From Oscillospiraceae bacterium (lineage in GTDB: Bacteria > Bacillota > Clostridia > Oscillospirales > Ruminococcaceae): DNA of 64,000 nucleotides. The notes below the pieces were generated by a model. It had not been told where the DNA came from. It did no database searches and saw nothing but the letters and a program-made list of their open reading frames with translations. Numbering within the stretch: position 1 is the first letter of the stretch; every line of letters begins with the position of its first letter. The translations under genes and the position numbers were made by a program. The stretch spans positions 42,282 to 106,281 of the forward strand of contig JAFQIY010000072.1 in the NCBI GenBank assembly GCA_017415165.1, written 5' to 3'. Positions 1 to 64,000 of the stretch are shown here, piece by piece.

Positions 1-64
1 CAATAATCTGCTGTTTTAGTCAATTGGTTATTATGATGATTTTTGTGCGATTTTTTTATAACAG

Positions 65-93
65 TTGACAACAGTAATGCGTAGTGTTATAAT
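65..93 (+). promoter_or_regulatory. sigma-A promoter for the EAL/GH5 operon
   Basis: TTGACA at 65-70, a 17-nt spacer and TATAAT at 88-93 match the housekeeping consensus exactly. The start point would fall near 100, giving a leader of about 100 nt before the coding start at 204. Bases 1-64 show nothing else recognisable. Confidence 0.85.
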
Positions 94-203
94 TATAAAA
101 AGGTTATGTCGGTTGTCAATTATGTGTAAAAATATTGTTGAAAATCGGTTTTATGCTCTCGGACGTGTGCCCGAACACAAAACCATATGGGAGTAGAATA
201 ATT

Positions 204-1892
204 ATGAGCAAAATATGCAGCGAGCTTTACAGGGATTTCTTTTACAAAATCAATGGTATGACATTTGAAATGGACGAATTTATTTCAAAAGTCAGCGGGG
301 CAATGCCTGAAATTGCACAGGTGCTTGAAATCGGATGTTGTGCAGAAACTTTTATCGCTCCTGAAAACCCATTCAATCTTAATGGAATTAATCAATCGGT
401 GACATTCTATAAACATCCTGAAGGATATGATGAACACCCTGAGACTTTCGTTTTTCATACAGGCGAGGGCGGAAGCCTGAGTATATCTTTCTATCCGAAA
501 AAGGGGCATATCTGGAATGAAGCTGAGCTTTCAGATATTTCTTTTATAGCTGAAAACCTTTTCATAATCGGCGGCAGAGTTCAGATGCTGAGCGTGCTGA
601 AAAAAGTCAGCATTACCGATATAGGTACAGGTGCTTCGAATATGAGCGGGCTTGGTATGCACGCTGAACAGCTTTTGGAATCAGGTGCTTTCAAGGATTA
701 TGCAGTATTTTTCATTAATCTGAAAAATTTCAAATTCATAAATCAGAGTGTTGGCGAAAGAAAAGCCGATTTTATCATTAGGGATTATGCTAAAAAGCTT
801 CTGAATTATATAAACGACGATGAGAAGCTGGCACGTCCCGGAGGAGACAATTTCTGTGCAATAATAAAGAAAGAACGTGTTGATGATTTCCTTGAATTCA
901 TTTCAGGTATATCCTTTGAGGTTGAGGCAGCAGGAGAAAAACGTATCGTAAACGTTAATTCCAGAGCAGGTGTATATATGGTAAATGAAGGTGACCCGAT
1001 AGTGGTTGCTTTTAACGCTGCTTCTACGGCTCTGAATATTGCCAAGACATCCGGACGCGGTGATGTAATCCGTTTCAAGGCAGATATGCTTGATAAAACG
1101 ATAAAGGCAAATGAAATTTCATCTGTTTTCCCTGACGCACTGATAAGAGAGGAATTTGCAGTTTATTATCAGCCTAAGGTCGGACTTTCTGATAATTCTC
1201 TTTGCGGTTGTGAGGCACTTACCCGCTGGATAAGAAACGGTAAGATTATTTCCCCTGCAGATTTTATTCCTGTTCTTGAACGTGAAGGAACAATATGCCG
1301 TCTTGACTTTTACGTGCTGGACAAGGTATGCGCTGACATAAAGCGCTGGCTTGATATGGGACTTGTTCCTGTCAGGGTTTCAACAAACTTTTCAAAGCTT
1401 CATCTTCACAATGAGGATTTTGCCGATAGAATTATCGGAATAATAAACAAGCACGGAATAGACCCGTCGCTTATTGAAGTAGAGCTTACAGAGTCGTCAG
1501 GTTATGAGGATTACGAAGCGCTGGCTGAATTTGTAAGAAAAATGAAAAGCTATGGTGTAAGCACTTCTATTGATGATTTCGGCACGGGATACAGCTCGCT
1601 TAATCTGCTTAAAGACCTTGATGTTGATATTATCAAGCTTGACAAGTCATTCCTTGATAATCTCGGGGATGAAAAGAAATCTGACGAAGTTGTAATTCGA
1701 CATATTGTAAATATGGTAAATGAACTCGATATGAAAGTTGTTGCCGAGGGCGTGGAAACGAATGTGCAGGCTGATTTGCTGGAGAATTTCAGCTGCAGTA
1801 TGGCACAGGGTTATCTGTTTGACAAGCCGCTGCCGTGCAGTGAATTTGAAAAACGTCTCAGGTCAGGACGAGTTTATCAGGGTGTAAGATGA
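204..1892 (+). CDS. Degenerate GGDEF / intact EAL protein (predicted c-di-GMP phosphodiesterase)
   Basis: The start at 204 is preferred to an in-frame ATG at 135 because a GGGAG-type ribosome site sits just upstream; this gives 562 residues. There is no signal peptide or membrane segment. The first ~145 residues are an unassigned cytosolic sensor-like region, followed by a GGDEF domain whose active-site loop reads GGDNF, so cyclase activity is unlikely. The C-terminal EAL domain keeps CEALTRW, the Asn of STNFS, the Glu of ELTES, DDFGTG, the Lys of IIKLDKSF and AEGVET, so c-di-GMP hydrolysis is predicted. The same architecture recurs at 56096-57763. The GH5 gene follows 25 bp later and is probably cotranscribed. 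The domain assignment is secure; the input signal is unknown. Confidence 0.93.
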   Translation: MSKICSELYRDFFYKINGMTFEMDEFISKVSGAMPEIAQVLEIGCCAETFIAPENPFNLNGINQSVTFYKHPEGYDEHPETFVFHTGEGGSLSISFYPKKGHIWNEAELSDISFIAENLFIIGGRVQMLSVLKKVSITDIGTGASNMSGLGMHAEQLLESGAFKDYAVFFINLKNFKFINQSVGERKADFIIRDYAKKLLNYINDDEKLARPGGDNFCAIIKKERVDDFLEFISGISFEVEAAGEKRIVNVNSRAGVYMVNEGDPIVVAFNAASTALNIAKTSGRGDVIRFKADMLDKTIKANEISSVFPDALIREEFAVYYQPKVGLSDNSLCGCEALTRWIRNGKIISPADFIPVLEREGTICRLDFYVLDKVCADIKRWLDMGLVPVRVSTNFSKLHLHNEDFADRIIGIINKHGIDPSLIEVELTESSGYEDYEALAEFVRKMKSYGVSTSIDDFGTGYSSLNLLKDLDVDIIKLDKSFLDNLGDEKKSDEVVIRHIVNMVNELDMKVVAEGVETNVQADLLENFSCSMAQGYLFDKPLPCSEFEKRLRSGRVYQGVR

Positions 1893-1917
1893 TAACGGAA
1901 TATTTCGGAGGAGCATT

Positions 1918-3033
1918 ATGAAAAAAGCTGTGATTTTATTGTTGATGTGCGCAATGCTGACAGGCTGTGAAACAGGTGCCGCTTCTGATGTATCAGTGCA
2001 GACAACTGAGCAGATTACGGTAACTGCTGCTGAAACCATTTCCATAGCCGATGAAGCTTCTGCTGAAGCAACTCAGAAAGCAACGGAAATCTCTGCTGAG
2101 GAAACAACCAAAACCACGGAGGTTTCAGAAACCGAAAAAACAGAAAGCACTCCCGTTGCATACTACGGCGAGATAATTACAGACGGAAATAAGCTTGTGG
2201 GAAAGAACACCGGTGAAACTGTCCGTGTTACAGGAATGAGCTTCTTCTGGAGCAACTGGTCGCAGAAATATTATACCGCTGATTATGTGGATTATCTTGT
2301 GGACGATTACAACTGTGAGATAGTGCGCTGTTCATACGGCGTGCAGGATAATGGTGTGCCCCACGACAAATCCTGCGAGCCGCTTATCGAGGACGTAATT
2401 GAACAGGCTATCGAAAGAGGCGTCTATGTAATTGTTGACTGGCATTCTCACGGTGCACACAATAATCCCGATGAGGCAATTGCTTATTTTGAGCAGCTTG
2501 CGGAAAAATACGGAAGCTATGACAATGTCATTTTTGAAATCTATAATGAGCCTACGCAGGTCAGCTGGGATACTGTAAAAGCATACGCTGAAAAGGTTAT
2601 TCCTGCAATAAGAAAGTATTCGGACAATCTTGTTATTGTAGGCTCACCGACCTGGTCGCAGGACGTACTTTTAGCGGCTGATAATCCTGTCAACGGCGAA
2701 AATATCGCGTATACACTCCACTTCTATGCAGGTACTCATAAGCAGTGGCTCAGGGATAATGCTGATAAGGCGCTTGAAAAGGGAATTCCGCTTTTTGTTA
2801 CCGAGTGGGGCAGCGTAAATGCAGACGGAAACGGAAGCATTGACAGGACTTCTACCGAGGAATGGTTTGAGTGGATGGACAAGAACAATATTTCAAGCTG
2901 TAACTGGGCAGTAAACGACAAGGACGAGGGCTCAAGTATTTTTAAACAGGACAGCATCCTGAGCGAAACGGGTAAGTACATAATGGAGCTTATCCGTGAA
3001 AGAACTGAAAATGCCGAATGGCGTGGCAATTAA
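1918..3033 (+). CDS. GH5 family endoglucanase-type lipoprotein
   Basis: This 371-residue protein begins with a lipoprotein signal (MKKAVILLLM, lipobox LTGC, acylated Cys17). A Thr/Glu/Ser-rich linker runs to about residue 80, then a compact GH5 (beta/alpha)8 catalytic domain. The general acid lies in IYNEPT (Glu211) and the nucleophile in FVTEWGS (Glu296); the conserved His is in VDWHSH. The arrangement fits GH5 subfamily 2 endo-beta-1,4-glucanases (family knowledge). It would be anchored on the outer face of the membrane. The ribosome site GGAGGAG lies just before the ATG. Cotranscription with the EAL protein upstream is unusual and might tie surface glycan cutting to c-di-GMP state, which is inference only. 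Confidence 0.92.
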   Translation: MKKAVILLLMCAMLTGCETGAASDVSVQTTEQITVTAAETISIADEASAEATQKATEISAEETTKTTEVSETEKTESTPVAYYGEIITDGNKLVGKNTGETVRVTGMSFFWSNWSQKYYTADYVDYLVDDYNCEIVRCSYGVQDNGVPHDKSCEPLIEDVIEQAIERGVYVIVDWHSHGAHNNPDEAIAYFEQLAEKYGSYDNVIFEIYNEPTQVSWDTVKAYAEKVIPAIRKYSDNLVIVGSPTWSQDVLLAADNPVNGENIAYTLHFYAGTHKQWLRDNADKALEKGIPLFVTEWGSVNADGNGSIDRTSTEEWFEWMDKNNISSCNWAVNDKDEGSSIFKQDSILSETGKYIMELIRERTENAEWRGN

Positions 3034-3046
3034 TATCTGAATAAGA

Positions 3047-3081
3047 GGAAGCTTTACCTGAGGGTAAGGCTTCTTTGTTTA
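3047..3081 (+). terminator. Rho-independent terminator after GH5
   Basis: The hairpin GAAGCTTTACC / GGTAAGGCTTC with a short loop is followed by a T-rich tract. It separates the EAL-GH5 operon from the flagellin promoter. Confidence 0.85.
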
Positions 3082-3121
3082 TTATTACTGAATTTTATTG
3101 AGAATTTTTTCTATAAAATAC

Positions 3122-3148
3122 TAAAGTTTTTTGTGGATTTGCCGATAA
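3122..3148 (+). promoter_or_regulatory. sigma-28 (SigD/FliA) flagellar promoter
   Basis: TAAA at 3122-3125, exactly 15 nt, then GCCGATAA at 3141-3148 is a perfect match to the sigma-28 consensus TAAA-N15-GCCGATAA. It lies 46 bp before the flagellin ATG and implies that this genome encodes a flagellar sigma factor elsewhere. No sigma-A promoter is evident in the gap. Confidence 0.93.
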
Positions 3149-3193
3149 ATATATTGTAAGTTTGTTATTAATTCAGGAAAGGAGGAAGCTGAA

Positions 3194-6100
3194 ATGACCG
3201 TTACTAATTTCAGAGGTGCGGATTTTCTCGTTAACAGAAACAAGAAAACAAATTCCAAGCTCCAGAAATCCCTCGAAAAGCTTGCAAGCGGATATCAGGT
3301 TAACCGTGCTGCTGACGATGCGGCAGGGCTTGCTGTTTCGGAAAAAATGCGGGGAATTATTGCAGGTCTTGACCAGGGCGTCAAGAACCTTAATGACGGC
3401 ATCAGCTATCTCCATTCCGTTGACGGTTCCGCACAGGAAATACATAATATCGTTCACCGCCTTGAAACAATTGCTGTTCAGGCGGCTAACGGCACTTATG
3501 ACAGCATCGACAGAGGTGCTCTCGACCTTGAATATCAGCAGCTTCTTGAGGAAATCGGTCAGATTACCGATACCTCCCATTTCAACGGACTTCCTCTTTT
3601 TGAAAAGCACCTTGAGTCCTACGGTCTTAACGAGGGCGTAGTTGTGCACGATAAAGCTGTTGTCGTAAACGGTCTTAATATGCCTCTTGTTATCGGATAT
3701 ACTCTCGATGACCAGCAGAAGGAATACACAATCAATGTTCCTTACGGCACATACAGCGCTGAGGAGCTTGCTGATATAATTGATACAGAGCTTTACGAAA
3801 AAGTTCCTAACCTTATTATCGGCGTAAATGAAAACAGAGAATTTACAATCCAGTCCGAGCCCGGCAAAATCGACTATGTAGGCGGTCCCGGTGCAACCCT
3901 TTTCTATGACGCAACAATCGGCTCAGAGAGCGGTTACCTCCTTGGTGTAACAACCTTTGTGCACGAAAACGCAAAGCTTGAAATCTTCACAGGCGAAAAC
4001 GACGTTATGTCCTTCCGTCTTGGCGACAGCGATACTATCCATTCAATTACTCTTGATGCAGGCAAATATACACGAGATGAGCTTATCGACCATATGAACG
4101 CTAAGTTTAATGCATCAGGTATTCCGGGCGATATCAAGGCAGTTCCTGAAACAAATGCACAAGGCGGTATGATTATCGGTATTGCCTGCAAGGAAACAAT
4201 TACAGGTCTGACAGGCAACTTCCTTAAAATGGATAATAAATCCTCTCCGATTTACGATATTGCAAACTATGGCTATACAAATAATACCCAGTCTGTACTT
4301 ACAGGTAAAAAGGTTATCCCTGTAAATACCGAAATCGTAAGAGGCAGAAATGAATATTTTACCCTCGACCTCAGCTGGTATGGTGCAAATGATGCAGCCG
4401 AAACACGCAGAGTGCAGATTAATCTTCTCGATAACTCGGAAAATGAAAGAACTTACCCAAATCCTTCCGACCTTGCAGCAAGAATTAACGAACAGCTTGG
4501 GGATATTCCTTTTGAAGCGTCAATCAGTTCCTCAGGAACTCTTGTAATCAAATCCGACCAGTACGGCGACAAGTGTAAGATTGACCTCGTTGAAAGCCGT
4601 GCACCAAGCGGACATATGGTTTATGACCTTTTTGACAAGGGTACTCTCAATAAGCTTAATCCGTCCGTAACAACATCTTCTTTCCGCCCTGCAAGCCTTA
4701 CAGCAAATAAAAACCTCGGCAGCTCAATTGAAGTTCCTGCCAACGAAAATGAGCTTGTTTTCACGGTTGCAACCGACAGCGGAAACAAGACTATGTCCGT
4801 AACAGTTCCTCAGGGGACATACACAGCAGGTTCTCTCCAGAATGCGCTTAACAATCAGGTTGCGGCAAATTATCCCGACCTTTCCTCAAAGCTTGAATTT
4901 AAAGTAGGAAGCACAATCACACTTTCAGCAATCGAATACAGCGGTGCAGATATCAAGTCCTTCTCAGTTTCTTCCTCATCAAGCGGTTATGCAAACCTTA
5001 TCGGCGGCGTTTACTATACAGATAATTACACCATTAATCAGGGCAGCGAGAAAACCTACGCAAGCGGCTCAGGAACAATGCCGTCAGGTCAGCCAGCGGT
5101 TTCTTCCACAGCAGGTGAAACCACTGATGTTGTTACATATTCAAATCAGGTAACAACAAATGCTCAGATTACACAGGATTATATCATTTACAGCAGCATT
5201 AGTCCGTCCATCAAGAACGGTTATCAGGTTGAGTACGATGACAGCGAGTCAATCATCGGTGACGAGAGAATTGAAAAGTTCCCTGCAACTATGACTATGG
5301 CAGGTGCTCTTACCCAGTTTACAGCAGCAGGAAAATCTCTCAAGGACATCAATCTTGTTCTTTCTGTAACAGATACAACAGGTTCAACAGCTTTCAATAT
5401 CACAATTCCTAAGGGCTCAACAAAGGATGAAGCTATTGCTGCAATCAATAATGGGCTTAACGGCAAGGCTGCAGCAAGGGCTGACGGCAATAACCTTGTT
5501 GTAACAACAACCGAAAAGGGCGATGGTGTACAGATTGCAACAGGCAGCTGCTCAATGGCAAATTCCGCACGCAAGAATACTATTGCGTCAAGAACAGACG
5601 CAGTTGTGGACGAAACTCACAACAGAGTTTATGTACCGTCCTCAATGACAATTCCGAATGCTGCTTCACAGCTTCCGTATACAGTTGACAGTTCAAACAA
5701 TAAGTTTGTTTTCAAGGCAGGTGCAACAACCTACAATCTTACCCTTACAGGCGACACATATACATCCGTTGCGGCAATTGCCAATGAGCTTAATGCAAGA
5801 ATTGCAGAAGCTGACGGCGGCAATCCCAAGACAACTGTTTCCGTGGGAAGCAGCGGCAAGTCCCTTGTTTTCAAAGGACCACTCAAGGAAAGCGGTTCAT
5901 TTACAATTGACACAGCAAAAACTACCTGCAATATTTATAAAACCAAAAATGTAAAGGAAACAGCAGGTAACCCGAATTATAATCCTGCAACAGGAAAAAT
6001 CGAGGAACCTGCTTCCGTTACCGCCGCAGGCTTTGACTCCCATTTCCCTATGACAGTTGATTCATCTAACAATACTATAACATTTACTTATAAGTCACCA

Positions 6101-8272
6101 ACCGAAACCAGAAATGTGACAATTGTTATTCCTGACAAAACATATAATTCCGCTTCTGAATGTGCACAGGCAATCAGCAACGTTGTCAGCAATGACCCCG
6201 CACTCAAGGACATTATCTCTGCAAGCTATGCATCAGGCAAGGGACTTACCTTCACTACCAAGAACGGCGGTAAAGGCTACTCCCTCAGCAACTTCGGCGG
6301 CACAGCAGGCTTTGACAAGTATATCTCCAAGACAAGCGCAGGCAGCAACGGTACAATTGATACAACAACAAATAAGGTTTACTATCCTGCAACAATCACA
6401 AACAATAAGTTCAACACCCTTTTCAGCGGTGACGGTCTTGAAGTCAATGCCAATAACAAGCACGTTGCCCTCACAATCAACGGCAATACAGTTGAATTTG
6501 ACCTTACAGAGGGAGATTATGTGGGCACAGCAGGTATGAACAGCCTTGTTTCCCAGCTTCAGACAGGCTTTGCAGGCAGCGGCGTGACAGTAGCGGCTTC
6601 AGCTTCAACCCTCACAATTACAACCGATGCGAAGGGTACTTCCGCAACAATTTCAATGAGCGGTGCAAATACTTCTGAGGTTTTCAGCAAGTCCAACAAC
6701 GTTGCAAAGGAAAGCACTGTTTCAAGAAATGACAGCAGATGTACAATTACTTCGAGAAATAATATTTCAAGCATAACAATTGAGAATTATAACAACAAGA
6801 TGTCCTTTGATTACGCTACAGATGTAAACGGCAGCCTTGTTACGGGCAGAGCGGAAATTACCGTTCCTGCAGGAACTTACACAGCCGACACACTGAAAAC
6901 AGCACTCCAGACTGCTATTGACAACGCTCTCGGCAGCGACCAGCTTGTTGTTTCAAACAATAACGGAACAATCTCAATCAAGGGTGCAACCCCTTCCGAT
7001 ACACGCAAAATCAGCAATTTCAGCGGACGTCTTTTCGATAAGGTGTTCCAGAATGTAAGCTATACAGGTGTAAGCGTTCATACCGAAAAGAATGGTACTT
7101 CCCTCGGCAGTACGCTGTCATATATTGTCGGCAGAAATAGCCTTGAACCATCAGGTAAGGATGAACAGCTTTCAGGCAAGGACGTTTGTATCTACACCGA
7201 CCTTAACGACACAATGATTTTTGACCTTAACTACGGCGGACAGACTCACACCATCGAGTTTAAAATTCCTGCGGGTGATTACACCAAAAAGGAACTTGCA
7301 GATGCAATTGAACAGAAGGGCAGAGAAGAATTTGCGAAGATTACCGACTACACAGGCAACAGCTTCCCTGACGATTTCTTCAATGCATCAATCGGTCTTT
7401 CCGAGCTTGGAGTAGCTGAAAATAATACAGGTATTTCCAGTTCCGATAAGCTCGTTCTCTGGTGCAAGCTTCCCGATGACGGAAGAAACGGCAAGATTAC
7501 AGCAATTATCGACGGTATCAGAGGCAATTCCGCATACAGAGTTTTCTACGACGCAACACGTTCTCCTCAGCCGTCAACATTCTACGGTAAGCCTGACCTT
7601 TCCGACGGTATCGTAATCAATGATGAAAACGATACTCTCGGTTTTGAGCTTGACGGTGTACCTGCAAGCGTTGATATTCCTCACGGCGAATATACAGTGG
7701 AAGAACTTGCCGAACAGCTAAACAACAGCTTTTCTGCTGCAAGCTCAGACGTAAGAGTAGGTCACCGTAACGGCAGAATAATGTTCTATACCATTGAAAA
7801 CGGTGATTTTGTGTTCAATAAGTTCACAGGCAGCGCTGCAAATGATATTATCTACGGCGGCGAAAGCAGAGATGAGGATACTGATATCGGTATCCATAAG
7901 GGTCGCCGTACAGATGATTATATTATGTACGAAAAGACACGCGTTGACGAACACCTTATGAGAATTAATACAACAGGTGTAACAACTGCCGAAAGAGCTT
8001 CAAAGGCAATCAACCGTCTTAACCTTGCAAATGATTACCTTTCCAAGCAGCGTGCAGTAAGCGGTGCTTATGAAAACCGTTCCGAGCACGCACTTGCAAA
8101 CCGTCAGAACTATATCGAAAACCTTTCTGCGGCTGAATCGCAAATCCGTGATGCGGATATGGCAAAGCAGTATGCTGATTATACCAAATATCAGATTCTC
8201 AATCAGACACAGAATAACATTTTCGGTCACTTCCGTAATCATCAGCAATCAGTGCTTAATATTATCGCATAA
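3194..8272 (+). CDS. hag: Giant flagellin with repeated outer-domain modules
   Basis: 1692 residues, against about 270-500 for common flagellins. Residues 1 to ~150 are a canonical flagellin D0/D1 N-terminus (SLEKLASGYQVNRAADDAAG and the later TDTSHFNGLPLF). The last ~100 residues are the matching C-terminus (ERASKAINRLN to NQTQNNIFGHF). As expected for type III export there is no signal peptide. The ~1430 residues between form the surface-exposed part and consist of about eleven degenerate copies of one module: a beta-strand ending VPxGTY, a helix such as LADIIDTEL, then a strand pair such as NLVVTTTEKG. The module resembles the flagellin hook IN motif (family knowledge, not searched). The ribosome site is AAAGGAGGAAG. 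The gene is monocistronic, with its own sigma-28 promoter and terminator. No other flagellar gene lies in the window. Confidence 0.95.
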   Translation: MTVTNFRGADFLVNRNKKTNSKLQKSLEKLASGYQVNRAADDAAGLAVSEKMRGIIAGLDQGVKNLNDGISYLHSVDGSAQEIHNIVHRLETIAVQAANGTYDSIDRGALDLEYQQLLEEIGQITDTSHFNGLPLFEKHLESYGLNEGVVVHDKAVVVNGLNMPLVIGYTLDDQQKEYTINVPYGTYSAEELADIIDTELYEKVPNLIIGVNENREFTIQSEPGKIDYVGGPGATLFYDATIGSESGYLLGVTTFVHENAKLEIFTGENDVMSFRLGDSDTIHSITLDAGKYTRDELIDHMNAKFNASGIPGDIKAVPETNAQGGMIIGIACKETITGLTGNFLKMDNKSSPIYDIANYGYTNNTQSVLTGKKVIPVNTEIVRGRNEYFTLDLSWYGANDAAETRRVQINLLDNSENERTYPNPSDLAARINEQLGDIPFEASISSSGTLVIKSDQYGDKCKIDLVESRAPSGHMVYDLFDKGTLNKLNPSVTTSSFRPASLTANKNLGSSIEVPANENELVFTVATDSGNKTMSVTVPQGTYTAGSLQNALNNQVAANYPDLSSKLEFKVGSTITLSAIEYSGADIKSFSVSSSSSGYANLIGGVYYTDNYTINQGSEKTYASGSGTMPSGQPAVSSTAGETTDVVTYSNQVTTNAQITQDYIIYSSISPSIKNGYQVEYDDSESIIGDERIEKFPATMTMAGALTQFTAAGKSLKDINLVLSVTDTTGSTAFNITIPKGSTKDEAIAAINNGLNGKAAARADGNNLVVTTTEKGDGVQIATGSCSMANSARKNTIASRTDAVVDETHNRVYVPSSMTIPNAASQLPYTVDSSNNKFVFKAGATTYNLTLTGDTYTSVAAIANELNARIAEADGGNPKTTVSVGSSGKSLVFKGPLKESGSFTIDTAKTTCNIYKTKNVKETAGNPNYNPATGKIEEPASVTAAGFDSHFPMTVDSSNNTITFTYKSPTETRNVTIVIPDKTYNSASECAQAISNVVSNDPALKDIISASYASGKGLTFTTKNGGKGYSLSNFGGTAGFDKYISKTSAGSNGTIDTTTNKVYYPATITNNKFNTLFSGDGLEVNANNKHVALTINGNTVEFDLTEGDYVGTAGMNSLVSQLQTGFAGSGVTVAASASTLTITTDAKGTSATISMSGANTSEVFSKSNNVAKESTVSRNDSRCTITSRNNISSITIENYNNKMSFDYATDVNGSLVTGRAEITVPAGTYTADTLKTALQTAIDNALGSDQLVVSNNNGTISIKGATPSDTRKISNFSGRLFDKVFQNVSYTGVSVHTEKNGTSLGSTLSYIVGRNSLEPSGKDEQLSGKDVCIYTDLNDTMIFDLNYGGQTHTIEFKIPAGDYTKKELADAIEQKGREEFAKITDYTGNSFPDDFFNASIGLSELGVAENNTGISSSDKLVLWCKLPDDGRNGKITAIIDGIRGNSAYRVFYDATRSPQPSTFYGKPDLSDGIVINDENDTLGFELDGVPASVDIPHGEYTVEELAEQLNNSFSAASSDVRVGHRNGRIMFYTIENGDFVFNKFTGSAANDIIYGGESRDEDTDIGIHKGRRTDDYIMYEKTRVDEHLMRINTTGVTTAERASKAINRLNLANDYLSKQRAVSGAYENRSEHALANRQNYIENLSAAESQIRDADMAKQYADYTKYQILNQTQNNIFGHFRNHQQSVLNIIA
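3725..7740 (+). repeat. About eleven coding repeats in the flagellin outer domain
   Basis: Copies of a module with the signature [I/V]xVPxGxYTxxxLxxxL begin near residues 178, 283, 404, 532, 731, 846, 973, 1097, 1219, 1353 and 1492, so the period is roughly 105-140 residues; the wider step 532-731 may hide one more degenerate copy. Examples are VPYGTYSAEEL, VPQGTYTAGSL, VPAGTYTADTL and IPAGDYTKKEL. The repeats are clear in protein but divergent in DNA, so they are old duplications and not a fresh tandem array. Confidence 0.85.
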
Positions 8273-8274
8273 TA

Positions 8275-8312
8275 AAACAGTCTTTGATTAGCTTCAAAGA
8301 CTGTTTTTTCGT
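8275..8312 (+). terminator. Rho-independent terminator after giant flagellin
   Basis: AACAGTCTTTGA / TCAAAGACTGTT with a short loop, followed by six Ts. Confidence 0.93.
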
Positions 8313-8348
8313 TGAACTGCAAATATGCAGTGAAAATGAAAATATTTG

Positions 8349-8377
8349 TTGCATTTTCATATTTTATGTGGTATAAT
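8349..8377 (+). promoter_or_regulatory. sigma-A promoter of glnA
   Basis: TTGCAT at 8349-8354, a 17-nt spacer, TATAAT at 8372-8377. Confidence 0.85.
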
Positions 8378-8385
8378 GTTAATAT

Positions 8386-8407
8386 TGGTTGTCGATTTGT
8401 ACAACAC
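8386..8407 (+). promoter_or_regulatory. Inverted repeat in the initially transcribed region of glnA
   Basis: TTGGTTGT, 8 nt, then ACAACAC forms a GTTGT/ACAAC dyad that starts 11 nt after the -10 box. The promoter at 17588 carries a nearly identical motif at the same offset, which suggests a shared operator or 5' UTR element. It does not fit the TGTNA-N7-TNACA GlnR/TnrA form. Confidence 0.5.
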
Positions 8408-8437
8408 AATTCAACATAAAATATTGGAGGTTATCAA

Positions 8438-9862
8438 ATGGCAAGAACAGTAAAAGAGCTTATGAATATGATTAAGGATAATGATATCCGGATGATTGAC
8501 TTCAAAATCGTTGATATCAACGGTCAGTTCCGTCACGTTACAATTCCTGCTGAACAGTTCAGCGAGGATACCTTAAAGGAAGGTATCGGCTTTGACGCTT
8601 CCAACTATGGTTATGCAGTTGTGGAAAAAAGCGATATGGTGTTCATTCCTGACCTTGATACAGCTATGGTTGACCCATTCTGCGGCGTGCCAACACTTTC
8701 TATCACAGGTAACGCAATGGTTATTGATTACCCAGAAAACAGACCTCTTGACCAGTATCCAAGAAATATCGTTCTTGCTGCTGAACAGTATATGAAGGAT
8801 ACAGGCATTGCTGATACAATGCTTATTCTCCCTGAATTTGAATTCCACCTTTTCGATAACGCAGGCTGGTCTGTAACACCTGAAAGAATCGGTATGTACG
8901 TTGATACTTCACAGGCTTACTGGAACAGCGAAACAGAGGGCAAGGGCTGCGTAGTTGCTCATCAGAAGAACTACCACATCGCTAAGCCATTTGATACTTC
9001 CTATGAGTGCCGTTCCGAAATGTGTATGGAAATGCAAAAGGCTGGTATTCCTATCAAGTACCACCACCCTGAAGTTGGCGCAGCAGGTCAGTTTGAAATC
9101 GAGCCAATGCTCGGTCAGATGTCCAAAATGGCTGACGCAACAATGATGATTAAGTACATTATCCACAATACAGCTCTCAAGTATGGCAAGGTTGCAACCT
9201 TTATGCCAAAGCCTGTCTACGGCGAAGCAGGCAACGGTATGCACGTTCATATGCTTCTCCTCAAGGACGGCGAGCCGGTATTCTCCGACGATAACGGCTA
9301 TTCACACCTCAGCCAGACAGCACACTACTTTATGGGCGGTCTGCTGAAGCATATCGCTTCCCTCTGTGCAATCACAAATCCAAGCACAAACTCCTTCAAG
9401 CGTCTTGTACCTGGCTTTGAAGCACCAGTAACAGTTGGTTACGCAACTTCCAACAGAAGTGCCGTAATCCGTATCCCTGCTTATGCTAAAACACCAAAGC
9501 TCAGACGTTTCGAAATCCGTAACCCTGACGCAACCTGTAACCCATACCTTGCTTATGCAGCAATCCTTATGGCAGGTCTTGACGGCGTAAAGAACAAGAT
9601 TGACCCACACGCAAACGGCTGGGGACCATACGACTTCAACCTCTATAAGCTTTCCGACGAGGAAAAGGCAAAGCTTTCTTCCCTCCCAACAACTCTCGAC
9701 GCTGCTCTTGATGCACTCGAAGCTGACCACGACTACCTCACAGAAGGCGGCGTATTCCCAGAACAGCTCATCAAGACATTCATCGCAAATAAGAGAAAGG
9801 AATGTTTTGAGCTTTCCAAGATTCCTCACCCAGCAGAATTTGACAGATATTTCAACCTCTAA
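8438..9862 (+). CDS. glnA: Glutamine synthetase (type I)
   Basis: 474 residues, the usual GSI size. It condenses ammonia and glutamate to glutamine with ATP in the cytosol. Visible family landmarks are DFKIVDINGQFRHV at the beta-grasp N-terminus, the metal-site stretch EFEFHLF, GMHVHM, the NRSAVIRIP loop and ETGxxE-type ends such as TEGGVFPEQL. A Tyr is present in NLYKLSDEE where enterobacterial enzymes are adenylylated, but no adenylyltransferase is in view. The ribosome site is TTGGAGGT. It is monocistronic with its own promoter and terminator. Codon use (CCA Pro, AAG Lys, GCT/GCA Ala) suggests high expression. Confidence 0.96.
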   Translation: MARTVKELMNMIKDNDIRMIDFKIVDINGQFRHVTIPAEQFSEDTLKEGIGFDASNYGYAVVEKSDMVFIPDLDTAMVDPFCGVPTLSITGNAMVIDYPENRPLDQYPRNIVLAAEQYMKDTGIADTMLILPEFEFHLFDNAGWSVTPERIGMYVDTSQAYWNSETEGKGCVVAHQKNYHIAKPFDTSYECRSEMCMEMQKAGIPIKYHHPEVGAAGQFEIEPMLGQMSKMADATMMIKYIIHNTALKYGKVATFMPKPVYGEAGNGMHVHMLLLKDGEPVFSDDNGYSHLSQTAHYFMGGLLKHIASLCAITNPSTNSFKRLVPGFEAPVTVGYATSNRSAVIRIPAYAKTPKLRRFEIRNPDATCNPYLAYAAILMAGLDGVKNKIDPHANGWGPYDFNLYKLSDEEKAKLSSLPTTLDAALDALEADHDYLTEGGVFPEQLIKTFIANKRKECFELSKIPHPAEFDRYFNL

Positions 9863-9872
9863 TATGAAAATG

Positions 9873-9909
9873 ACCGCCACGGTACAGTTGCCGTGGCGGT
9901 TACTTTTGT
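9873..9909 (+). terminator. Rho-independent terminator after glnA
   Basis: A ten-base-pair GC-rich stem (ACCGCCACGG / CCGTGGCGGT) is followed by TACTTTTGTTT. Confidence 0.93.
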
Positions 9910-9932
9910 TTGATTAGTAAACTATAATTTAT

Positions 9933-10008
9933 GAGAGTGGAGTGTTAAGAGTGGAGTGTGGAGTTGATGTGTAAGTCATAGCTTTTCTTAACTCCTCACT
10001 CCACTCTC
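9933..10008. repeat. GAGTGGAGTG intergenic direct/inverted repeat element
   Basis: Two direct copies of GAGTGGAGTG (within 9933-9944 and 9948-9965) are followed by the inverted arm at 9990-10008. The second copy pairs with that arm over 18 bp with one mismatch around a 24-nt loop, and the first copy pairs over 12 perfect bases. It may serve as a terminator for the minus-strand ABC-F gene or be a dispersed palindromic element. Confidence 0.7.
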
Positions 10009-10032
10009 CAAACTCCAAACTTCCAATTTGTC

Positions 10033-11586
10033 TTACACAATTTTAGTAGTCCACTGCTCCAAATTCCAGACCTCATCACAAACATCAAGATAAAACTCAG
10101 GCTCGTGGCTTACAAGAAGCACCGTGCCCTTGAAATTCCTGATAGCCGATTTCAGCTCGTCCTTTGCATCAACATCAAGATGATTTGTCGGCTCGTCAAG
10201 TACAAGCAGATTTATCTTTTTCAGCATAAGTCTGCACAATCGCACCTTTGCATTCTCACCGCCCGAAAGCACACGCATCTGCGACGTGATATGCTCCGTG
10301 GTAAGTCCGCACCTCGCCAGTGCCGCACGCACCTCCGCATTCGTCATCGCTGGGTATTCGTCCCATATCGTCTGTAAAGCAGTCTCGGAAGTAGCTTCCT
10401 CCTCTTGCTCAAAGTAACCAACCTCAACAAACTGGTCGTGTTCAACTTCACCAGAAACAGGCGGAATAAGCTTCAAAAGCGTCTTTAACAGAGTCGACTT
10501 ACCCAAACCGTTTACACCTTTGACAGCAACCTTTTGTCCACATTCCAGCTTCAGTGACAATGGATTCGTAAGCGGCTCACCGTAACCAAGTACCAAATCC
10601 CTGCACTCAATTACCACACGCCCTGGGGTACGTGCTGGCTGAAAGGAAAAATTCGGCTTCGGCTTCTCACTCATAAGCGTAATCTTGTCCATCTTGTCAA
10701 GCTTCTTCTGACGTGACTTCGCCATATTTGTCGTAGCAACCCTCGCTTTGTTTCTCGCAATGAAATCCTCAAGGTCAGCAATTTCCTTCTGCTGCTTTTC
10801 GTAAGCCTGTTCAAGCTGACGCTTTTTCAGCTCGTACATCTTCTGGAAATTGTCATAGTCACCCGTGTACCTCGTCAGCACCGCATTCTCAACGTGGTAA
10901 ATAACATTGACAACATCATTGAGGAACGGAATATCGTGCGAAACAAGAATAAACGCATTTTCGTAGTTCTGCAAAAAGTTTTTCAGCCACGCAATATGAT
11001 TTTCATCAAGGAAGTTTGTCGGCTCGTCAAGAATAAGAATCATCGGATTTTCAAGCAGCACCTTTGCAAGCAAAACCTTTGCACGCTGACCGCCCGAAAG
11101 CTCGGATACATCACGGTCAAGACCGATTTCACCAAGTCCCAGCCCGTTTGCGTATTCCGAAATTTTAGCGTCAATGGTGTAGTAACCGCTGTAATCGAGA
11201 ATGTCCTGAATTTCGCCAACCTTTTCCATAGCCTCAGCCATCTGCTCATCGGAGCATTCCGCCATAGAATCGTAAAGCGCCATCATTTCCTGTTCAAGCT
11301 CAGCATAGTGGGCAAAAGCATCACGAAGCACGTCAGCAATCGTCTTGCCCTTTGTAAGCGTGCTGTACTGGTCAAGGTAACCCGTGGTAATGTGCCTGCA
11401 CCACTCAATCTTACCCTCATCAGGAGCAAGCTTGCCCGTGATAATGTTCAGAAATGTGGACTTACCCTCACCGTTTGCACCAACAAGACCAATGTGCTCA
11501 CCCTTGAGCAGACGGAAAGAAGCATTGTTCAGAATTTGTCGTGCACCAAAACCGTGAGTCACGTTTTCAACATTTAAAATACTCAT
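10033..11586 (-). CDS. ABC-F family ATPase (YfmM-like ribosome-associated type)
   Basis: 517 residues with two ATP-binding cassettes and no membrane segment, the mark of ABC-F proteins that act on the ribosome E site. The first cassette has Walker A GANGEGKST, signature LSGGQRAKV and Walker B LILDEPTNFLD; the second has GVNGLGKST, LSGGENAKV and LLVLDEPTNHLD. A charged inter-cassette linker (about residues 240-310) matches the P-site tRNA interaction motif position. The N-terminus VTHGFGARQILNNASF resembles Bacillus YfmM (memory-based). The ribosome site AAAGGG precedes the ATG. It is probably a housekeeping translation factor; an antibiotic-resistance role cannot be excluded. Confidence 0.92.
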   Translation of the reverse strand: MSILNVENVTHGFGARQILNNASFRLLKGEHIGLVGANGEGKSTFLNIITGKLAPDEGKIEWCRHITTGYLDQYSTLTKGKTIADVLRDAFAHYAELEQEMMALYDSMAECSDEQMAEAMEKVGEIQDILDYSGYYTIDAKISEYANGLGLGEIGLDRDVSELSGGQRAKVLLAKVLLENPMILILDEPTNFLDENHIAWLKNFLQNYENAFILVSHDIPFLNDVVNVIYHVENAVLTRYTGDYDNFQKMYELKKRQLEQAYEKQQKEIADLEDFIARNKARVATTNMAKSRQKKLDKMDKITLMSEKPKPNFSFQPARTPGRVVIECRDLVLGYGEPLTNPLSLKLECGQKVAVKGVNGLGKSTLLKTLLKLIPPVSGEVEHDQFVEVGYFEQEEEATSETALQTIWDEYPAMTNAEVRAALARCGLTTEHITSQMRVLSGGENAKVRLCRLMLKKINLLVLDEPTNHLDVDAKDELKSAIRNFKGTVLLVSHEPEFYLDVCDEVWNLEQWTTKIV

Positions 11587-11621
11587 ATTTTCAATCCCTT
11601 TTTATTTACATAAGTAATAAC

Positions 11622-11650
11622 AGTTTAGCAGAAATTGCCGTGAATGTCAA
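11622..11650 (-). promoter_or_regulatory. sigma-A promoter of the ABC-F gene
   Basis: On the minus strand TTGACA (complement of 11645-11650), 17 nt, TAAACT (complement of 11622-11627). Confidence 0.7.
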
Positions 11651-11670
11651 TCAGGGAATAAAATAATCTG

Positions 11671-11699
11671 TTGCTTAACTGAAATATCTGTGTTATAAT
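11671..11699 (+). promoter_or_regulatory. sigma-A promoter of the orphan lipoprotein
   Basis: TTGCTT at 11671-11676, 17 nt, TATAAT at 11694-11699. Confidence 0.75.
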
Positions 11700-11731
11700 A
11701 TTATAAACAACATTGAAACGGAGGACATTTT

Positions 11732-12586
11732 ATGATAAAGAGAAAATTGTTTTCAGCAGCCCTTGCGGCAGTAATCTGCTGTGGGTTTTCCGCCTGCGAT
11801 GAAGTGGAGTATACAGAAAACACAAGTAAATATGGATTTAATTCGGCAGAAGAAGTTGAAAATATGAGTGATGAAGAACTCTTATTAATTTATGAAAACG
11901 GTTATTCCATTGATGAATTTTACAGCGAAGGAACATACGAGAAAGTAAGCACATTTGATGTTCCTTTGGAAGAAAGAAGTGTAACATTTACAGCACTTGT
12001 ATCAACAAGCGATATAAGTTCGGAAATTAATTTGAAAAAGGCTTTACCATCAGATGAAGTCAATGAATATGCTGAATTTGATATAAGAGAATTTGCTGAT
12101 GAAGATGATGAAATAATGTGTGTTGGAGAAAATGATTATTATATCGTATACCGTCAACTCTCTTATGGCGAGTATACAGTTGAAAACGAAGATGACAATG
12201 CCGTAACAGAAAAATTATTAAATGAACGCAGGACAGCATATTTTAAAACTTTTATTGTGGACCATGAAAGTGATAGTTTATTGCTTTTAGGTAAGTTGAA
12301 TAAAAAATATGTTGTACAGCAAATGGATTTATTATTGATGAATAACGTTAATAATCGTATCATTTATCGTGAAATTGAAGAAAATAAATCGAGTTATATT
12401 TACAGTATTTATTATTTTTTATACAGTGGCGGAGATTGGGGTTTGGATTCTTCAGTTTCAATATGTAAAAACATATATACAATTGATAAAAAGACCCATT
12501 CAGTTGAAGTGACATATGAAGACATAATGGAAACGCGTATTCCGGGTACAGCACTTTCATTGGATTGGTTAAAAGATAAAGAATAA
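11732..12586 (+). CDS. Predicted lipoprotein of unknown function
   Basis: 284 residues. The N-terminus is a lipoprotein signal peptide ending in the lipobox FSAC (Cys22). The mature part is rich in Glu, Asp and Tyr, with no recognised catalytic motif or further membrane segment. A short segment (residues ~45-62) with NSAEEVENMSDEELLLIY resembles acidic helix-forming linkers. The gene stands alone between its own promoter (11671-11699) and terminator (12593-12629). The ribosome site is GGAGG. I do not recognise a family; a surface sensor or binding lipoprotein are both possible. Confidence 0.85.
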   Translation: MIKRKLFSAALAAVICCGFSACDEVEYTENTSKYGFNSAEEVENMSDEELLLIYENGYSIDEFYSEGTYEKVSTFDVPLEERSVTFTALVSTSDISSEINLKKALPSDEVNEYAEFDIREFADEDDEIMCVGENDYYIVYRQLSYGEYTVENEDDNAVTEKLLNERRTAYFKTFIVDHESDSLLLLGKLNKKYVVQQMDLLLMNNVNNRIIYREIEENKSSYIYSIYYFLYSGGDWGLDSSVSICKNIYTIDKKTHSVEVTYEDIMETRIPGTALSLDWLKDKE

Positions 12587-12592
12587 AATGAT

Positions 12593-12629
12593 AAAACCTC
12601 TTTTCTGATATCAGGAAAGAGGTTTTTAT
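12593..12629 (+). terminator. Rho-independent terminator
   Basis: AAACCTCTTTTCTGA / TCAGGAAAGAGGTTT hairpin with one offset base, followed by TTTAT. Confidence 0.88.
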
Positions 12630-12692
12630 CATAGGACATTCTTTCAGCTGCATATTGTAAAATACAATCTATTGTACCATGGAGCTGAGAAA

Positions 12693-13403
12693 ATGTTTGA
12701 ACTATTTAACCTGCTGTTTGACAACCTGCTTTTTTTCGCCCTGCATCTTGAAACAGGAAACGTATTTCCGAAACCCTTGTCCGCCGCCGAGGAGGAAGAC
12801 TGCTTCCGTAAAATGCACGAGGGGGACACCGCCGCCCGAAGCAAGCTTATCGAGCACAATATACGTCTTGTTGCGCACATTATAAAAAAGTATTACAACG
12901 TAACAACCGACCAGGAGGATTTGATTTCCATAGGAACAATCGGACTCATCAAAGCGGTGTCAACCTTTGACTATTCCAAAAAAACAAGGTTCGCTACCTA
13001 CGCCTCTCGGTGTATTGAAAACGAAATTCTTATGCACTTCCGTTCCCTGAAGAAAACCGCAGGGGACATTTACTTTGACGAGCCGATTGACACCGATAAA
13101 GAGGGAAACCAGCTTACTCTTATAGACATTATCGCCGAGGACGACGGAATAGTTGACAAAATCGACCTTAACATCAAATCTGAGCAGCTTTACCGCTTCA
13201 TAGATGAATGCCTTGACGAGCGTGAGCTGACCATTATAAAGCACCGTTACGGCTTGTACGGCTGCAAACCGCTGACGCAGCGGGAGGTTGCGGAAAAGCT
13301 TGATATTTCCCGTTCCTACGTTTCGAGGATTGAGAAAAAGGCATTGCAGTCGCTTAGAAAAAAGTATGAGCGTACATCTATTTTTGACAAGCGAAAAAAA
13401 TAA
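12693..13403 (+). CDS. sigK: RNA polymerase sporulation sigma factor, pro-sigma-K type
   Basis: 236 residues from the ATG at 12693, which has GGAG eight bases upstream; an ATG at 12672 is less well placed. The first ~20 residues are hydrophobic (FELFNLLFDNLLFFALHL) and lead into NVFPKPLS, as in the cleaved pro-sequence of Bacillus sigma-K, so activation by intramembrane proteolysis is expected. Region 2 has IEHNIRLVAHIIKKYY and EDLISIGTIGLIKAV, then TRFATYASRCIENEI. Region 4 has LTQREVAEKLDISRSYVSRIEKKA. The gene is continuous, with no skin-type insertion. A weak sigma-E-like site (ATA near 12630, CATATTG near 12651) is a guess. It would direct late mother-cell gene expression and implies a spore-forming lineage. 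Confidence 0.92.
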   Translation: MFELFNLLFDNLLFFALHLETGNVFPKPLSAAEEEDCFRKMHEGDTAARSKLIEHNIRLVAHIIKKYYNVTTDQEDLISIGTIGLIKAVSTFDYSKKTRFATYASRCIENEILMHFRSLKKTAGDIYFDEPIDTDKEGNQLTLIDIIAEDDGIVDKIDLNIKSEQLYRFIDECLDERELTIIKHRYGLYGCKPLTQREVAEKLDISRSYVSRIEKKALQSLRKKYERTSIFDKRKK

Positions 13404-13428
13404 AATGGGAGGTGTCCCTGATGAAATT

Positions 13429-13466
13429 AAGTGTCCCGCCGTACTGAGTACGCCGGGACACTTTTT
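13429..13466 (+). terminator. Rho-independent terminator after sigK
   Basis: AGTGTCCCG-C-CGTAC / GTACG-C-CGGGACACT hairpin with a TGA loop and a TTTTT tail. Confidence 0.93.
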
Positions 13467-13526
13467 CGTGACGGTCATTCTCCGTCTGTCCGTAAGTAAA
13501 ACTTATTCGGATTGTTTGCGGTTTAA

Positions 13527-13685
13527 TCAGCAAATGCTGTTGCAGTTGCAGTTGCAGTCGCAGTTGGATGTGCAGTTGTTGGAGCAGCCGTTGTTGTTAT
13601 TGCCGCAGCAGAACCAGAGCACGAGAAGGATGATGATAATCCAGCAGCAGTTACCGCCATTGCCAAAGTTAAATCCACAGTTCAT
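13527..13685 (-). CDS. Asn/Cys-rich mini membrane protein
   Basis: 52 residues. The start at 13685 is chosen because AAGGAGAT lies seven bases upstream; a longer reading frame to 13754 lacks such a site. Layout: a Gly/Asn N-terminus (NCGFNFGNGGN), one transmembrane helix flanked by Cys pairs (CCWIIIILLVLWFCC), then a tail of alternating Asn and Cys (NCDCNCNCNS). Eleven or more Cys in such a short chain suggests metal binding or disulfide cross-linking. It faces sigK across a convergent gap, and small Gly-rich single-helix proteins of the YjcZ type are known in spores, so a spore envelope role is possible. No family assignment is claimed. The coding DNA for the tail is a degenerate CAACTG-type hexamer tract. 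Confidence 0.75.
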   Translation of the reverse strand: MNCGFNFGNGGNCCWIIIILLVLWFCCGNNNNGCSNNCTSNCDCNCNCNSIC

Positions 13686-13877
13686 AAAGATATCTCCTTT
13701 AGATAATGTATTCTGAAAGTCCGAAGCGGTTTTCCGTTTCGTTTGACTTTTCATAGTTCATTTTATGATGCGGAGCAATTTTGGTTACAGAAATTTATAA
13801 TTTGTATTATTCGACAAATATTTCCCGATGAATATGAAATAATATACATAAGTTAAAAAGAAAGGTCAGATAAGCTT

Positions 13878-16226
13878 ATGTATAATCTTGAAGGCTTTAC
13901 AAAAAAAGCAAATAACGTTATCAATAAAGCGTACCTGCACGCAGGCCGTCTCGGTCACGTCTATATGGGAAGCGAGCATCTGCTGCTTGCGCTTGTTACC
14001 GAGCAGGGAAGCACCTCAGCAAGCATCTGCCGTGTATGCGGTGTAAAGGAAGAAAGCGTATTGGCAAGAATAAATATGCTTGTGGGGAGAGGTGAGCCGT
14101 GTATCGTTGAGCGTGACGGAGCTACTCCGACAGTTAGGAAAATAATTGAGCGTGCAATTCTTATTTCAACTGAAAATAAACTTCATTTTGCAGGTACAGA
14201 GCACCTTCTTCTTGCGATGCTGCGTGAGGAAACCTGCACAGGCAGCAGAATTATAAATGAAATCGGCGGCAATGTAACACGTCTTACCAGTGCTTGTTCA
14301 GCTTCAATGGGAGGAGAAAACTGCGGTACAGCTTCAAGAGTGCCGACCCTTATGAAGTACGGCAGAGACCTGACAAAAGCCGCCCGTGAAAAGAAGTTTG
14401 ACCCAGTGCTTTGCCGTGACAAGGAAATTGAGCGTGTTGTGCAGATTTTGTCCCGACGAACAAAGAATAACCCTTGCCTCGTCGGTGAAGCAGGTGTCGG
14501 CAAAACAGCAATCGCCGAGGGAATTGCAATGAAAATTGCCGAAGGTAATGTTCCTGACGCAATCCGCTGTAAACAGCTTTTTTCATTGAGCCTTACTTCA
14601 ATGCTTGCAGGTGCAAAATACAGAGGTGATTTTGAGGAGCGTATCAAGCAGTGCCTTGACGAGGTTGCCGCAAATAAAAATATTATCCTTTTTATAGACG
14701 AGCTTCATACAATTGTAGGAGCAGGTGCAGCAGAGGGGGCAATTGACGCCGCAAATATTCTTAAACCACAGCTTGCAAGAGGAGAATTACAGATAATCGG
14801 TGCAACAACCCTTGAGGAGTATCGCCGCTTCATAGAAAAGGACAGTGCACTTGAACGCCGTTTTCAGAAAGTGATGATTAACGAGCCTGACGAGCAGGAA
14901 GCCATACGGATTATTACAGGTTTGAAGCACTGCTATGAGGATTTTCACAGGGTAACTATTACCGACGAGGCGGTAAATGCCGCAGTAGCAATGTCGGTAC
15001 GCTATCAGCCTGACCGTTTTCTGCCTGATAAGGCAATCGACCTGATTGACGAAGCCTGCTCAAAAGCGAGAATGAAAGCCTCCGAAACACCGCAAACGCT
15101 CCGTGAACTTGCCGACAGCCTGAAAAGAATGTTGGAAAAGCAGGCAATCAATGCAAATTCACGCAAGAAAAGCGGCGATACAAGCTGGTATTCCGACAGC
15201 GAAGCAAAGCCTGTGCTTGTAACGTCTGAGGACATTGCTGAGGTCATTTCCACAGCAACAGGGATACCCGTGACAAAAATTTCCGATGACGAGGGCAAGC
15301 GTCTGCTCAATCTTGAAACAGAGCTTAAACAGCGTGTAATCGGTCAGGATGAAGCCGTTTCAGCCGTTGCAGACGCAATCCGAAGAAGCCGTGCAGGACT
15401 TAAAGACCCGTCACGTCCAATGGGATGCTTTATGTTTACCGGACCCTCGGGAGCAGGTAAAACCGAGCTTTCCAAAGCACTTGCCGAGTGCCTTTTCGGT
15501 ACGGAAAAATCGCTTATCCGATTTGATATGTCCGAGTATATGGAAAAGCACAGCGTCAGCAAGCTTATCGGTGCACCTCCGGGATATGTCGGCTGTGAGG
15601 AGGGCGGACAGCTCACCGAAAAGGTGCGCAAGAAGCCATACAGCGTAATTCTTTTTGACGAAATCGAAAAGGCACACGACGATATCTACAATATTCTTCT
15701 GCAAATTATGGAGGACGGAATTCTTACCGACAGCAAGGGCAGACAGGTCAGCTTTCGCAGTGCCGTAATAATTCTCACTTCAAATGTCGGTGCTGAGCAT
15801 ATCAGTGATAAGAATGCCCTTGGTTTTGCCGCAAAAAATACTGATAACAGCGTTAAATCGGACGTGATGGGTGCTGTAAAAAAGCGTTTCCGACCTGAGC
15901 TTGTAGGAAGAATGGACGAAATAATCGTGTTCAATAAGCTTGGCAAGGACGAGCTTTCAGGTATTGCACGAAAAATGCTGTCGGGTCTGTGCAAGCGTGC
16001 CGAAGCGTTGGAAATTTCCGTTGAATTCAGCGACGAGGCAATTTCCGCGCTTATTTCCGACGGACTGGACAAGACAGGTGCACGAAAATTACGCCGAAAA
16101 ATTACCACAACAGTAGAAAGTATGCTGTCAAAGAACATTCTGGACGGAACGGTAAAAAAGGGTGATAAAGCTGTTGTTTTGGCAGATAATGATAATATTT
16201 ACCTTAAAGTGTCACAATTACAGTAA
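13878..16226 (+). CDS. clpC: ClpC-type AAA+ unfoldase ATPase
   Basis: 782 residues, two AAA+ modules. Residues 1 to ~145 form the double Clp_N repeat ([13 protein letters not shown] and [11 protein letters not shown]). D1 Walker A is GEAGVGKT near residue 203 with Walker [12 protein letters not shown]2 Walker A is GPSGAGKT near residue 522 with [10 protein letters not shown]. The segment between D1 and D2 is short and contains only a reduced M-domain helix. ALGF near residue 650 sits where the ClpP-binding loop occurs, so partnership with a ClpP peptidase is likely. The usual ctsR-mcsA-mcsB genes are absent from both sides, so the regulation differs from Bacillus. The ribosome site is AAAGG. 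Transcription is probably independent, but I could not fix a promoter. Confidence 0.94.
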
Positions 16227-16286
16227 TAATTATCCAATTTTATTATAAAATTCACAAAATAGTAACAAAATCCATTAAAAAGACTA

Positions 16287-16317
16287 TTGACAAAAGTATA
16301 CCGATTTGGTATACTTT
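16287..16317 (+). promoter_or_regulatory. Promoter with palindromic operator before rubrerythrin
   Basis: TTGACA at 16287-16292, 17-nt spacer, TATACT at 16310-16315. A perfect 10-bp inverted repeat (AAAGTATACC, 5 nt, GGTATACTTT; 16293-16317) fills the spacer and covers the -10 box. A dimeric repressor bound here would block polymerase. The sequence is not the PerR box; a redox-responsive repressor is plausible given the genes controlled. A second TTGACA at 16345 has no good -10 partner. Confidence 0.88.
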
Positions 16318-16403
16318 AAGTACAGTAAAGAAACCCACGAAGGGTTGACAAAAATAAATAATGTAGTAAAATTAAATTAATTAAAATTCAGGAGGATACA
16401 ATT

Positions 16404-16958
16404 ATGAAAAAGTTTGTCTGTTCAATCTGCGGTTACGTTTACGAGGGCGAAAATCTCCCTGCTGATTACAAGTGCCCACAGTGTAAAGCACCTGCTGCAA
16501 AGTTCAACGAGGTAGTTGAAAACCAGCTCAACTGGGCTTGCCAGCATATCGTAGGTATCGGCAAGGAAGGTGCTGACGCTGAAATCATCGAAGGTCTCAA
16601 CCAGAACTTTATGGGCGAGTGCACAGAAGTTGGTATGTACCTTGCAATGGCAAGAGTTGCTCACCGTGAAGGCTACCCTGAAATCGGTATGTACTACGAA
16701 AAGGCAGCTTGGGAAGAAGCAGAGCACGCTGCAAAGTTTGCTGAACTCCTCGGAGACGTTGTAACAGACTCCACAAAGAAGAACCTCGAAATGAGAGTTA
16801 TGGCAGAAAACGGCGCTTGCGAAGGCAAGATGAAGCTTGCTGCAAAGGCTAAGGAAATGGGTCTGGACGCTATCCACGACACAGTCCACGAAATGGCAAA
16901 GGACGAAGCAAGACACGGCTGCGGTTTCGAAGGTCTCCTCAAGAGATATTTCGGTTAA
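16404..16958 (+). CDS. Reverse rubrerythrin (rubredoxin domain first)
   Basis: 184 residues. An N-terminal rubredoxin-like zinc/iron knuckle pair ([10 protein letters not shown] and YKCPQCKAP, residues 5-32) precedes a four-helix ferritin-like diiron domain with the ligand motifs [25 protein letters not shown] and KDEARHG. This order is opposite to classical rubrerythrin and defines the reverse rubrerythrin group of clostridia, NADH-linked peroxide reductases (family knowledge). It acts in the cytosol against H2O2 and O2 exposure. AGGAGG precedes the ATG. The rubredoxin gene follows after 30 bp, probably as electron donor. A palindromic operator overlaps the promoter. Codon use is that of an abundant protein. 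Confidence 0.95.
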
Positions 16959-16988
16959 TTTTTATTAAAAGTATAAGGAGTAATTAAT

Positions 16989-17144
16989 ATGGCTAAATAT
17001 ATTTGTCCGTGCGGATATGAATATGACCCTGCAATCGGTGACCCTGACGGCGGTATCGCACCCGGTACAGCGTGGGAGGATATCCCCGATGATTGGGTAT
17101 GCCCGACCTGCGGTCTCGGCAAGGACGCTTTCGAACAGGCGTAA
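16989..17144 (+). CDS. Rubredoxin with C-x-C first knuckle
   Basis: 51 residues. The sequence follows rubredoxin closely ([14 protein letters not shown], the aromatic WEDIPDDW, then [11 protein letters not shown]) but the first iron knuckle reads YICPCGYEY, with one residue between the cysteines where the classical protein has two. The second knuckle is a normal C-x2-C. It is an electron carrier, most likely the donor to the rubrerythrin encoded 30 bp upstream. The ribosome site AAGGAG lies eight bases before the ATG. The reading is unambiguous over this stretch; whether the one-residue deletion changes the redox potential is unknown. Confidence 0.92.
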
Positions 17145-17154
17145 TTGAATAAGT

Positions 17155-17197
17155 AATAACAGGCATCGGTTCAGTTCCGATGCCTGTTATTTTTTTA
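17155..17197 (+). terminator. Terminator after rubredoxin, overlapping the XRE gene end
   Basis: AATAACAGGCATCGG / CCGATGCCTGTTATT hairpin with seven Ts. Its T-tract overlaps the stop codon of the convergent XRE gene. Confidence 0.93.
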
Positions 17198-17513
17198 TGC
17201 TTTCAATAAGCTTATCTATCTTTTCTTGAATTTCTTGTGGCAACTTTCTCCATAAATTCATATGCTGTTTTTCCTGTTCAGTAAGCATAACAGCATTAAG
17301 TTTAATATCTTTTTCTCTTATTTCAGAGTTACCGATTAAATAATCAACAGTAACATTAAATAAATCAGCAATCTTAATCAAAGTTGAAATATCAGGCTCG
17401 CAAGCAGTTTTCTCATACTTGAATATATTCTGTTGAGAAGTATTAAGCATTTCCGCAAGCTTTTGCTGTGATATTCCTTTTTCTTCTCTTAACAACCGTA
17501 AGTTTTTAACCAT
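17187..17513 (-). CDS. XRE-family transcriptional repressor
   Basis: 108 residues. The first ~65 are a Cro/cI helix-turn-helix (LREEKGISQQKLAEML, then TSQQNIFKYEK, PDISTLIKIADLF, VDYLIG). The rest is a charged amphipathic helix region probably used for dimer formation. AGGAGGTG lies just before the ATG. It is divergent from the operon starting at 17673: its predicted promoter shares the -35 region with that operon, and two dyads built from ACAAC/GTTGT lie in the shared region. Control of itself and of its neighbour is therefore likely. There are no phage genes alongside, so it is probably a resident regulator. Confidence 0.9.
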   Translation of the reverse strand: MVKNLRLLREEKGISQQKLAEMLNTSQQNIFKYEKTACEPDISTLIKIADLFNVTVDYLIGNSEIREKDIKLNAVMLTEQEKQHMNLWRKLPQEIQEKIDKLIESIKK

Positions 17514-17565
17514 ATATGCACCTCCTGTTTTTGTTCATAGCTTTATTTTATCAGATATTTTGCAT

Positions 17566-17594
17566 AATATAAAAAATCTATTAAGCGTTGACAA
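17566..17594 (-). promoter_or_regulatory. Promoter of the XRE repressor gene
   Basis: Minus-strand TTGTCA (complement of 17589-17594), 17 nt, TATATT (complement of 17566-17571). Its -35 overlaps the -35 of the divergent promoter. Confidence 0.65.
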
Positions 17595-17645
17595 CAACTA
17601 TTTGTTGTGATATAATACAACTGTTGGTTGTTAATGCTACAACAC
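17588..17645 (+). promoter_or_regulatory. Divergent operon promoter with two ACAAC/GTTGT dyads
   Basis: TTGACA 17588-17593, 17 nt, TATAAT 17611-17616 is a perfect sigma-A promoter. Dyad 1 is ACAACA-N6-TGTTGT (17591-17608) inside the spacer. Dyad 2 is TTGGTTGT, 7 nt, ACAACAC (17625-17645) just past the start point and nearly matches the glnA leader element. Both are candidate operators for the divergent XRE protein. Confidence 0.8.
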
Positions 17646-17672
17646 GATTTATATGAAAAGAGGTTGTGAAAA

Positions 17673-17813
17673 ATGGCAAAAATGGAGTGCCCTATTTGTG
17701 GAAAAAGTTTTGATGGTGAGATGGTTGCGTTTTTAGAAAATGGCAATCCCGCTTGTCCTCATTGCGTTAATGAAGAACAAAAAAGACAAGAAAAAACAAA
17801 TGAAAAAGAGTAA
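17673..17813 (+). CDS. Small zinc-ribbon protein
   Basis: 46 residues: a knuckle pair ECPICGKSF and PACPHCVNE, then a charged Glu/Lys/Gln tail. The four Cys in two C-x2-C units indicate a single zinc ribbon. It is the first gene of a three-gene operon, 14 bp before a lipoprotein, with AGAGG upstream of the ATG. No enzymatic domain is present. It may be a small regulator or adaptor; the function is not recognised. Confidence 0.8.
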   Translation: MAKMECPICGKSFDGEMVAFLENGNPACPHCVNEEQKRQEKTNEKE

Positions 17814-17827
17814 AGGAGATTTGTAAA

Positions 17828-18214
17828 ATGAAAAAGTTCAAAAATGCGATTATAGTTCTTTTGACAATAGTAATGACTATATCTTTAGTTGGTTGCGGAA
17901 ACACAGGAAAAGTAAAAAAACAGTTGAGTGGTTCGTGGGGTTATCAAATAATGAGCATAAATGGTCCTTGTTATCAATTTTACATTTTTAGTTCAGATAA
18001 CACATATCAGAAGAAATGGGTAAATGAGAACGCACCTAAAAAAAATTCTGAAAGTGAAGGAACATATAAAATTGAAGGTACACAAATAATTCTTACTGAG
18101 TCAGACGGAGACATAGATACTATTATTGAATATTCATTAGAAAACGATACACTTAAATTGACAGATACAAACAGTGATGGTTCTGGAAATCACAAACTTA
18201 CCAGAATTGAATAA
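17828..18214 (+). CDS. Small lipoprotein, lipocalin-like fold suggested
   Basis: 128 residues. A signal peptide with lipobox LVGC (Cys25) is followed by about 100 residues that look like an all-beta barrel (SGSWGY near the start, GTYKIEGTQIILTE in the middle, a closing NHKLTRIE), the pattern seen in many secreted lipocalin-like repeats of Firmicutes. The ribosome site is AAAGGAG. Placed between a zinc-ribbon gene and a SHOCT membrane protein under the XRE-linked promoter. No ligand can be named. Confidence 0.82.
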   Translation: MKKFKNAIIVLLTIVMTISLVGCGNTGKVKKQLSGSWGYQIMSINGPCYQFYIFSSDNTYQKKWVNENAPKKNSESEGTYKIEGTQIILTESDGDIDTIIEYSLENDTLKLTDTNSDGSGNHKLTRIE

Positions 18215-18229
18215 AAGGAGAAATAGAGT

Positions 18230-18883
18230 ATGAAGAAAAAGTTGAACATTATTCAATTAGCTATTTCAATCATAATATTGATACTATTATTTGTACCTAT
18301 TATATTCGAAAATGGAAAATACAATATTATTTCATACGGAATGGCAAGGTCTGAATATTTTACAGATAGTTCATTTGTTGAAATAATTGAAGATGCTTCT
18401 TTTATGAAAATGTCAACAGCTATAATTTTAGTTGGATGTCTGTTTATATTTTTAACAATAATGAGTATTGCAGGTTGTGTTGTATCTTTGATTGCATCTG
18501 ATACTTCAGCTGTATCTAAATTTTTTAATAGAAAAATAACAATGATTTTGACTTGTATTATGCCGTTACTTTTAATAGTATTTATGGTATTAATAGAAAT
18601 ATCTCCTATTGGTGTGGGTGGAGAGTGGTTTTATAAGTTTTATTATAGTGCAACACCTCTTGTGGGATTTTGGCTTGTTGTAATTCTTTCGATTGCTATT
18701 GTTATTATTGATGTTTACAAACGCAGTTCAAAAGTTGCAAATGCCCCTGTTACTGTTAAAACAAATGTTGTACAAGCCAATAGCAATGCCGACGAACTGA
18801 AAAAATATAAAGACCTGCTCGACAACGGAGTTATTACACAGGAAGAATTTGAAGCAAAGAAAAAACAGCTTCTTGGCTTATAA
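18230..18883 (+). CDS. Membrane protein with C-terminal SHOCT domain
   Basis: 217 residues. Four hydrophobic segments (about residues 5-25, 63-88, 100-122 and 140-160) are followed by a flexible linker and a C-terminal SHOCT motif (LKKYKDLLDNGVITQEEF), a short helix pair found at the ends of many oligomeric or membrane proteins. The extracytoplasmic loop between segments 1 and 2 is about 35 residues. It is the last gene of the 17673-18883 operon, 15 bp after the lipoprotein. The three genes together look like a small envelope-stress or surface module; this is inference from location only. Confidence 0.85.
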   Translation: MKKKLNIIQLAISIIILILLFVPIIFENGKYNIISYGMARSEYFTDSSFVEIIEDASFMKMSTAIILVGCLFIFLTIMSIAGCVVSLIASDTSAVSKFFNRKITMILTCIMPLLLIVFMVLIEISPIGVGGEWFYKFYYSATPLVGFWLVVILSIAIVIIDVYKRSSKVANAPVTVKTNVVQANSNADELKKYKDLLDNGVITQEEFEAKKKQLLGL

Positions 18884-18887
18884 AAAC

Positions 18888-18922
18888 AAAAATCGGTACC
18901 CCGAAAGGTACCGATTTTTTAT
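18888..18922. terminator. Bidirectional terminator
   Basis: AAAATCGGTACC / GGTACCGATTTT hairpin with a CCGAAA loop and T-rich flank on both strands, lying between convergent units. Confidence 0.92.
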
Positions 18923-18935
18923 ATCAGTATTATCC

Positions 18936-20222
18936 TCAAATCTTCTCAAACGCCTGCTTAACGTCCTCAAGAATATCCTCAACATTCTCAAGACCAACGG
19001 AGAATCTAATAAGACCGCCATCGATACCAGCCGCAACAAGCTGTTCGTCAGTAAGCTGACGGTGAGTTGCGGAAGCAGGGTGAAGCACGCAGGTGCGGAT
19101 ATCTGCAACGTGTACCTCATTGGAAGCAAGTGTCAGGCTGTCCATAAACTTGACAGCTGTGTCACGTCCGCCCTTGATGGAGAAGGAGATAACACCGCTT
19201 GTTCCAAGTGGGAGATACTTTTCAGCAAGTGCGTGGTACTTGTCGCTTTCGAGTCCTGGGTAGGAAACGAAGTTAACCTTGCCTGTGGACTCAATGAACT
19301 TTGCAACTTTGATTGCGTTTTCGCAGTACTGCTTCATTCTTACGTGGAGAGTTTCAAGACCGAGATTGAGCAGGAATGAGCTGTTTGCAGCAGGGTAACA
19401 GCCGAAATCTCTCATCAGCTGCATTCTTGCCTTAACAATGAATGGAGCGAAAGCATAATCCTTTGTGTAAACAATGCCGTGGTAGCTTTCGTCAGGCTCA
19501 GTCATACAAGGAAACTTGCCGTTTGTCCAGTCGAACTTGCCGCTGTCAACAATTACACCGCCAACCTGTACAGCGTGACCGTCCATATACTTGGAAGTGG
19601 AGTGGATAACAATATCAGCGCCCCATTCGATAGGACGGCAGAGGATAGGTGTAGCAAATGTGTTGTCGATAATGAGCGGACAGCCATGTGCGTGTGCAGC
19701 CTTTGCCCACTTTTCAATATCAAGTACAGTAAGTGCTGGGTTAGCAATTGTTTCGCCGAAAACAGCCTTTGTGTTTTCCTTGAATGCAGCATTGAGTTCT
19801 TCTTCAGTAGCGTCAACATCAACCCAGATGCACTCGATACCCATTCTCTTGAGAGTTACGCCGAAAAGATTGATTGTACCGCCGTAAATGGAGGAGGAAG
19901 CAATAAAGCTGTCGCCTGCCTCACAGATGTTGAGAATGGAGAGGAGGGAAGCAGCCTGACCGCTTGATGTGCACATTGCAGCAACACCGCCCTCAAGAGC
20001 GGCAATCTTCTTTTCAACAGCGTCAGTTGTAGGGTTCTCGAAACGTGAGTAAATAAGGCTCTTGGTAGGGTCGTCAAAAACAGCCGCAACATCGTCTGTG
20101 GAGTCGTAAACGTAAGTTGTGCTCTGAACGATAGGCATTACTCTTGGCTCGCCGTTTTTAGGTGTGTAGCCTGCGTGGAGGCATTTTGTTTCAATTTTAG
20201 CATTTGGATTAAGTTCTTTCAT
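18936..20222 (-). CDS. metY: O-acetylhomoserine sulfhydrylase (PLP-dependent)
   Basis: 428 residues from the ATG at 20222 (AAAGGA nine bases upstream), the normal MetY length. It makes homocysteine from O-acetylhomoserine and sulfide in methionine synthesis. Visible are the N-terminal substrate-side Tyr/Arg motif YSRFENPT, the cofactor-stacking SSGQAA region, DNTFATP, and the Schiff-base lysine in STSKYMDGH. The C-terminal domain ends with the GLENVEDILEDV helix. It is the last gene of a minus-strand cluster that also has three GNATs and a phosphorylase. No S-box or T-box leader is visible just upstream. Confidence 0.95.
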   Translation of the reverse strand: MKELNPNAKIETKCLHAGYTPKNGEPRVMPIVQSTTYVYDSTDDVAAVFDDPTKSLIYSRFENPTTDAVEKKIAALEGGVAAMCTSSGQAASLLSILNICEAGDSFIASSSIYGGTINLFGVTLKRMGIECIWVDVDATEEELNAAFKENTKAVFGETIANPALTVLDIEKWAKAAHAHGCPLIIDNTFATPILCRPIEWGADIVIHSTSKYMDGHAVQVGGVIVDSGKFDWTNGKFPCMTEPDESYHGIVYTKDYAFAPFIVKARMQLMRDFGCYPAANSSFLLNLGLETLHVRMKQYCENAIKVAKFIESTGKVNFVSYPGLESDKYHALAEKYLPLGTSGVISFSIKGGRDTAVKFMDSLTLASNEVHVADIRTCVLHPASATHRQLTDEQLVAAGIDGGLIRFSVGLENVEDILEDVKQAFEKI

Positions 20223-20261
20223 AGCATTTATTCCTTTCAAGTAATAAAATTCCAAAAATAA

Positions 20262-20861
20262 TTATACCACATCTTGCACGTCATTGCAAGATTTTTCTTT
20301 ATCGGCAAAATAATCTTCACGGAGTATCGAGCGGTAGCTTATGTCAAGCAGTTCGCCAGATGTTGCACGGAAAAACTGTCTGAATGTGCCGTCAAGAGCA
20401 AGCCCGCACTTTTCCATTACCTTGCCCGAAGCGGGATTTTTCACAGCGTGAGCAGCACGAACCTGATTGAAGCCGATTTCCTCAAAAAGGTACTTTATAA
20501 CAGCCTTGAAAGCCTCAGTCATAATACCCTTGCCCCAATGTGCTTTTCCAATGCAGTATCCAATCTCCGCCGCATCAATGTTAGCGTGAATGTGACAAAC
20601 ATCAATGCTGCCAATCGGCTCGCCCGTTTCCTTCAGCACGATAATCCAGTTGTAGCGTGACAATTCGTTGTACTCTGACACCCACAGATTTATAATAGCC
20701 TCTGTGTCGGAAATACTGCGGTGTGCGTTCCAGGTCAGGAACTTCGTAACCTCACGGTCACTTGCCCAGTTGCGGAACATCAGCTCAGCGTCCGTACTTC
20801 TGTATTGCCGCAAAATCAAGCGGTCAGTTTCTATAGTTTTGCTGCCTTTGTGGTTAAGCAT
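20262..20861 (-). CDS. GNAT acetyltransferase (RimJ/RimL-like)
   Basis: 199 residues with a complete single GNAT fold. The N-terminus IETDRLILRQYRSTDAE is typical of the RimJ/RimL branch (ribosomal protein N-acetyltransferases and relatives), and the acetyl-CoA pyrophosphate loop is at HWGKGIMTEA. The later part NPASGKVMEKCGL is the usual terminal beta-bulge motif. AAGGAGAT precedes the ATG, and only four bases separate it from the upstream phosphorylase. The substrate cannot be read from the sequence. It is one of three dissimilar GNATs in the same transcription unit. Confidence 0.9.
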   Translation of the reverse strand: MLNHKGSKTIETDRLILRQYRSTDAELMFRNWASDREVTKFLTWNAHRSISDTEAIINLWVSEYNELSRYNWIIVLKETGEPIGSIDVCHIHANIDAAEIGYCIGKAHWGKGIMTEAFKAVIKYLFEEIGFNQVRAAHAVKNPASGKVMEKCGLALDGTFRQFFRATSGELLDISYRSILREDYFADKEKSCNDVQDVV

Positions 20862-20865
20862 AAAA

Positions 20866-21657
20866 TCATCTCCTTGTAATTCTGTAAATCAAATCGGGCA
20901 GAACAACCCTTCTCGCCCTGTCGTAAATTTCCTGTACCTCGTCGCTTCTTCCAACCAACGGAATACCCGTTGCGGAGTTGTCCGAAACAACAAGCAAAGC
21001 AATCGCAGGAATTTCCATAAGCTTTGCAACAGCATAAAATACCGATGTTTCCATCTCAATCAAATCCGTGCCGAATGAGCGGATTTCGTCAAGATGTGTG
21101 TACTCCATAACAATCGAGTCAGTGCAGAAAACGCTTGCTTTTTTCACGGTATAACCGCATTCCTTTGCAAATTCAACAACGCTGTCAACGTACTCCTCAT
21201 CGGGATAAATCTTCTCAAAAGGTATGTAATCACGCAGGCTGTCTTTGAGGTAAGTATTTGCCAGCGTGCCTGCAATTGAATAACTCGGCGTGCAGATGTC
21301 ACCGATGTCAAACTCCGCTTTCAGTGCACCAACCGCACCTACAAAAATAAGCTTCTTGAAGCTGAGTTCAGCACAAATCATCAGATAATCAAGCATATTG
21401 CAACCGCCTGCCGCAGTTTTTATCCAAGCAATTTTCAGTCCGTCACGCTCAACAAGATAACCTGCACAGTAGCTTTGCGAACCAAGCTCGGTAATCTTAA
21501 AGCTGTCGTCACGGATAAGCTTGTACGGCGTAAAGGACGGTGCAACAACCAGTGCATCGTACTCAACGCTGCTGTCAAGTCCGAAGTTTATGTAGGCAAG
21601 GTCTGCTGTGTTGTATTTGTGACCTTTGTCAAGAATTTTTCGTATTTTATCTGTCAT
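20866..21657 (-). CDS. Nucleoside phosphorylase family protein
   Basis: 263 residues from the ATG at 21657, chosen for the GGAAGGA ribosome site. It has the PNP_UDP_1 alpha/beta fold: the phosphate-loop region KLIFVGAVGAL, the middle GDICTPSY, the base/ribose site LIEMETSVFYAVAKL, and VVSDNS near the end. The set fits purine or uridine phosphorylases, which release a base from a nucleoside using phosphate. Sequence alone does not settle which nucleoside. Its start overlaps the preceding GNAT end by 11 bp, consistent with translational coupling. Confidence 0.88.
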   Translation of the reverse strand: MTDKIRKILDKGHKYNTADLAYINFGLDSSVEYDALVVAPSFTPYKLIRDDSFKITELGSQSYCAGYLVERDGLKIAWIKTAAGGCNMLDYLMICAELSFKKLIFVGAVGALKAEFDIGDICTPSYSIAGTLANTYLKDSLRDYIPFEKIYPDEEYVDSVVEFAKECGYTVKKASVFCTDSIVMEYTHLDEIRSFGTDLIEMETSVFYAVAKLMEIPAIALLVVSDNSATGIPLVGRSDEVQEIYDRARRVVLPDLIYRITRR

Positions 21658-22174
21658 AATAATCCTTCCTTTCCAACTCCATCTCAATGCACTTCCATTC
21701 CTCACCAAGAAGCTTCATTAAGTAACATTCTCCCGTTTCCGTAAAGCCTGCCGCCTTGTAGCAATGATAAGCAGGTGCATTGTTTTCAAAAACTCCAAGC
21801 GTAACCTTTTCAGCACCCATAATTTCAAATGCCATTTTCAAAGTTAGCTTCAGCATTTCCTTTCCGTAACCCTTGCCGCGTCTTGTGTCATCAACAATTA
21901 CAAACCCAAAGCGCAACACTTTTCTTCCCTCATCAGTGTAACGCAGAATAAGGTGTCCAACAACTTCATTTCCGTCCAAAGCAGTAATGGGGTAAAAGTT
22001 GTCAGCATCGGGGCAATCCCCATTGCTGCCGAAATATTTTTCATTCATATCATCAGCCGTGATAGGGAAACGTGCCCACCTGTCCGAACACCATTTTCTG
22101 AAACTGATTTCGTCCTTGCACCAAGCAACAATCTTTCCAGCGTCACAGCCTTTATATTGTCTTAATCTAAGCAT
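21647..22174 (-). CDS. GNAT acetyltransferase
   Basis: 175 residues starting at 22174 (GGAGG five bases before the ATG); a longer frame to 22189 would run into the repeat element upstream. GNAT motif A is RRGKGYGKEML, and the C-terminal half has APAYHCYKAAGF, the usual beta6-alpha4 segment. The N-terminal part (CKDEISFRKWCSDRW) resembles aminoglycoside- or amino-acid-type GNATs but is not specific. It overlaps the phosphorylase start by 11 bp. Confidence 0.88.
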   Translation of the reverse strand: MLRLRQYKGCDAGKIVAWCKDEISFRKWCSDRWARFPITADDMNEKYFGSNGDCPDADNFYPITALDGNEVVGHLILRYTDEGRKVLRFGFVIVDDTRRGKGYGKEMLKLTLKMAFEIMGAEKVTLGVFENNAPAYHCYKAAGFTETGECYLMKLLGEEWKCIEMELERKDYYDR

Positions 22175-22190
22175 AAATCCTCCATTCAAT

Positions 22191-22219
22191 TACGAATTGC
22201 GCATTAAGAATTGCGAATT
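22191..22219. repeat. AATTGCG-type intergenic repeat, copy 1
   Basis: A stretch built from AATTACGAATT, AATTGCGCATTA and AATTGCGAATT units between two GNAT genes. AATTGCGCATTA and AATTACGAATT occur again at 29683-29710. Confidence 0.6.
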
Positions 22220-22727
22220 AAATCTTAGCTTCCATCGGAGTAGACCGTACCCCGTCAACAACATTCTCCATATCGGTCTCCTTGAAGCCGATTGCACGGT
22301 AAAACGGTAGTCCGTAAGGACTCGCATTAACCGTAATTTTTCTTTTCAGGTGCAAAGCCGCATACTTTTTCGCCTGCGAGTAAAGCATTCGCCCAATCCC
22401 CTGACGGTGAAAATCGCCCATTACGAAAAGCAGACTTATATGACTGTTGTCACGCATCGCAAGCATTCCCACAAGCTGATTTTCGCAGTAACAGCCCCAC
22501 AGGGCAAAGCTGCCGTAATCAATCATCTCCTTGACTCGTTTGCCCCAGATGAAACTTTTGAAGCTTTCCACGCCGCGGGGAGGGAAGTCAGGTGCTTCAA
22601 ACTGCATAAATACGTCCTCCGCAAGCTGTAACGAAGCACGGATATCCTCTTTCGCAGTAAGTCTTTTTATCTCAAATCTGCCCTCGGTTATAACCTCGGA
22701 GTCGGATTTTTTCTTGCTGAATAACAT
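22218..22727 (-). CDS. GNAT acetyltransferase
   Basis: 169 residues. The core has MLAMRDNSHISLLFV followed by motif A FHRQGIGRML and the terminal NASPYGLPFYRAIGF, a typical GNAT of the Acetyltransf_1 group. The N-terminal ~20 residues are a polar extension. AAAGGAC lies eight bases before the ATG. It is the first full-size gene of the minus-strand cluster and begins only 23 bp after a strong terminator hairpin, so its expression must depend on read-through from the promoter at 22969-22997 or on a promoter hidden in the hairpin. Confidence 0.88.
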   Translation of the reverse strand: MLFSKKKSDSEVITEGRFEIKRLTAKEDIRASLQLAEDVFMQFEAPDFPPRGVESFKSFIWGKRVKEMIDYGSFALWGCYCENQLVGMLAMRDNSHISLLFVMGDFHRQGIGRMLYSQAKKYAALHLKRKITVNASPYGLPFYRAIGFKETDMENVVDGVRSTPMEAKI

Positions 22728-22749
22728 ACAACCAGTCCTTTCAGAAAAT

Positions 22750-22785
22750 AAAAACAGCGGTCTGAAACAATTGCTTCAGACCGCT
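22750..22785 (-). terminator. Terminator/attenuator between the leader frame and the GNAT cluster
   Basis: An 11-bp perfect stem, AGCGGTCTGAA (22756-22766) with TTCAGACCGCT (22775-22785); on the minus strand it is followed by GTTTTTATTTT. It lies between the 32-codon frame and the first GNAT gene. Confidence 0.85.
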
Positions 22786-22805
22786 TTATGCCAAAATATT
22801 ACAGA

Positions 22806-22904
22806 TTATCCGCAAATTTCAGAGCATAGCGACCTAAAGCCATTGCACATAATGTACATGACCGCCATCACCATATTCACTCTGTATGCGAATGTTCTGT
22901 TCAT
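22806..22904 (-). CDS. 32-residue Met-rich small reading frame (possible leader peptide)
   Basis: The frame opens with ATG at 22904, nine bases after AAAGGA, and ends at TAA (22806-22808). It encodes 32 residues that begin MNRTFAYRVNMVMAVMYIMC; there are four Met within nine residues (11 to 19), and three Cys overall. It sits directly behind a strong operator-bearing promoter and directly before a terminator hairpin. The placement fits either a leader peptide that controls attenuation or a free small peptide. The operon's distal gene is metY, so Met-sensing is tempting but unproven. Confidence 0.55.
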   Translation of the reverse strand: MNRTFAYRVNMVMAVMYIMCNGFRSLCSEICG

Positions 22905-22943
22905 ATCGGTGTATCCTTTCGTTGATTTTTGTATCAGTATAAA

Positions 22944-22997
22944 ACTAAAACACAATTAATTGCGTTTTAGTATAATACTATTTTTCCGATTTGTCAA
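22944..22997 (-). promoter_or_regulatory. Promoter with 28-bp palindromic operator
   Basis: Minus strand: TTGACA (complement of 22992-22997), 17 nt, TATACT (complement of 22969-22974). At the start point lies the palindrome ACTAAAAC-x-CAATTAATTG-x-GTTTTAGT (22944-22971), perfect except for one position. It is a strong candidate repressor site for the small frame and gene cluster to its left. Confidence 0.88.
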
Positions 22998-23013
22998 GGG
23001 GTAAATGAAAAAT

Positions 23014-23337
23014 TTATAAAATGATTTCCGAGTCAAAATATTGCTCCTGAAAATGAAGCTGTTTTGCAATTTCTTCTTCGGTAAACGTCATTCCGTCAGG
23101 CGTACACACCCACTTTTCTTCCACATCATCATTCCTGTGCACAATAGCAATAACCCTTCCAGTGAAGCGTTCCACAGGCTTGTCAACACCGAGAATGTAA
23201 ACGTCCTGCTCCTCGCCGTCAGGAGCGATAATTCCCTCTACATAGCCGTAGTTTACGGGGTAATATATATCGGGATGTTTCGGGTGATACGACCCCAGCG
23301 GACGGTCAACGGTTACCGTTACGGTTTTACCAATCAT
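23014..23337 (-). CDS. Small inorganic pyrophosphatase-like protein
   Basis: 107 residues from the ATG at 23337, which has AGAGGAGG upstream; the Met at 23379 lies on the mRNA just past the promoter and lacks a site. The core YYPVNYGYVEGIIAPDGEEQ and DVYILGV matches the substrate/metal loop of soluble family I inorganic pyrophosphatases, and RPLGSYHPKHP forms the N-terminal strand. It is shorter than the ~170-residue enzymes, as in a known compact group in Firmicutes (memory-based). It may hydrolyse pyrophosphate or a related phosphoanhydride. Confidence 0.8.
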   Translation of the reverse strand: MIGKTVTVTVDRPLGSYHPKHPDIYYPVNYGYVEGIIAPDGEEQDVYILGVDKPVERFTGRVIAIVHRNDDVEEKWVCTPDGMTFTEEEIAKQLHFQEQYFDSEIIL

Positions 23338-23370
23338 TTCGCAAGCCTCCTCTGCTTTTTCGGGACTTAA

Positions 23371-23399
23371 ATTATACAACGGAAACCATTGGTTGTCAA
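23371..23399 (-). promoter_or_regulatory. sigma-A promoter of the pyrophosphatase-like gene
   Basis: Minus strand: TTGACA (complement of 23394-23399), 17 nt, TATAAT (complement of 23371-23376). Confidence 0.88.
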
Positions 23400-23422
23400 G
23401 GCGGAATAATTGCTCAATTCAA

Positions 23423-23451
23423 TTGACTTTTTGCAGGAAATGTTGTATAAT
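23423..23451 (+). promoter_or_regulatory. sigma-A promoter of the tepA-ftsK operon
   Basis: TTGACT 23423-23428, 17 nt, TATAAT 23446-23451. Confidence 0.85.
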
Positions 23452-23523
23452 AATTTATTGTGAATAATTGTACCTTCTCGGCGTAAAATAACCTTGTAAT
23501 ATTATGAAATGCGAGGGAATTCT

Positions 23524-24270
23524 ATGTCGGAAAAAGAGAAGAACTGCAATAATGAGAGTGCCGAAAATACCTCTCAGACCGAGGAACAGCTTGACCGTAC
23601 CGACCTTATCGAGAAAAACGGCGAGGTCGTGTCGCAGAACGCAAAGCACCTTATCCACTGCCTGACGGTTATCGGTCAGGTTGAGGGACACTATATCCTG
23701 CCGCCCCAGAACAAAACCACCAAGTACGAGCACATTATGCCTGCCCTTGTGGCGATTGAGCAGGACCGCTCAATTGAGGGACTTGTGATAATTCTGAACA
23801 CCGTTGGCGGCGACGTTGAAGCAGGACTTGCAATTGCCGAGCTTATTGCAGGAATGAAAACACCGACCGTTTCAATCGTTGTAGGCGGCGGTCACTCAAT
23901 CGGTGTGCCGCTTGCAGTTTCAGCAAAGAAATCCTTCATCGTGCCAAGTGCAACAATGACAATCCACCCTGTCCGAATGAGCGGCACAGTTTTAGGAGTG
24001 CCGCAAACGCTGTCCTACTTTGATAAAATGCAGGACAGAATTATCAACTTCGTTTCAGGCAACAGCAATATCAAGCCTGAGCGTTTCCGTGAGCTGATGA
24101 TGAACACGGGTGAGCTGACTATGGATATGGGCACGGTTGTGGACGGCGAAACAGCTGTCAAGGAGGGGCTTATCGACTCTCTCGGCGGACTTTCCGACGC
24201 AATCGAAGCACTCTATGAGCTGATTGAAACAGGGGAGAAGCGCTACCCCGATGATGAGGTGAGCGAATAA
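23524..24270 (+). CDS. tepA: ClpP/TepA-family protease
   Basis: 248 residues from the ATG at 23524, with GAGGGA upstream. After a polar N-terminal ~40 residues comes a ClpP-like fold: [19 protein letters not shown] (oxyanion GG), [11 protein letters not shown] with the nucleophile Ser, and [12 protein letters not shown] with the His. Distinguishing it from true ClpP are the greater length and the location beside ylzJ and ftsK/spoIIIE, the arrangement of Bacillus tepA (translocation-enhancing peptidase, also called YmfB). It probably degrades signal peptides or aberrant secreted peptides in the cytosol. Confidence 0.92.
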
Positions 24271-24434
24271 TGGTACTTCACACAATTATCGGCGAATATG
24301 ATGTATTATATGCACAGGAGCGTGAGCTTGCATTTTTAAATAATCCGAAGCAGGAGATTATGTCAACCAATCCTGCCGATTTTCTGCAAACCACGCAGCC
24401 TATGCAAATAAAATATAAAGAGGAACAACTATGA
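24270..24434 (+). CDS. YlzJ-like small protein
   Basis: 54 residues. The ATG overlaps the TAA of tepA by one base, and its TGA overlaps the ATG of uppP. The sequence opens [15 protein letters not shown] and has a central NNPKQEIMSTNPADFLQT. Position between tepA and the ftsK region and its size match Bacillus YlzJ, a conserved protein of unknown function. There is no signal peptide or membrane segment. Confidence 0.85.
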   Translation: MVLHTIIGEYDVLYAQERELAFLNNPKQEIMSTNPADFLQTTQPMQIKYKEEQL

Positions 24435-25306
24435 CTATTCTTGAAGCAATTTTACAGGGCATCGTTCAGGGTCTGACCGAGTTTCTCCCAGTGTCAAGCT
24501 CTGGACACCTTTCGCTTTTTCAGCACTTTTTCGGTCTTGACGGTGAAAACGCCGTCACTATGACCATCATACTCCACCTCGGCACGCTTGTTGCTGTATT
24601 CGTGGCATTCTGGAGCAAAATCAAGGCGCTTATCCTTGAAGCATTCCGTCTGCTTGGCGACCTTTTCACAGGTAAGTTCAAGTGGAAAACAATGAACCCT
24701 GAGCGCAGAATGATAATGATGATTATCGTGTCAATCCTGCCGCTTTTCGGCTTCTACATATTCAAGGACTTCTTTGATAACCTCGCTTCCGACGAGGATA
24801 TTATCGTTGAGGGCTTTGCGTTTCTGTACACCTCGGCACTGCTTTTCTGCAGTACCCGTGTCAAAAAGGACAACAGCTATACAGCAGGCGAAACAACCGT
24901 GAAAAATGCTCTTACAATCGGTATTTTTCAGGGCATTGCACTTACCCCCGGTATTTCCCGTTCAGGCTCAACAATCTGCTCTGCACTGTTCACAGGAATG
25001 AAGCGTGAGGACGCTGTTGAATACAGCTTCATCCTCGGTATTCCAGTAATTCTCGCAGGTGCATTCGTCAAGCTGTTCGACCTGACCGACTCAGCGGCTG
25101 AGGAGCTTAAAGCAAACCTCGTGCCCCTTGCTGTAAGCTTTGTAATTTCAGCAATCGCAGGCTACCTTGCAATCCGTCTTATCAAGGCAATGGTTGTGAA
25201 TGATAAGTTCCGTATTTTTGCTTGGTACACCCTTGTTCTCGGCATTGCGGTAATCAGCATCGGACTTTACGAAAATATAAGCGGTACACGCATTATGATA
25301 GGATAA
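24431..25306 (+). CDS. uppP: Undecaprenyl-diphosphatase
   Basis: 291 residues, about eight membrane helices. The BacA/UppP motifs are QGLTEFLPVSSSGHLSLF near residue 15 and PGISRSGSTI near residue 178, which build the phosphatase site. It recycles undecaprenyl diphosphate to the monophosphate carrier used for peptidoglycan, and gives bacitracin tolerance when abundant. Start overlaps the ylzJ-like stop (ATGA), with GAGGA upstream. In Bacillus this gene is not in the tepA-spoIIIE cluster, so its insertion here is a lineage feature. Confidence 0.95.
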   Translation: MTILEAILQGIVQGLTEFLPVSSSGHLSLFQHFFGLDGENAVTMTIILHLGTLVAVFVAFWSKIKALILEAFRLLGDLFTGKFKWKTMNPERRMIMMIIVSILPLFGFYIFKDFFDNLASDEDIIVEGFAFLYTSALLFCSTRVKKDNSYTAGETTVKNALTIGIFQGIALTPGISRSGSTICSALFTGMKREDAVEYSFILGIPVILAGAFVKLFDLTDSAAEELKANLVPLAVSFVISAIAGYLAIRLIKAMVVNDKFRIFAWYTLVLGIAVISIGLYENISGTRIMIG

Positions 25307-25325
25307 AATTTGGGAGGAAAAAATC

Positions 25326-27968
25326 TTGGCTACGAAAAAAACAACAACTCAGCCGAAGTCAAAACAGCAGGTTGATGAATCAAGTGCAGGCGATAAGGTG
25401 CTGTGGTCAACGGTGCTCTTTGCGCTTGGTGTGCTGACCCTTGCTTTTACCCTTATTGAGGGTGAGTCTGCCTGGAACAGCATACATAATATTTTCCTTG
25501 GAATGTTCGGTTTTTCCGTGTTCCTTGTTCCTGCTATCCTTGTGTATGTTTCAATAATGATAGCTATGGATAAATCCCACCGTGCCGTTCAGGGCAAGGT
25601 TATCCAGTGCTTTGTGATAATTCTTCTTTCATCTGCATTTATACAGATTGTCACAAGCGGACAGCTTACGGGAACAAATCTGTTTGAAGAAATTATTCCC
25701 GCACTTTTTGCCGAGGGCAAACAGCACCGCGGCGGTGGTGTGATGAGTATTTTTATTGCTGGACCGCTTCTTGCGCTGTTCGGGAAAATGGGTGCAACAA
25801 TCATTATTGTTCTGCTGATTTTCGTTGTGATAATGATTATGGCAAACAAGACAATCGTTGACCTTGTGAATATGTTCAGAAACGCTGTTTCTGCCGCAAA
25901 CGAGGCAAGGGGAGAGTATACTCCTACAGAAGCCGAGGACTTCGTTGCACCTCCGGGGGCAAAGAAAACCAAGGCTGACAAGCTTGCTGAAAAGAAAGCC
26001 GCAAAGGCTGTACCGAATTCGGACGTGCCCCCTGCTGTCGTAAAGGAAAAAGCAAAGAGTTTCAACGTGGATATTCCTATTCCTAACAATAAAAAGGCAG
26101 AGGAACAGCCTGCCGAACAGCCTAAAACCGAGCAGGAAATCTTTATGGAAAGTATGCCTGCACACCCTGTTTCCGCACCTTCAAAAGAACCTTCCGCAGG
26201 AAGCGTTGAGGCTACCGAAACTATCGCTAAGGCAACAAACGAGCTTGACGATATCATAAAGAAAGCGGCGGCAACTCCCGAAAAGAAAAAGGGACTCTTT
26301 GCTCCAAAGGCAGAAAAGCCTGAAACTGAAAAAGCAAAGAAGCAGTCCACCCTCGCTTCAAACAAAATCCAGACCGAGGAAGAACTCGATATGCCTGATG
26401 CACCGACTGCGGCTGACATTCAGAATGAAATTGCCGAGCAGGAACCTGTTGCGGTTACATATCAGTTCCCGCCGATTTCTCTGCTGAAAAATGTTGATAA
26501 CAGCCTTAACTCCGCAGAAGCCGAGGCTGAAATGAAATCTAACGCTGATACTCTCGTTGAAACACTGAAAAGCTTCGGCGTATCCACAAGAATTGTTGAT
26601 ATTCACCGTGGACCAACCGTTACACGTTACGAATTGCAGCCAAGCGCTGGTGTAAAAATTTCCAAGATTACAGGTCTTGCAGACGATATCGCACTTAACC
26701 TCGCAGCGGCAGGCGTCCGTATCGAAGCGCCAATCCCCGGCAAGGCGGCTGTCGGTGTCGAAGTGCCTAACAGAGTCAAGGACATCGTAACAATCCGTGA
26801 AATGATTGAAAGCCCCGAATTTACCGAAAACAAGAGCAAGTTGAGCTTTGTTGTGGGTAAGAACATCGACGGCGATATAATGATTGGCGATATCGGCAAG
26901 ATGCCCCATATGATTATCGCAGGTACAACAGGCTCAGGTAAGTCTGTCTGCACCAACAGTATCATTATGAGTATCCTCTACAACGCAACTCCCGACGAGG
27001 TGCGCCTTGTGCTTATTGACCCGAAAATGGTTGAATTCAAGGTTTACGACGGAATTCCGCACCTCCTTATCCCTGTTGTAACCGACCCGCGAAAGGCGGC
27101 AGGTGCACTGTCCTGGGCTGTTCAGGAAATGCTCAAGCGTTATAAGCTTTTTGCAGATTACAACGTCCGTGACCACGGCGGCTACAACGAAATGGCAGCT
27201 GTTACGGACGGCGTTGAACCGCTGCCGAAAATCGTTATCGTAATTGACGAGCTTGCCGACCTTATGATGGCGGCTTCAAACGAAGTCGAGGACTCAATCT
27301 GCCGACTTGCACAGATGGCTCGTGCCGCTGGTATGCACCTTATTATCGCAACTCAGCGACCAACCGTTGACGTTATCACAGGTCTTATCAAGGCGAATAT
27401 CCCGTCAAGAATTGCTCTTACCGTATCATCACAGATTGACAGCCGTACAATCATCGATACCGCAGGCGCCGAAAAACTCCTCGGTCACGGCGATATGCTG
27501 TACTATCCTCAGGGTATCCCGAAGCCTGTCAGAATTCAGGGCTGTTTCGCTTCAACAAAGGAAGTGGAAGCAGTTGTCGAGTTCATCAAGAGCGGCGGTA
27601 CAGTTGAATACTCCAACGAAATTATCGAGGAAATCGAAAAGAATATGCCAGTGCCGAAGGGCGAAAAGGTTGCAGGTGCAGGCGATACAGCCGTACCAAG
27701 CGGCGATGGCGACATAATCGACCAGGCTGTGGAAGTCCTCATCGACGCAGGACAAGCCTCCGTTTCCTACCTCCAGCGTAAGCTGAAGCTTGGCTATGCC
27801 CGTGCGGCAAGAGTTATGGACGAGCTTGAAGAAATGGGCGTTGTCGGCCCTTACGAAGGCTCAAAGCCGCGTTCCGTCCTCGTGACAAGAGAAATGTGGA
27901 TGCAGAGAAAGCTTATCAATCAGGACAATCTCGAAGCAGGAGAAACAGGAGAGGTTACCGAGGAATAA
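25326..27968 (+). CDS. ftsK: DNA translocase FtsK/SpoIIIE
   Basis: 880 residues starting at a TTG (25326) with GGGAGG upstream. The N-terminus has four membrane helices (residues ~25-185), then a long Lys/Ala/Pro/Glu linker (~200-370), then the RecA-like motor: Walker A GTTGSGKS near residue 536, Walker B VIVIDELADLMM near 640 and ATQRPTVD. The last ~65 residues are the winged-helix gamma domain (SVSYLQRKLKLGYARAARVM) that reads KOPS/SRS sequences. It pumps DNA at the division or sporulation septum. With sigK in the same window a SpoIIIE role is likely. Confidence 0.96.
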   Translation: MATKKTTTQPKSKQQVDESSAGDKVLWSTVLFALGVLTLAFTLIEGESAWNSIHNIFLGMFGFSVFLVPAILVYVSIMIAMDKSHRAVQGKVIQCFVIILLSSAFIQIVTSGQLTGTNLFEEIIPALFAEGKQHRGGGVMSIFIAGPLLALFGKMGATIIIVLLIFVVIMIMANKTIVDLVNMFRNAVSAANEARGEYTPTEAEDFVAPPGAKKTKADKLAEKKAAKAVPNSDVPPAVVKEKAKSFNVDIPIPNNKKAEEQPAEQPKTEQEIFMESMPAHPVSAPSKEPSAGSVEATETIAKATNELDDIIKKAAATPEKKKGLFAPKAEKPETEKAKKQSTLASNKIQTEEELDMPDAPTAADIQNEIAEQEPVAVTYQFPPISLLKNVDNSLNSAEAEAEMKSNADTLVETLKSFGVSTRIVDIHRGPTVTRYELQPSAGVKISKITGLADDIALNLAAAGVRIEAPIPGKAAVGVEVPNRVKDIVTIREMIESPEFTENKSKLSFVVGKNIDGDIMIGDIGKMPHMIIAGTTGSGKSVCTNSIIMSILYNATPDEVRLVLIDPKMVEFKVYDGIPHLLIPVVTDPRKAAGALSWAVQEMLKRYKLFADYNVRDHGGYNEMAAVTDGVEPLPKIVIVIDELADLMMAASNEVEDSICRLAQMARAAGMHLIIATQRPTVDVITGLIKANIPSRIALTVSSQIDSRTIIDTAGAEKLLGHGDMLYYPQGIPKPVRIQGCFASTKEVEAVVEFIKSGGTVEYSNEIIEEIEKNMPVPKGEKVAGAGDTAVPSGDGDIIDQAVEVLIDAGQASVSYLQRKLKLGYARAARVMDELEEMGVVGPYEGSKPRSVLVTREMWMQRKLINQDNLEAGETGEVTEE

Positions 27969-27980
27969 CGGGGTGACGTG

Positions 27981-28376
27981 ATGAAAGAGTTTATCAAGAA
28001 GAATTTGGTATACCTTATATTAACAGCTGTTTTGCTTATTCCTATTATGATACTGTTTTTGAATGAAGCAATTGCTTGGATTTCATTTTGGGTGTTGTGT
28101 TTAGGAATTGTGCCGTTTTTCATTTATTTTTGTATTGCTATTGTGCTTAACGTTGTAGGTTTTATAGGTGTAATGAAGAATAAGGCATATGGTTATGTAT
28201 CGTTTCTTCCATTGGTGTATGGCGGATTTATTGCCGTTTGCACGGTAAATAAGGATCACGAGGATAAGAAAAACATTGGTATTTTTGCATTGGTGTACAC
28301 ATTTCTTTTTGTAATATATCCGCTTACAGTATATTGCTTGTATGAATTTGGATATTATCACATGCCAAGTGCCTAA
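27981..28376 (+). CDS. Tandem paralog 1: small membrane protein
   Basis: 131 residues, three to four hydrophobic helices. It starts MKEFIKKNLVYLILTAVLL and later has LVYGGFIAVCTVNKDHEDKK, a glycine-rich turn followed by a charged loop that recurs in the next genes, then a final helix ending in Tyr/Phe. GGGGTGACGTG directly abuts the ATG, with an alternative GTG one codon earlier. It lies 12 bp after ftsK. The loop recalls DUF1294 membrane proteins only faintly. No function is known. Confidence 0.82.
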   Translation: MKEFIKKNLVYLILTAVLLIPIMILFLNEAIAWISFWVLCLGIVPFFIYFCIAIVLNVVGFIGVMKNKAYGYVSFLPLVYGGFIAVCTVNKDHEDKKNIGIFALVYTFLFVIYPLTVYCLYEFGYYHMPSA

Positions 28377-28439
28377 ATTAAAAGCTTGCTAAATAGCTTT
28401 AGCTGGTTTTAGTTTCATATTCTAAAATGAGGTGACGTG

Positions 28440-28841
28440 ATGAAGGATTTTATTGTCAAGCATATTATCTTTATTGTCGGAATTGTCTTGTTAGTAATTT
28501 TCCCCCATATATTTGCGGCACTTGGAATGGGGATAATGGCAATGTTTTTATTAGGCTTTGGCGTTGCGGTGATTATAATAAATGGTATTACCTTTTTCCT
28601 TTGTTCTAAGAATTTTGACAGCAAAACCAATACCTGTGAGATCTTCGCAATTCTGCTTTCTATTTTAGGCGGCGGAATTGGAAGTAAGCTTTCCACAACG
28701 CTGTTTGGCAATACACCGTCAAGTGATGATGTTGAGGTAATATATCATTACTGCTGTGAACTGGACTTGTTTATTTTTATCGTGTGCCCGATTTTTGCAT
28801 TGATAGCAGGTGCAACAGGCTTGGTACGATTTGTGGTGTAA
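28440..28841 (+). CDS. Tandem paralog 2: small membrane protein
   Basis: 133 residues beginning MKDFIVKHIIFIVGIVLLVI. Helices 1 and 2 are followed by a short polar segment, then ILLSILGGGIGSKLSTTL at the position of the paralogs' glycine turn, and two more hydrophobic stretches. This copy has lost the Asn-Arg/Lys-Asp loop seen in copies 1 and 3. The upstream sequence GAGGTGACGTG before the ATG matches that of copies 1 and 4. Clearly related by layout and leader; sequence identity is modest. Confidence 0.8.
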   Translation: MKDFIVKHIIFIVGIVLLVIFPHIFAALGMGIMAMFLLGFGVAVIIINGITFFLCSKNFDSKTNTCEIFAILLSILGGGIGSKLSTTLFGNTPSSDDVEVIYHYCCELDLFIFIVCPIFALIAGATGLVRFVV

Positions 28842-28857
28842 TATAAGGGGTGACGTT

Positions 28858-29271
28858 ATGAAAAATTTTGTCAAAAATCGATATGTTTTTGTAACAACTG
28901 CTGTCTGCATAATAATTGCGGCAATAACTTTACTTAGCGAGGGTTTTGCCGCTTATGGATTTGCTTTGCCTTTTATATTGTTTCTTTTTGGGGTGTTATA
29001 TGACCTCGTGCCAATATTGGTACCAATTTTAATTGCAGCAATGAATTTTATTGCCTTTTCAGCTGTGAAAAAAGACAAGTCCGCAGGAATTATTCCGACA
29101 ATTCTCGGCGGAGAAATTGGTGCATTTATAGCCGTACACACAGTAAATCGTGACTATCGTGCGAAAAAAGCAGTAAATATAATTTTCTGTGTTTTCCTGT
29201 GTGTGTTCGTGTGGATGTCACTTTCGTTTCTGTTATATTATTGCGGATACTATGAATTTAGTTTGGTCTGA
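28858..29271 (+). CDS. Tandem paralog 3: small membrane protein
   Basis: 137 residues from the ATG at 28858 behind AAGGGGTGACGTT. It begins MKNFVKNRYVFVTTAVCII and has four hydrophobic segments. The loop ILGGEIGAFIAVHTVNRDYR is the best preserved version of the family motif, followed by Lys-Lys and a final helix ending YYCGYYEF, close to copy 1 (CLYEFGYYH). It starts 16 bp after copy 2 ends. Confidence 0.82.
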   Translation: MKNFVKNRYVFVTTAVCIIIAAITLLSEGFAAYGFALPFILFLFGVLYDLVPILVPILIAAMNFIAFSAVKKDKSAGIIPTILGGEIGAFIAVHTVNRDYRAKKAVNIIFCVFLCVFVWMSLSFLLYYCGYYEFSLV

Positions 29272-29303
29272 TTTACCTTTACACATTAAAAAGGGGTGAC
29301 GTG

Positions 29304-29684
29304 ATGAAAGAGTTTATCAAAAAGCACATTCACGCATTAATAAATGTGTTTGGTATCATCTTGACGGTGTTGTTCACGTTGTCAAATGAGTTAATCTATA
29401 ATTTGTTTTTTTACGATACATTTGTATACATATCGTTATGTATAATAATATTAAGTGTATTATCCAATATCATTGCTTTCGTAGCTGTAAAAATGAAAAA
29501 AGAAGTATTGGCTATTGTTTGTTCTATACTGTTCGGCAGCATAGGCGGATTTATAGCTGTTAGGTACAATAACACATCAATTAATGGAAAAATTAAGTTT
29601 ATTTTTCATATACATATGTGGCTTGTTGCAATGTCTATATGTGGTTATTTCAGCGGTATTTATTATGTTTTTTCACATTTTTAA
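29304..29684 (+). CDS. Tandem paralog 4: small membrane protein
   Basis: 126 residues behind AAGGGGTGACGTG. It begins [19 protein letters not shown], so its first seven residues equal copy 1. The glycine turn is [18 protein letters not shown]. Base composition is more AT-rich than the surrounding genes. Its stop codon lies within the AATTGCG repeat copy at 29683. The product keeps the four-segment plan; the role is unknown. Confidence 0.8.
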
Positions 29685-29710
29685 TTGCGCATTACAAATT
29701 ACGAATTAAT
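29683..29710. repeat. AATTGCG-type intergenic repeat, copy 2
   Basis: AATTGCGCATTA (29683-29694) followed by AATTACGAATT (29697-29707), the same words as at 22191-22219 in different order. It supplies the last base of the stop codon of paralog 4. Confidence 0.6.
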
Positions 29711-29722
29711 ACGGAGGTTTCT

Positions 29723-31651
29723 ATGCCTTTTCTTCCCATCTCAAAACAGGAAATGCTCGAACAGAATATCGACCAGTTCGACTTCATTTGCGTGACAGGC
29801 GACAGCTATGTCGACCACCCAAGCTTCGGCATTTCCATCATTTCAAGAATAATCGAAAGCCTCGGCTTTACCGTGGGCATTATCGCACAGCCCGACTGGC
29901 GATGCGACCGTGACTTTATCCGTTTGGGTAAGCCGAAATATGCCTTCCTCGTAACCTCGGGCAACATCGACTCTATGGTTGCGCATTACACCTCTGCAAA
30001 GAAAAAGCGTTCCGACGACGCTTACACCGCAGGCGGCAAGGCAGGCAAGCGCCCTGACCGTGCGGTTATTGTGTACTGTAAAAAAATCCGTGAAATCTAT
30101 GGCGACGTGCCAATCGGAATAGGCGGACTTGAAGCCTCCCTCCGCCGTTTTGCTCACTACGATTACTGGGACGATGCCGTCCGTCCTTCAATCCTTGAGG
30201 ACAGCACCGCCGATATCCTTATGTACGGTATGGGCGAGCATCAGATTACCGAAATCTGTACCCGTCTTGCAAACGGCGAGGACATTCATTCCCTCACCGA
30301 TATCCGTGGTACAGCCTACCTCTGTAAGCCCGAAGATACCCCATACGGAGCAGTGGAGTGTCCGTCTTTGAAGCTTTGCCGTGAGGATAAAAAATCCTAC
30401 GCAAAGGCTTGCCGTCAGCAGTATGACTGGCAGGACGAAATTTACGGCAGAACAATTATCCAGCGACAGGAGCATAAAATGCTTGTCCAGCTTCCGCCGT
30501 CACCTGTGCTGACAACCGAGGAGCTTGACAAGGTCTATGCACTTCCATATATGCGTACCTACCACCCGATTTATGAAAAAGAAGGCGGCGTGCCAGGCAT
30601 ACAGGAGGTTGAATTTTCCATTACACACAACCGTGGCTGCTTCGGCAACTGTAATTTCTGTTCAATTGCTTTGCATCAGGGCAGAAAAATTGCCGTACGA
30701 AGCGAGGAAAGTATTCTTAAAGAAGCTGAGCTTCTCACCACACTTCCAAACTTCAAAGGATATATTCACGACGTAGGCGGACCAACCGCAAACTTCCGTG
30801 CACCAAGCTGTAAGAAACAGCTTGAACACGGTCTTTGCAAGGGTAAGAAATGTCTTGCACCTGAGCCGTGTAAGGCGCTTGAGGTTGACCATACTGAGTA
30901 CCTCAATCTGCTGAGAAAAATCCGTGCCGTGCCGAAGGTGAAAAAAGTTTTCATCCGAAGCGGTATCCGTTACGATTACCTTATTGAGGACAAAAACGAG
31001 GAGTTTATGCGTGAACTTATCGAGCACCACGTCAGCGGTCAGCTTAAAGTTGCACCTGAGCATTGCTCCGCAGTTGTCCTTGACAAAATGGGCAAGCCCC
31101 ACATTGAAGCATACAAGAAATTTCAGGACAAGTTCTACCGTATCACGGGACAGGTCGGCAAGGAGCAGTACCTTGTTCCGTACCTTATGTCCTCCCACCC
31201 TGGCAGTACGCTGAAAGAAGCGGTTGAACTGGCATTGTTCCTGAAAAGCCTGAAAATCCGTCCTGAACAGGTGCAGGACTTCTACCCCACACCGGGAACA
31301 ATCTCAACCTGTATGTTCTACACCGAGCTTGACCCGTATACAATGGAGCCTGTGTACGTCCCGAAAACAGCCGAGGAAAAGGCTATGCAGCGTGCGCTTC
31401 TCCAGTATTTCCGTCCCGATAACCAGCGCAAGGTTATCGAGGCTCTGCAAAAGGCTCACCGCACCGACTTGATTGGCAATACCAAGGATTGCCTTGTTAA
31501 ACCTGACGCAAAATATATGGCAGACGAACGCAAACGAAACGAACAGCGAAAGGATTCTGCAAAATGGCAGCAAAAAAGAAACCAACGAAACAGCAGGTCA
31601 GAAAAGCACAATCAGCAGCAAAGAAAACAGTCAAAGCAGCGGAGAGGTTAG
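29723..31651 (+). CDS. YgiQ-family radical SAM protein
   Basis: 642 residues from the ATG at 29723 (CGGAGG upstream). The N-terminal ~280 residues resemble the YgiQ cobalamin-like/UPF0313 region ([16 protein letters not shown]). The radical SAM cluster motif is [13 protein letters not shown]-x3-C-x2-C, near residue 310, followed by [10 protein letters not shown] and a Cys-rich insert ([12 protein letters not shown]) typical of the family. The C-terminus is a Lys/Gln/Arg-rich tail. Family members are widespread with no settled reaction. The tail shares 88 bp in another frame with the downstream hydrolase gene. Confidence 0.93.
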
Positions 31652-32574
31652 GAATTTCCCCTGTACTTGTTTTCCTGCTTATGCTTGTGGGCGCAACCTT
31701 TGTTTACAGCGGCTACCTTGAACTGGGCAGCGACGATGTGCCAAGAGTTGCCGCACAGAATTTCATAGACAAGGACGCCGACCTTGCAATTCACTATATA
31801 GACGTAGGTCAGGGCGATTGCTCCCTTATTATGTGGGAGGGCGCTTCAATGCTTATCGACAGCGGCGAAAGTCAGTACGCTGAAACAGTGCTTGATTATC
31901 TTGACGAGCAGGGTGTGGAAAGGCTTGATTACATTGTGGCAACACATCCCCACTCCGACCATATGGGTTCAATGTCGGAAATCATTTCCGCTGTTGATGT
32001 GGGAAAGGTCATCGTGCCAAAGGTTGCCGAGGAGTTGACTCCCACAACTGTTGTGTACGAAAATTTCCTTGCTTCACTCAGCGCAAAGGCGATAAAGCTT
32101 ACCGCCGCAAAGCCTGATACAACCTATACTTTTACAGGTACAACTGCTGCTTCTGTAAGCAAAGTACCGCCAAGCTTTGAGATACTTGCTCCTGTTACCG
32201 ATTACGATGATTTGAACAACTATTCCGTTGTGGTAAAGCTTACCTACGGGGAAACCTCTTACCTGTTTACGGGAGATATTGAAAAGAAAGCCGAAAATGA
32301 TATTCTGGAGTACGGCGCTGACGTCGATGCAGACGTGCTGAAATCTCCGCATCACGGCAGCAGCACCTCGTCAGGTGAAGCATTTATAGACGCTGTTTCT
32401 CCCGAAATATGCATAATCCAGTGCGGAGACGGAAATGACTACGGTCACCCTCACGCTGAGGTTATGGAGCTTCTCGACACTTACGGTGTTACAAGCTACC
32501 GCACCGACCGATACGGCACAGTAACCGTCTACTCCGACGGAAAACAGATTTATATTGAAACCGAAAAGGAATGA
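31564..32574 (+). CDS. ComEC-like metallo-beta-lactamase-fold hydrolase
   Basis: 336 residues. A Lys-rich cytosolic N-terminus of ~30 residues and one signal-anchor helix ([20 protein letters not shown]) place the catalytic part outside the membrane. The metal site is THPHSDHMG (HxHxDH), with [10 protein letters not shown] before it, [10 protein letters not shown] and SPHHGS after, all as in the C-terminal domain of ComEC, which degrades one DNA strand during uptake. No channel domain is present. AAGGA lies nine bases before the ATG, inside the ygiQ coding sequence. A DUF3006 gene follows. Confidence 0.9.
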
Positions 32575-32578
32575 TAAT

Positions 32579-32785
32579 ATGCTTATAGTTTCAAATATTT
32601 CCGAGGGAATAGCCGTTATCGAGGACGGAGAAATCAGCTTTGATATCCCCGCAGGCGCACTTCCTGACGGAATAAAAGAGGGAGACGTTATCCTCTGGGA
32701 AAACGGCGAGTACCTCATTGACGAAAAAGCAACTTCTGAAAGACGTAACAAAATTATTGAAATGCAGAATAATCTCTGGGAATAA
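32579..32785 (+). CDS. DUF3006 family protein
   Basis: 68 residues starting at 32579. It begins MLIVSNISEGIAVIEDGE, continues with IPAGALPDGIKEGDVI, and ends in a basic helix. Proteins of this family commonly follow ComEC-like metallo-hydrolase genes, as here with a 4-bp gap. The fold is probably a small beta-barrel; its function is not established. Confidence 0.88.
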   Translation: MLIVSNISEGIAVIEDGEISFDIPAGALPDGIKEGDVILWENGEYLIDEKATSERRNKIIEMQNNLWE

Positions 32786-32807
32786 TCCCTGTTAAGGAGG
32801 ACATCTT

Positions 32808-33701
32808 ATGGTACATAATCCTGACGCAAAGCTTTTTGATAAGCTTCAGGAAATTATGCCTGCACTGTCAAAAGGTCACAAGAAAATCGCTGAATTTATT
32901 ATGACACGCTATGATAAGGCCGCATTTATGACAGCCTCAAAGCTTGGAACAATTGTCGGTGTCAGCGAGTCAACAGTTGTCCGTTTCGCAACCGAACTTG
33001 GCTTTGAGGGCTACCCCGAATTACAGCGTGCACTAAAAGAGTACACCAGCAACAAGCTTACAACCGTCCAGCGTATCGACGTTATGAACGACCAGTTAAG
33101 CGGTAACGACGTGTACGAAAAAATTCTGAATATGGATATCGACAAAATCCGCAAAACCCTTGAGGAGGGCGACCGTGACGAGTTCTACAGAACAGTTGAT
33201 ACACTCTGCGCCGCAAAAAATATCTATGTAATCGGTGCACGTTCAGCAGCCGTGCTTGCACGTTTCCTCTCATTCTATTTCAATATGATGTTTGACAACG
33301 TGAAGCTTGTGCACACTACTTCCACCAGCGAAATGTTCGAGCAGATTTTGAATATCGGCGAGAACGATATTATGATAGGTATAAGCTTTCCACGTTACTC
33401 AACCCATACCGTAAAGGCTTTCCGCTATGCACACGAACAGGGCGCAAAGGTTATCGCAATCACCGACAGCAAGGCTTCACCTCTTGCGGAGTACGCCGAT
33501 AATATGCTCCTCGCACGAAGCGATATGGTTTCCTTTGCCGACTCACTTGTTGCACCGATGAGCGTAATCAACGCACTTATCGTTGCCGTAGGTATGCGCA
33601 AGAGCGATTATGTTGTAAAGAACTACGAGCGCCTTAACGCTGTCTATGATGAGTTTGAGGTGTACGAGAAAACTGATAAGGATACTGATAATAAGGAATA
33701 A
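32808..33701 (+). CDS. MurR/RpiR family transcriptional regulator
   Basis: 297 residues. An N-terminal HTH_6 domain (LSKGHKKIAEFIM, then VGVSESTVVRFATELGFEGYPELQ) is followed by a SIS sugar-phosphate isomerase-type sensing domain (IYVIGARSAAVLARFL, NDIMIGISFPRYS, VIAITDSKASPLAEYA). Such proteins respond to phosphorylated sugars. Its neighbours are not sugar genes, so its targets may be elsewhere. It lies 2 bp before the flavoprotein gene, suggesting cotranscription. AAGGAGG precedes the ATG. Confidence 0.93.
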   Translation: MVHNPDAKLFDKLQEIMPALSKGHKKIAEFIMTRYDKAAFMTASKLGTIVGVSESTVVRFATELGFEGYPELQRALKEYTSNKLTTVQRIDVMNDQLSGNDVYEKILNMDIDKIRKTLEEGDRDEFYRTVDTLCAAKNIYVIGARSAAVLARFLSFYFNMMFDNVKLVHTTSTSEMFEQILNIGENDIMIGISFPRYSTHTVKAFRYAHEQGAKVIAITDSKASPLAEYADNMLLARSDMVSFADSLVAPMSVINALIVAVGMRKSDYVVKNYERLNAVYDEFEVYEKTDKDTDNKE

Positions 33702-33703
33702 TT

Positions 33704-34942
33704 ATGCAGAACAACTTTTTTGATTGCATCATAATAGGCGGTGGTGCGGCAGGAATGATTGCCGCCGTAACAGCCGCAGACAATGGAAAAAGCGTGCTCC
33801 TGATTGAAAAAGGGGAGAAGTGCGGAAGAAAGCTTGCCATTACGGGCAAGGGCAGGTGCAACGTTACAAACAACTGCACCGACGAGGACTTCTTCGCAAA
33901 TATTCCAGTCAACAGCCGCTTCCTCTATTCCGCATACAGCCGCTTCAGCTGTCAGGATTGTATGGACTTCTTTGAAGCCTGCGGAGTACCGCTGAAAACC
34001 GAAAGGGGCAACCGTGTTTTCCCCGTAAGCGACAACGCACACGATATCGTCCACGCACTTGAAAAGGCTTGCCGTGACCGTGGCGTACAGATACACAAGG
34101 GCGAAAAGGTAAAGAATATTCTCGTTGACGATGGCGTCGTAACAGGCGTTGATTGCGGGGATACTATATATAATTCAGTGAGCGTTCTTGTTGCAACAGG
34201 AGGAAAATCCTACCCTGGGACAGGCTCAGACGGAGACGGCTACCGCTTTGCCGAGAAGCTGGGACATACCATTGTACCGCTTAAACCGTCACTTGTGCCG
34301 CTTGTTGCCGAGGAAAGCTATTGCACGGAAATGATGGGTCTGTCGCTGAAAAATGTGGCGCTTACCCTTGTTGACACATCCAAAAACAAGAACATCTATA
34401 CCGAACAGGGAGAAATGCTGTTTACCCATTTCGGTGTGTCAGGACCAATGGTGCTGAGTGCTTCAAGCCACATTCCGAAAATGGAGAGGGGACGCTATAA
34501 AATCCTCATTGATATGAAGCCTGCACTTGACCACGCTGCACTGGACAAGCGTATCCAGCGCGATTTTGCGGAAATTCCAAACAGACTTTTCTCCAACTCA
34601 CTGTCAAAGCTTCTTCCTGCAAAAATGATACCCGTTATCGTGAAGCTTTCGGGAATTGCTCCCGATAAGCAGGTCAACTCCGTAACAAAGCAGGAGCGTA
34701 CAGACCTTGTTAAGCTGCTGAAAAGCTTCCACGTAACCGTAAAGGAATTCCGTCCGTTAAGTGAAGCAATCGTCACAAGCGGTGGAATTAAGGTCAGCGA
34801 AATCTCTCCTAAAACAATGGAGTCAAAGCTTGTTCAGGGCTTGTTCTTCGCTGGCGAGGTAATGGACGTTGACGCTTACACAGGCGGATTTAACCTGCAA
34901 ATTGCATTCTCTACAGGGGTTACCGCAGGAAATAACTTATAA
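33704..34942 (+). CDS. HI0933-family FAD-dependent oxidoreductase
   Basis: 412 residues. A dinucleotide-binding Rossmann motif opens the chain (IIIGGGAAGMIAAV, residues 6-19), followed by GKGRCNVTN, which is characteristic of the HI0933/YhiN group, ATGGKSYPGTGSDGDGY, and the C-terminal FAGEVMDVDAYTGGFNLQ. The reaction is not known for most members. In clostridia the gene is often next to cmk, plsC and ispH as here, hinting at a housekeeping role. Spacing to cmk is 18 bp. Confidence 0.93.
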   Translation: MQNNFFDCIIIGGGAAGMIAAVTAADNGKSVLLIEKGEKCGRKLAITGKGRCNVTNNCTDEDFFANIPVNSRFLYSAYSRFSCQDCMDFFEACGVPLKTERGNRVFPVSDNAHDIVHALEKACRDRGVQIHKGEKVKNILVDDGVVTGVDCGDTIYNSVSVLVATGGKSYPGTGSDGDGYRFAEKLGHTIVPLKPSLVPLVAEESYCTEMMGLSLKNVALTLVDTSKNKNIYTEQGEMLFTHFGVSGPMVLSASSHIPKMERGRYKILIDMKPALDHAALDKRIQRDFAEIPNRLFSNSLSKLLPAKMIPVIVKLSGIAPDKQVNSVTKQERTDLVKLLKSFHVTVKEFRPLSEAIVTSGGIKVSEISPKTMESKLVQGLFFAGEVMDVDAYTGGFNLQIAFSTGVTAGNNL

Positions 34943-34960
34943 AACAAAGGAAGTGTTAAA

Positions 34961-35641
34961 ATGTCAATAAATATCGCAATCGACGGTCCTGCAGGTGCAG
35001 GCAAAAGTACAATCGCAAAGGCAGCCGCAAAGAAATTCGGCTTCATCTACGTTGATACAGGGGCACTTTATCGTTCAATCGCTTACTACACAATAAACCA
35101 CGGCGCTGATACCCAAAACGCTGAACAGGTTGTCGCAATGCTTAACGATATCACACCTGAGCTGAAATATATAGACGGTATTCAGCACGTTTTCGTCAAC
35201 GGCGAGGACGTTTCCGATAAAATCCGTACTCCCGAGGTTTCAATGGGTGCATCAAATGTTTCGGCAATTCCTGCTGTACGTGATTTCCTTTTCGAGTTAC
35301 AGCGTAAAATTGCACGTGAAAATAACGTTGTAATGGACGGACGTGATATCGGTACAGTCGTACTTCCCGATGCTGAACTGAAAATCTATCTCACAGCGTC
35401 AGCAGAGGAGCGTGCACGCCGCAGACACGTTGAGCTTACCGAAAAGGGCGAAAATGTAAGCTTTGAGGAAGTTCTTGCTGACGTAAATCAGCGTGATTAC
35501 AACGATATGAACCGCGAAATCGCACCGCTGAAGCAGGCTGAGGACGCTGTTCTCTGCGATACAACCGAGGTCGATTTGCAGGGCGCAATTGATATGCTCT
35601 GCGGAATAATCGAAGAAAAAACAGGCACAAAGCCGCTTTAA
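34961..35641 (+). CDS. cmk: Cytidylate kinase
   Basis: 226 residues. The P-loop is DGPAGAGKST (residues 7-16), then YVDTGALYRSIAYY for CMP/dCMP recognition, DGRDIGTVVLPDAELKIYL and the LID segment ARRRH. It phosphorylates CMP and dCMP to the diphosphates. It lies in the flavoprotein-cmk-plsC-ispH/S1 block, the common clostridial order. AAGGAAG precedes the ATG. Confidence 0.96.
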   Translation: MSINIAIDGPAGAGKSTIAKAAAKKFGFIYVDTGALYRSIAYYTINHGADTQNAEQVVAMLNDITPELKYIDGIQHVFVNGEDVSDKIRTPEVSMGASNVSAIPAVRDFLFELQRKIARENNVVMDGRDIGTVVLPDAELKIYLTASAEERARRRHVELTEKGENVSFEEVLADVNQRDYNDMNREIAPLKQAEDAVLCDTTEVDLQGAIDMLCGIIEEKTGTKPL

Positions 35642-35656
35642 TAAGGAAGTGTTGAT

Positions 35657-36280
35657 ATGAACGCATTTGTACGCTACACTGTATGGGGTATCTATAAGCT
35701 TTTTTACAATTTCCATATTGAGGGCATAGAGAATATTCCTCAGGACAGACCTCTCGTAATGGCTTCCAACCACAGAAGTTACGCTGACCCTGTAATCCTT
35801 ACAATGCCGATGAAGCGTCCTGTTACATATATGGCGAAGGAGGAACTGTTCAAGAACAAGCTTTTCGGCTGGTTTATCAGAAAGCTTGGTGCATTTCCTG
35901 TAAAGCGAGGCGCAGGCGATATGCAGGTTATTGACGATTCAATTGCTATTCTCAATTCGGGACGTAACCTCGTGATTTTCCCTGAGGGCACACGCTCCAA
36001 GGACGGCAAGGTAGGCAAGGGAAAGACAGGTGTTGCACTTATCGCCGCAAAGTCTGGTGCAGACGTGATTCCCTGCGGAATTGTCTTTGAGGGGGAAAAG
36101 CTGAAATTCCGTTCAAAGCTGACTCTGCGCTTCGGTAAGGTTATTCCTGCCGAAGAAATTGCTGTTGAAGATGCTTCACCAAAGGCACTAAAGGGCGTAA
36201 AGAAGCGTATTATGAGCGCAATTACCGAGCTTGTTGAAGGTACTGCAGAGGAAAAGGAAAAGGTTGCTGATGAAAGCTGA
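35657..36280 (+). CDS. plsC: 1-acyl-sn-glycerol-3-phosphate acyltransferase
   Basis: 207 residues. The catalytic NHRSYAD (H-x4-D) is near residue 38 and the glycerophosphate-binding FPEGTRS near residue 110. It makes phosphatidic acid from lysophosphatidic acid at the inner face of the membrane. The start has AAGGAAG. Its end overlaps the ispH-S1 start by 11 bp, indicating translational coupling. Confidence 0.94.
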   Translation: MNAFVRYTVWGIYKLFYNFHIEGIENIPQDRPLVMASNHRSYADPVILTMPMKRPVTYMAKEELFKNKLFGWFIRKLGAFPVKRGAGDMQVIDDSIAILNSGRNLVIFPEGTRSKDGKVGKGKTGVALIAAKSGADVIPCGIVFEGEKLKFRSKLTLRFGKVIPAEEIAVEDASPKALKGVKKRIMSAITELVEGTAEEKEKVADES

Positions 36281-38252
36281 AATAATTGTTGCTGAACACG
36301 CAGGTTTCTGTTTTGGTGTTGACAGAGCCTTGAAAATCGTGTATAATGTATTAAGTGACGGCAAAAAAGTTGTTACTTGTGGAGAAATTATCCATAACAG
36401 GGACGTTGTCAAGGACCTTGAAAAAAAAGGCGTAAGAATTGCTGAAACAGAAAATGAACTTTCAGAGCTTACCGATGAAGCGGTTGTAATCCGTTCTCAC
36501 GGCGTAGGCAAAGAGATTTTCAGGCTTTTGGAGAAAAAGAAAATTGAGTATTATGACGGCACCTGCCCTTTTGTAAGACGTATACAAAAGATTGCTGAGG
36601 AAAAGACTGCGGCAGGATATGACGTTATAATTATGGGTGACAGAACTCATCCTGAGGTAGTGGGAATTGCATCTTATTGTCAGAATAAGGCAATTATCTG
36701 CCGCGATGATATTGAATTATCTGATTTTTTCAAAAAAAATTTGAAAAATCCGAAAAAAAAGGTTGCAATTGTTGCGCAAACAACGTATAATATAAATATG
36801 TGGGATAACTGTGTCCGTTTGGCAGCAGAGGCTTTGCCCGATGCAGAGGTAATAAATACCATCTGCAATGCTACATCCGACAGGCAGCGAAGTGCTGTGC
36901 AGCTGGCGGAAACCGCCGACCTTATGGTCGTTGTGGGCGGTAAGCACAGTTCCAATACAGTCAAGCTTGCGGAAATCTGCAGCAGACACTGCAAGGAATG
37001 TATTCACGTTGAGAATGCTTCTGAGCTCGATTTTCAGTATATCGCTAAACTGCTGAAAAATAACACCGGCGAAAAATTTATCATCGGTGTTACTGCCGGT
37101 GCTTCGGCTCCGGTACATATAATCAAGGAGGTTACAAACCAAATGAGTGAAAAAATGATCATGGAAGAGGACTTTAACTTTGAGGAGGCGCTCGACGCGT
37201 CCTTCAAAAAAATATATACCGGTCAGAGGGTGAAAGGATACATAACAGCTGTTAATGATGCAGAAGCTATTGTTGATGTCGGAACAAAGCACACAGGTTA
37301 TGTTTCTCTCGATGAGCTTACAAACGACCCTGCTCTCAAGCCTGCAGACGTTGTAAAGCCAGGCGACGAGGTTGAACTCATCGTTATCAAGGTTAACGAT
37401 GCTGAAGGTATTGTTACTCTTTCCAAGAAGAAGGTTGACGCTCTTCTCGGCTTTGACAAGATTGTTAAGGCTAAGGAAGAGGACGCTATCCTCGAAGGCA
37501 CTGTTACAGGTGTTGTAAAGGGCGGCGTAATCGTACTTTACGAGGGCATCAGAGTATTTATCCCTGCTTCTCAGGCAACTGCACGCAGAGATGACAAGCT
37601 CGAAGAACTCGTTAAGACAACTGTTAAGTTCAAGATTATCGAAGTTAACGAACAGCGCGGCAAGGCTGTAGGTTCTATCAAGATTGTCCGCAATGCTGAA
37701 AAGGACGCTGCTAAGGCTAAGTTCTGGGAATCCGTTAACGTTAACGACGTATTCAAGGGCGAGGTTAAGTCCCTCACAACATACGGCGCATTCGTTGACC
37801 TCGGCGGTATTGATGGTATGGTTCACATTTCCGAGCTCAGCTGGAACAGAATCAAGCACCCATCCGAGGTTGTTAACGTAGGCGATGTTATCGAAGTTTA
37901 CGTTAAGGAACTCGATAAGGAAGCTAACAGAATTTCCCTCGGCTACAAGAAGACAGAGGACAATCCTTGGGTTAAGTTCGCTAACGAATACAAGGTTGAC
38001 GATGTTGTAAAGGCTAAGGTTGTTTCTATCACACCATTCGGCGCATTTGCTCAGATTATCCCAGGTATTGATGGTCTTATCCACATTTCTCAGATTGCTG
38101 ACAAGAGAGTAACAAACGTTAAGGACGTTCTCGCTATCGGTGATGAGGTTGATGCTAAGATTACTGAAATCGACATCGACAAGAAGAGAATCAGCATTTC
38201 TATGCGTGCTCTTATCGAAACAGCAGCTGAAGAAGCTCCTGTTGAAGAATAA
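36270..38252 (+). CDS. ispH: IspH-ribosomal S1 fusion protein
   Basis: 660 residues from the ATG at 36270. Residues 1 to ~285 are IspH, the last enzyme of the MEP isoprenoid pathway, with the three 4Fe-4S cysteines in AGFCFGVDR, GTCPFVRR and TICNATSDRQ. Residues ~300-650 hold four S1 RNA-binding repeats (for example GYITAVNDAEAIVDVG, TTYGAFVDLGGIDGMVHISE and ITPFGAFAQIIPGIDGLIHIS). This fusion is known from many clostridia. The S1 half uses the codons of very highly expressed genes (GTT, GCT, AAG), the IspH half does not. A Shine-Dalgarno-like AAGGAGG lies before an in-frame ATG at 37143, so a free S1 product may be made. Confidence 0.96.
   Translation: MKAEIIVAEHAGFCFGVDRALKIVYNVLSDGKKVVTCGEIIHNRDVVKDLEKKGVRIAETENELSELTDEAVVIRSHGVGKEIFRLLEKKKIEYYDGTCPFVRRIQKIAEEKTAAGYDVIIMGDRTHPEVVGIASYCQNKAIICRDDIELSDFFKKNLKNPKKKVAIVAQTTYNINMWDNCVRLAAEALPDAEVINTICNATSDRQRSAVQLAETADLMVVVGGKHSSNTVKLAEICSRHCKECIHVENASELDFQYIAKLLKNNTGEKFIIGVTAGASAPVHIIKEVTNQMSEKMIMEEDFNFEEALDASFKKIYTGQRVKGYITAVNDAEAIVDVGTKHTGYVSLDELTNDPALKPADVVKPGDEVELIVIKVNDAEGIVTLSKKKVDALLGFDKIVKAKEEDAILEGTVTGVVKGGVIVLYEGIRVFIPASQATARRDDKLEELVKTTVKFKIIEVNEQRGKAVGSIKIVRNAEKDAAKAKFWESVNVNDVFKGEVKSLTTYGAFVDLGGIDGMVHISELSWNRIKHPSEVVNVGDVIEVYVKELDKEANRISLGYKKTEDNPWVKFANEYKVDDVVKAKVVSITPFGAFAQIIPGIDGLIHISQIADKRVTNVKDVLAIGDEVDAKITEIDIDKKRISISMRALIETAAEEAPVEE
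37125..37145 (+). promoter_or_regulatory. Candidate internal ribosome site and start for free S1 protein
   Basis: AAGGAGG at 37125-37131, 11 nt, then ATG at 37143 in the ispH-S1 frame. Starting here would give a 369-residue protein holding all S1 repeats and a leader MSEKMIMEEDF like an independent S1 N-terminus. Confidence 0.5.
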
Positions 38253-38276
38253 GCTATTCTGAATAAGTTATTCTTA

Positions 38277-38312
38277 ATAAAAACGGTACTGTGTTTGCAG
38301 TACCGTTTTTTG
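38277..38312 (+). terminator. Terminator after ispH-S1
   Basis: AAAACGGTACTG / CAGTACCGTTTT hairpin with six Ts. Confidence 0.93.
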
Positions 38313-38342
38313 TGCTATTTTGACTAAAAATAACTTTAGCTA

Positions 38343-38371
38343 TTGACTAAAATATATTTTTATTTTATACT
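38343..38371 (+). promoter_or_regulatory. sigma-A promoter of the DegV gene
   Basis: TTGACT 38343-38348, 17 nt, TATACT 38366-38371. Confidence 0.83.
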
Positions 38372-38409
38372 ACTATTATGTATTGTTATATATTTAAAGG
38401 AGAAAAAGT

Positions 38410-39261
38410 ATGAGTAAGATTGCAGTTGTTACTGATACAAACAGTGGTATTACACAGGAAGAAGCAAAAAAACTTGGTATTTATCTTCTTGCAATGCCGT
38501 TTATCGTAGACGAGAAAGAATATTTTGAGGGCGTAAGCTGTACTTATGAGCAGTTTTTCGAAATGCTCGGTTCGGGCAGCGACGTTTCTACTTCACAGCC
38601 GTCTCCTGAGTCACTCACTTCACTTTGGAATGAAGTGCTCAAAACAAATGATTATATTATTCATATTCCAATGTCATCAGCACTCAGCGGTTCCTGCGGA
38701 ACTGCAAAGGCACTTGCCGCAGATTTCGACGGCAAGGTTGTTGTTGTTGACAATAAAAGAATTTCTATCAGCCAGCGTCAGTCCGTGCTTGATGCACTGA
38801 CTCTCATCGGTCAGGGTCTTTCTGCAGCTGAGATTTGCGCAAAGCTTGAGGAAACAGCTTTTAATTCCAGCATCTACCTTGCTGTCAATACACTTGAACT
38901 TCTCAAGAAAAGCGGACGTGTTACAGCGGCAGGTGCAGCGGTTGCATCAATCCTCGGAATTAAGCCTGTTCTGCAAATTCAGGGTGAAAAGCTGGACGCA
39001 TACGCAAAGGCAAGAGGTATGGCAAACGCACAGAAAACTATGCTTGCCGCTATTGAAAAGGACCTTGAAACACGCTTCAAGGGAAAGAATATCCGTATTG
39101 ACCTTGCTTATTCGGGAGATATTGCTCCTGCAAATGAGTGGAAGAAAATTGTCCGCAAGCACTTCGGCGACAAGACAATTCAGATGTACAAGCTTCCTGT
39201 AAGTATCTGCTGTCACGTTGGCGCAGGCGTTTGTGCAATCGCTGTTCTTGAGTGCATTTAA
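38410..39261 (+). CDS. DegV family fatty-acid-binding protein
   Basis: 283 residues of the two-domain DegV fold. Landmarks are AVVTDTNSGITQEEA at the N-terminus, the DVSTSQPSPESL ligand-loop, IPMSSALSGS (carboxylate-binding Ser) and the C-terminal ICCHVGAGVCAIAVLE. Relatives such as FakB carry a fatty acid to the FakA kinase; no fakA is in the window, so the cargo is inferred from family only. A HAD-type gene follows 11 bp later. Confidence 0.93.
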   Translation: MSKIAVVTDTNSGITQEEAKKLGIYLLAMPFIVDEKEYFEGVSCTYEQFFEMLGSGSDVSTSQPSPESLTSLWNEVLKTNDYIIHIPMSSALSGSCGTAKALAADFDGKVVVVDNKRISISQRQSVLDALTLIGQGLSAAEICAKLEETAFNSSIYLAVNTLELLKKSGRVTAAGAAVASILGIKPVLQIQGEKLDAYAKARGMANAQKTMLAAIEKDLETRFKGKNIRIDLAYSGDIAPANEWKKIVRKHFGDKTIQMYKLPVSICCHVGAGVCAIAVLECI

Positions 39262-39272
39262 GAGGTAAGAGG

Positions 39273-39986
39273 ATGAAATATAAGGCTATACTGTTTGATT
39301 TGGACGGTACACTTCTCCCTATGGACAACAACGTGTTCGTCAAGGGTTATTTCAAGGAGCTTGCAAAAAAGCTTTCTCCCGTCGGACTTGAACCTGACAA
39401 GCTTATTGAAACCGTTTGGGCGGGAACAAAGGCTATGGTGAAAAATGACGGCACACGCCGCAATGATGAAGTTTTCTGGGATGTATTCGGGCAACTGACA
39501 GGGAAGGAAGTTGCGCCTTTCAGAGATGCTTCGGATATTTTCTATTCAACTGATTTTGCAAATGCAAAGGTTTATACATCCGAAAATCCCCTTGCTGTTG
39601 AGGCTGTAAAGCTTGCACATAAAGCCGCAGAAAAGGTTGTCTGCGCAACAAATCCGTTGTTCCCGATAAATGGTCAGCAGATGAGATTAAGTTGGGTAGG
39701 TCTGAAGGATACCGATTTTGATTTGGTTACATCCTATGAAAGCGACAGCTTCTGCAAGCCAAATCCTGAGTATTACAGAACAATCTGTGAAAGAATTGGT
39801 GTTCAGCCGAATGAGTGTCTGCATATCGGCAATGACGAGCGAGAGGACGCATTTGCCGCTTCATCAATTGGTATGGACTGCTGCATCGTGACCGATAATG
39901 CAATTCCATATGAGGAACACCCGTGGAACGGCAGAAAGGGAACATTTGCTGAGCTTGTTGAGTACCTCAGAGAATTAAGTGAATAA
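39273..39986 (+). CDS. HAD-superfamily hydrolase
   Basis: 237 residues from the ATG at 39273 (GAGG upstream). Motif I is LFDLDGTLLPMD, motif II lies in VVCATNPLF, motif III Lys in SFCKPNPEYY, and motif IV is HIGNDEREDAFAA. The cap inserted between motifs I and II is alpha-helical (type C1). It is a phosphatase of an unidentified small substrate. It forms an operon with the DegV gene; the pairing does not show the substrate. Confidence 0.9.
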   Translation: MKYKAILFDLDGTLLPMDNNVFVKGYFKELAKKLSPVGLEPDKLIETVWAGTKAMVKNDGTRRNDEVFWDVFGQLTGKEVAPFRDASDIFYSTDFANAKVYTSENPLAVEAVKLAHKAAEKVVCATNPLFPINGQQMRLSWVGLKDTDFDLVTSYESDSFCKPNPEYYRTICERIGVQPNECLHIGNDEREDAFAASSIGMDCCIVTDNAIPYEEHPWNGRKGTFAELVEYLRELSE

Positions 39987-39992
39987 TTTAAA

Positions 39993-40182
39993 AGCCTGAT
40001 TGTTATAATCAGGCTAATGAGAAAAGAATAATGAATAGTTAAGGTGTCCGCTTTGCGGACATTTTTAATATTATTGCCGAAGGCAATTCCTTAATTATTC
40101 ATTCTTCATTATTCAATATTCACTATTCATTGTCGAAAAGACTTTTTCGACAAATTGAAGCCTGATTGACGTAATCAGGCTT
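39993..40182. repeat. Composite palindromic intergenic element
   Basis: Two hairpins with the same arms (AGCCTGATT / AATCAGGCT) lie at 39993-40015 and 40158-40182. Between them is an inverted repeat AATGAATAGT (40030-40039) / ACTATTCATT (40122-40131), with internal hairpins GTCCGC-N3-GCGGAC, TTGCC-N3-GGCAA and GTCGAAAA-N4-TTTTCGAC. The second outer hairpin has a T-tail and is probably the terminator of the HAD gene. The whole looks like a small non-coding mobile or REP-like element set in a terminator. Confidence 0.7.
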
Positions 40183-40262
40183 TTGATTTGTAACCGTACA
40201 GCTTCTTTGTGCATATTATGAACTGATGGGTAAACCCCATCGGAAACACAAGGAGGAAATGT

Positions 40263-41114
40263 ATGGCAACTTTTTTCAATCAGGCAACTCTTTCCTACAA
40301 CGGAAATGTTGTCAATTCAAATATTACTACAGGCGAGCTTCTTGAAGTCCTTTCCGCAACAAAAACAGCGGTTGTTGATACCTATTCAAGAAATTCCGAA
40401 GTGACTTATATTATCAATATTGTGAACTCAGGCACGATTGCTTATAACAATCTTACCGTAACTGATGACCTCGGCGCATATATTTTCGGGGCAACTGAAC
40501 TTGTTCCGCTTGACTATGTTGACGGTTCAGTACGTTATTTCGTGAACGGCACACTCCAGCCTGCACCAACAGTTACAGCAGGTGCACCGCTTGTTATCAC
40601 AGGAATCAACGTTCCAGCAGGCGGTGTTGCAACAGTTGTCTATGCCGCTGAAACAAACAGCTTTGCACCTCTCGGCGACACAGCAAGCATCGTAAACACA
40701 GCCGTTGTAAGCGGCACAGGAATTTCCGATATCACTGTTACCGAAACAATTACACCTGAAAATACAGCCGACCTTACAATCAGCAAGTCACTCAATCCTA
40801 CAACAGTTACTGAAAACGGTCAGCTGACTTATACCTTTGTAATTCAGAATACAGGCAATGAAGCTGTTGTTGCAACAGATAACGCAATCGTAACCGACAC
40901 ATTCAATCCTGCACTGAACATTACAAGCGTAACCTTCAACGGTGCAGTATGGACGTCACCTGCAAATTACACCTATACCGAAGCAACAGGCGCATTTGCA
41001 ACAAATGCGGGACAGATTACAGTTCCTGCCGCAGCCTACACTCAGAATACAGACGGCACTTGGACTATTCAGCCGGGCGTAAGCGTTCTTACAGTTACAG
41101 GTACAATTATCTGA
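40263..41114 (+). CDS. DUF11-like repeat protein without signal peptide
   Basis: 283 residues, low in charge, rich in Thr, Val and Asn. It opens MATFFNQATLSYNG and lacks a signal peptide or anchor. Two DUF11/isopeptide-like beta-sandwich repeats are visible: residues ~30-140 (YIINIVNSGTIAYNNLTVTD) and ~165-283 (LTISKSLNPTTVTENGQL, YTFVIQNTGNEAVVATD). Such domains usually sit on surface proteins, so the missing export signal is odd. A GATGGG/CCCATC hairpin precedes AAGGAGG in the leader. Its own terminator follows. The related short proteins I recall from clostridia have no assigned role. Confidence 0.87.
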   Translation: MATFFNQATLSYNGNVVNSNITTGELLEVLSATKTAVVDTYSRNSEVTYIINIVNSGTIAYNNLTVTDDLGAYIFGATELVPLDYVDGSVRYFVNGTLQPAPTVTAGAPLVITGINVPAGGVATVVYAAETNSFAPLGDTASIVNTAVVSGTGISDITVTETITPENTADLTISKSLNPTTVTENGQLTYTFVIQNTGNEAVVATDNAIVTDTFNPALNITSVTFNGAVWTSPANYTYTEATGAFATNAGQITVPAAAYTQNTDGTWTIQPGVSVLTVTGTII

Positions 41115-41124
41115 TAAAATTTAT

Positions 41125-41156
41125 ACCTCAGGGGGAAAACTCCCTGAGGTTTTTGT
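41125..41156 (+). terminator. Terminator after DUF11-like gene
   Basis: ACCTCAGGG / CCCTGAGGT hairpin followed by TTTTTG. Confidence 0.92.
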
Positions 41157-41203
41157 GTACAATGGCGAAAATAATTTATTCATATATTTGTCTGAAATTG
41201 TTG

Positions 41204-41232
41204 TTGTAATTACATTTAAGCTGAACTATAAT
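41204..41232 (+). promoter_or_regulatory. sigma-A promoter of the MATE gene
   Basis: TTGTAA 41204-41209, 17 nt, TATAAT 41227-41232. Confidence 0.72.
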
Positions 41233-41269
41233 AATCTCGTTTTGAATTTGAAAAAATGAGGTAATTATT

Positions 41270-42634
41270 ATGTCAGCAACAAAGGATTTAACAAGGGGCA
41301 AGCCTATGAGCCTTATTCTCGGCTTTGGCGTACCGCTTCTTTTCGGCTTTCTTTTTCAGCAATTCTATAACCTTGCCGATACCGCAATCGTCGGACGTTT
41401 TCTCGGCAGTGACGCACTTGCCGCCGTGGGCAGCACTGGCTCGGTAAACTTTCTCATCATCGGCTTTGTAATGGGTATCTGCAACGGCTTTGCAATTCCT
41501 GTCGCTCAGATGTTTGGTGCAAACGATTGGAAACAGCTTCGTAAGTACGTCACAAATTCTGTGTGGCTCTGTATTTTCTTTGCAATCGTAATCACAGCCC
41601 TTACCCTGATTTTCTGCAGCGATATCCTTACCCTGATGAAAACAAACGAGGACACATTTGACCGTGCCCATACATATATTTTCACTATTTTCGCAGGTAT
41701 TCCGGGGTACTTTCTCTACAATATGACCGCAGGTATTCTCCGTTCCCTCGGCGACAGCAAAACACCTGTAAGATGGCTCGTAATCGCTTCGGTAATCAAT
41801 ATCGTGCTGGATATCGTGTTTATTGTAACTTTTAAACTGGATGTTTTCGGTGCGGCACTTGCAACAGTTATCGCCCAGTTTGTATCAGGCTTTGGCTGCC
41901 TGTTCAAGCTTTTTAATGGCTATGCAATGCTCAAGCCCGAAAAAGAGGACTGGAATTTCAGCAGTAAGCACGTTGCCAACCTCTGTACAATGGGACTTCC
42001 TATGGGACTCCAGTACTCCATTACCGCAATCGGAAGCGTCGTGCTTCAGACGGCAGTAAATCAACTTGGCACGGACTCCGTTGCTGCAATTACCGCCGCA
42101 AATAAGCTTTCGATGTTTATGTGCTGCCCGTTTGACGCAATGGGAAGCACAATGGCAACCTACGCAGGACAGAATGTTGGTGCACAGAAATGGGACAGAC
42201 TCAACAAGGGACTCGGTGCCTGTGTAATTCTCGGTGCTGTTTACGCTGTGTTTGCGTTTCTCGTGATGTTCTTCTTCGGGGACAACCTCGCAATGATTTT
42301 TCTCGATGAAAACAGCCGCGGTCTGCGTCCGCTTATTCAGGAATTCCTTACAATTCTTTCCTCGTTCTATTTTCCTCTTGCACTTGTCAATATCGTCCGT
42401 TTCTTCATTCAGGGAATGGGCTTTCCGCCGATTGCAACCTTTGCAGGACTGCTCGAAATGGTTGGCAGAGGAGCAATTGCCTACCTTGTGGGAATTTTCG
42501 GCTTTACAGCCGCTTGCTTCGCATCACCTGCCGCATGGGTGCTTGCCGACGCATTCCTTATCCCAGCGTATTTCGTGTGCAGAAAGAAGCTGCTGAAAAA
42601 GTATGGGGTTGAAAAAGTTGAGAAAGAAGCATAA
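41270..42634 (+). CDS. MATE family multidrug exporter
   Basis: 454 residues, twelve membrane helices in two six-helix halves. The N-terminus GKPMSLILGFGVPLLFGFLF leads into FYNLADTAIVGRFLGSDALAAVGS, the family signature; the second half repeats the pattern with GLPMGLQYSITAIGSVVLQ and AITAANKLSMF. It exchanges Na+ or H+ for organic cations or drugs; the substrate is not predictable. The gene stands alone with its own promoter and terminator. Confidence 0.94.
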   Translation: MSATKDLTRGKPMSLILGFGVPLLFGFLFQQFYNLADTAIVGRFLGSDALAAVGSTGSVNFLIIGFVMGICNGFAIPVAQMFGANDWKQLRKYVTNSVWLCIFFAIVITALTLIFCSDILTLMKTNEDTFDRAHTYIFTIFAGIPGYFLYNMTAGILRSLGDSKTPVRWLVIASVINIVLDIVFIVTFKLDVFGAALATVIAQFVSGFGCLFKLFNGYAMLKPEKEDWNFSSKHVANLCTMGLPMGLQYSITAIGSVVLQTAVNQLGTDSVAAITAANKLSMFMCCPFDAMGSTMATYAGQNVGAQKWDRLNKGLGACVILGAVYAVFAFLVMFFFGDNLAMIFLDENSRGLRPLIQEFLTILSSFYFPLALVNIVRFFIQGMGFPPIATFAGLLEMVGRGAIAYLVGIFGFTAACFASPAAWVLADAFLIPAYFVCRKKLLKKYGVEKVEKEA

Positions 42635-42651
42635 TGATAATAAAAGCCTGA

Positions 42652-42676
42652 AAGATTGTTCTTTCAGGCTTTCTGT
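42652..42676. terminator. Bidirectional terminator
   Basis: AAGCCTGAAAGA / TTCTTTCAGGCTT hairpin between the convergent MATE and membrane-protein genes. Confidence 0.9.
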
Positions 42677-42681
42677 ATAAA

Positions 42682-43236
42682 TCAGTTTTCTACGGAAATG
42701 CTGTTGATTACTTTGCTTTCGGGAAAGTAATCAATAGACATTTTGTCATAGTATTTCAGCAGATTGTTTTCATAGTCATATTCATAATTGTCCTTGGATT
42801 TCAATTCGTTAGCGGAAACAGCAGGTATTGTCAGATTAACATCATTACCCTCATCATCAAGAAAATACAGTGTGTCAATAACTACAAGGTAGCTGTCTGT
42901 AGTTACTGTTTTACTGCCGCCTATAAGGTCTTTCAAATAAGGAAGTGCGGTATGTGACCACATTACTCCCATCAAAGCGGTAATCAGCATAACACTGATA
43001 GTTATTTTTCTGTTTGAGTTTTTATTTTTTAAATCCTTTATGCACCATACAAGTCCAAGTATTGTGAACAAAACAATCAGTATGCCCAATATTGAACAAA
43101 TCAGAATATGATATTCTCCGATTTTGGGCTGATAATTCAGAACATATACTGAAAATACAGCGTTGAATATCATATTTAGGAATATAATTAATCCGATTGA
43201 TGATTGCGGTTGTTTGATGTCAGAATTGCTGTTCAT
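42682..43236 (-). CDS. Membrane protein of unknown function
   Basis: 184 residues. Three hydrophobic helices (about residues 14-34, 45-67 and 77-97) are followed by an ~85-residue polar domain (from SKTVTTDSYLVVIDTLYFLD to the end) probably outside the cell. No catalytic motif is apparent. AAAGGAC lies before the ATG. It is AT-richer than its neighbours and monocistronic. I do not recognise the family. Confidence 0.8.
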   Translation of the reverse strand: MNSNSDIKQPQSSIGLIIFLNMIFNAVFSVYVLNYQPKIGEYHILICSILGILIVLFTILGLVWCIKDLKNKNSNRKITISVMLITALMGVMWSHTALPYLKDLIGGSKTVTTDSYLVVIDTLYFLDDEGNDVNLTIPAVSANELKSKDNYEYDYENNLLKYYDKMSIDYFPESKVINSISVEN

Positions 43237-43310
43237 ATTATTTTGTCCTTTCGTTGAATAAGAATCAGTACAAATTAATTATAGCATTATTGGCATAAAA
43301 AGTCAAATAA

Positions 43311-43337
43311 ATAAGCCCCCGAAACTCGGAGGCTTAT
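43311..43337 (-). terminator. Terminator after the DUF1508 gene
   Basis: AAGCCTCCGA / TCGGGGGCTT on the minus strand (complement of 43313-43335), followed by ATTTATTT. Confidence 0.85.
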
Positions 43338-43342
43338 GTACA

Positions 43343-43720
43343 TTATTCCTCAGGCTCAACAACAGGAGCGTCAGCAGCGTTCTTCTTGACGCTTTCAATG
43401 CCGTTCTTGCAGCTGTCCTTCTTAACGTAGCCTTCGCTTGCAGCGATAATCTGACCGTTGGAAGCCTTCAGACGGAAACGGAATTCGCCTGCCTTGTCCT
43501 TGTAAATTTCAAACTTAGGATTCTTTTCAGTAGCAAAGCCTTCAACTGTCTGGTCCTCAATTGCAGCGATAGGAGCATTCTTTGCAACGCTTGCACAGCC
43601 GTTCTTGCAGCTGTCAAGGCTGGAGTAAACCTCGCCGCCTGTTGCAATGATTTCACCGTTGCCAGCCTTGAGGCTGAAAGTAAAACCTGTTTTTGTAGCC
43701 TTGATTACGAATTTACCCAT
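43343..43720 (-). CDS. DUF1508 (YegP-type) two-repeat protein
   Basis: 125 residues with two copies of the ~50-residue YegP beta-hairpin/helix motif: FSLKAGNGEIIATGGEVYSS with SCKNGCASVAKNA, and FRLKASNGQIIAASEGYVKK with SCKNGIESVKKNA. A short acidic C-terminus follows. Family members are small cytosolic proteins of unknown role. AAAGGATG lies upstream of the ATG, and a terminator follows. Confidence 0.92.
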   Translation of the reverse strand: MGKFVIKATKTGFTFSLKAGNGEIIATGGEVYSSLDSCKNGCASVAKNAPIAAIEDQTVEGFATEKNPKFEIYKDKAGEFRFRLKASNGQIIAASEGYVKKDSCKNGIESVKKNAADAPVVEPEE

Positions 43721-43939
43721 AATAAATCATCCTTTCAAAGGTATTAATTGCTATTTTTATATGCTTATTGTACCATTTATGCGAAAAATCGTCAAGTGTT
43801 TTAGTTGAATTTCCACATATACCACAAATTTCTACCTTTATTTTGCATATATTACCTCACAATTTGGAATAGTTGTTTCGGAATTTTGTGCGGAGTCTTA
43901 ACATTGTTATTTTTGCTTGCTAAATGTGTCAAAATGTGT

Positions 43940-43983
43940 TATAATTAGTGCACTATAAATATAACTTGTCATAATATGTGACA
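43940..43983 (+). promoter_or_regulatory. Promoter -10 and GlnR/TnrA-like dyad upstream of the OPT transporter
   Basis: TATAAT lies at 43940-43945 (a -35 TTGCTA fits only with an 18-nt spacer). TGTCA-N7-TGACA at 43967-43983, just before the ribosome site, fits the published GlnR/TnrA form TGTNA-N7-TNACA. Regulation by nitrogen status would suit a peptide transporter, but no GlnR gene is in view. Confidence 0.5.
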
Positions 43984-43997
43984 GTTTGGAGGCGGTT

Positions 43998-45680
43998 ATG
44001 GAAAATAAAACAGAATTCAAGCCGTATATTCCTGCGTCAAAGGTTACGCCGGAACTTACGGTGACATCAATCATTATGGGTGTTATCCTCTCCGTAGTTT
44101 TCGGTGCGGCTAACGCTTACCTCGGACTCAGAGTTGGTATGACAGTTTCAGCGTCTATCCCTGCTGCTGTTATCTCAATGGGCGTAATCCGAGTTATTAT
44201 GAAGAAAAACTCTATCCTCGAAAGTAATGTTGTTCAGACAATCGGTTCTGCAGGTGAATCCCTCGCAGCAGGTTCTATTTTTACACTTCCTGCACTTTTC
44301 CTCTGGGCATCTGAAGGCGTAATGGAAAAGCCCGGTATCGTTGAAATCACACTTATCGCCCTTCTCGGCGGTCTCCTCGGTGTATTCTTTATGGTACCTC
44401 TCCGTAATGCACTTATCGTTAAGGAACACGGCACACTCCCTTACCCTGAGGGAACAGCTTGTGCAGAAGTTCTCCTTGCAGGTGAAGAAGGCGGCGCAAA
44501 CGCTTCTACCGTATTCGCAGGTATGGGCTTTGCAGCACTTTTCAAGTTCATCATCGACGGTATCAAGGCAGTACCGGGTGAAGTTTCCTTCCGTGTAAAG
44601 GGCTTTGCAGGTGAAATCGGTACACAGATTTACCCTGCTGTAATGAGCGTAGGTTACATCTGCGGATTCAGAATTTCTTCCTATATGTTCGCAGGCGGCG
44701 TGCTCAGCTGGCTCGTGCTTATCCCACTCATTGTAATGTTCGGTGAAAACGCTGTTATCTACCCAAGCGACGGGGCAACAATCGGTGAGATTTTTGCAGC
44801 AGACGGCGCAAGCGGTATCTGGGGCAGCTATATCCGTTACATAGGCGCAGGTGCACTTGCAGCAGGCGGTATCATCAGCCTTATCAAGTCCCTTCCTCTT
44901 ATTATCCGTACATTCAAGGACGCTGTAAAGAGCATCAATGTAAAGGGTCAGACAGGTAATAATGTAGAAAGAACAGCAAACGACCTTAATATGAAGGTTG
45001 TTCTTATTGCAATTGCAATCCTTACACTTGCTGTATGGCTTATCCCTGCAATTCCTGTTAACCTTCTCGGTGCACTTATTATCGTAATTTTCGGTTTCTT
45101 CTTTGCAACCGTCTCTTCGAGAATGGTTGGTCTCGTAGGAAGCAGTAACAACCCTGTTTCTGGTATGGCTATCGCAACACTACTTATCGCAACACTTATC
45201 CTCAAGTTTACAGGTGCAAGCGGTGCTGACGGTATGGCTGCAGCTATAGCAATCGGCTCTATCATTTGTATCGTAGCAGCTATCTCAGGCGATACATCCC
45301 AGGACCTCAAGACAGGTTATCTCCTCGGTTCTACACCTAAGAAGCAGCAGATTGGTGAAATTATCGGCGTATGTGCAGCAGCACTTGCTATCGGCGGTAC
45401 ACTTTACCTCCTCGATACAGCTTGGGGATTCGGTTCTGCAGAACTCGGCGCACCACAGGCTACACTTATGAAGATGATTATCGAAGGCGTAATGAGCGCA
45501 GAGCTCCCTTGGAACCTCGTATTCGTAGGTGCATTCATTGCAATCCTTGTTGAAGTAATCGGTATCCCTGTTCTTCCTTTCGCAATCGGTGTTTACCTCC
45601 CTGTACAGCTTAACGCTTGTATCCTCGTTGGCGGTATCATTCGTCTCGTATTTGATAAGATGATGAAGATGGAAGAGTAA
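43998..45680 (+). CDS. OPT-family oligopeptide transporter, main part
   Basis: 560 residues from the ATG at 43998 (GGAGGCGG upstream). About fourteen membrane helices. Landmarks are FGAANAYLGLRVGMTVSASI, ESNVVQTIGSAGESLAAG and LPYPEGTACAEVLLAGEEGG, all standard in bacterial OPT proteins that import small peptides or metal chelates. The usual length is about 640 residues; here the chain ends at TAA (45678-45680) after DKMMKMEE, and the missing last helices are encoded in the same frame six bases later. Codon use suggests high expression. Confidence 0.9.
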   Translation: MENKTEFKPYIPASKVTPELTVTSIIMGVILSVVFGAANAYLGLRVGMTVSASIPAAVISMGVIRVIMKKNSILESNVVQTIGSAGESLAAGSIFTLPALFLWASEGVMEKPGIVEITLIALLGGLLGVFFMVPLRNALIVKEHGTLPYPEGTACAEVLLAGEEGGANASTVFAGMGFAALFKFIIDGIKAVPGEVSFRVKGFAGEIGTQIYPAVMSVGYICGFRISSYMFAGGVLSWLVLIPLIVMFGENAVIYPSDGATIGEIFAADGASGIWGSYIRYIGAGALAAGGIISLIKSLPLIIRTFKDAVKSINVKGQTGNNVERTANDLNMKVVLIAIAILTLAVWLIPAIPVNLLGALIIVIFGFFFATVSSRMVGLVGSSNNPVSGMAIATLLIATLILKFTGASGADGMAAAIAIGSIICIVAAISGDTSQDLKTGYLLGSTPKKQQIGEIIGVCAAALAIGGTLYLLDTAWGFGSAELGAPQATLMKMIIEGVMSAELPWNLVFVGAFIAILVEVIGIPVLPFAIGVYLPVQLNACILVGGIIRLVFDKMMKMEE

Positions 45681-45686
45681 GAAAAG

Positions 45687-45938
45687 ATGGAAATCATCAA
45701 CGACGGTATCCTTTTCTGCTCAGGTATGATTGCGGGCGAAGGTCTTGTAGGTATCGTGCTTGCACTCCTCGCTGTATTTGGTGTTGATAAGGTACTCGAT
45801 ATTTCAGGTAAGCTCAACCTCCCACCTGTTGTATCAAGCATCGGAAGCCTCGTAGTATTCGGTCTTATCATTTGTACACTCCTCAAGTTCTCCATCTGGA
45901 AGAAGAGAAAGAAAGCTGATGTGAAGAATGAAGCGTAA
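45687..45938 (+). CDS. C-terminal OPT segment, split by an in-frame stop
   Basis: 83 residues. MEIINDGILFCSGMIAGEGL and the following hydrophobic stretches correspond to the last two helices of full-length OPT transporters (R/N-G-[IV]-L-x-[SA]-G-x-I-A-G-E is the common pattern, from memory). It lies in the same frame as the upstream gene and would be continuous with it if the TAA at 45678 were a sense codon. The ribosome site is weak. It is either a natural two-piece transporter, a read-through product, or a nonsense mutation. Confidence 0.75.
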   Translation: MEIINDGILFCSGMIAGEGLVGIVLALLAVFGVDKVLDISGKLNLPPVVSSIGSLVVFGLIICTLLKFSIWKKRKKADVKNEA

Positions 45939-46275
45939 GCAGAATCCTGAAGAAAATTATCTTGAAAAATGTCCGAAGCGTCCTGAGCATATCGGTTGGA
46001 CAACAAACGAAAACGGCATTGTAACCCTTGAAATTGAAAACAAGGGCATAATGAACAGGATAATGCAGAAAATCGCTAAAAAGCCGAAAATTTCGTATAT
46101 TCACCTTGATGAATTCGGAAGTTTTGTTTGGAGTTTGATTGACGGTGAGAAAAAAATTGCGGATATGGGCGCTCCAATGGAGGAACACTTCGGCGAAAAA
46201 GCCCACCCGACTTATGAAAGACTTGCAAAATTCTTTCAGATACTCGAAAGCTACGGTTTTGTAGAATGGAAATGA
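45928..46275 (+). CDS. PqqD-family (RRE-like) protein
   Basis: 115 residues, overlapping the preceding frame by 11 bp. The core YIHLDEFGSFVWSLIDGEKK and a C-terminal winged-helix segment ending QILESYGFVEWK fit PqqD, the peptide-recognition fold used in ribosomal peptide maturation. No precursor peptide or radical SAM maturase lies next to it. An unattached PqqD behind a peptide transporter is uncommon; a role in peptide binding is conceivable but not shown. Confidence 0.82.
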   Translation: MKRKQNPEENYLEKCPKRPEHIGWTTNENGIVTLEIENKGIMNRIMQKIAKKPKISYIHLDEFGSFVWSLIDGEKKIADMGAPMEEHFGEKAHPTYERLAKFFQILESYGFVEWK

Positions 46276-46279
46276 TAAA

Positions 46280-46310
46280 ACCCCTGACTGGTTTCGGTCA
46301 GGGATTTTTG
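46280..46310 (+). terminator. Terminator after PqqD-like gene
   Basis: CCCTGAC / GGTCAGGG hairpin followed by ATTTTTG. Confidence 0.9.
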
Positions 46311-46339
46311 TTGCATCAATCCTCAAACCGTGCTATAAT
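46311..46339 (+). promoter_or_regulatory. sigma-A promoter of the phosphatase gene
   Basis: TTGCAT 46311-46316, 17 nt, TATAAT 46334-46339, abutting the previous terminator. Confidence 0.82.
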
Positions 46340-46368
46340 AAAATCATTAAATTTTAGGAGCAATGAAA

Positions 46369-47022
46369 ATGAAATACCAGCTTGCAATTTTCGATTTGGA
46401 CGGAACAATTCTCAACACCCTTGATGACCTTGCAGACAGCCTTAACCACGTTTTGGCACAACACGGCTTCCCACAGCACACATCTGACGAGGTGCGTATG
46501 ATGGTTGGCAACGGCATACTTAACCTTATAAAACGTGCTTTGCCGAATGGCACGGAGCAGGCAACAGTTGAAGCAGTTTACGCTGATTTCAACGCTTATT
46601 ATAAGCTTCACAGTGCTGACAAAACCAAGCCTTACGACGGGATAACAGAAATGCTTGAACAGCTTAAAGCAAGGGGCGTGAAGCTTGCCGTTGTGTCAAA
46701 CAAGGCAGATTATGCCGTGCAGGATTTGTGCGTAAAATATTTCGGAGGAATTTTCGACGCTGTTGCAGGAGAAAAAACAGGTGTGCCGAAAAAGCCAGCT
46801 CCCGACGGTGTGAACAACATTCTTGCACAGCTTGGCATTGAGCGCAAAAATTCAGTTTACATAGGTGACTCAGATGTTGACTTGCATACGGCGTTAAACG
46901 CTGAAATGGACTGTATTGCCGTAAATTGGGGATTTCGTGAGGAAGAGTTGCTTCGTGAAAATGGCGCTGAGGTAATTGTTTCGTCTCCGAATGAGATAGT
47001 GAAAATTATTGCAAATGAATAA
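46369..47022 (+). CDS. HAD phosphatase, phosphoglycolate phosphatase-like
   Basis: 217 residues from the ATG at 46369, which is eight bases after AGGAG; the ATG at 46363 is too close to the site. Motif I is IFDLDGTILNTLDDLADSLN, motif II KLAVVSNKAD, motif III with KKPAPDGVNNIL, motif IV YIGDSDVDLHTA. The Gph group removes phosphate from 2-phosphoglycolate, but pyrophosphatase (PpaX) and sugar-phosphatase relatives look much alike. Monocistronic with its own promoter. Confidence 0.92.
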   Translation: MKYQLAIFDLDGTILNTLDDLADSLNHVLAQHGFPQHTSDEVRMMVGNGILNLIKRALPNGTEQATVEAVYADFNAYYKLHSADKTKPYDGITEMLEQLKARGVKLAVVSNKADYAVQDLCVKYFGGIFDAVAGEKTGVPKKPAPDGVNNILAQLGIERKNSVYIGDSDVDLHTALNAEMDCIAVNWGFREEELLRENGAEVIVSSPNEIVKIIANE

Positions 47023-47061
47023 ATTTGCACAATAAGTCAGTTTATCGGGAATGATTTGCTA

Positions 47062-47090
47062 TTGCACAAAAGCTTGATGCGCTGTATAAT
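47062..47090 (+). promoter_or_regulatory. sigma-A promoter of the GH43-araC-GH5 operon
   Basis: TTGCAC 47062-47067, 17 nt, TATAAT 47085-47090. Confidence 0.83.
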
Positions 47091-47126
47091 ATAGCTAAAT
47101 AATTCAGTTATGAAAGGGCGATTCCA

Positions 47127-48485
47127 ATGGCAAATCCATATCTTCCAAGCTGGGAGTACATTCCCGACGGCGAGCCGAGAGTTTTCGGCGACCGTGTCTA
47201 TATCTACGGCTCTCACGATAAAGCTGGCTCTGACAAATTCTGCGACTACGTGCTGAAATGCTGGAGTGCACCCGTTACAAACCTCAATGAGTGGGTTTGC
47301 CACGGTGATGTTTTCCACACGCAGGCTGACCGTGACCACGAGTCTGATACCGACTGGACAAATCACAGCAACGAGCTTTTTGCTCCTGACGTTGTTGAAA
47401 AGGACGGCAAATATTATCTCTACGCTTACATCGTAAACTCAATTGGCTGCGTTGCAGTTGCAGACAAGCCTGAGGGTCCATTCAAGCTTGTTTCTACCTA
47501 CAAGTATACAATTCCCGATGAAATCTGCTGCAACGGCTGGTTTATCGACCCCGGTGTGCTTGTGGACGATGATGGACGCACATACATCTACTGCGGATTT
47601 GAGCGTTCATTCCTTGCAGAAGTAAACAGCGAGAATATGTACGAAATCCTTGACGGTACCTGCATTGAGCATTTTATTCCCTGCGAGCCAACCGAGGAAG
47701 GCGGCTTTGACGAAAAGGATAAGTGCTTCTTTGAGGCAGCTTCACCCCGTAAAGTCGGTGATACCTATTATATGATTTACTCTCCAAAAATGGGCAGCCG
47801 TCTTGCTTATGCGACCTCCGACAGCCCGACAGGACCGTTTACCTACAGAGGTTACATTGTTGACAACGGTGTTGATTACCCAGGCGGAAACGACCACGGT
47901 TCAATCGCTTGCATCAACGGTCAGTGGTACATTTTCTATCACAGAATGACAAACGGTACGATAATGTCAAGACGAGGCTGTGTGGAGAAAATAGAAATCC
48001 TTCCTGACGGCACAATTCCGACAGTTGAAATGACTTCACTTGGCTTTGAGGACTCTCTCAATCCGTACAGAATTACTCCTGCAGACATAGCCTGCGTGCT
48101 GAAAAACGGCAACGGAAATATTATGATTACCGAAAGAAATGTCTTTGAGCGAGTTGTAACAAACATCACTGACGGCTGCGTAATCGGTTATAAATACTTT
48201 GATTTCGGTGAGGATTTCTCCAGTAAGACAATGGAATTTGCCGCACAAATCAACGGCTTCGGCTGTGATTGCCATATGCACATTCTTATCGACGGTGAGG
48301 ACGGCGAAGAAATCGGTGTTGTTGATATCGGTCACGACAGCGGTACGGTAAGCGCAATCGTGAAGAATGTTACAGGCAGACATAGCGTGTTCTTCAAAAT
48401 TACAACTGACTATACAGGCTGGACAGGGGATTACTTCAAGATGAGAAACCTCTTTGAGCTTAAATCCTTTGTGTTTATGAAATAA
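47127..48485 (+). CDS. GH43 family glycosidase (cytosolic)
   Basis: 452 residues, no signal peptide. The five-bladed propeller begins at NPYLPSWEYIPDGEPRVFGD; ELFAPDVVEKDGKYYLY holds the pKa-tuning Asp, and FFEAASPRKVGDTYYMIYS the acid Glu. The last ~130 residues form a beta-sandwich (HMHILIDGEDGEEIGVVD) like a CBM6-type module. GH43 enzymes are beta-xylosidases or alpha-arabinofuranosidases; a cytosolic site suggests it trims imported arabinoxylan oligosaccharides. An AraC gene follows 12 bp later. GAAAGGG precedes the ATG. Confidence 0.92.
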   Translation: MANPYLPSWEYIPDGEPRVFGDRVYIYGSHDKAGSDKFCDYVLKCWSAPVTNLNEWVCHGDVFHTQADRDHESDTDWTNHSNELFAPDVVEKDGKYYLYAYIVNSIGCVAVADKPEGPFKLVSTYKYTIPDEICCNGWFIDPGVLVDDDGRTYIYCGFERSFLAEVNSENMYEILDGTCIEHFIPCEPTEEGGFDEKDKCFFEAASPRKVGDTYYMIYSPKMGSRLAYATSDSPTGPFTYRGYIVDNGVDYPGGNDHGSIACINGQWYIFYHRMTNGTIMSRRGCVEKIEILPDGTIPTVEMTSLGFEDSLNPYRITPADIACVLKNGNGNIMITERNVFERVVTNITDGCVIGYKYFDFGEDFSSKTMEFAAQINGFGCDCHMHILIDGEDGEEIGVVDIGHDSGTVSAIVKNVTGRHSVFFKITTDYTGWTGDYFKMRNLFELKSFVFMK

Positions 48486-48497
48486 GGACGTGATAAC

Positions 48498-49283
48498 GTG
48501 AAAATCGGTGCAATCGGCTATAACTACGAGCACGATAATACCTTTTGTATGGACAGACCAAACGGAAACGGCTGTTATCTGCTGCTCCTGATAAAGACCT
48601 ATTCGCTGTTTGAGGTGAACGGCGAGAAATTTGACGTAAAACCGAATTCCTTTATACTTTTTACTCCCGAAACACCTTGCAGATATCGTGCGGCGGAAAA
48701 GTATTATACCGATGACTGGATGTTCTTTGAACCCAATGAAGCCGATATAGAAAAAATCAAGGGAATGGGTATTCCGTTCAATGAAATTGTTTATCTCGGC
48801 AACATTGACGAGCTTTCCCAGCTTATTCACGTTATGGCTTATGAGCATTATTCTTCGGAATTCTTCCACGAGGAAATCGAACGTGGATACGTTGAAATCC
48901 TCTTTATGAAGCTTGGCAGGCTTGTCAAGTCAAAAACATACACCTTGCCCCGCTCCATTGCAGAGCGTAACGGCAAGTTCACCCAGCTCCGCACAAGAAT
49001 TTTCACTATGCCAAACACTATCGGCAGCGTTGAGGATATGGCGGAGGAAATGGGTATGAGCCGTTCAGGCTTTCAGCACCTTTACAAGAAAATGTTCGGT
49101 GTAAGTGTTATGACGGACGTTATCAACGGCAGACTTGAACGTGCAAAGCGTCTGCTGTGTGCAACAAATCTTACCGTAAAGGAAATTGCGGAAAGCTGCG
49201 GATACAAATGTGAGTACAACTTTATGCGTCAGTTCAAAAGCAAGTACGGCAAAACACCATCGGAGTACAGAAAAATTATATAA
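48498..49283 (+). CDS. AraC family transcriptional regulator
   Basis: 261 residues. The N-terminal ~150 residues are a cupin-like sensing domain; the C-terminal ~100 carry two helix-turn-helix units (SVEDMAEEMGMSRSGFQHLY and LTVKEIAESCGYKCEYNFMR, then FKSKYGKTPSEYRK). Flanked by GH43 upstream and GH5 downstream, it most likely switches this glycan cassette in response to an arabinose-, xylose- or cello-type sugar. No operator was identified. Confidence 0.93.
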   Translation: MKIGAIGYNYEHDNTFCMDRPNGNGCYLLLLIKTYSLFEVNGEKFDVKPNSFILFTPETPCRYRAAEKYYTDDWMFFEPNEADIEKIKGMGIPFNEIVYLGNIDELSQLIHVMAYEHYSSEFFHEEIERGYVEILFMKLGRLVKSKTYTLPRSIAERNGKFTQLRTRIFTMPNTIGSVEDMAEEMGMSRSGFQHLYKKMFGVSVMTDVINGRLERAKRLLCATNLTVKEIAESCGYKCEYNFMRQFKSKYGKTPSEYRKII

Positions 49284-49300
49284 ATTAAGGAGAGATTATT

Positions 49301-50446
49301 ATGAAGCTTACAAAAATTCTGTCCGTAGCAATTGCGGCTGTGATGTGCCTTTCGGTTTTTACAGGCTGTGAAAAGAAGGCTGAATTCGGCGGCTCAATGC
49401 GTGATATTACAACAATGGAGCTTGTAAAGGAAATGGGCGTCGGCATCAATCTCGGCAACACCTTTGAAAGCGCAGGCAGCTGGATTGCACCAACGGGTGT
49501 AACAAGCTACGAAACAGGCTGGGGAAGTCCTATTATCACAAGAGAAATGATTACAGGCTATGCAGAGTGCGGATTTGGCGTGCTTCGTGTCCCTGTGGCG
49601 TGGTCAAATATGATGGGTGAGGACTACACAATCAACGCAACCTATCTTGCAAGAGTAAAGCAGGTTGTAGGCTGGGCACTTGAAGACGGAATGTATGTTA
49701 TCCTCAATATTCACTGGGATGGCGGCTGGTGGACAGATTTTGCCAACGATGACAAGAAGGCAGAATGTATGTACAAATACGAACGTATCTGGACACAGCT
49801 TACCGAAGCGTTCAATGATGATTACGGCGACCACCTTATGTTTGAGTCCCTCAACGAAGAAGGCGGCTGGGAGTCACTCTGGAACAGATACAGCAATCAG
49901 GGTGACAAGGAAAAGTCCTTTAACCTGCTTAACGAAATCAATCAGAAGTTTGTTGATATCGTAAGAGCATCAGGCGGCAACAACGCCGAGCGTCACCTCC
50001 TTATCGCAGGCTACAACACAGACTTTGACCTAACCTGCGACCCTCTCTATAAAATGCCGAACGACCCTGAAAACCGCTGCGCAGTATCCGTTCACTACTA
50101 TACACCATCCACATTTGCAATTCTTGAAGCAGATGCAGACTGGGGCAAGGCTCGTACTGAATGGGGTACAGATGCGGACTACGCTGAACTCAACAAGTAT
50201 ATGACAATGATGAAGGAAACCTACATCGATAAGGGTATCCCTGTAATTGTGGGCGAATTCGGCTGCTCAACAAGCAATAAAACTCCCGAAATGGTAAGAC
50301 TTTACCTGACTTCCGTATGTGAAGCCGCATACGATAACGGTCTCTGCCCTGTCCTCTGGGACATCACAGACGTGTTCTACAACCGTGAAGAAGCAAAGTT
50401 CATTGACCCTGAACTTCTTGAAGGACTTATGGCTGTAAAGGAGTAA
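49301..50446 (+). CDS. GH5 family cellulase-type lipoprotein (GH5_4-like)
   Basis: 381 residues. The lipobox is FTGC (Cys23) after a hydrophobic signal. The catalytic domain starts near residue 40 with MGVGINLGNTFE, then VPVAWSNMM, NIHWDGGWW, the acid in SLNEEGGWE (Glu186) and the nucleophile in IVGEFGCS (Glu319). The HWDGGWW stretch is typical of GH5 subfamily 4 xyloglucanases and endoglucanases (family knowledge). It would be displayed at the membrane surface and feed oligosaccharides to the cell. AAGGAGAG precedes the ATG; a strong terminator follows. Confidence 0.94.
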   Translation: MKLTKILSVAIAAVMCLSVFTGCEKKAEFGGSMRDITTMELVKEMGVGINLGNTFESAGSWIAPTGVTSYETGWGSPIITREMITGYAECGFGVLRVPVAWSNMMGEDYTINATYLARVKQVVGWALEDGMYVILNIHWDGGWWTDFANDDKKAECMYKYERIWTQLTEAFNDDYGDHLMFESLNEEGGWESLWNRYSNQGDKEKSFNLLNEINQKFVDIVRASGGNNAERHLLIAGYNTDFDLTCDPLYKMPNDPENRCAVSVHYYTPSTFAILEADADWGKARTEWGTDADYAELNKYMTMMKETYIDKGIPVIVGEFGCSTSNKTPEMVRLYLTSVCEAAYDNGLCPVLWDITDVFYNREEAKFIDPELLEGLMAVKE

Positions 50447-50451
50447 TTCTA

Positions 50452-50489
50452 TTCTGCGGTGTAATTTTTGCACCGCAGAAATTTTTTTG
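50452..50489 (+). terminator. Terminator after GH5
   Basis: TTCTGCGGTG / CACCGCAGAA hairpin followed by seven Ts. Confidence 0.93.
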
Positions 50490-50498
50490 TAAAACATA

Positions 50499-50540
50499 TT
50501 GACAATTATCTATATGTATGCTATTATATCATATAGATAA
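50499..50540 (+). promoter_or_regulatory. Promoter with ArsR-type palindromic operator
   Basis: TTGACA 50499-50504, 17 nt, TATTAT 50522-50527. Perfect 11-bp inverted arms TTATCTATATG (50506-50516) and CATATAGATAA (50530-50540) straddle the spacer and the -10. The AT-rich long dyad is of the kind bound by ArsR/SmtB repressors, and an arsR gene is the second gene of the operon. Confidence 0.88.
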
Positions 50541-50562
50541 ACTTCGATGTGAGGCGATTATT

Positions 50563-50994
50563 ATGTTAAAAAAAGAAGCAGCAGAATTATTTGCAGAAGG
50601 TTTCAATTGTTCCCAGTCAGTGTTTGCGGTATTTGCGGAAAAGTATGGTCTGTCAAAGGAAACAGCACTGAAAATCGGGTGCGGCTTCGGCGGCGGTATG
50701 CGTAACGCCGAGGTGTGCGGTGCGGTAACAGGCGGAATAATGGTAATCAGCCTGCGTTACGGGCATTGCACAGCTGAAAATACAGATGGAAGAACACTTT
50801 GCTACGAAAAAACCAAAGAATTTACCGATGCATTCAAGGCGAAAAATAAGTCTATCGTTTGCCGTGAATTGCTTGGATACGACATATCAAAGCCTGAGGA
50901 AATGCAGGCAGCAGCAGAGAAAAATCTTTTCAAGACAACCTGCGTCGATATGATTGTCAGCGCAGTTGAAACACTGGAGGAGCTTGGTTACTGA
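50563..50994 (+). CDS. C_GCAxxG_C_C family redox/metal protein
   Basis: 143 residues from the ATG at 50563, chosen because upstream Met codons lie inside the operator. It holds the pattern FNCSQSVF, CGFGGGMRNAEVCGAVTGG and later single Cys residues (in FKTTCVDMIVSAVE) that define this small family, often found near arsenic or redox genes. The reactive cysteines suggest thiol-metal chemistry. It is first in a four-gene operon with arsR and a permease. Exact role unknown. Confidence 0.87.
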   Translation: MLKKEAAELFAEGFNCSQSVFAVFAEKYGLSKETALKIGCGFGGGMRNAEVCGAVTGGIMVISLRYGHCTAENTDGRTLCYEKTKEFTDAFKAKNKSIVCRELLGYDISKPEEMQAAAEKNLFKTTCVDMIVSAVETLEELGY

Positions 50995-51284
50995 TGAATG
51001 AATATGTAAATATCTTTAAAGCATTGGGTGACGCAACACGGCTTGAAATCGTGCTTATGCTGACAGAAGGCGAAAAGTGCGCCTGTAAGCTTCTTGAACG
51101 CTTTGAAATTACCCAGCCGACTTTGTCACATCATATGAAAATCCTTAGCGAATGCGGACTTGTAAACGTTCGTAAAGAGGGAAAATGGTCATACTACTCA
51201 TTAAAATGTGAAGTGTGGAAAAAGTTCCGAAGCTTCGTTGCTGAAATAGAATGTAAGGCAGGAGGCAGCTGTTCGTGCAAATGA
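50994..51284 (+). CDS. arsR: ArsR family metal-responsive repressor
   Basis: 96 residues. Winged helix-turn-helix with KALGDATRLEIVLML and ITQPTLSHHMKILSECGLV as recognition helix. The metal site is EKCACKLLE (C-x-C on helix alpha3 in place of the classical ELCVC), and the C-terminus carries an extra CSC motif, so As(III)/Sb(III) or a thiol-binding metal is the probable inducer. Starts in overlap with the stop of the previous gene. The palindrome at 50506-50540 is its expected target. Confidence 0.93.
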   Translation: MNEYVNIFKALGDATRLEIVLMLTEGEKCACKLLERFEITQPTLSHHMKILSECGLVNVRKEGKWSYYSLKCEVWKKFRSFVAEIECKAGGSCSCK

Positions 51285-52279
51285 TATGGGAATTCATACA
51301 GAACCAATTGCTTGGAATGAAATGGCTTAAGGACTTGATTGGGATGTTGCTTGAAATATGTGGACTTGATACATCGTCACGGCTTGGCGCAAGCATACAT
51401 TTTTTAATCTATGATGTGCTGAAAATCAGCGTATTGCTTATGGTACTGATTTTTGTAATAAGCCTTATACAAACCTGGTTCCCGCCAGAGCGTACAAAGC
51501 AAATTCTTGAACGGTACAAGGGTATTGGCGGCAATATTCTTGCCGCACTTCTCGGCACGGTTACACCATTTTGTTCCTGTTCATCAATTCCGATTTTCAT
51601 CGGCTTTACAAACGCAGGTCTGCCCCTCGGAATGACCTTTTCTTTCCTTATTTCCTCGCCGCTGGTGGATTTTGGGTCACTTGTTGTTCTTGCAAGTGTA
51701 TTTGGCTGGAAAACAGCAATTGCCTATGTATTGGTTGGACTTGTGCTTGCGGTAATCGGCGGTACAATAATCGGCAAAATCAATCCTGAAAGACAGCTTG
51801 AACCGAAGCTTTTCGGCAAAGCTGAACGCCTTGACAATACGATATATGAAAACTTTGGGCAAAGAAGCAGATTTGCGTTTTCGGAAGCCTGGGAAACCTG
51901 GAAATATGTTTTCAAATTCATACTTATCGGAGTAGCCGTTGGCGCACTGATACATAACTGGATTCCGCGAACGTGGATTGAAATGATACTTGGCAGTAAA
52001 AATCCTTTTTCAGTAATTATAGCAACAATTGTGGGGATTCCTATGTATGCCGATGAATTCAGTACAATTCCTATAGCTGAAGCACTATTCGAAAAGGGTG
52101 TAGGAATTGGTACGATATTGAGCTTTATGATGGCAGTAACAGCACTATCTCTGCCATCGATGATAATGCTTCGTAAGGTTGTGAAGCCAAAGCTCCTTGG
52201 ATTTTTTATTGCAATTGTAACTATCGGAATAATCACAATCGGATATATATTCAATGCCTTTGGAGGTGTGATAATATGA
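51275..52279 (+). CDS. ArsP-type permease
   Basis: 334 residues beginning at a GTG (51275), nine bases after GGAGG; the ATG at 51281 is too distant from the site. Eight or more membrane helices. TPFCSCSSIPIFIGF near residue 98 is the permease signature (DUF318), and VGIPMYADEFSTIPIAEAL repeats a related motif in the second half. ArsP exports trivalent organoarsenicals such as methylarsenite and roxarsone derivatives; relatives may move other species. Overlaps arsR by 10 bp. Confidence 0.91.
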   Translation: MQMIWEFIQNQLLGMKWLKDLIGMLLEICGLDTSSRLGASIHFLIYDVLKISVLLMVLIFVISLIQTWFPPERTKQILERYKGIGGNILAALLGTVTPFCSCSSIPIFIGFTNAGLPLGMTFSFLISSPLVDFGSLVVLASVFGWKTAIAYVLVGLVLAVIGGTIIGKINPERQLEPKLFGKAERLDNTIYENFGQRSRFAFSEAWETWKYVFKFILIGVAVGALIHNWIPRTWIEMILGSKNPFSVIIATIVGIPMYADEFSTIPIAEALFEKGVGIGTILSFMMAVTALSLPSMIMLRKVVKPKLLGFFIAIVTIGIITIGYIFNAFGGVII

Positions 52280-52458
52280 GTGAATACTGCGGAAGCTGCT
52301 GCCCTAAAACAAGCTGTAAAAACAACGGAAACTGTGCTGCCTGCGTGAAAAAGCACAGGGACACCGACAGTCTGCCTTATTGCCTTTTCCCTGACAATGA
52401 CGGAGATAAAAGCTTGAAGCATTTTTATGAAAAGCTTAAAGAAAGATTTGAAAAGTAA
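52276..52458 (+). CDS. Small Cys-rich protein at the end of the ars-like operon
   Basis: 60 residues. The first half has seven Cys in YCGSCCPKTSCKNNGNCAAC and one more in LPYCLF; the second half is a charged amphipathic helix (KHFYEKLKERFEK). The spacing resembles small DUF6485-type zinc or iron proteins (memory-based). Overlaps the permease stop by four bases (ATGA). A metallochaperone role for the permease or regulator is plausible but unproven. Confidence 0.82.
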   Translation: MSEYCGSCCPKTSCKNNGNCAACVKKHRDTDSLPYCLFPDNDGDKSLKHFYEKLKERFEK

Positions 52459-52461
52459 AAA

Positions 52462-52500
52462 AACGCTTCCGCAGATTTGTTCTGCGGAAGCGTTCCTTTT
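52462..52500. terminator. Bidirectional terminator
   Basis: ACGCTTCCGCAGA / TCTGCGGAAGCGT perfect 13-bp stem with A/T-rich flanks on both sides, between convergent units. Confidence 0.95.
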
Positions 52501-53617
52501 ATTCAGTCTCAAATTTTTCAGCAACAAGCTTGATAAACTTGGAAATCTCAATATGCTGAGGACATTTCGCCTCGCAGTTCTTGCACTCGATACAAGCAGA
52601 AGCCTTGTTGTGCTTTTCAGCAAGATTGTCGTAATACTCACCCTGCACCGTGAACGGCTTTTCAATTTCCTGCTCCTCAGCATTGAACAGCGAGAAGAAA
52701 TCAGGAATAGGAATGTTCATCGGACACTCATCAACACAGTAACGGCAAACCGTGCAGGGGATAGTCACTGTTGAATTGATAATATCGGCAACCTTGAGAC
52801 AGACATCTTTTTCCTCGTCGGTAAGGGGCTTGAAGTTTTCCATATAGCCCGTGTTGTCAAGCAGCTGTTCGGTGTTGCTCATACCGCTGAGTACCATAAA
52901 CACGTTCTCACAGCTTGCCGCAAAACGGATTGCCCAGGACGGTACGGTCATATCAGGCTCACGGGACTTCAGCAGCTTTTCAGCCTTTTTCGGTACGTTG
53001 GCAAGCGTGCCGCCTTTGACAGGCTCCATAACAATAATGTCCTTGCCGTGCTTCACAGCAACCTCGTGACACTTTCTCGACTGTACACCCTCATTTTCCC
53101 AGTCAAGGTAGTTAATCTGCAGCTGCACAAATTCCATCTCAGGGTGTTCGGTAAGAATTTTATCCAGCAGGATTGCATCATCGTGATAGGAGAAACCGAT
53201 TTTCTTGACCTTGCCCTCAGCTTTTTTCTGTACCACAAAATCGAAAACCTTGAGTCGTTCCGCAATTTCGTAGTTGCCCACATTAAGACAGTGCACAAGA
53301 TAGTAGTCAAAATAATCAACGCCGCATTTTTCAAGCTGTTCGTTGAAAATACGTTCAACGTCAGCTTCTTCCTTCAGCATCATTGTAGGCATTTTTGTTG
53401 CAAGGACATAGCTGTCACGTGGATGACGGTCAACAAGCACCTCTTTGATTACGTTTTCGCTCTTGCCTGCGTGGTACATATAAGCAGTGTCAAAATATGT
53501 AAAGCCTTTTTCAAGAAACGTGTCAACCATTCCGCAAATCTGCTTCTTGTCAAAGCTTGTCTGGTCGTTGCCATCAAGAAGCGGTAGACGCATAAAGCCG
53601 AAGCCTAATTTTTTCAT
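52499..53617 (-). CDS. Aldo-keto reductase with C-terminal ferredoxin domain
   Basis: 372 residues from the ATG at 53617 (AAAGGG upstream). The AKR (beta/alpha)8 barrel carries FDTAYMYHAGKSE with the catalytic Tyr, and a Lys in VLATKMP. The C-terminal ~90 residues bind two 4Fe-4S clusters: CTVCRYCVDECP and CIECKNCEAKCP. This group is common in anaerobes and couples NAD(P)H or ferredoxin electrons to an unidentified carbonyl or quinone. Last gene of a three-gene minus-strand operon after DUF1893 and an ECF S component. Confidence 0.93.
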   Translation of the reverse strand: MKKLGFGFMRLPLLDGNDQTSFDKKQICGMVDTFLEKGFTYFDTAYMYHAGKSENVIKEVLVDRHPRDSYVLATKMPTMMLKEEADVERIFNEQLEKCGVDYFDYYLVHCLNVGNYEIAERLKVFDFVVQKKAEGKVKKIGFSYHDDAILLDKILTEHPEMEFVQLQINYLDWENEGVQSRKCHEVAVKHGKDIIVMEPVKGGTLANVPKKAEKLLKSREPDMTVPSWAIRFAASCENVFMVLSGMSNTEQLLDNTGYMENFKPLTDEEKDVCLKVADIINSTVTIPCTVCRYCVDECPMNIPIPDFFSLFNAEEQEIEKPFTVQGEYYDNLAEKHNKASACIECKNCEAKCPQHIEISKFIKLVAEKFETE

Positions 53618-53622
53618 CTGTA

Positions 53623-54045
53623 TCAACCCTTTCTCAATTCTTCAAGTCGTTTTTTTATTGCAATAATTGCTTCATCCGTGTTATATATATTTGCAGTAAC
53701 CTGTTCCATAGGGCAAATTCCGTCACCTTTGCGGTTGATGATGTTTTCGGCAAGCGTCCCGTAAGAAAACGGAACATCATTTGCAGCAAGAAATTCCGCC
53801 GCCGCCTTACTCATAACATCTGCGTAAACCTCCGCAACTCCTGCGTGGCAAAACAGCATAGCCGCCGCCTTGCCTATAACCTTGTCAGCAGCAGAAAAAC
53901 CACTCAAATCCGTGCCGTTATCAATAAATTCAAGCATTGGCGCAACACCTCGCTTCGTACTTGTGTAAACCTGTTCATCCTTGCAAAGTACGCAGGTGCA
54001 GCCGCCGCTTTTCAGAATTCCCTTAGCCTTTTCAAGGTTGCTCAT
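53623..54045 (-). CDS. DUF1893 family protein
   Basis: 140 residues. Key stretches are GGCTCVLCKDEQVYTST near the N-terminus, DKVIGKAAAMLFCHAG and the C-terminal NRKGDGICPMEQV. The family is of unknown function; its cytidine deaminase-like fold assignment is from memory. The start overlaps the ECF gene stop by four bases, and the AKR gene starts five bases on, so all three are coupled. Confidence 0.9.
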   Translation of the reverse strand: MSNLEKAKGILKSGGCTCVLCKDEQVYTSTKRGVAPMLEFIDNGTDLSGFSAADKVIGKAAAMLFCHAGVAEVYADVMSKAAAEFLAANDVPFSYGTLAENIINRKGDGICPMEQVTANIYNTDEAIIAIKKRLEELRKG

Positions 54046-54587
54046 ATGCCTGATTTTTCCTCAATTTTATTTACAGCAAACGGAATAAATGCCCACTGGA
54101 GAATAATTCCGAAAAGACCTGCTGTGATGAATTCTGCGATTGAAGCAACAGTAAGAGCAGTATTGCCAAGAATGTAAATTGCTGCAAGAACAGCAAGCGC
54201 ACGGGCAGCACGTCCTGCAACCTGAACAACAACAAGCTTTGCAAAGGAATTAAGCTTAACCTTTGAGATAAGACCTGCTGTCAGACCGTAAACACCAAGC
54301 TCAATTGCCATAAAAGGAAGCAAAGCCGCCGCAGGCATCGAGGAAATTGCAAAGCTTGCTACAGGGCTGATTATTCCTGCAATAAGCCCGACAGCAGGAC
54401 CTCCGATAAAGCCTGCGAGGATTACAGGAATGTGCATAGGCAGAAGTGCGGCGCCGACAGCGTTGCCTGTGCCTGAAACTGCGCCGATTGCGTGGAAAAT
54501 CTGCGGAAGAATTACCGAAGCGGCAATGGCAGCAAGTATGGTTATTATTTTTGCTGCAGTTGTTTTTTTAGTAATAGCGGTAGACAT
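54042..54587 (-). CDS. ECF transporter S component
   Basis: 181 residues, five to six membrane helices. The N-terminus has the Ala-rich AAKIITILAAIAASVILPQIFHA, and the loop GAALLPMHIPVILAGFIGG with GLIAGIISPVAS is the standard S-component pattern that grips the EcfAAT energizing module. The vitamin or other substrate is not determined. No ecfA/ecfT in the window, so it would share a central module. AGGTAA-type site upstream; no riboswitch apparent in the 240-bp divergent gap. Confidence 0.9.
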   Translation of the reverse strand: MSTAITKKTTAAKIITILAAIAASVILPQIFHAIGAVSGTGNAVGAALLPMHIPVILAGFIGGPAVGLIAGIISPVASFAISSMPAAALLPFMAIELGVYGLTAGLISKVKLNSFAKLVVVQVAGRAARALAVLAAIYILGNTALTVASIAEFITAGLFGIILQWAFIPFAVNKIEEKSGI

Positions 54588-54619
54588 AAAATTACCTCCG
54601 TTTATTTTAGATATTAATA

Positions 54620-54649
54620 TTTTAACACTTACAGCCTACTTGATGTCAA
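54620..54649 (-). promoter_or_regulatory. Probable promoter of the ECF-DUF1893-AKR operon
   Basis: Minus strand TTGACA (complement of 54644-54649), 18 nt, TTAAAA (complement of 54620-54625). The -10 is imperfect. Confidence 0.55.
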
Positions 54650-54728
54650 GAGCTTTTTCAAAAAAACATTAAATTATATAAACGTTTAAGTTTGAAATGT
54701 GCATAATGTAGAATTTACAGTAAATATA

Positions 54729-54756
54729 TTGATTTTAATTTTATTTGTGGTATAAT
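54729..54756 (+). promoter_or_regulatory. Probable promoter of the PocR/EAL operon
   Basis: TTGATT 54729-54734, 16 nt, TATAAT 54751-54756. A second TATAAT-like word lies at 54765-54770. Confidence 0.6.
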
Positions 54757-54829
54757 TAAATAGGTATAATATGTTTTGATGGTGAAATTTTGGTTATTTT
54801 ACCATAAAATCTCAGAGGAAGGTGTCATT

Positions 54830-56077
54830 ATGCAAAATCTGAAGCTTACTGATTTGATTGATATAGGAATTCTTCAGAAAATTCAGGACTCTTTTTCGGA
54901 GTATACACATATGGCGTCTCTTATTGCAGATGAAAACGGTGTACCAATAACCAACGGAAGCGGTTTTACAAGATTTTGTATGGACCTTACAAGAAACACT
55001 GAGCTTGGATATATCGGATGTATGGAATGTGACAGAATGGGCGGTGTGAATTCCCTGAAAACAGGCAAGCCGTCTGTTTATCAGTGTCACGCAGGTTTGT
55101 GTGATTTTGCCGCGCCTATTATTGTTGACGGTTTGTATGTCGGAAGTATTATGGGCGGTCAGATTCTTACAAAGCCTCTTGATGAAAATCACATCAGGGC
55201 AAAAGCTGCTGAGTATGGTATTGATGAACAGGAATACCTGAATGCTGCACGTGAAGTACATATGAAGTCTGAATCAGATGTGCTTGAGGCCGCTAATTTT
55301 ATTCTGAAGCTTGCTGAAATCCTTTCGGAGATGGCGTACAACAATTATCAGGCGCTTAAAGCAAGCCGAAGCCTTGAAAAAGCTGCCTGCTCACAGGCTT
55401 CCTATATTATAGATATGAATTCAGAACTGCACAAGAATATCAAAAACTGGATTTATATGGCAGGGTGCATTGCCGACAGCGAGGATATCGGTCAGATAAG
55501 AAAAATCATTTCCACATTTATCTCTGAGGGACAGCAGTTCCTGTCTTCGATTGAGGATACGGTCGAATTTGCTAAAATGACCGATGGAGAGATTGAACTT
55601 GTTGAAGAAGAATACAGCGTGCGCGAAGCTTTTGAAAAGCTTATTGACGATGAGGAACTTGCAGACGTCGGCAAAATTAATCTTTGTGTAGACGAAAACG
55701 TTCCCGCTAAAATGTTCGGAGATACAGGACGTATCAGTCAGGCTGTGATAAAGCTGCTGCAGAGAATGAAAGGTATTGCTCCTGATGGGGAGCTTCTGCT
55801 CAGCGTTTTTTGTCCTCACTGTTCATATGCTGCCGAACTGGAAATCAGAATAGGCACAACTGAGCAGGTTACTTCTATGGAAGAAATTACCGAGGCAAAT
55901 AACAGCTTCAAGAACAAGAATAAATATATCAACGTCCGTGACCTTGATGATATAGCTATGACGGTTACAGGACGCATCATAAAACAGATGCACGGAACTA
56001 TCAGTGCAGTTAAGACCGAAAAATCGGGTATAGAATTTGTTATCAAGGTTCCTCAGCTGGCGGTTTCAGAGGAATAA
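54830..56077 (+). CDS. PocR-domain sensor fused to a degenerate histidine kinase core
   Basis: 415 residues from the ATG at 54830 (GGAAGGTG upstream). Residues ~7-180 are a PocR ligand-binding domain with cysteines 50, 64, 67, 86 and 91 (FCMDLTR, GCMECD, CHAGLCD), a set that can bind a metal or cluster. A helical segment follows where a kinase would have SHEIRTPLN; here it reads NSELHKNIKN, so the phospho-accepting His is replaced. The ATPase-like end keeps only the outline, with the N box as KLLQRMKGIA and no G boxes. It is predicted to sense but not to phosphorylate, and to act through the EAL protein 18 bp downstream. Confidence 0.85.
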   Translation: MQNLKLTDLIDIGILQKIQDSFSEYTHMASLIADENGVPITNGSGFTRFCMDLTRNTELGYIGCMECDRMGGVNSLKTGKPSVYQCHAGLCDFAAPIIVDGLYVGSIMGGQILTKPLDENHIRAKAAEYGIDEQEYLNAAREVHMKSESDVLEAANFILKLAEILSEMAYNNYQALKASRSLEKAACSQASYIIDMNSELHKNIKNWIYMAGCIADSEDIGQIRKIISTFISEGQQFLSSIEDTVEFAKMTDGEIELVEEEYSVREAFEKLIDDEELADVGKINLCVDENVPAKMFGDTGRISQAVIKLLQRMKGIAPDGELLLSVFCPHCSYAAELEIRIGTTEQVTSMEEITEANNSFKNKNKYINVRDLDDIAMTVTGRIIKQMHGTISAVKTEKSGIEFVIKVPQLAVSEE

Positions 56078-56095
56078 TTCAAGGGGGTTCGCATT

Positions 56096-57763
56096 ATGGC
56101 TTTTGACTGTTGTAATTACGAAAAAGCATTGGAAAATTTCATATTCACGATGGTACGTAATTCCAGCGATAATTCTGCCTTAACAGCGGACAACGTGAAG
56201 GAAATGTGCGTGCTTCTTGATATTTCCAGACTTGATATTGAAATGTATAATAATGTTTCCGATGCGGAACAGCAGAGAGGCGATATTACTACTGTTTTCG
56301 ACGGCGGAAATGCTGACTTGCAAAGGGATGCCGCATTCAGTGTCCTGCCGGGTAACGGAACAGTTGCAGGATACAGGGCTTACCAGTACAAGGAGGCTCC
56401 TGACTGGGATGAGAACTCATACAGAAGAATAAAGTCTTTCCTTAACCTTATCCATATTTTCTGCGACCGTTCAAGACTTATGAAGATTGCAGATTATCTT
56501 GCTTTCCACGATAAAGAGCTTGAAACCTACAATATTGCTCATTTTGTAAAAACTGTAAATTCAGCTATCATCAACGGCACTATCGGAAGATATGATGCCT
56601 GCTACTTCAATATCAAGGATTTTTCCGATGTTAATAATATGCTGGGCAGAACGAAGGCTACAGAGGTTATGAAAAAATACATTGCCCGGCTTTCTGAATT
56701 GCTTGCTGACGGTGAAGCTGTATGCCGTATGGGCGGTGATAACTTTACGGTTATTTTCTTCAAGGATAATCTCCAAAAGGTAAAGGATTACCTCGTTGCG
56801 GCTGATGTTGAGTACGGCGAAGAGGGAAGAACGGTTACTATCCGTTCGTCAGCAGGCTTCTACGATATACCCGATGATTGCCCCGATGTTGCTCAGGTTA
56901 TGGATTGTATCAATGCAGCAAAGAATGTTGCACGGAGCGATATGAACATTACAAGCGTGTTCTATAATGACGAAGTTATGCAGCGTGATGCTGAGAGAAG
57001 AAAATATGAATCGCTTTTCAGTAAAGCAATAATGAACGAAGAATTTCAGGTTTATTACCAGCCTAAGGTTTCTTTGAAAAAATACAAGGTTTCCGGTGCA
57101 GAAGCACTTTGCAGATGGTTACATAACGGTGAGCTTATTCCGCCGATTAAGTTTATTCCTGTTTTTGAACGCAATAAGGCAATTTGTACACTTGATTTCT
57201 ATATGCTTGACCACGTATGCAGAGATATCCGCAGCTGGCTCGATAATGGCAGGGATGTTGTAAAGGTTTCTGTAAATCTTTCCAGATGCAATCTCGGTGA
57301 GCCGCAGCTGGTTGAACGTATTATAGCTACAGTTGATAAATACAACATTCCTCACGAATATATTGAAATTGAGCTTACTGAAACAACAACCGATGTTGCT
57401 TTTTCTGAGCTGAAAAAGGTTGTTTTCGGACTTCAGGCAAGCGGAATAAGTACAGCGGTAGATGATTTCGGTATCGGCTATTCATCGCTTAATCTTATCA
57501 GTGACCTGCCGTGGAATGTTCTTAAAATTGATAAGAAGTTCCTTGAAGTCAGTCAGGAAAGTACGGCACATAATTACCTGATGCTGAAGCATATTATTTC
57601 GCTGGCACAGAGCTTTGGCATAGAGTGCGTTGTTGAGGGTGTTGAAACTGTGGAGCACGTCAAGGTGCTTAAAGAAAGCAATTGCTATATGGCACAAGGC
57701 TTCTATTTCGATAAGCCTCTCCCAAGAGAGAGCTTTGAACAGCGTCTTGCGCTTAATGTGTAA
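56096..57763 (+). CDS. Degenerate GGDEF / intact EAL protein, second copy
   Basis: 555 residues, cytosolic. A ~165-residue N-terminal region is followed by a GGDEF domain with the loop MGGDNF, the same Asn-for-Glu change as the protein at 204-1892, and then a full EAL domain: AEALCRWL, the Asn of VSVNLSR, ELTETT, VDDFGIGYSS, LKIDKKFL and VEGVET. c-di-GMP hydrolysis is predicted. It is cotranscribed with the PocR pseudo-kinase 18 bp upstream, which likely tunes it. A PilZ gene lies downstream under its own promoter. Confidence 0.93.
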   Translation: MAFDCCNYEKALENFIFTMVRNSSDNSALTADNVKEMCVLLDISRLDIEMYNNVSDAEQQRGDITTVFDGGNADLQRDAAFSVLPGNGTVAGYRAYQYKEAPDWDENSYRRIKSFLNLIHIFCDRSRLMKIADYLAFHDKELETYNIAHFVKTVNSAIINGTIGRYDACYFNIKDFSDVNNMLGRTKATEVMKKYIARLSELLADGEAVCRMGGDNFTVIFFKDNLQKVKDYLVAADVEYGEEGRTVTIRSSAGFYDIPDDCPDVAQVMDCINAAKNVARSDMNITSVFYNDEVMQRDAERRKYESLFSKAIMNEEFQVYYQPKVSLKKYKVSGAEALCRWLHNGELIPPIKFIPVFERNKAICTLDFYMLDHVCRDIRSWLDNGRDVVKVSVNLSRCNLGEPQLVERIIATVDKYNIPHEYIEIELTETTTDVAFSELKKVVFGLQASGISTAVDDFGIGYSSLNLISDLPWNVLKIDKKFLEVSQESTAHNYLMLKHIISLAQSFGIECVVEGVETVEHVKVLKESNCYMAQGFYFDKPLPRESFEQRLALNV

Positions 57764-57802
57764 AAAAAGTCGGAAAGCTTTGTTAACTTTCCGACTTTTT
57801 TG
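57764..57802 (+). terminator. Terminator after second EAL gene
   Basis: AAAGTCGGAAAG / CTTTCCGACTTT hairpin with a T-rich tail. Confidence 0.93.
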
Positions 57803-57831
57803 TTGACGATTGTGTGCAGTTATGTTATAAT
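57803..57831 (+). promoter_or_regulatory. sigma-A promoter of the PilZ gene
   Basis: TTGACG 57803-57808, 17 nt, TATAAT 57826-57831, abutting the previous terminator. Confidence 0.83.
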
Positions 57832-57875
57832 AAATTTAGACAATATGTACAATTTTGCTTTTAAAAGGTGAAAAT

Positions 57876-58523
57876 ATGTTATTGAATAAAGAAAAAATTT
57901 CAAAAATTGAAGTTTACGATATGAAAGAACGGCATTTGGGTACGACAAGAATTTACTCATTTGCCAAGTCGTTGTTCAAAACTTCAACAATCGGAATGAC
58001 TATAAAATGCAAAAATCTGCCTAATATGAAAAAGGGCGATTCTGTAATGCTTGTTTTTGAGTACGTTAACAGCCAGCGCTACAGAACCGTTACAAGAATT
58101 GATTCGGCATCCAAAACAGAGATTGAAGTCAAGGTCGGAGAGGTTACTGAAATTGAAGAACGAAGACGTTCCTTTAAAATTGCTACAAAGGAAAAGGCGA
58201 CAGTTTATAAAAGCAAGTCTGAAAAAGAAGAAGGCATTGAGGCAATGATACTAAATATCAACCTTGGTGGTGTACTGCTGAAATGTGATGAGTATTTTAA
58301 CGTGGGTACAATAATATATCTCAATACATTTTCAGGCAATCTGGAGGTTCCAGCAAAAATTCTTCGACGTCAGAATGACATAAACGGAAACTTTGTCGGT
58401 TACGGCTGCCAGTTTGTTGATATTTCCGAAACAGAGGAGGAAATAGTTGCCAAGTATATCCTTGAATGTCAGGTGGCTGAACGTGAACGGCGTAAGACAC
58501 TTGAAGAAATGGGAATGGATTAA
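57876..58523 (+). CDS. PilZ-domain c-di-GMP receptor (YcgR/YpfA-like)
   Basis: 215 residues from the ATG at 57876. Residues 1-90 are a YcgR-type N-terminal beta domain; residues ~93-205 are PilZ. The two binding motifs are ERRRSFKIAT (the final Arg of RRxxFR is Lys101) and LNINLGGVLLK (Ser of the D/N-x-S-x-x-G is Asn), both conservative variants. Such proteins act as flagellar brakes or cell-wall regulators. Its position behind two c-di-GMP genes and the presence of a flagellin in the window support a motility role. Confidence 0.87.
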   Translation: MLLNKEKISKIEVYDMKERHLGTTRIYSFAKSLFKTSTIGMTIKCKNLPNMKKGDSVMLVFEYVNSQRYRTVTRIDSASKTEIEVKVGEVTEIEERRRSFKIATKEKATVYKSKSEKEEGIEAMILNINLGGVLLKCDEYFNVGTIIYLNTFSGNLEVPAKILRRQNDINGNFVGYGCQFVDISETEEEIVAKYILECQVAERERRKTLEEMGMD

Positions 58524-58565
58524 TATTTTACTCAGAAAATTCAAAAGAAAATATGATGTCAGCAA

Positions 58566-58604
58566 ATCCACTCTGTTGTGCAGCAGGGTGGGTTTTTGTC
58601 TTTT
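58566..58604 (+). terminator. Terminator after the PilZ gene
   Basis: CCACTCTG / CAGGGTGG hairpin (one wobble pair), followed by TTTTTGTCTTTTT. Confidence 0.75.
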
Positions 58605-58633
58605 TAAAGCAAATAAATATAATAAAACCATTA

Positions 58634-58729
58634 GGAATTTACAGCCATATGTTTGTGGAGGCAAGGACTAAAACCTGCGATGTAATTACCAACGCTCTTG
58701 ATTTCAGCAAAAATAAATCCGCTGTCTGA
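58634..58729 (+). pseudogene. 3' remnant of a tyrosine integrase
   Basis: Reading in the frame that ends at TGA 58727-58729 gives GIYSHMFVEARTKTC and then DVITNALDFSKNKSAV. IYSHMF followed by an EAR-helix is the C-terminal end of phage/ICE tyrosine recombinases, with the catalytic Tyr in YSH. Everything upstream of this segment is missing (a terminator lies there). It is directly followed by two ACGGACAAA words and, 40 bp on, by a copy of the tRNA-Leu 3' end. I judge it a relic of an integrated element. Confidence 0.65.
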
Positions 58730-58769
58730 CCATAACGGACAAACAACGGACAAAATCATATTTTAAGTT

Positions 58770-58944
58770 CGGCAAATGGGACAGCTTGAACCACCCCACG
58801 CCATAGTTTGCGTATAACCACAGATACCGAAGCGTGGGGTCTGGAAAAGCCTTCGGCTTTTCGGCTCTGCGTCACTTAGTCTACATAAAAACAATGAGGA
58901 TACTCTAAAGAGTATCCTCATTGTTTTGGTGCGGCAAATGGGAC
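58770..58944. repeat. Direct repeat of the tRNA-Leu 3' end (att-like)
   Basis: CGGCAAATGGGAC occurs at 58770-58782 and again at 58932-58944 within the tRNA, 162 bp apart; both are followed by TTGAACC, after an extra AGC in the left copy. The tRNA 3' end is a common attachment core for integrases of the type whose 3' remnant lies at 58634-58729. The interval holds hairpins (CCCCACG / CGTGGGG, GAAAAGCC / GGCTTTTC) and the tRNA terminator, with no coding frame I trust. Confidence 0.65.
58887..58927 (-). terminator. Terminator of tRNA-Leu
   Basis: A perfect 15-bp stem (ACAATGAGGATACTC / GAGTATCCTCATTGT) with a 4-nt loop, followed on the minus strand by TTTTTAT. Confidence 0.92.
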
Positions 58945-59010
58945 TTGAACCCATACGTCGAAGACACACGCCCCTCAAACGTGCCTGTCTGCCTATTCCA
59001 GCACTGCCGC
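58927..59010 (-). tRNA. tRNA-Leu (anticodon GAG)
   Basis: Read on the minus strand: acceptor GCGGCAG / TTGCCGC with an encoded CCA end, D arm with GGAATAGGCAGACAGG, anticodon stem CACGT / GCGTG with loop TTGAGGG, a class II long variable arm (TGTCTTCGACGT) and T arm ATGGGTTCAAGTCCCAT. The anticodon GAG decodes CUC and CUU. It lies between a perfect promoter and a terminator and is solitary. Confidence 0.95.
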
Positions 59011-59058
59011 AAACGCAATATTAACTTTTCGTGAGGTCTTTCCCTCAGCGACTTAATT

Positions 59059-59087
59059 ATTATATCACGTCGAATTATGTTTGTCAA
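59059..59087 (-). promoter_or_regulatory. sigma-A promoter of tRNA-Leu
   Basis: Minus strand TTGACA (complement of 59082-59087), 17 nt, TATAAT (complement of 59059-59064). Confidence 0.9.
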
Positions 59088-59172
59088 GCTTTTTTTGAAA
59101 TTTTTTATAAAAATCTCAGATGTATTATCACATCCTGCCTTGCATACACTTCTATAAAAGGAGTTGTGGTGT

Positions 59173-60900
59173 ATGGGATTGAAAATTCAGCTTAAAACAA
59201 TCAGTTTTCTTTACGGGCTTTTCAAGGGTGATACAAAATATTGCCGTTCTCAATCGGAAAAACCGCTGTTTGCTCCTGCTGATATCTCCGGTGTTTTTCA
59301 GGAGGCTCTGCCAGAGCAGGAGGGGGTACAGTCGGAGGGACTGCTGAAAATGTTTGAGGAGATATCCGATGACAGACGGATAAATCCCCATTCGGCATTG
59401 ATTATTCGTCACGGAAAGCTTATTTCGAAAGCTGACTGGGCGCCGTTTTCTGCTGAATATCCTCACGTTTCGCACTCACTTGCAAAAAGTGTAACCTCAA
59501 TGGCGGCAGGAATTGCCATAAAAGAAAAATATCTTGGAATTGATGAAACCCTTTCGGATATTTTCGGTCACTCAGACAAGCCTATGCGTGGAGCAACAAT
59601 CCGAAATCTGCTTACAATGTCTACAGGTGCAAAATTCAATGAGGCAGGCTCCTTTATCAGCGAAAACTGGGTTGAAAGTTTTCTTTCGTCGGAAACTCTT
59701 TTTAAGCCAGGGACGGATTTCCGCTACAACAGTATGAATACCTATATGCTTTCTGCGGCAATCTGCAAGCGCACGGGTCTGAGCCTTTCAGAGTACCTTT
59801 CAAGAAGATTATTCACGCCGATGGGCATAAATAATTTTTATTGGGAAAAATGTCCGATGGGAATTGAAAAGGGCGGCTGGGGACTTTATATGAGCATATA
59901 TGGCTATGCCGAACTCGGACAACTATGGCTTAATGGCGGCATATGGAATGGAGTGCAGCTTATTTCAAGGGATTGGATAAGTGCGGCTTCGGCAAAACAG
60001 ATTTCCCATAGGGAATTTTGCAGCGATGGCTACGGTTTTCAGGTGTGGAACGGCAGACACGGAACTATTTTCAGCGGAATGTTCGGACAGCTGGTGTATA
60101 TCGTTCCGCGGCTTGATATGGTGATTGCCCTTACGGCAGGCAGCGAAAATCTTTTTCCCTGCGGAAATGCACTCAGGTATATAGATGATTTTCTTGGTAA
60201 CAGCCACAATTTCAGCAGCAATCCGATAACACGCTTCCGTTATGCTGAAACAGCTTCACTTCGCAAAGCCATTGCTTCTGCACAATTCGGAACACCGCTT
60301 GAAACGGGGACAAGAAAAAATATTTTTGCCCGACTCAGGGCGCTTTTCAGCAGAAGCAATACTTCTCCCGAAAGCGTGCTGAACGGAGTAGGCGTTTCTT
60401 TTGGGAGTAACCGTGCAGACGTTGTCCCGCTTCTTATTCAGATTATGGACGGCTGCTTCGGGCGCGGAATTGATGGCGTAAAATTTCTTCATTCGGAAGA
60501 CAGCTTCTTTCTGAAAATAACTATGGGTGAATTGCAGACTGTTATTCCTATAAGCTTTGAGGGGACGAAAAAACTTATTCTGGGTGGTTATAATGTTGCT
60601 TCAACAGCGGCTTTTGCCTCTGATGAGGACGGCTACCCTGTGGTGAAAATTCAGTTGTGTTACCTTGAAACGTCCTGCACGAAGGTGCTTAAATTTGTTT
60701 TTACTGAAAGAGGGGTAACATTGAAAGTAAGAGAAAATCCGAAGCTTTACAGTGCATTGGATGAAATTTCTGCATTGACTGTCAATGATATAGGTGATGG
60801 TATGCGCAGAACTCTGGAAAATATTCTCGAAAGCGATGCGGCAGGCTACAGAATAAAAAGCTTTGTTGAACCTACTCTGGAAGGGAAATATGTATTGTAA
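59173..60900 (+). CDS. Serine hydrolase, beta-lactamase/class C family
   Basis: 575 residues from the ATG at 59173 (AAAGGAG upstream), no clear signal peptide. The active-site Ser lies in VSHSLAKSVTSM (S-x-x-K) near residue 108, the Tyr in DFRYNSMNTYMLS (Y-x-N), and a GMFGQLVYIVP strand stands where class C enzymes have their third motif. The last ~230 residues form a separate alpha/beta region seen in some gut Firmicutes members (memory-based). It could be an esterase or D-Ala-D-Ala-type peptidase; antibiotic hydrolysis is not implied. Confidence 0.9.
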   Translation: MGLKIQLKTISFLYGLFKGDTKYCRSQSEKPLFAPADISGVFQEALPEQEGVQSEGLLKMFEEISDDRRINPHSALIIRHGKLISKADWAPFSAEYPHVSHSLAKSVTSMAAGIAIKEKYLGIDETLSDIFGHSDKPMRGATIRNLLTMSTGAKFNEAGSFISENWVESFLSSETLFKPGTDFRYNSMNTYMLSAAICKRTGLSLSEYLSRRLFTPMGINNFYWEKCPMGIEKGGWGLYMSIYGYAELGQLWLNGGIWNGVQLISRDWISAASAKQISHREFCSDGYGFQVWNGRHGTIFSGMFGQLVYIVPRLDMVIALTAGSENLFPCGNALRYIDDFLGNSHNFSSNPITRFRYAETASLRKAIASAQFGTPLETGTRKNIFARLRALFSRSNTSPESVLNGVGVSFGSNRADVVPLLIQIMDGCFGRGIDGVKFLHSEDSFFLKITMGELQTVIPISFEGTKKLILGGYNVASTAAFASDEDGYPVVKIQLCYLETSCTKVLKFVFTERGVTLKVRENPKLYSALDEISALTVNDIGDGMRRTLENILESDAAGYRIKSFVEPTLEGKYVL

Positions 60901-60919
60901 ACCATTTTGACTTGCAAGG

Positions 60920-60948
60920 TTGACAATCTGTCTTGAAATTGATATAAT
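60920..60948 (+). promoter_or_regulatory. sigma-A promoter of bioY
   Basis: TTGACA 60920-60925, 17 nt, TATAAT 60943-60948, a consensus promoter. Confidence 0.88.
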
Positions 60949-60977
60949 TAACTGAAAACAAAATCAAGGCGGTTATT

Positions 60978-61499
60978 ATGAAAAACAAATCAATAGTCCT
61001 TTGCGGACTTTTTGCGGCGCTGATTTCGCTTTGTTCGTGGATTGCGATACCTATGGCGGTGCCGTTTACAATGCAGACCTTCGGGATATTTTCTGCACTT
61101 CTTATGCTTGGGGGAAAACGTGGGACTGTATCAATTTCCGTTTATATTCTTGTAGGTGCGGCAGGACTTCCCGTGTTTGCAGGATTTCAGGGGGGGATAG
61201 GTGTAATTCTCTCACCTCTTGGAGGTTATATCCTCGGCTTTGCGGCAATGGGACTTGTGTATCTGCTTGTTACGGAATTTTTCGGAGAAAAAACATCTGT
61301 GAAAGCTGTCGGACTGATAGCAGGTCTTGCGGTCTGCTATCTTATAGGTACATTATGGTATATGCTGTTCAGCAAAGGTACGGATTTTGGCACGGCGGTT
61401 TCAGTGTGCGTTGTACCGTTTTTAATTCCTGATGTTGTAAAGATTTTTCTTGCATTAATGATGTCAAAAAGGATTTCGGCATATGCTGCACATATATAA
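60978..61499 (+). CDS. bioY: Biotin transporter BioY (ECF S component)
   Basis: 173 residues, six helices. PMAVPFTMQTFGIFSALLML and the loop VGAAGLPVFAGFQGGIGVI followed by LSPLGGYILGF are the BioY signature. It binds biotin in the membrane and needs the shared EcfAAT module encoded elsewhere. AAGGCGG-type site upstream; monocistronic with a terminator just behind. Confidence 0.94.
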   Translation: MKNKSIVLCGLFAALISLCSWIAIPMAVPFTMQTFGIFSALLMLGGKRGTVSISVYILVGAAGLPVFAGFQGGIGVILSPLGGYILGFAAMGLVYLLVTEFFGEKTSVKAVGLIAGLAVCYLIGTLWYMLFSKGTDFGTAVSVCVVPFLIPDVVKIFLALMMSKRISAYAAHI

Positions 61500-61513
61500 T
61501 TCAAGTATGAAAA

Positions 61514-61549
61514 AAGCCTCCGCTTTGTTGAATTTAAAAGCGGAGGCTT
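61514..61549. terminator. Bidirectional terminator
   Basis: AAGCCTCCGCTTT / AAAGCGGAGGCTT hairpin between bioY and the convergent DUF4190 gene. Confidence 0.93.
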
Positions 61550-61552
61550 AAC

Positions 61553-62110
61553 TTATCTTACAAAGAATTTAACAGCTTCTGTAAACCAGTCAGGGAATTG
61601 TTCACCATACATTTCATACAGCATTTCGTAGTCCTCAGGTGAATACTGTCTGAGGAAATCCATCATTTCTTCCATACAGAAAAGCACAAGAAGAACACAG
61701 AGTACATATGTGAGTAAGGTAAGTACAATACCTACAATTGAAGTTACAATTCCTGCTGTAGAGAGACCTTTACCTACAGGCAGATGCTTGCTTTTGTGAA
61801 GTGCACCAAGTACAATTCCGATAATCGGAACAATGAACAGGACAGGGAACATTGCTGTAACAAATGCAAACACTATTGAAATAATACCAATGACAAGTGA
61901 TGCAATAGCCATTCCCTGACTTGGCTGCTGAGGGTAAGGGGTGTACTGCGGATAACCGTAGCCATATCCATCTTGCTGAGGTGGGATATAACCCTGCTGG
62001 TTTATATCCTGCTGATTGTAGTTGTAGCTTTGCTGATATGGCTGATACTGCTGATTTTGCGGCTGCTGAGGTTTTTCCTCGTTGAATGGGTCCTTGTTGA
62101 ATTCGTCCAT
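61553..62110 (-). CDS. DUF4190 membrane protein with Gln/Tyr/Pro-rich N-terminus
   Basis: 185 residues. The first ~65 are low-complexity Gln, Pro, Tyr and Asn (QPQNQQYQPYQQSYNYNQQ). Two membrane helices follow with a short loop (GMAIASLVIGIISIVFAF and GIVTSIVGIVLTLL), the DUF4190 pattern. The end is an acidic, aromatic 30-residue tail (MEEMMDFLRQYSPED). The function is not known. It lies 24 bp after the ANTAR gene and is probably cotranscribed with it. Confidence 0.88.
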   Translation of the reverse strand: MDEFNKDPFNEEKPQQPQNQQYQPYQQSYNYNQQDINQQGYIPPQQDGYGYGYPQYTPYPQQPSQGMAIASLVIGIISIVFAFVTAMFPVLFIVPIIGIVLGALHKSKHLPVGKGLSTAGIVTSIVGIVLTLLTYVLCVLLVLFCMEEMMDFLRQYSPEDYEMLYEMYGEQFPDWFTEAVKFFVR

Positions 62111-62134
62111 AATTATACTCCTTTTTAATATAGT

Positions 62135-62704
62135 TTACATTTCGTAGGTTTTAAGGATATCCTGTGCAACCTCTGCCTGAGTCAGACGCATATCCATTGC
62201 ACGCTTTTGTATCTGACGGTGTGCTTCTGCTTCCGAAATACGCAGATATTGTACAAGCACACATTTTGCACGGTCAATAAGCTTCATATCACGAAGCTTG
62301 CTTTCAAGCTTTTCCTTTTCATCTTTCAGCACGTTGCTGTTGCTTTTTGAAAGCATTACGAAACGGATTACTTGAAGCAGCGTTGCGCTGTTGAAAGGTT
62401 TTGGCAGGACGAAAATATCACGGTTTCCGATTTTGGCAGAAATGTCAGCACAGACTTTTTGCGGTGCAGCAATTATTACCCCGCATCCGTACCCATAGGC
62501 GGAAACAGCAAGTTCAAGTCCGAATTCCTTTTCAAGCGGTGCATTGACAATGACAAGCGACGGAATTTTTTTCAGAAGCTCAGCAGAATTTGCACCTTCT
62601 GAAATGCAGATACTTCCAAAGCACATTTCTTCTGCGGCAAGGCGGAGTTTGTCAGAGGTGTCATTCTGCTGCGAAAAAATAACCGCGTCATTTTCGCTGT
62701 ACAT
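62135..62704 (-). CDS. ANTAR-domain response regulator
   Basis: 189 residues from the ATG at 62704 (GGGAG eight bases upstream). Residues ~5-120 have a receiver-like fold, but the phosphoryl Asp pocket is not clearly conserved. A coiled helix (LESKLRDMKLIDRAKCVLVQ) leads into the ANTAR RNA-binding bundle (LRISEAEAHRQIQKRAMDM and LTQAEVAQDIL). ANTAR proteins bind dual hexaloop RNA hairpins to prevent termination, often for nitrogen genes in clostridia. No such hairpin pair was recognised nearby. Confidence 0.92.
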   Translation of the reverse strand: MYSENDAVIFSQQNDTSDKLRLAAEEMCFGSICISEGANSAELLKKIPSLVIVNAPLEKEFGLELAVSAYGYGCGVIIAAPQKVCADISAKIGNRDIFVLPKPFNSATLLQVIRFVMLSKSNSNVLKDEKEKLESKLRDMKLIDRAKCVLVQYLRISEAEAHRQIQKRAMDMRLTQAEVAQDILKTYEM

Positions 62705-62736
62705 CTCTGCCACTCCCTTCACGTGCACTTTTAATA

Positions 62737-62765
62737 ATTATAACACATTTTTTCTCATTAGTAAA
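62737..62765 (-). promoter_or_regulatory. Probable promoter of the ANTAR operon
   Basis: Minus strand TTTACT (complement of 62760-62765), 17 nt, TATAAT (complement of 62737-62742). Confidence 0.65.
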
Positions 62766-62799
62766 GCAGATATTTGTAATTTTATGTACATCTCCGCAG

Positions 62800-62828
62800 T
62801 TGACAAAATACGGCATAAGTGGTATATT
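62800..62828 (+). promoter_or_regulatory. sigma-A promoter of the zinc-ribbon membrane protein
   Basis: TTGACA 62800-62805, 17 nt, TATATT 62823-62828. Confidence 0.83.
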
Positions 62829-62868
62829 TATTTTATATTGTACTATATTATATGTTGGAGGGGATTTT

Positions 62869-63696
62869 ATGAAGTGTCCCGAATGCGGAGCGGAAATTGA
62901 TAACAATGAAGTATTTTGTACAGCGTGTGGTGCTGAAATAATAAATAATGTCTCTGAGGGCTCAGAAAAAAAGCCTGAAAAAACTCAGAAAAAAACAAGC
63001 TTATTCAAAAAGAAAAAAGAGAGCAGCGTAGAAACTGCTGACGATAAAAAGAAAAAGCTGAAGCTTGTAGGGATAATTACGCTTGCGGTTATAGTGATAA
63101 TTATTGCAATAATAGTTGCGGTTAATGTTGCAGCTTCTATAAAGGCAAACGAGGGCAGAAAGCTTCTGGAAAAAGTACCGCTTGGCAGAGATATTGAAAT
63201 TATTGAAGCGGATACCGAAACGGATTTTGACGATACATCTGCGTATGGTTCGGTTGAGCATATTGCGGACTTTGATTATATCTGTGAATCGAAAGACAGC
63301 ATTGCCGTCGGAGGAATAAATGTACCTGAGTGGGCAATTGTTCTGAAAAAAGCTCCGAATAACGCAATATATGAGGCTGCGCTTCTGAATTTCAATGCGA
63401 TTGAACATAACTGGATGGGCGAAAAAACAGCACTTGCAATAGACCTTGCGGTAGTTGAATTCGGCACGTCAATCAAAAAGGCTGAACGTACACTCGGACT
63501 TAAGCCATATACTATTATAAAGAAAAGCAGTGATAATACTTCCGTTTATGTCTACAGATATCACTATGTTGATGACGAAACTGAAAATACTGTTGTAAAA
63601 AATCTTTTTGTTACAGTTGATGATACAGAGGGAGAGGTCGTTGACGCAAGCGATGCAACGGTTGATTATATGAAGCTTATTCTTGGAACTGAATGA
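62869..63696 (+). CDS. Zinc-ribbon single-pass membrane protein
   Basis: 275 residues from the ATG at 62869 (TTGGAGGGG upstream). An N-terminal zinc ribbon (KCPECGAEIDNNEVFCTACG) and a Lys/Ser-rich linker precede one membrane helix (LVGIITLAVIVIIIAIIVAV, residues ~62-85). The remaining ~185 residues lie outside and have no recognised motif; TLGLKPYTIIKKSSD and DDETENTVVKNLFV suggest a beta-rich domain. Similar zinc_ribbon_2-type membrane proteins are common in Firmicutes, with unknown roles. Confidence 0.87.
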   Translation: MKCPECGAEIDNNEVFCTACGAEIINNVSEGSEKKPEKTQKKTSLFKKKKESSVETADDKKKKLKLVGIITLAVIVIIIAIIVAVNVAASIKANEGRKLLEKVPLGRDIEIIEADTETDFDDTSAYGSVEHIADFDYICESKDSIAVGGINVPEWAIVLKKAPNNAIYEAALLNFNAIEHNWMGEKTALAIDLAVVEFGTSIKKAERTLGLKPYTIIKKSSDNTSVYVYRYHYVDDETENTVVKNLFVTVDDTEGEVVDASDATVDYMKLILGTE

Positions 63697-63703
63697 TTAA
63701 ATC

Positions 63704-63738
63704 GGCAGGTTGAGTATATTCTCAGCCTGCTTTTGCAT
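63704..63738 (+). terminator. Terminator after the zinc-ribbon membrane gene
   Basis: GCAGGTTGAG / CTCAGCCTGC hairpin (one wobble pair) followed by TTTTG. Confidence 0.88.
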
Positions 63739-63826
63739 TTAATGGAAATGAAAATGTGCACTTTGTCGTAAAATGTGGAATTAAAGTGACCTTTAATAGG
63801 AACAACGCCGAAAGTCAAAAAAATGC

Positions 63827-63855
63827 TTGACAAAACGGGCAGAAAGAGGTATACT
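63827..63855 (+). promoter_or_regulatory. Strong tandem promoter P1 at the right edge
   Basis: TTGACA 63827-63832, 17 nt, TATACT 63850-63855. The ~115 nt that follow hold no coding frame. Together with P2 this is the layout of rRNA or tRNA operon leaders. Confidence 0.83.
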
Positions 63856-63972
63856 AATGAAGCTGTCTCGTGAGAGCGAGCACGAAAAACTGAAAACCGA
63901 GGCTGTGAAGCTAACACTTGGACAGTGGCAAGCAGAGCGGAAAAAGTTTTTTGAAAAAAATGAAAAAAGTGC

Positions 63973-64000
63973 TTGACAAACTCCTGAGAAAGTGATATAA
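63973..64000 (+). promoter_or_regulatory. Strong tandem promoter P2, cut by the window end
   Basis: GCTTGACAAA with TTGACA at 63973-63978, 17 nt, TATAA at 63996-64000; the last -10 base lies outside. The word GCTTGACAAA is shared with P1. Confidence 0.78.

Follow-up and report, generated by a model that had tools for sequence, protein, structure and literature searches.

The giant flagellin gene and its surroundings

The window, by which we mean the whole 64 kb stretch of DNA analysed here, contains on its + strand an open reading frame (3194..8272) that translates into a flagellin of 1692 aa and 181.7 kDa, as the initial annotation had claimed. The N-terminal D0/D1 core comprises residues 1-148 (3194..3637, +; Flagellin_N at 14-138, 1.6e-30), and the C-terminal D1/D0 core comprises residues 1571-1692 and the stop codon (7904..8272, +; Flagellin_C at 1612-1690, 2.6e-13). 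Both ends lie above the Pfam cut-offs (PF00669, 106.4 bits against a cut-off of 26.6; PF00700, 50.5 bits against 23). A whole-protein Pfam scan (E<=1) placed no family between Flagellin_N and Flagellin_C and, as a test for a flagellinolysin, returned no peptidase family. Among the NCBIfam models, none of which reached its curated cut-off, flagellins rank first (Hag, 3.8e-47) and FlgL is far weaker (3.5e-18); because of this ranking, and because a separate flgL lies between flgK and fliW in the genome, the protein is by its sequence a flagellin and not FlgL. Its ends, first described as ordinary, are clearly those of a flagellin but are divergent, as reflected in a long stem in the tree described below. 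At 1692 aa, the protein exceeds the length that defines the giant flagellin class (>1000 aa; Thomson 2018) and is over three times as large as a usual flagellin.

The gene is preceded by an exact match to a sigma-28 (FliA/SigD) type promoter, TAAA-N15-GCCGATAA (3122..3148, +), judged against what we take to be the consensus, with its 3' edge 45 bases ahead of the ATG. This is the only match to the exact pattern in the 64 kb window, and at least one match arose in 4 of 100 shuffles. A ribosome-binding site, AGGAGG (3180..3185, +), was recognized by eye 8 bases ahead of the ATG at 3194. When six relatives were scanned with a slightly shorter pattern ending GCCGATA, it was found strictly 5' of the eleven-module gene in three (G001, G154, G341) and with one mismatch in two (G241, G017), and G232 gave no match.

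A GH5 cellulase gene with a lipoprotein-like start (window 1918-3033, +; Pfam 194 bits) lies 160 bases 5' of the flagellin. As a terminator-like stem (3045-3076) separates the two genes, the flagellin is probably a transcription unit of its own. Downstream, a stem-loop followed by a T run (8277..8309, +), noted by eye and absent from the list of a consensus terminator scan, is a probable intrinsic terminator; an Rfam scan of the window gave zero matches. Two genes 5' of the flagellin lies a GGDEF-EAL protein (window 135-1892, +). Among the compared loci, the pairing of GH5 with the giant flagellin is common only to the window and G017, and it is only in G017 that the window's flanking genes recur next to the flagellin, there with glnA on the other side. 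In G241 and G295, the flagellin neighbor resembles a distant window ORF (49289-50443; 57% and 40%, respectively).

The outer region as an array of eleven modules

Residues 149-1570 consist of eleven divergent modules of 107-186 residues each, with boundaries that we placed by eye. For each module, a leave-one-out HMM was built from the other ten modules of G000 (the genome of the window), G001 and G017, and compared with 500 shuffles of that module; all eleven window modules scored above all of their own shuffles (9.7-45.0 bits, where the best shuffles reached 5.6-10.3). The array, all of it on the + strand, opens with M1 (residues 149-255; 3638..3958), which scored 23.7 bits (0/500 shuffles), has M11 as its closest partner and lies outside the fragment folded below, and with M2 (256-369; 3959..4300; 22.3 bits, 0/500), which has the strand/helix core in the model. 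M3 (370-492; 4301..4669), which also has the core in the model, is the weakest copy: it passed only narrowly, with 9.7 bits against a shuffle maximum of 6.5. M4 (493-678; 4670..5227) bears a long tail of low confidence and is followed by M5 (679-799; 5228..5590; 21.0 bits, 0/500), which has the core in the model and a Flagellin_IN match of 16.8 bits; in the relative G001, M5 scored 8.4 bits, under the M5 shuffle maximum of 9.9. M6 (800-919; 5591..5950; 36.1 bits, 0/500) has M7 as its closest partner (E 3.1e-11), and M7 itself (920-1046; 5951..6331), with the core in the model, scored 45.0 bits (0/500). M8 (1047-1166; 6332..6691) and M9 (1167-1297; 6692..7084) lead to M10 (1298-1463; 7085..7582; 34.8 bits, 0/500), which carries insertions and shows the core in the model with a C-terminal half of low pLDDT, and to M11 (1464-1570; 7583..7903; 35.4 bits, 0/500), outside the folded fragment.

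Profile-profile comparison by HHalign points the same way, with a probability above 50% in 25 of the 55 module pairs versus 0/110 with reversed modules; M3, whose best partner reached at most 28.4%, is the sole module lacking a partner above 50%. Together with the leave-one-out result, this bears out the initial annotation's count of about eleven copies of one module. Two of its particulars fared less well: a spacing of 105-140 residues had been proposed, and the actual range is 107-186, with long extras in M4 and M10, while the VPxGTY motif said to mark each module is only partly kept. The copies share 11-27% sequence identity with M1, and no DNA-level tandem array was found in the gene (one 9-base row); on these grounds the copies are old. 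Adjacent copies were not more similar than expected by chance (permutation p 0.46). We also considered mirror-symmetric growth or packing, given close pairs M1-M11, M2-M10, M4-M9 and M6-M7, and rejected it as a finding at permutation p values of 0.08 (mirror) and 0.046 (depth), uncorrected for the three statistics computed; the pairing is only a hint, at the sequence level, of nested growth or layered packing.

Predicted fold and domain family

AlphaFold was applied to residues 260-1459, which cover M2-M10, with ten aligned sequences, and a strand-strand-helix-strand-strand core appeared in all nine modules of this fragment. Mean pLDDT was 62.8, with module cores mostly at 70-90; of the 1200 residues, 563 reach at least 70, and the 352 below 50 belong mainly to linkers, to the tail of M4 and to the distal end of M10. 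With a pTM of 0.27, the model speaks to module folds and not to module arrangement, so that any sheath or stiffening lies outside what it supports. The repeated domain anticipated by the initial annotation is thus recovered in the prediction, and the insert is repetitive and largely ordered.

The module fold is that of a solved D2-type domain, as in flagellin D2 and FliD D2-D3. In a structural search the outer domains of flagellins match best and many FliD D2-D3 domains rank lower, and FliD tops the matches of a 66-row module profile to PDB sequences; an 11-row module profile found no flagellar match in the PDB, and profile A4 (M1+M11) one weak, unrelated match. Against PHROGs there was one match at 1.5e-4, the others being scattered and weak. 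The Flagellin_IN family (PF07196) is absent from the whole-protein Pfam scan (E<=1), but is the family with the greatest number of single-module matches: two of the eleven window modules match it (best M5, 0.008, with 16.8 bits and covering positions 1-54 of the 55-position profile, against a curated score of 22.7), as do 7 of 66 modules once relatives are included. M5 of G154 exceeds the curated score with 25.4 bits, M5 of G241 reaches 13.7 bits, and M5 of G001, G341 and G017 have no match. The proposed hook-IN link holds at the level of remote homology, through these Flagellin_IN matches and those of the modules to FliD and flagellin. Sequence profiles and models together point to the modules being the flagellar D2, or "hook IN", domain, as found in FliD and flagellin.

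Searches with the module profile in about 1,190 genomes (E<=0.001 per genome; about one chance match expected) gave matches in 33 other genomes, and in 25 of these, by an uncontrolled count, the best match was FliD, flagellin, FlgL or FlgK. Several of these proteins take their names from inspection by eye or from HMMs of our own, rather than from Pfam: FliD in G714, G913, G1105, G804, G986, G1138 and G1104, flagellin in G805, FlgL in G1130 and G843, and FlgK in G1045 (an ORF that our FliD HMM matches too) and G955. The best match was non-flagellar in five genomes, comprising SpaA-repeat proteins (G364, G638), a Cthe_2159 protein (G313), a frame overlapping another gene (G622) and a 131-aa ORF (G1139), and was a single-module ORF of 117-146 aa in three (G1126, G847, G993). 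The repeat unit also links flagellin, FliD, FlgK and FlgL as users of one domain family.

Some of these matches deserve mention in their own right. The three single-module proteins of 117-146 aa (L165:1423-1773, +; L168:2797-3234, -; L176:2620-3057, -) come from three genomes of one family (f93); that of L165 lies downstream of fliD with one ORF between, and the group is possibly an unnamed flagellar accessory protein. The G843 protein, a 660-aa FlgL-like sequence named by eye (L174:2112-4091, -), has three module matches. The 131-aa ORF of G1139 (L180:5063-5455, +) holds a single module, and our FliD and flagellin HMMs found no match in the 10 kb around it. The carriers' own-family FliD, considered as a donor of the module, was rejected owing to patchy homology: with the 66-row profile, only five of ten FliD ORFs scored above 100 of 100 shuffles, namely those of four of the nine carriers (G000, G001, G341, G380) and of G080, and the FliD of the other five carriers was equalled by 1 to 40 of 100 shuffles, with G241 and G295 resembling random sequence.

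Such domains could instead form chiefly an adhesive or carbohydrate-binding brush that holds a fiber- or mucus-associated cell on its substrate, with filament thickness as a by-product. Yet the matches invoked for such a brush are at chance level and the modules are closer to FliD and flagellin D2 domains, and the neighboring cellulase has the narrow distribution given above and a terminator before the flagellin; we consider a primarily adhesive array unlikely.

Distribution and conservation of the array

The module was found in 3 of 21 genomes in a search of the genus, and the eleven-module protein in eight species of three genera (G000, G001, G017, G154, G232, G241, G295, G341). The genes of G017 and G295 are each divided over two contigs, the break cutting one module. 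As the HMM used to search for relatives was trained on G000, G001 and G017, the other five species are independent cases. In a tree of the D0/D1 core, the six full-length giants form one clade on a long stem (support 100/99). The ordinary rows of G080 and G154 in this first tree are truncated ORFs, whose final 100 residues do not represent the real C-terminus, and the row of G044 was left out because it lacks the start motif; when the tree was rebuilt without G080 and G154, and then also without G380, the clade of six was recovered at 100/100 both times. The G380 protein, a 997-residue frame from another genus (L096:4353-7343, +) that is a flagellin with six detected modules, falls between the giants and the ordinary flagellins on a long branch with weak support (84/71). 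Large size also occurs with another insert: G011, of the same genus as the window, has a 1241-aa flagellin (L036:2516-6238, -) with a Beta_helix_3 match (1.9e-5) below the cut-off, and the module profile found no matches in it.

Among the six full-length giants (15 pairs), median identity is 64% in the middle, 74% at the N end and 61% at the C end. The corresponding medians over 112 pairs of ordinary flagellins are 29%, 86% and 80.5%; this set comprises 16 flagellins, 15 of the same genus (the 1241-aa protein included) and one of genus g3, and two of its 112 pairs have middles that are 60% and 75% identical. Between genera, the outer array is 52-86% identical. In five comparisons, dN/dS over the whole outer region was 0.078-0.138, and that of the core was 0.034-0.102, indicating stronger selection on the core; one part of the outer region, the M4-M5 overlap between G000 and G017b, reached 0.229. 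From the 64% versus 29% middle identity and a dN/dS of about 0.08-0.14, we conclude that, at the sequence level, the outer array is conserved and not hypervariable. The outer forms of flagellin generally make a species-specific, hypervariable surface, according to Hu and Reeves (2020, PMC7018530), so that an array shared across genera is a departure from the usual pattern. Purifying selection of this kind fits any conserved function, adhesion included.

Identities of the giant protein follow those of FlhA poorly: the FlhA and giant identities are 91% and 66% between G000 and G001, 87% and 87% between G001 and G241, and 91% and 55% between G241 and G341 (FlhA of G000 and G017 is 97% identical). 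This disagreement suggests that the giant gene has been transferred between genera, or that old paralogues have been differently lost. Such apparent movement between genera might fit an array that serves as a shield against immunity or phages, kept because its thick coat masks the conserved core and not for its mechanics, and a thick array would presumably bury that core. Surfaces that shield against phages or antibodies usually become diverse, however, and here the outer region has a dN/dS of 0.08-0.14 and the same form recurs across genera; we therefore regard a masking role as very improbable.

Flagellar machinery and number of flagellins

The genome of the window contains a late-flagellar cluster (flgM-flgN-flgK-flgL-DUF6470-fliW-csrA-fliD-fliS) and an export cluster (fliP-fliQ-fliR-flhB-flhA-sigma factor-two flgEFG-type genes-GH5-cheC-like), so that the export, late-flagellar and chaperone genes presupposed by the initial annotation's filament are present. 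The GH5 cellulase gene of the latter cluster (L151:6126-7559, -, on G000:C33; Pfam 3.9e-60) sits inside the export operon, between the cheC-like and flgEFG-type genes. FlhA and FliD were each found in all nine array carriers, that is, the eight eleven-module species and G380.

No second flagellin was found in G000, where PF00669 matches the giant gene and the FlgL of the fliD operon, or in G241, G017, G295 and G341, where it matches the giant and, on the contig that carries fliD, one ORF with a low score. Further flagellins do occur in four of the nine carriers (G001, G154, G232, G380), and since the G000 assembly is 93% complete in 75 contigs, one could be missing from it. The giant might then have a minor or specialized role, with the main filament built from an ordinary flagellin that the assembly has lost. 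Against this stand the consensus sigma-28 type promoter of the giant gene and the finding that G241, rated 100% complete, shows no other flagellin, as is also the case in G000, G017, G295 and G341; a minor role is, in our judgment, quite unlikely. The giant flagellin is not a stray gene: its promoter matches the sigma-28 pattern exactly, its genome encodes flagellar export, late-flagellar proteins and chaperones, and the search found no further flagellin there.

Proposed filament and relation to known systems

We favor the reading, with a probability of roughly 0.7, that the giant flagellin is a working filament subunit whose array is probably structural and makes a thick, domain-coated filament for viscous gut contents. 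That the array is probably structural, and not a variable antigenic coat, is argued from the way in which, across genera, purifying selection has kept the number of modules, their order and their sequence. The giant chain would be exported unfolded through the flagellar type III system with the help of FliS and FliW, would fold beneath the FliD cap, and would polymerize through D0/D1 as usual. Every subunit would then project eleven small domains outward, and neighboring array domains may touch and stiffen the filament for swimming. The mechanical role in viscous gut contents is probable, as argued from conservation and from reports that, in other species, the outer domains are important when cells move through viscous media (PMC10256154, PMC8931119).

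A solid-cylinder estimate gives a minimum filament diameter of 24.7 nm. The 24 nm Salmonella filament and the Bermanella filament of at least 30 nm exceed their own solid-cylinder minima by factors of 1.8 and 1.56; scaling from volumes in this way, our guess is a diameter of about 38-45 nm. Thomson (2018, PMC6248924) gives the Salmonella width, together with measurements of at least 30 nm in both Bermanella (1020 aa) and Oleibacter (1190 aa), in each of which the giant is the only flagellin predicted.

The Oceanospirillales giants (Bermanella marisrubri Q1N2Y3, 1020 aa; Oleibacter marinus, 1190 aa; PMC6248924) resemble the window protein in their ordinary ends and very large middle, in growth by internal domain duplication, in being the sole flagellin beside a FlgL-like protein, and in the thick filament to be expected. 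They have two DE regions in tandem and, in some genera, a DX insert, whereas the window protein has eleven copies of one module in 1692 aa and belongs to gut Oscillospiraceae-type clostridia. The initial annotation's suggestion of novelty in a gut clostridium needs qualifying, as Firmicutes (Eubacterium plexicaudatum) are among the giant flagellins listed by Thomson (2018, PMC6248924); the available part of that source describes no eleven-type array for them, and the eleven-copy array was not found in print. Our partial coverage of the literature revealed no eleven-module flagellin and no giant flagellins in Oscillospiraceae. Giant flagellins (Firmicutes included) and internal duplication are thus already known (PMC6248924), as is the hook-IN domain; what appears to be new is an array fixed at eleven domains and kept by purifying selection across genera.

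The FliD proteins found here carry one to few units each of the hook IN motif (PF07196; FliD D2-D3, 5h5t, 5fhy), and the window's own modules all fall below the Pfam score that one orthologue's M5 exceeds. In the Vibrio cholerae flagellin outer domain (9n8a, 9n8h, 9n8g, 9p7r), the match covers about 100 residues in a chain of 376-379, whereas the window protein carries eleven such domains. The six-module flagellin of G380 likewise has Flagellin_N and Flagellin_C around the same module type, but differs in its six detected modules, its identity of about 29% to the window protein (best stretch), the absence of a sigma-28 match upstream and the presence of other flagellins in its genome.

More tentatively, it is possible that in a gut-clostridial lineage a hypervariable surface has turned into a fixed and essential structure, with exactly eleven hook-IN domains conserved in order and sequence, the whole gene passing between genera, the domains contacting one another in a closed sheath of roughly 40 nm, and the giant being the only filament protein in some species. 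Since the array is 52-86% identical between genera at a dN/dS near 0.1, it offers a clean test of outer-domain mechanics; its 182 kDa subunit puts both the export channel and the FliD cap to a severe test, and a filament bearing eleven domains on each subunit would be unusually heavily decorated, an object to examine by cryo-EM. The nearest named relative contig, JAFTWI010000100.1, from an Oscillospiraceae MAG of roe deer colon, matches the G017 gene.
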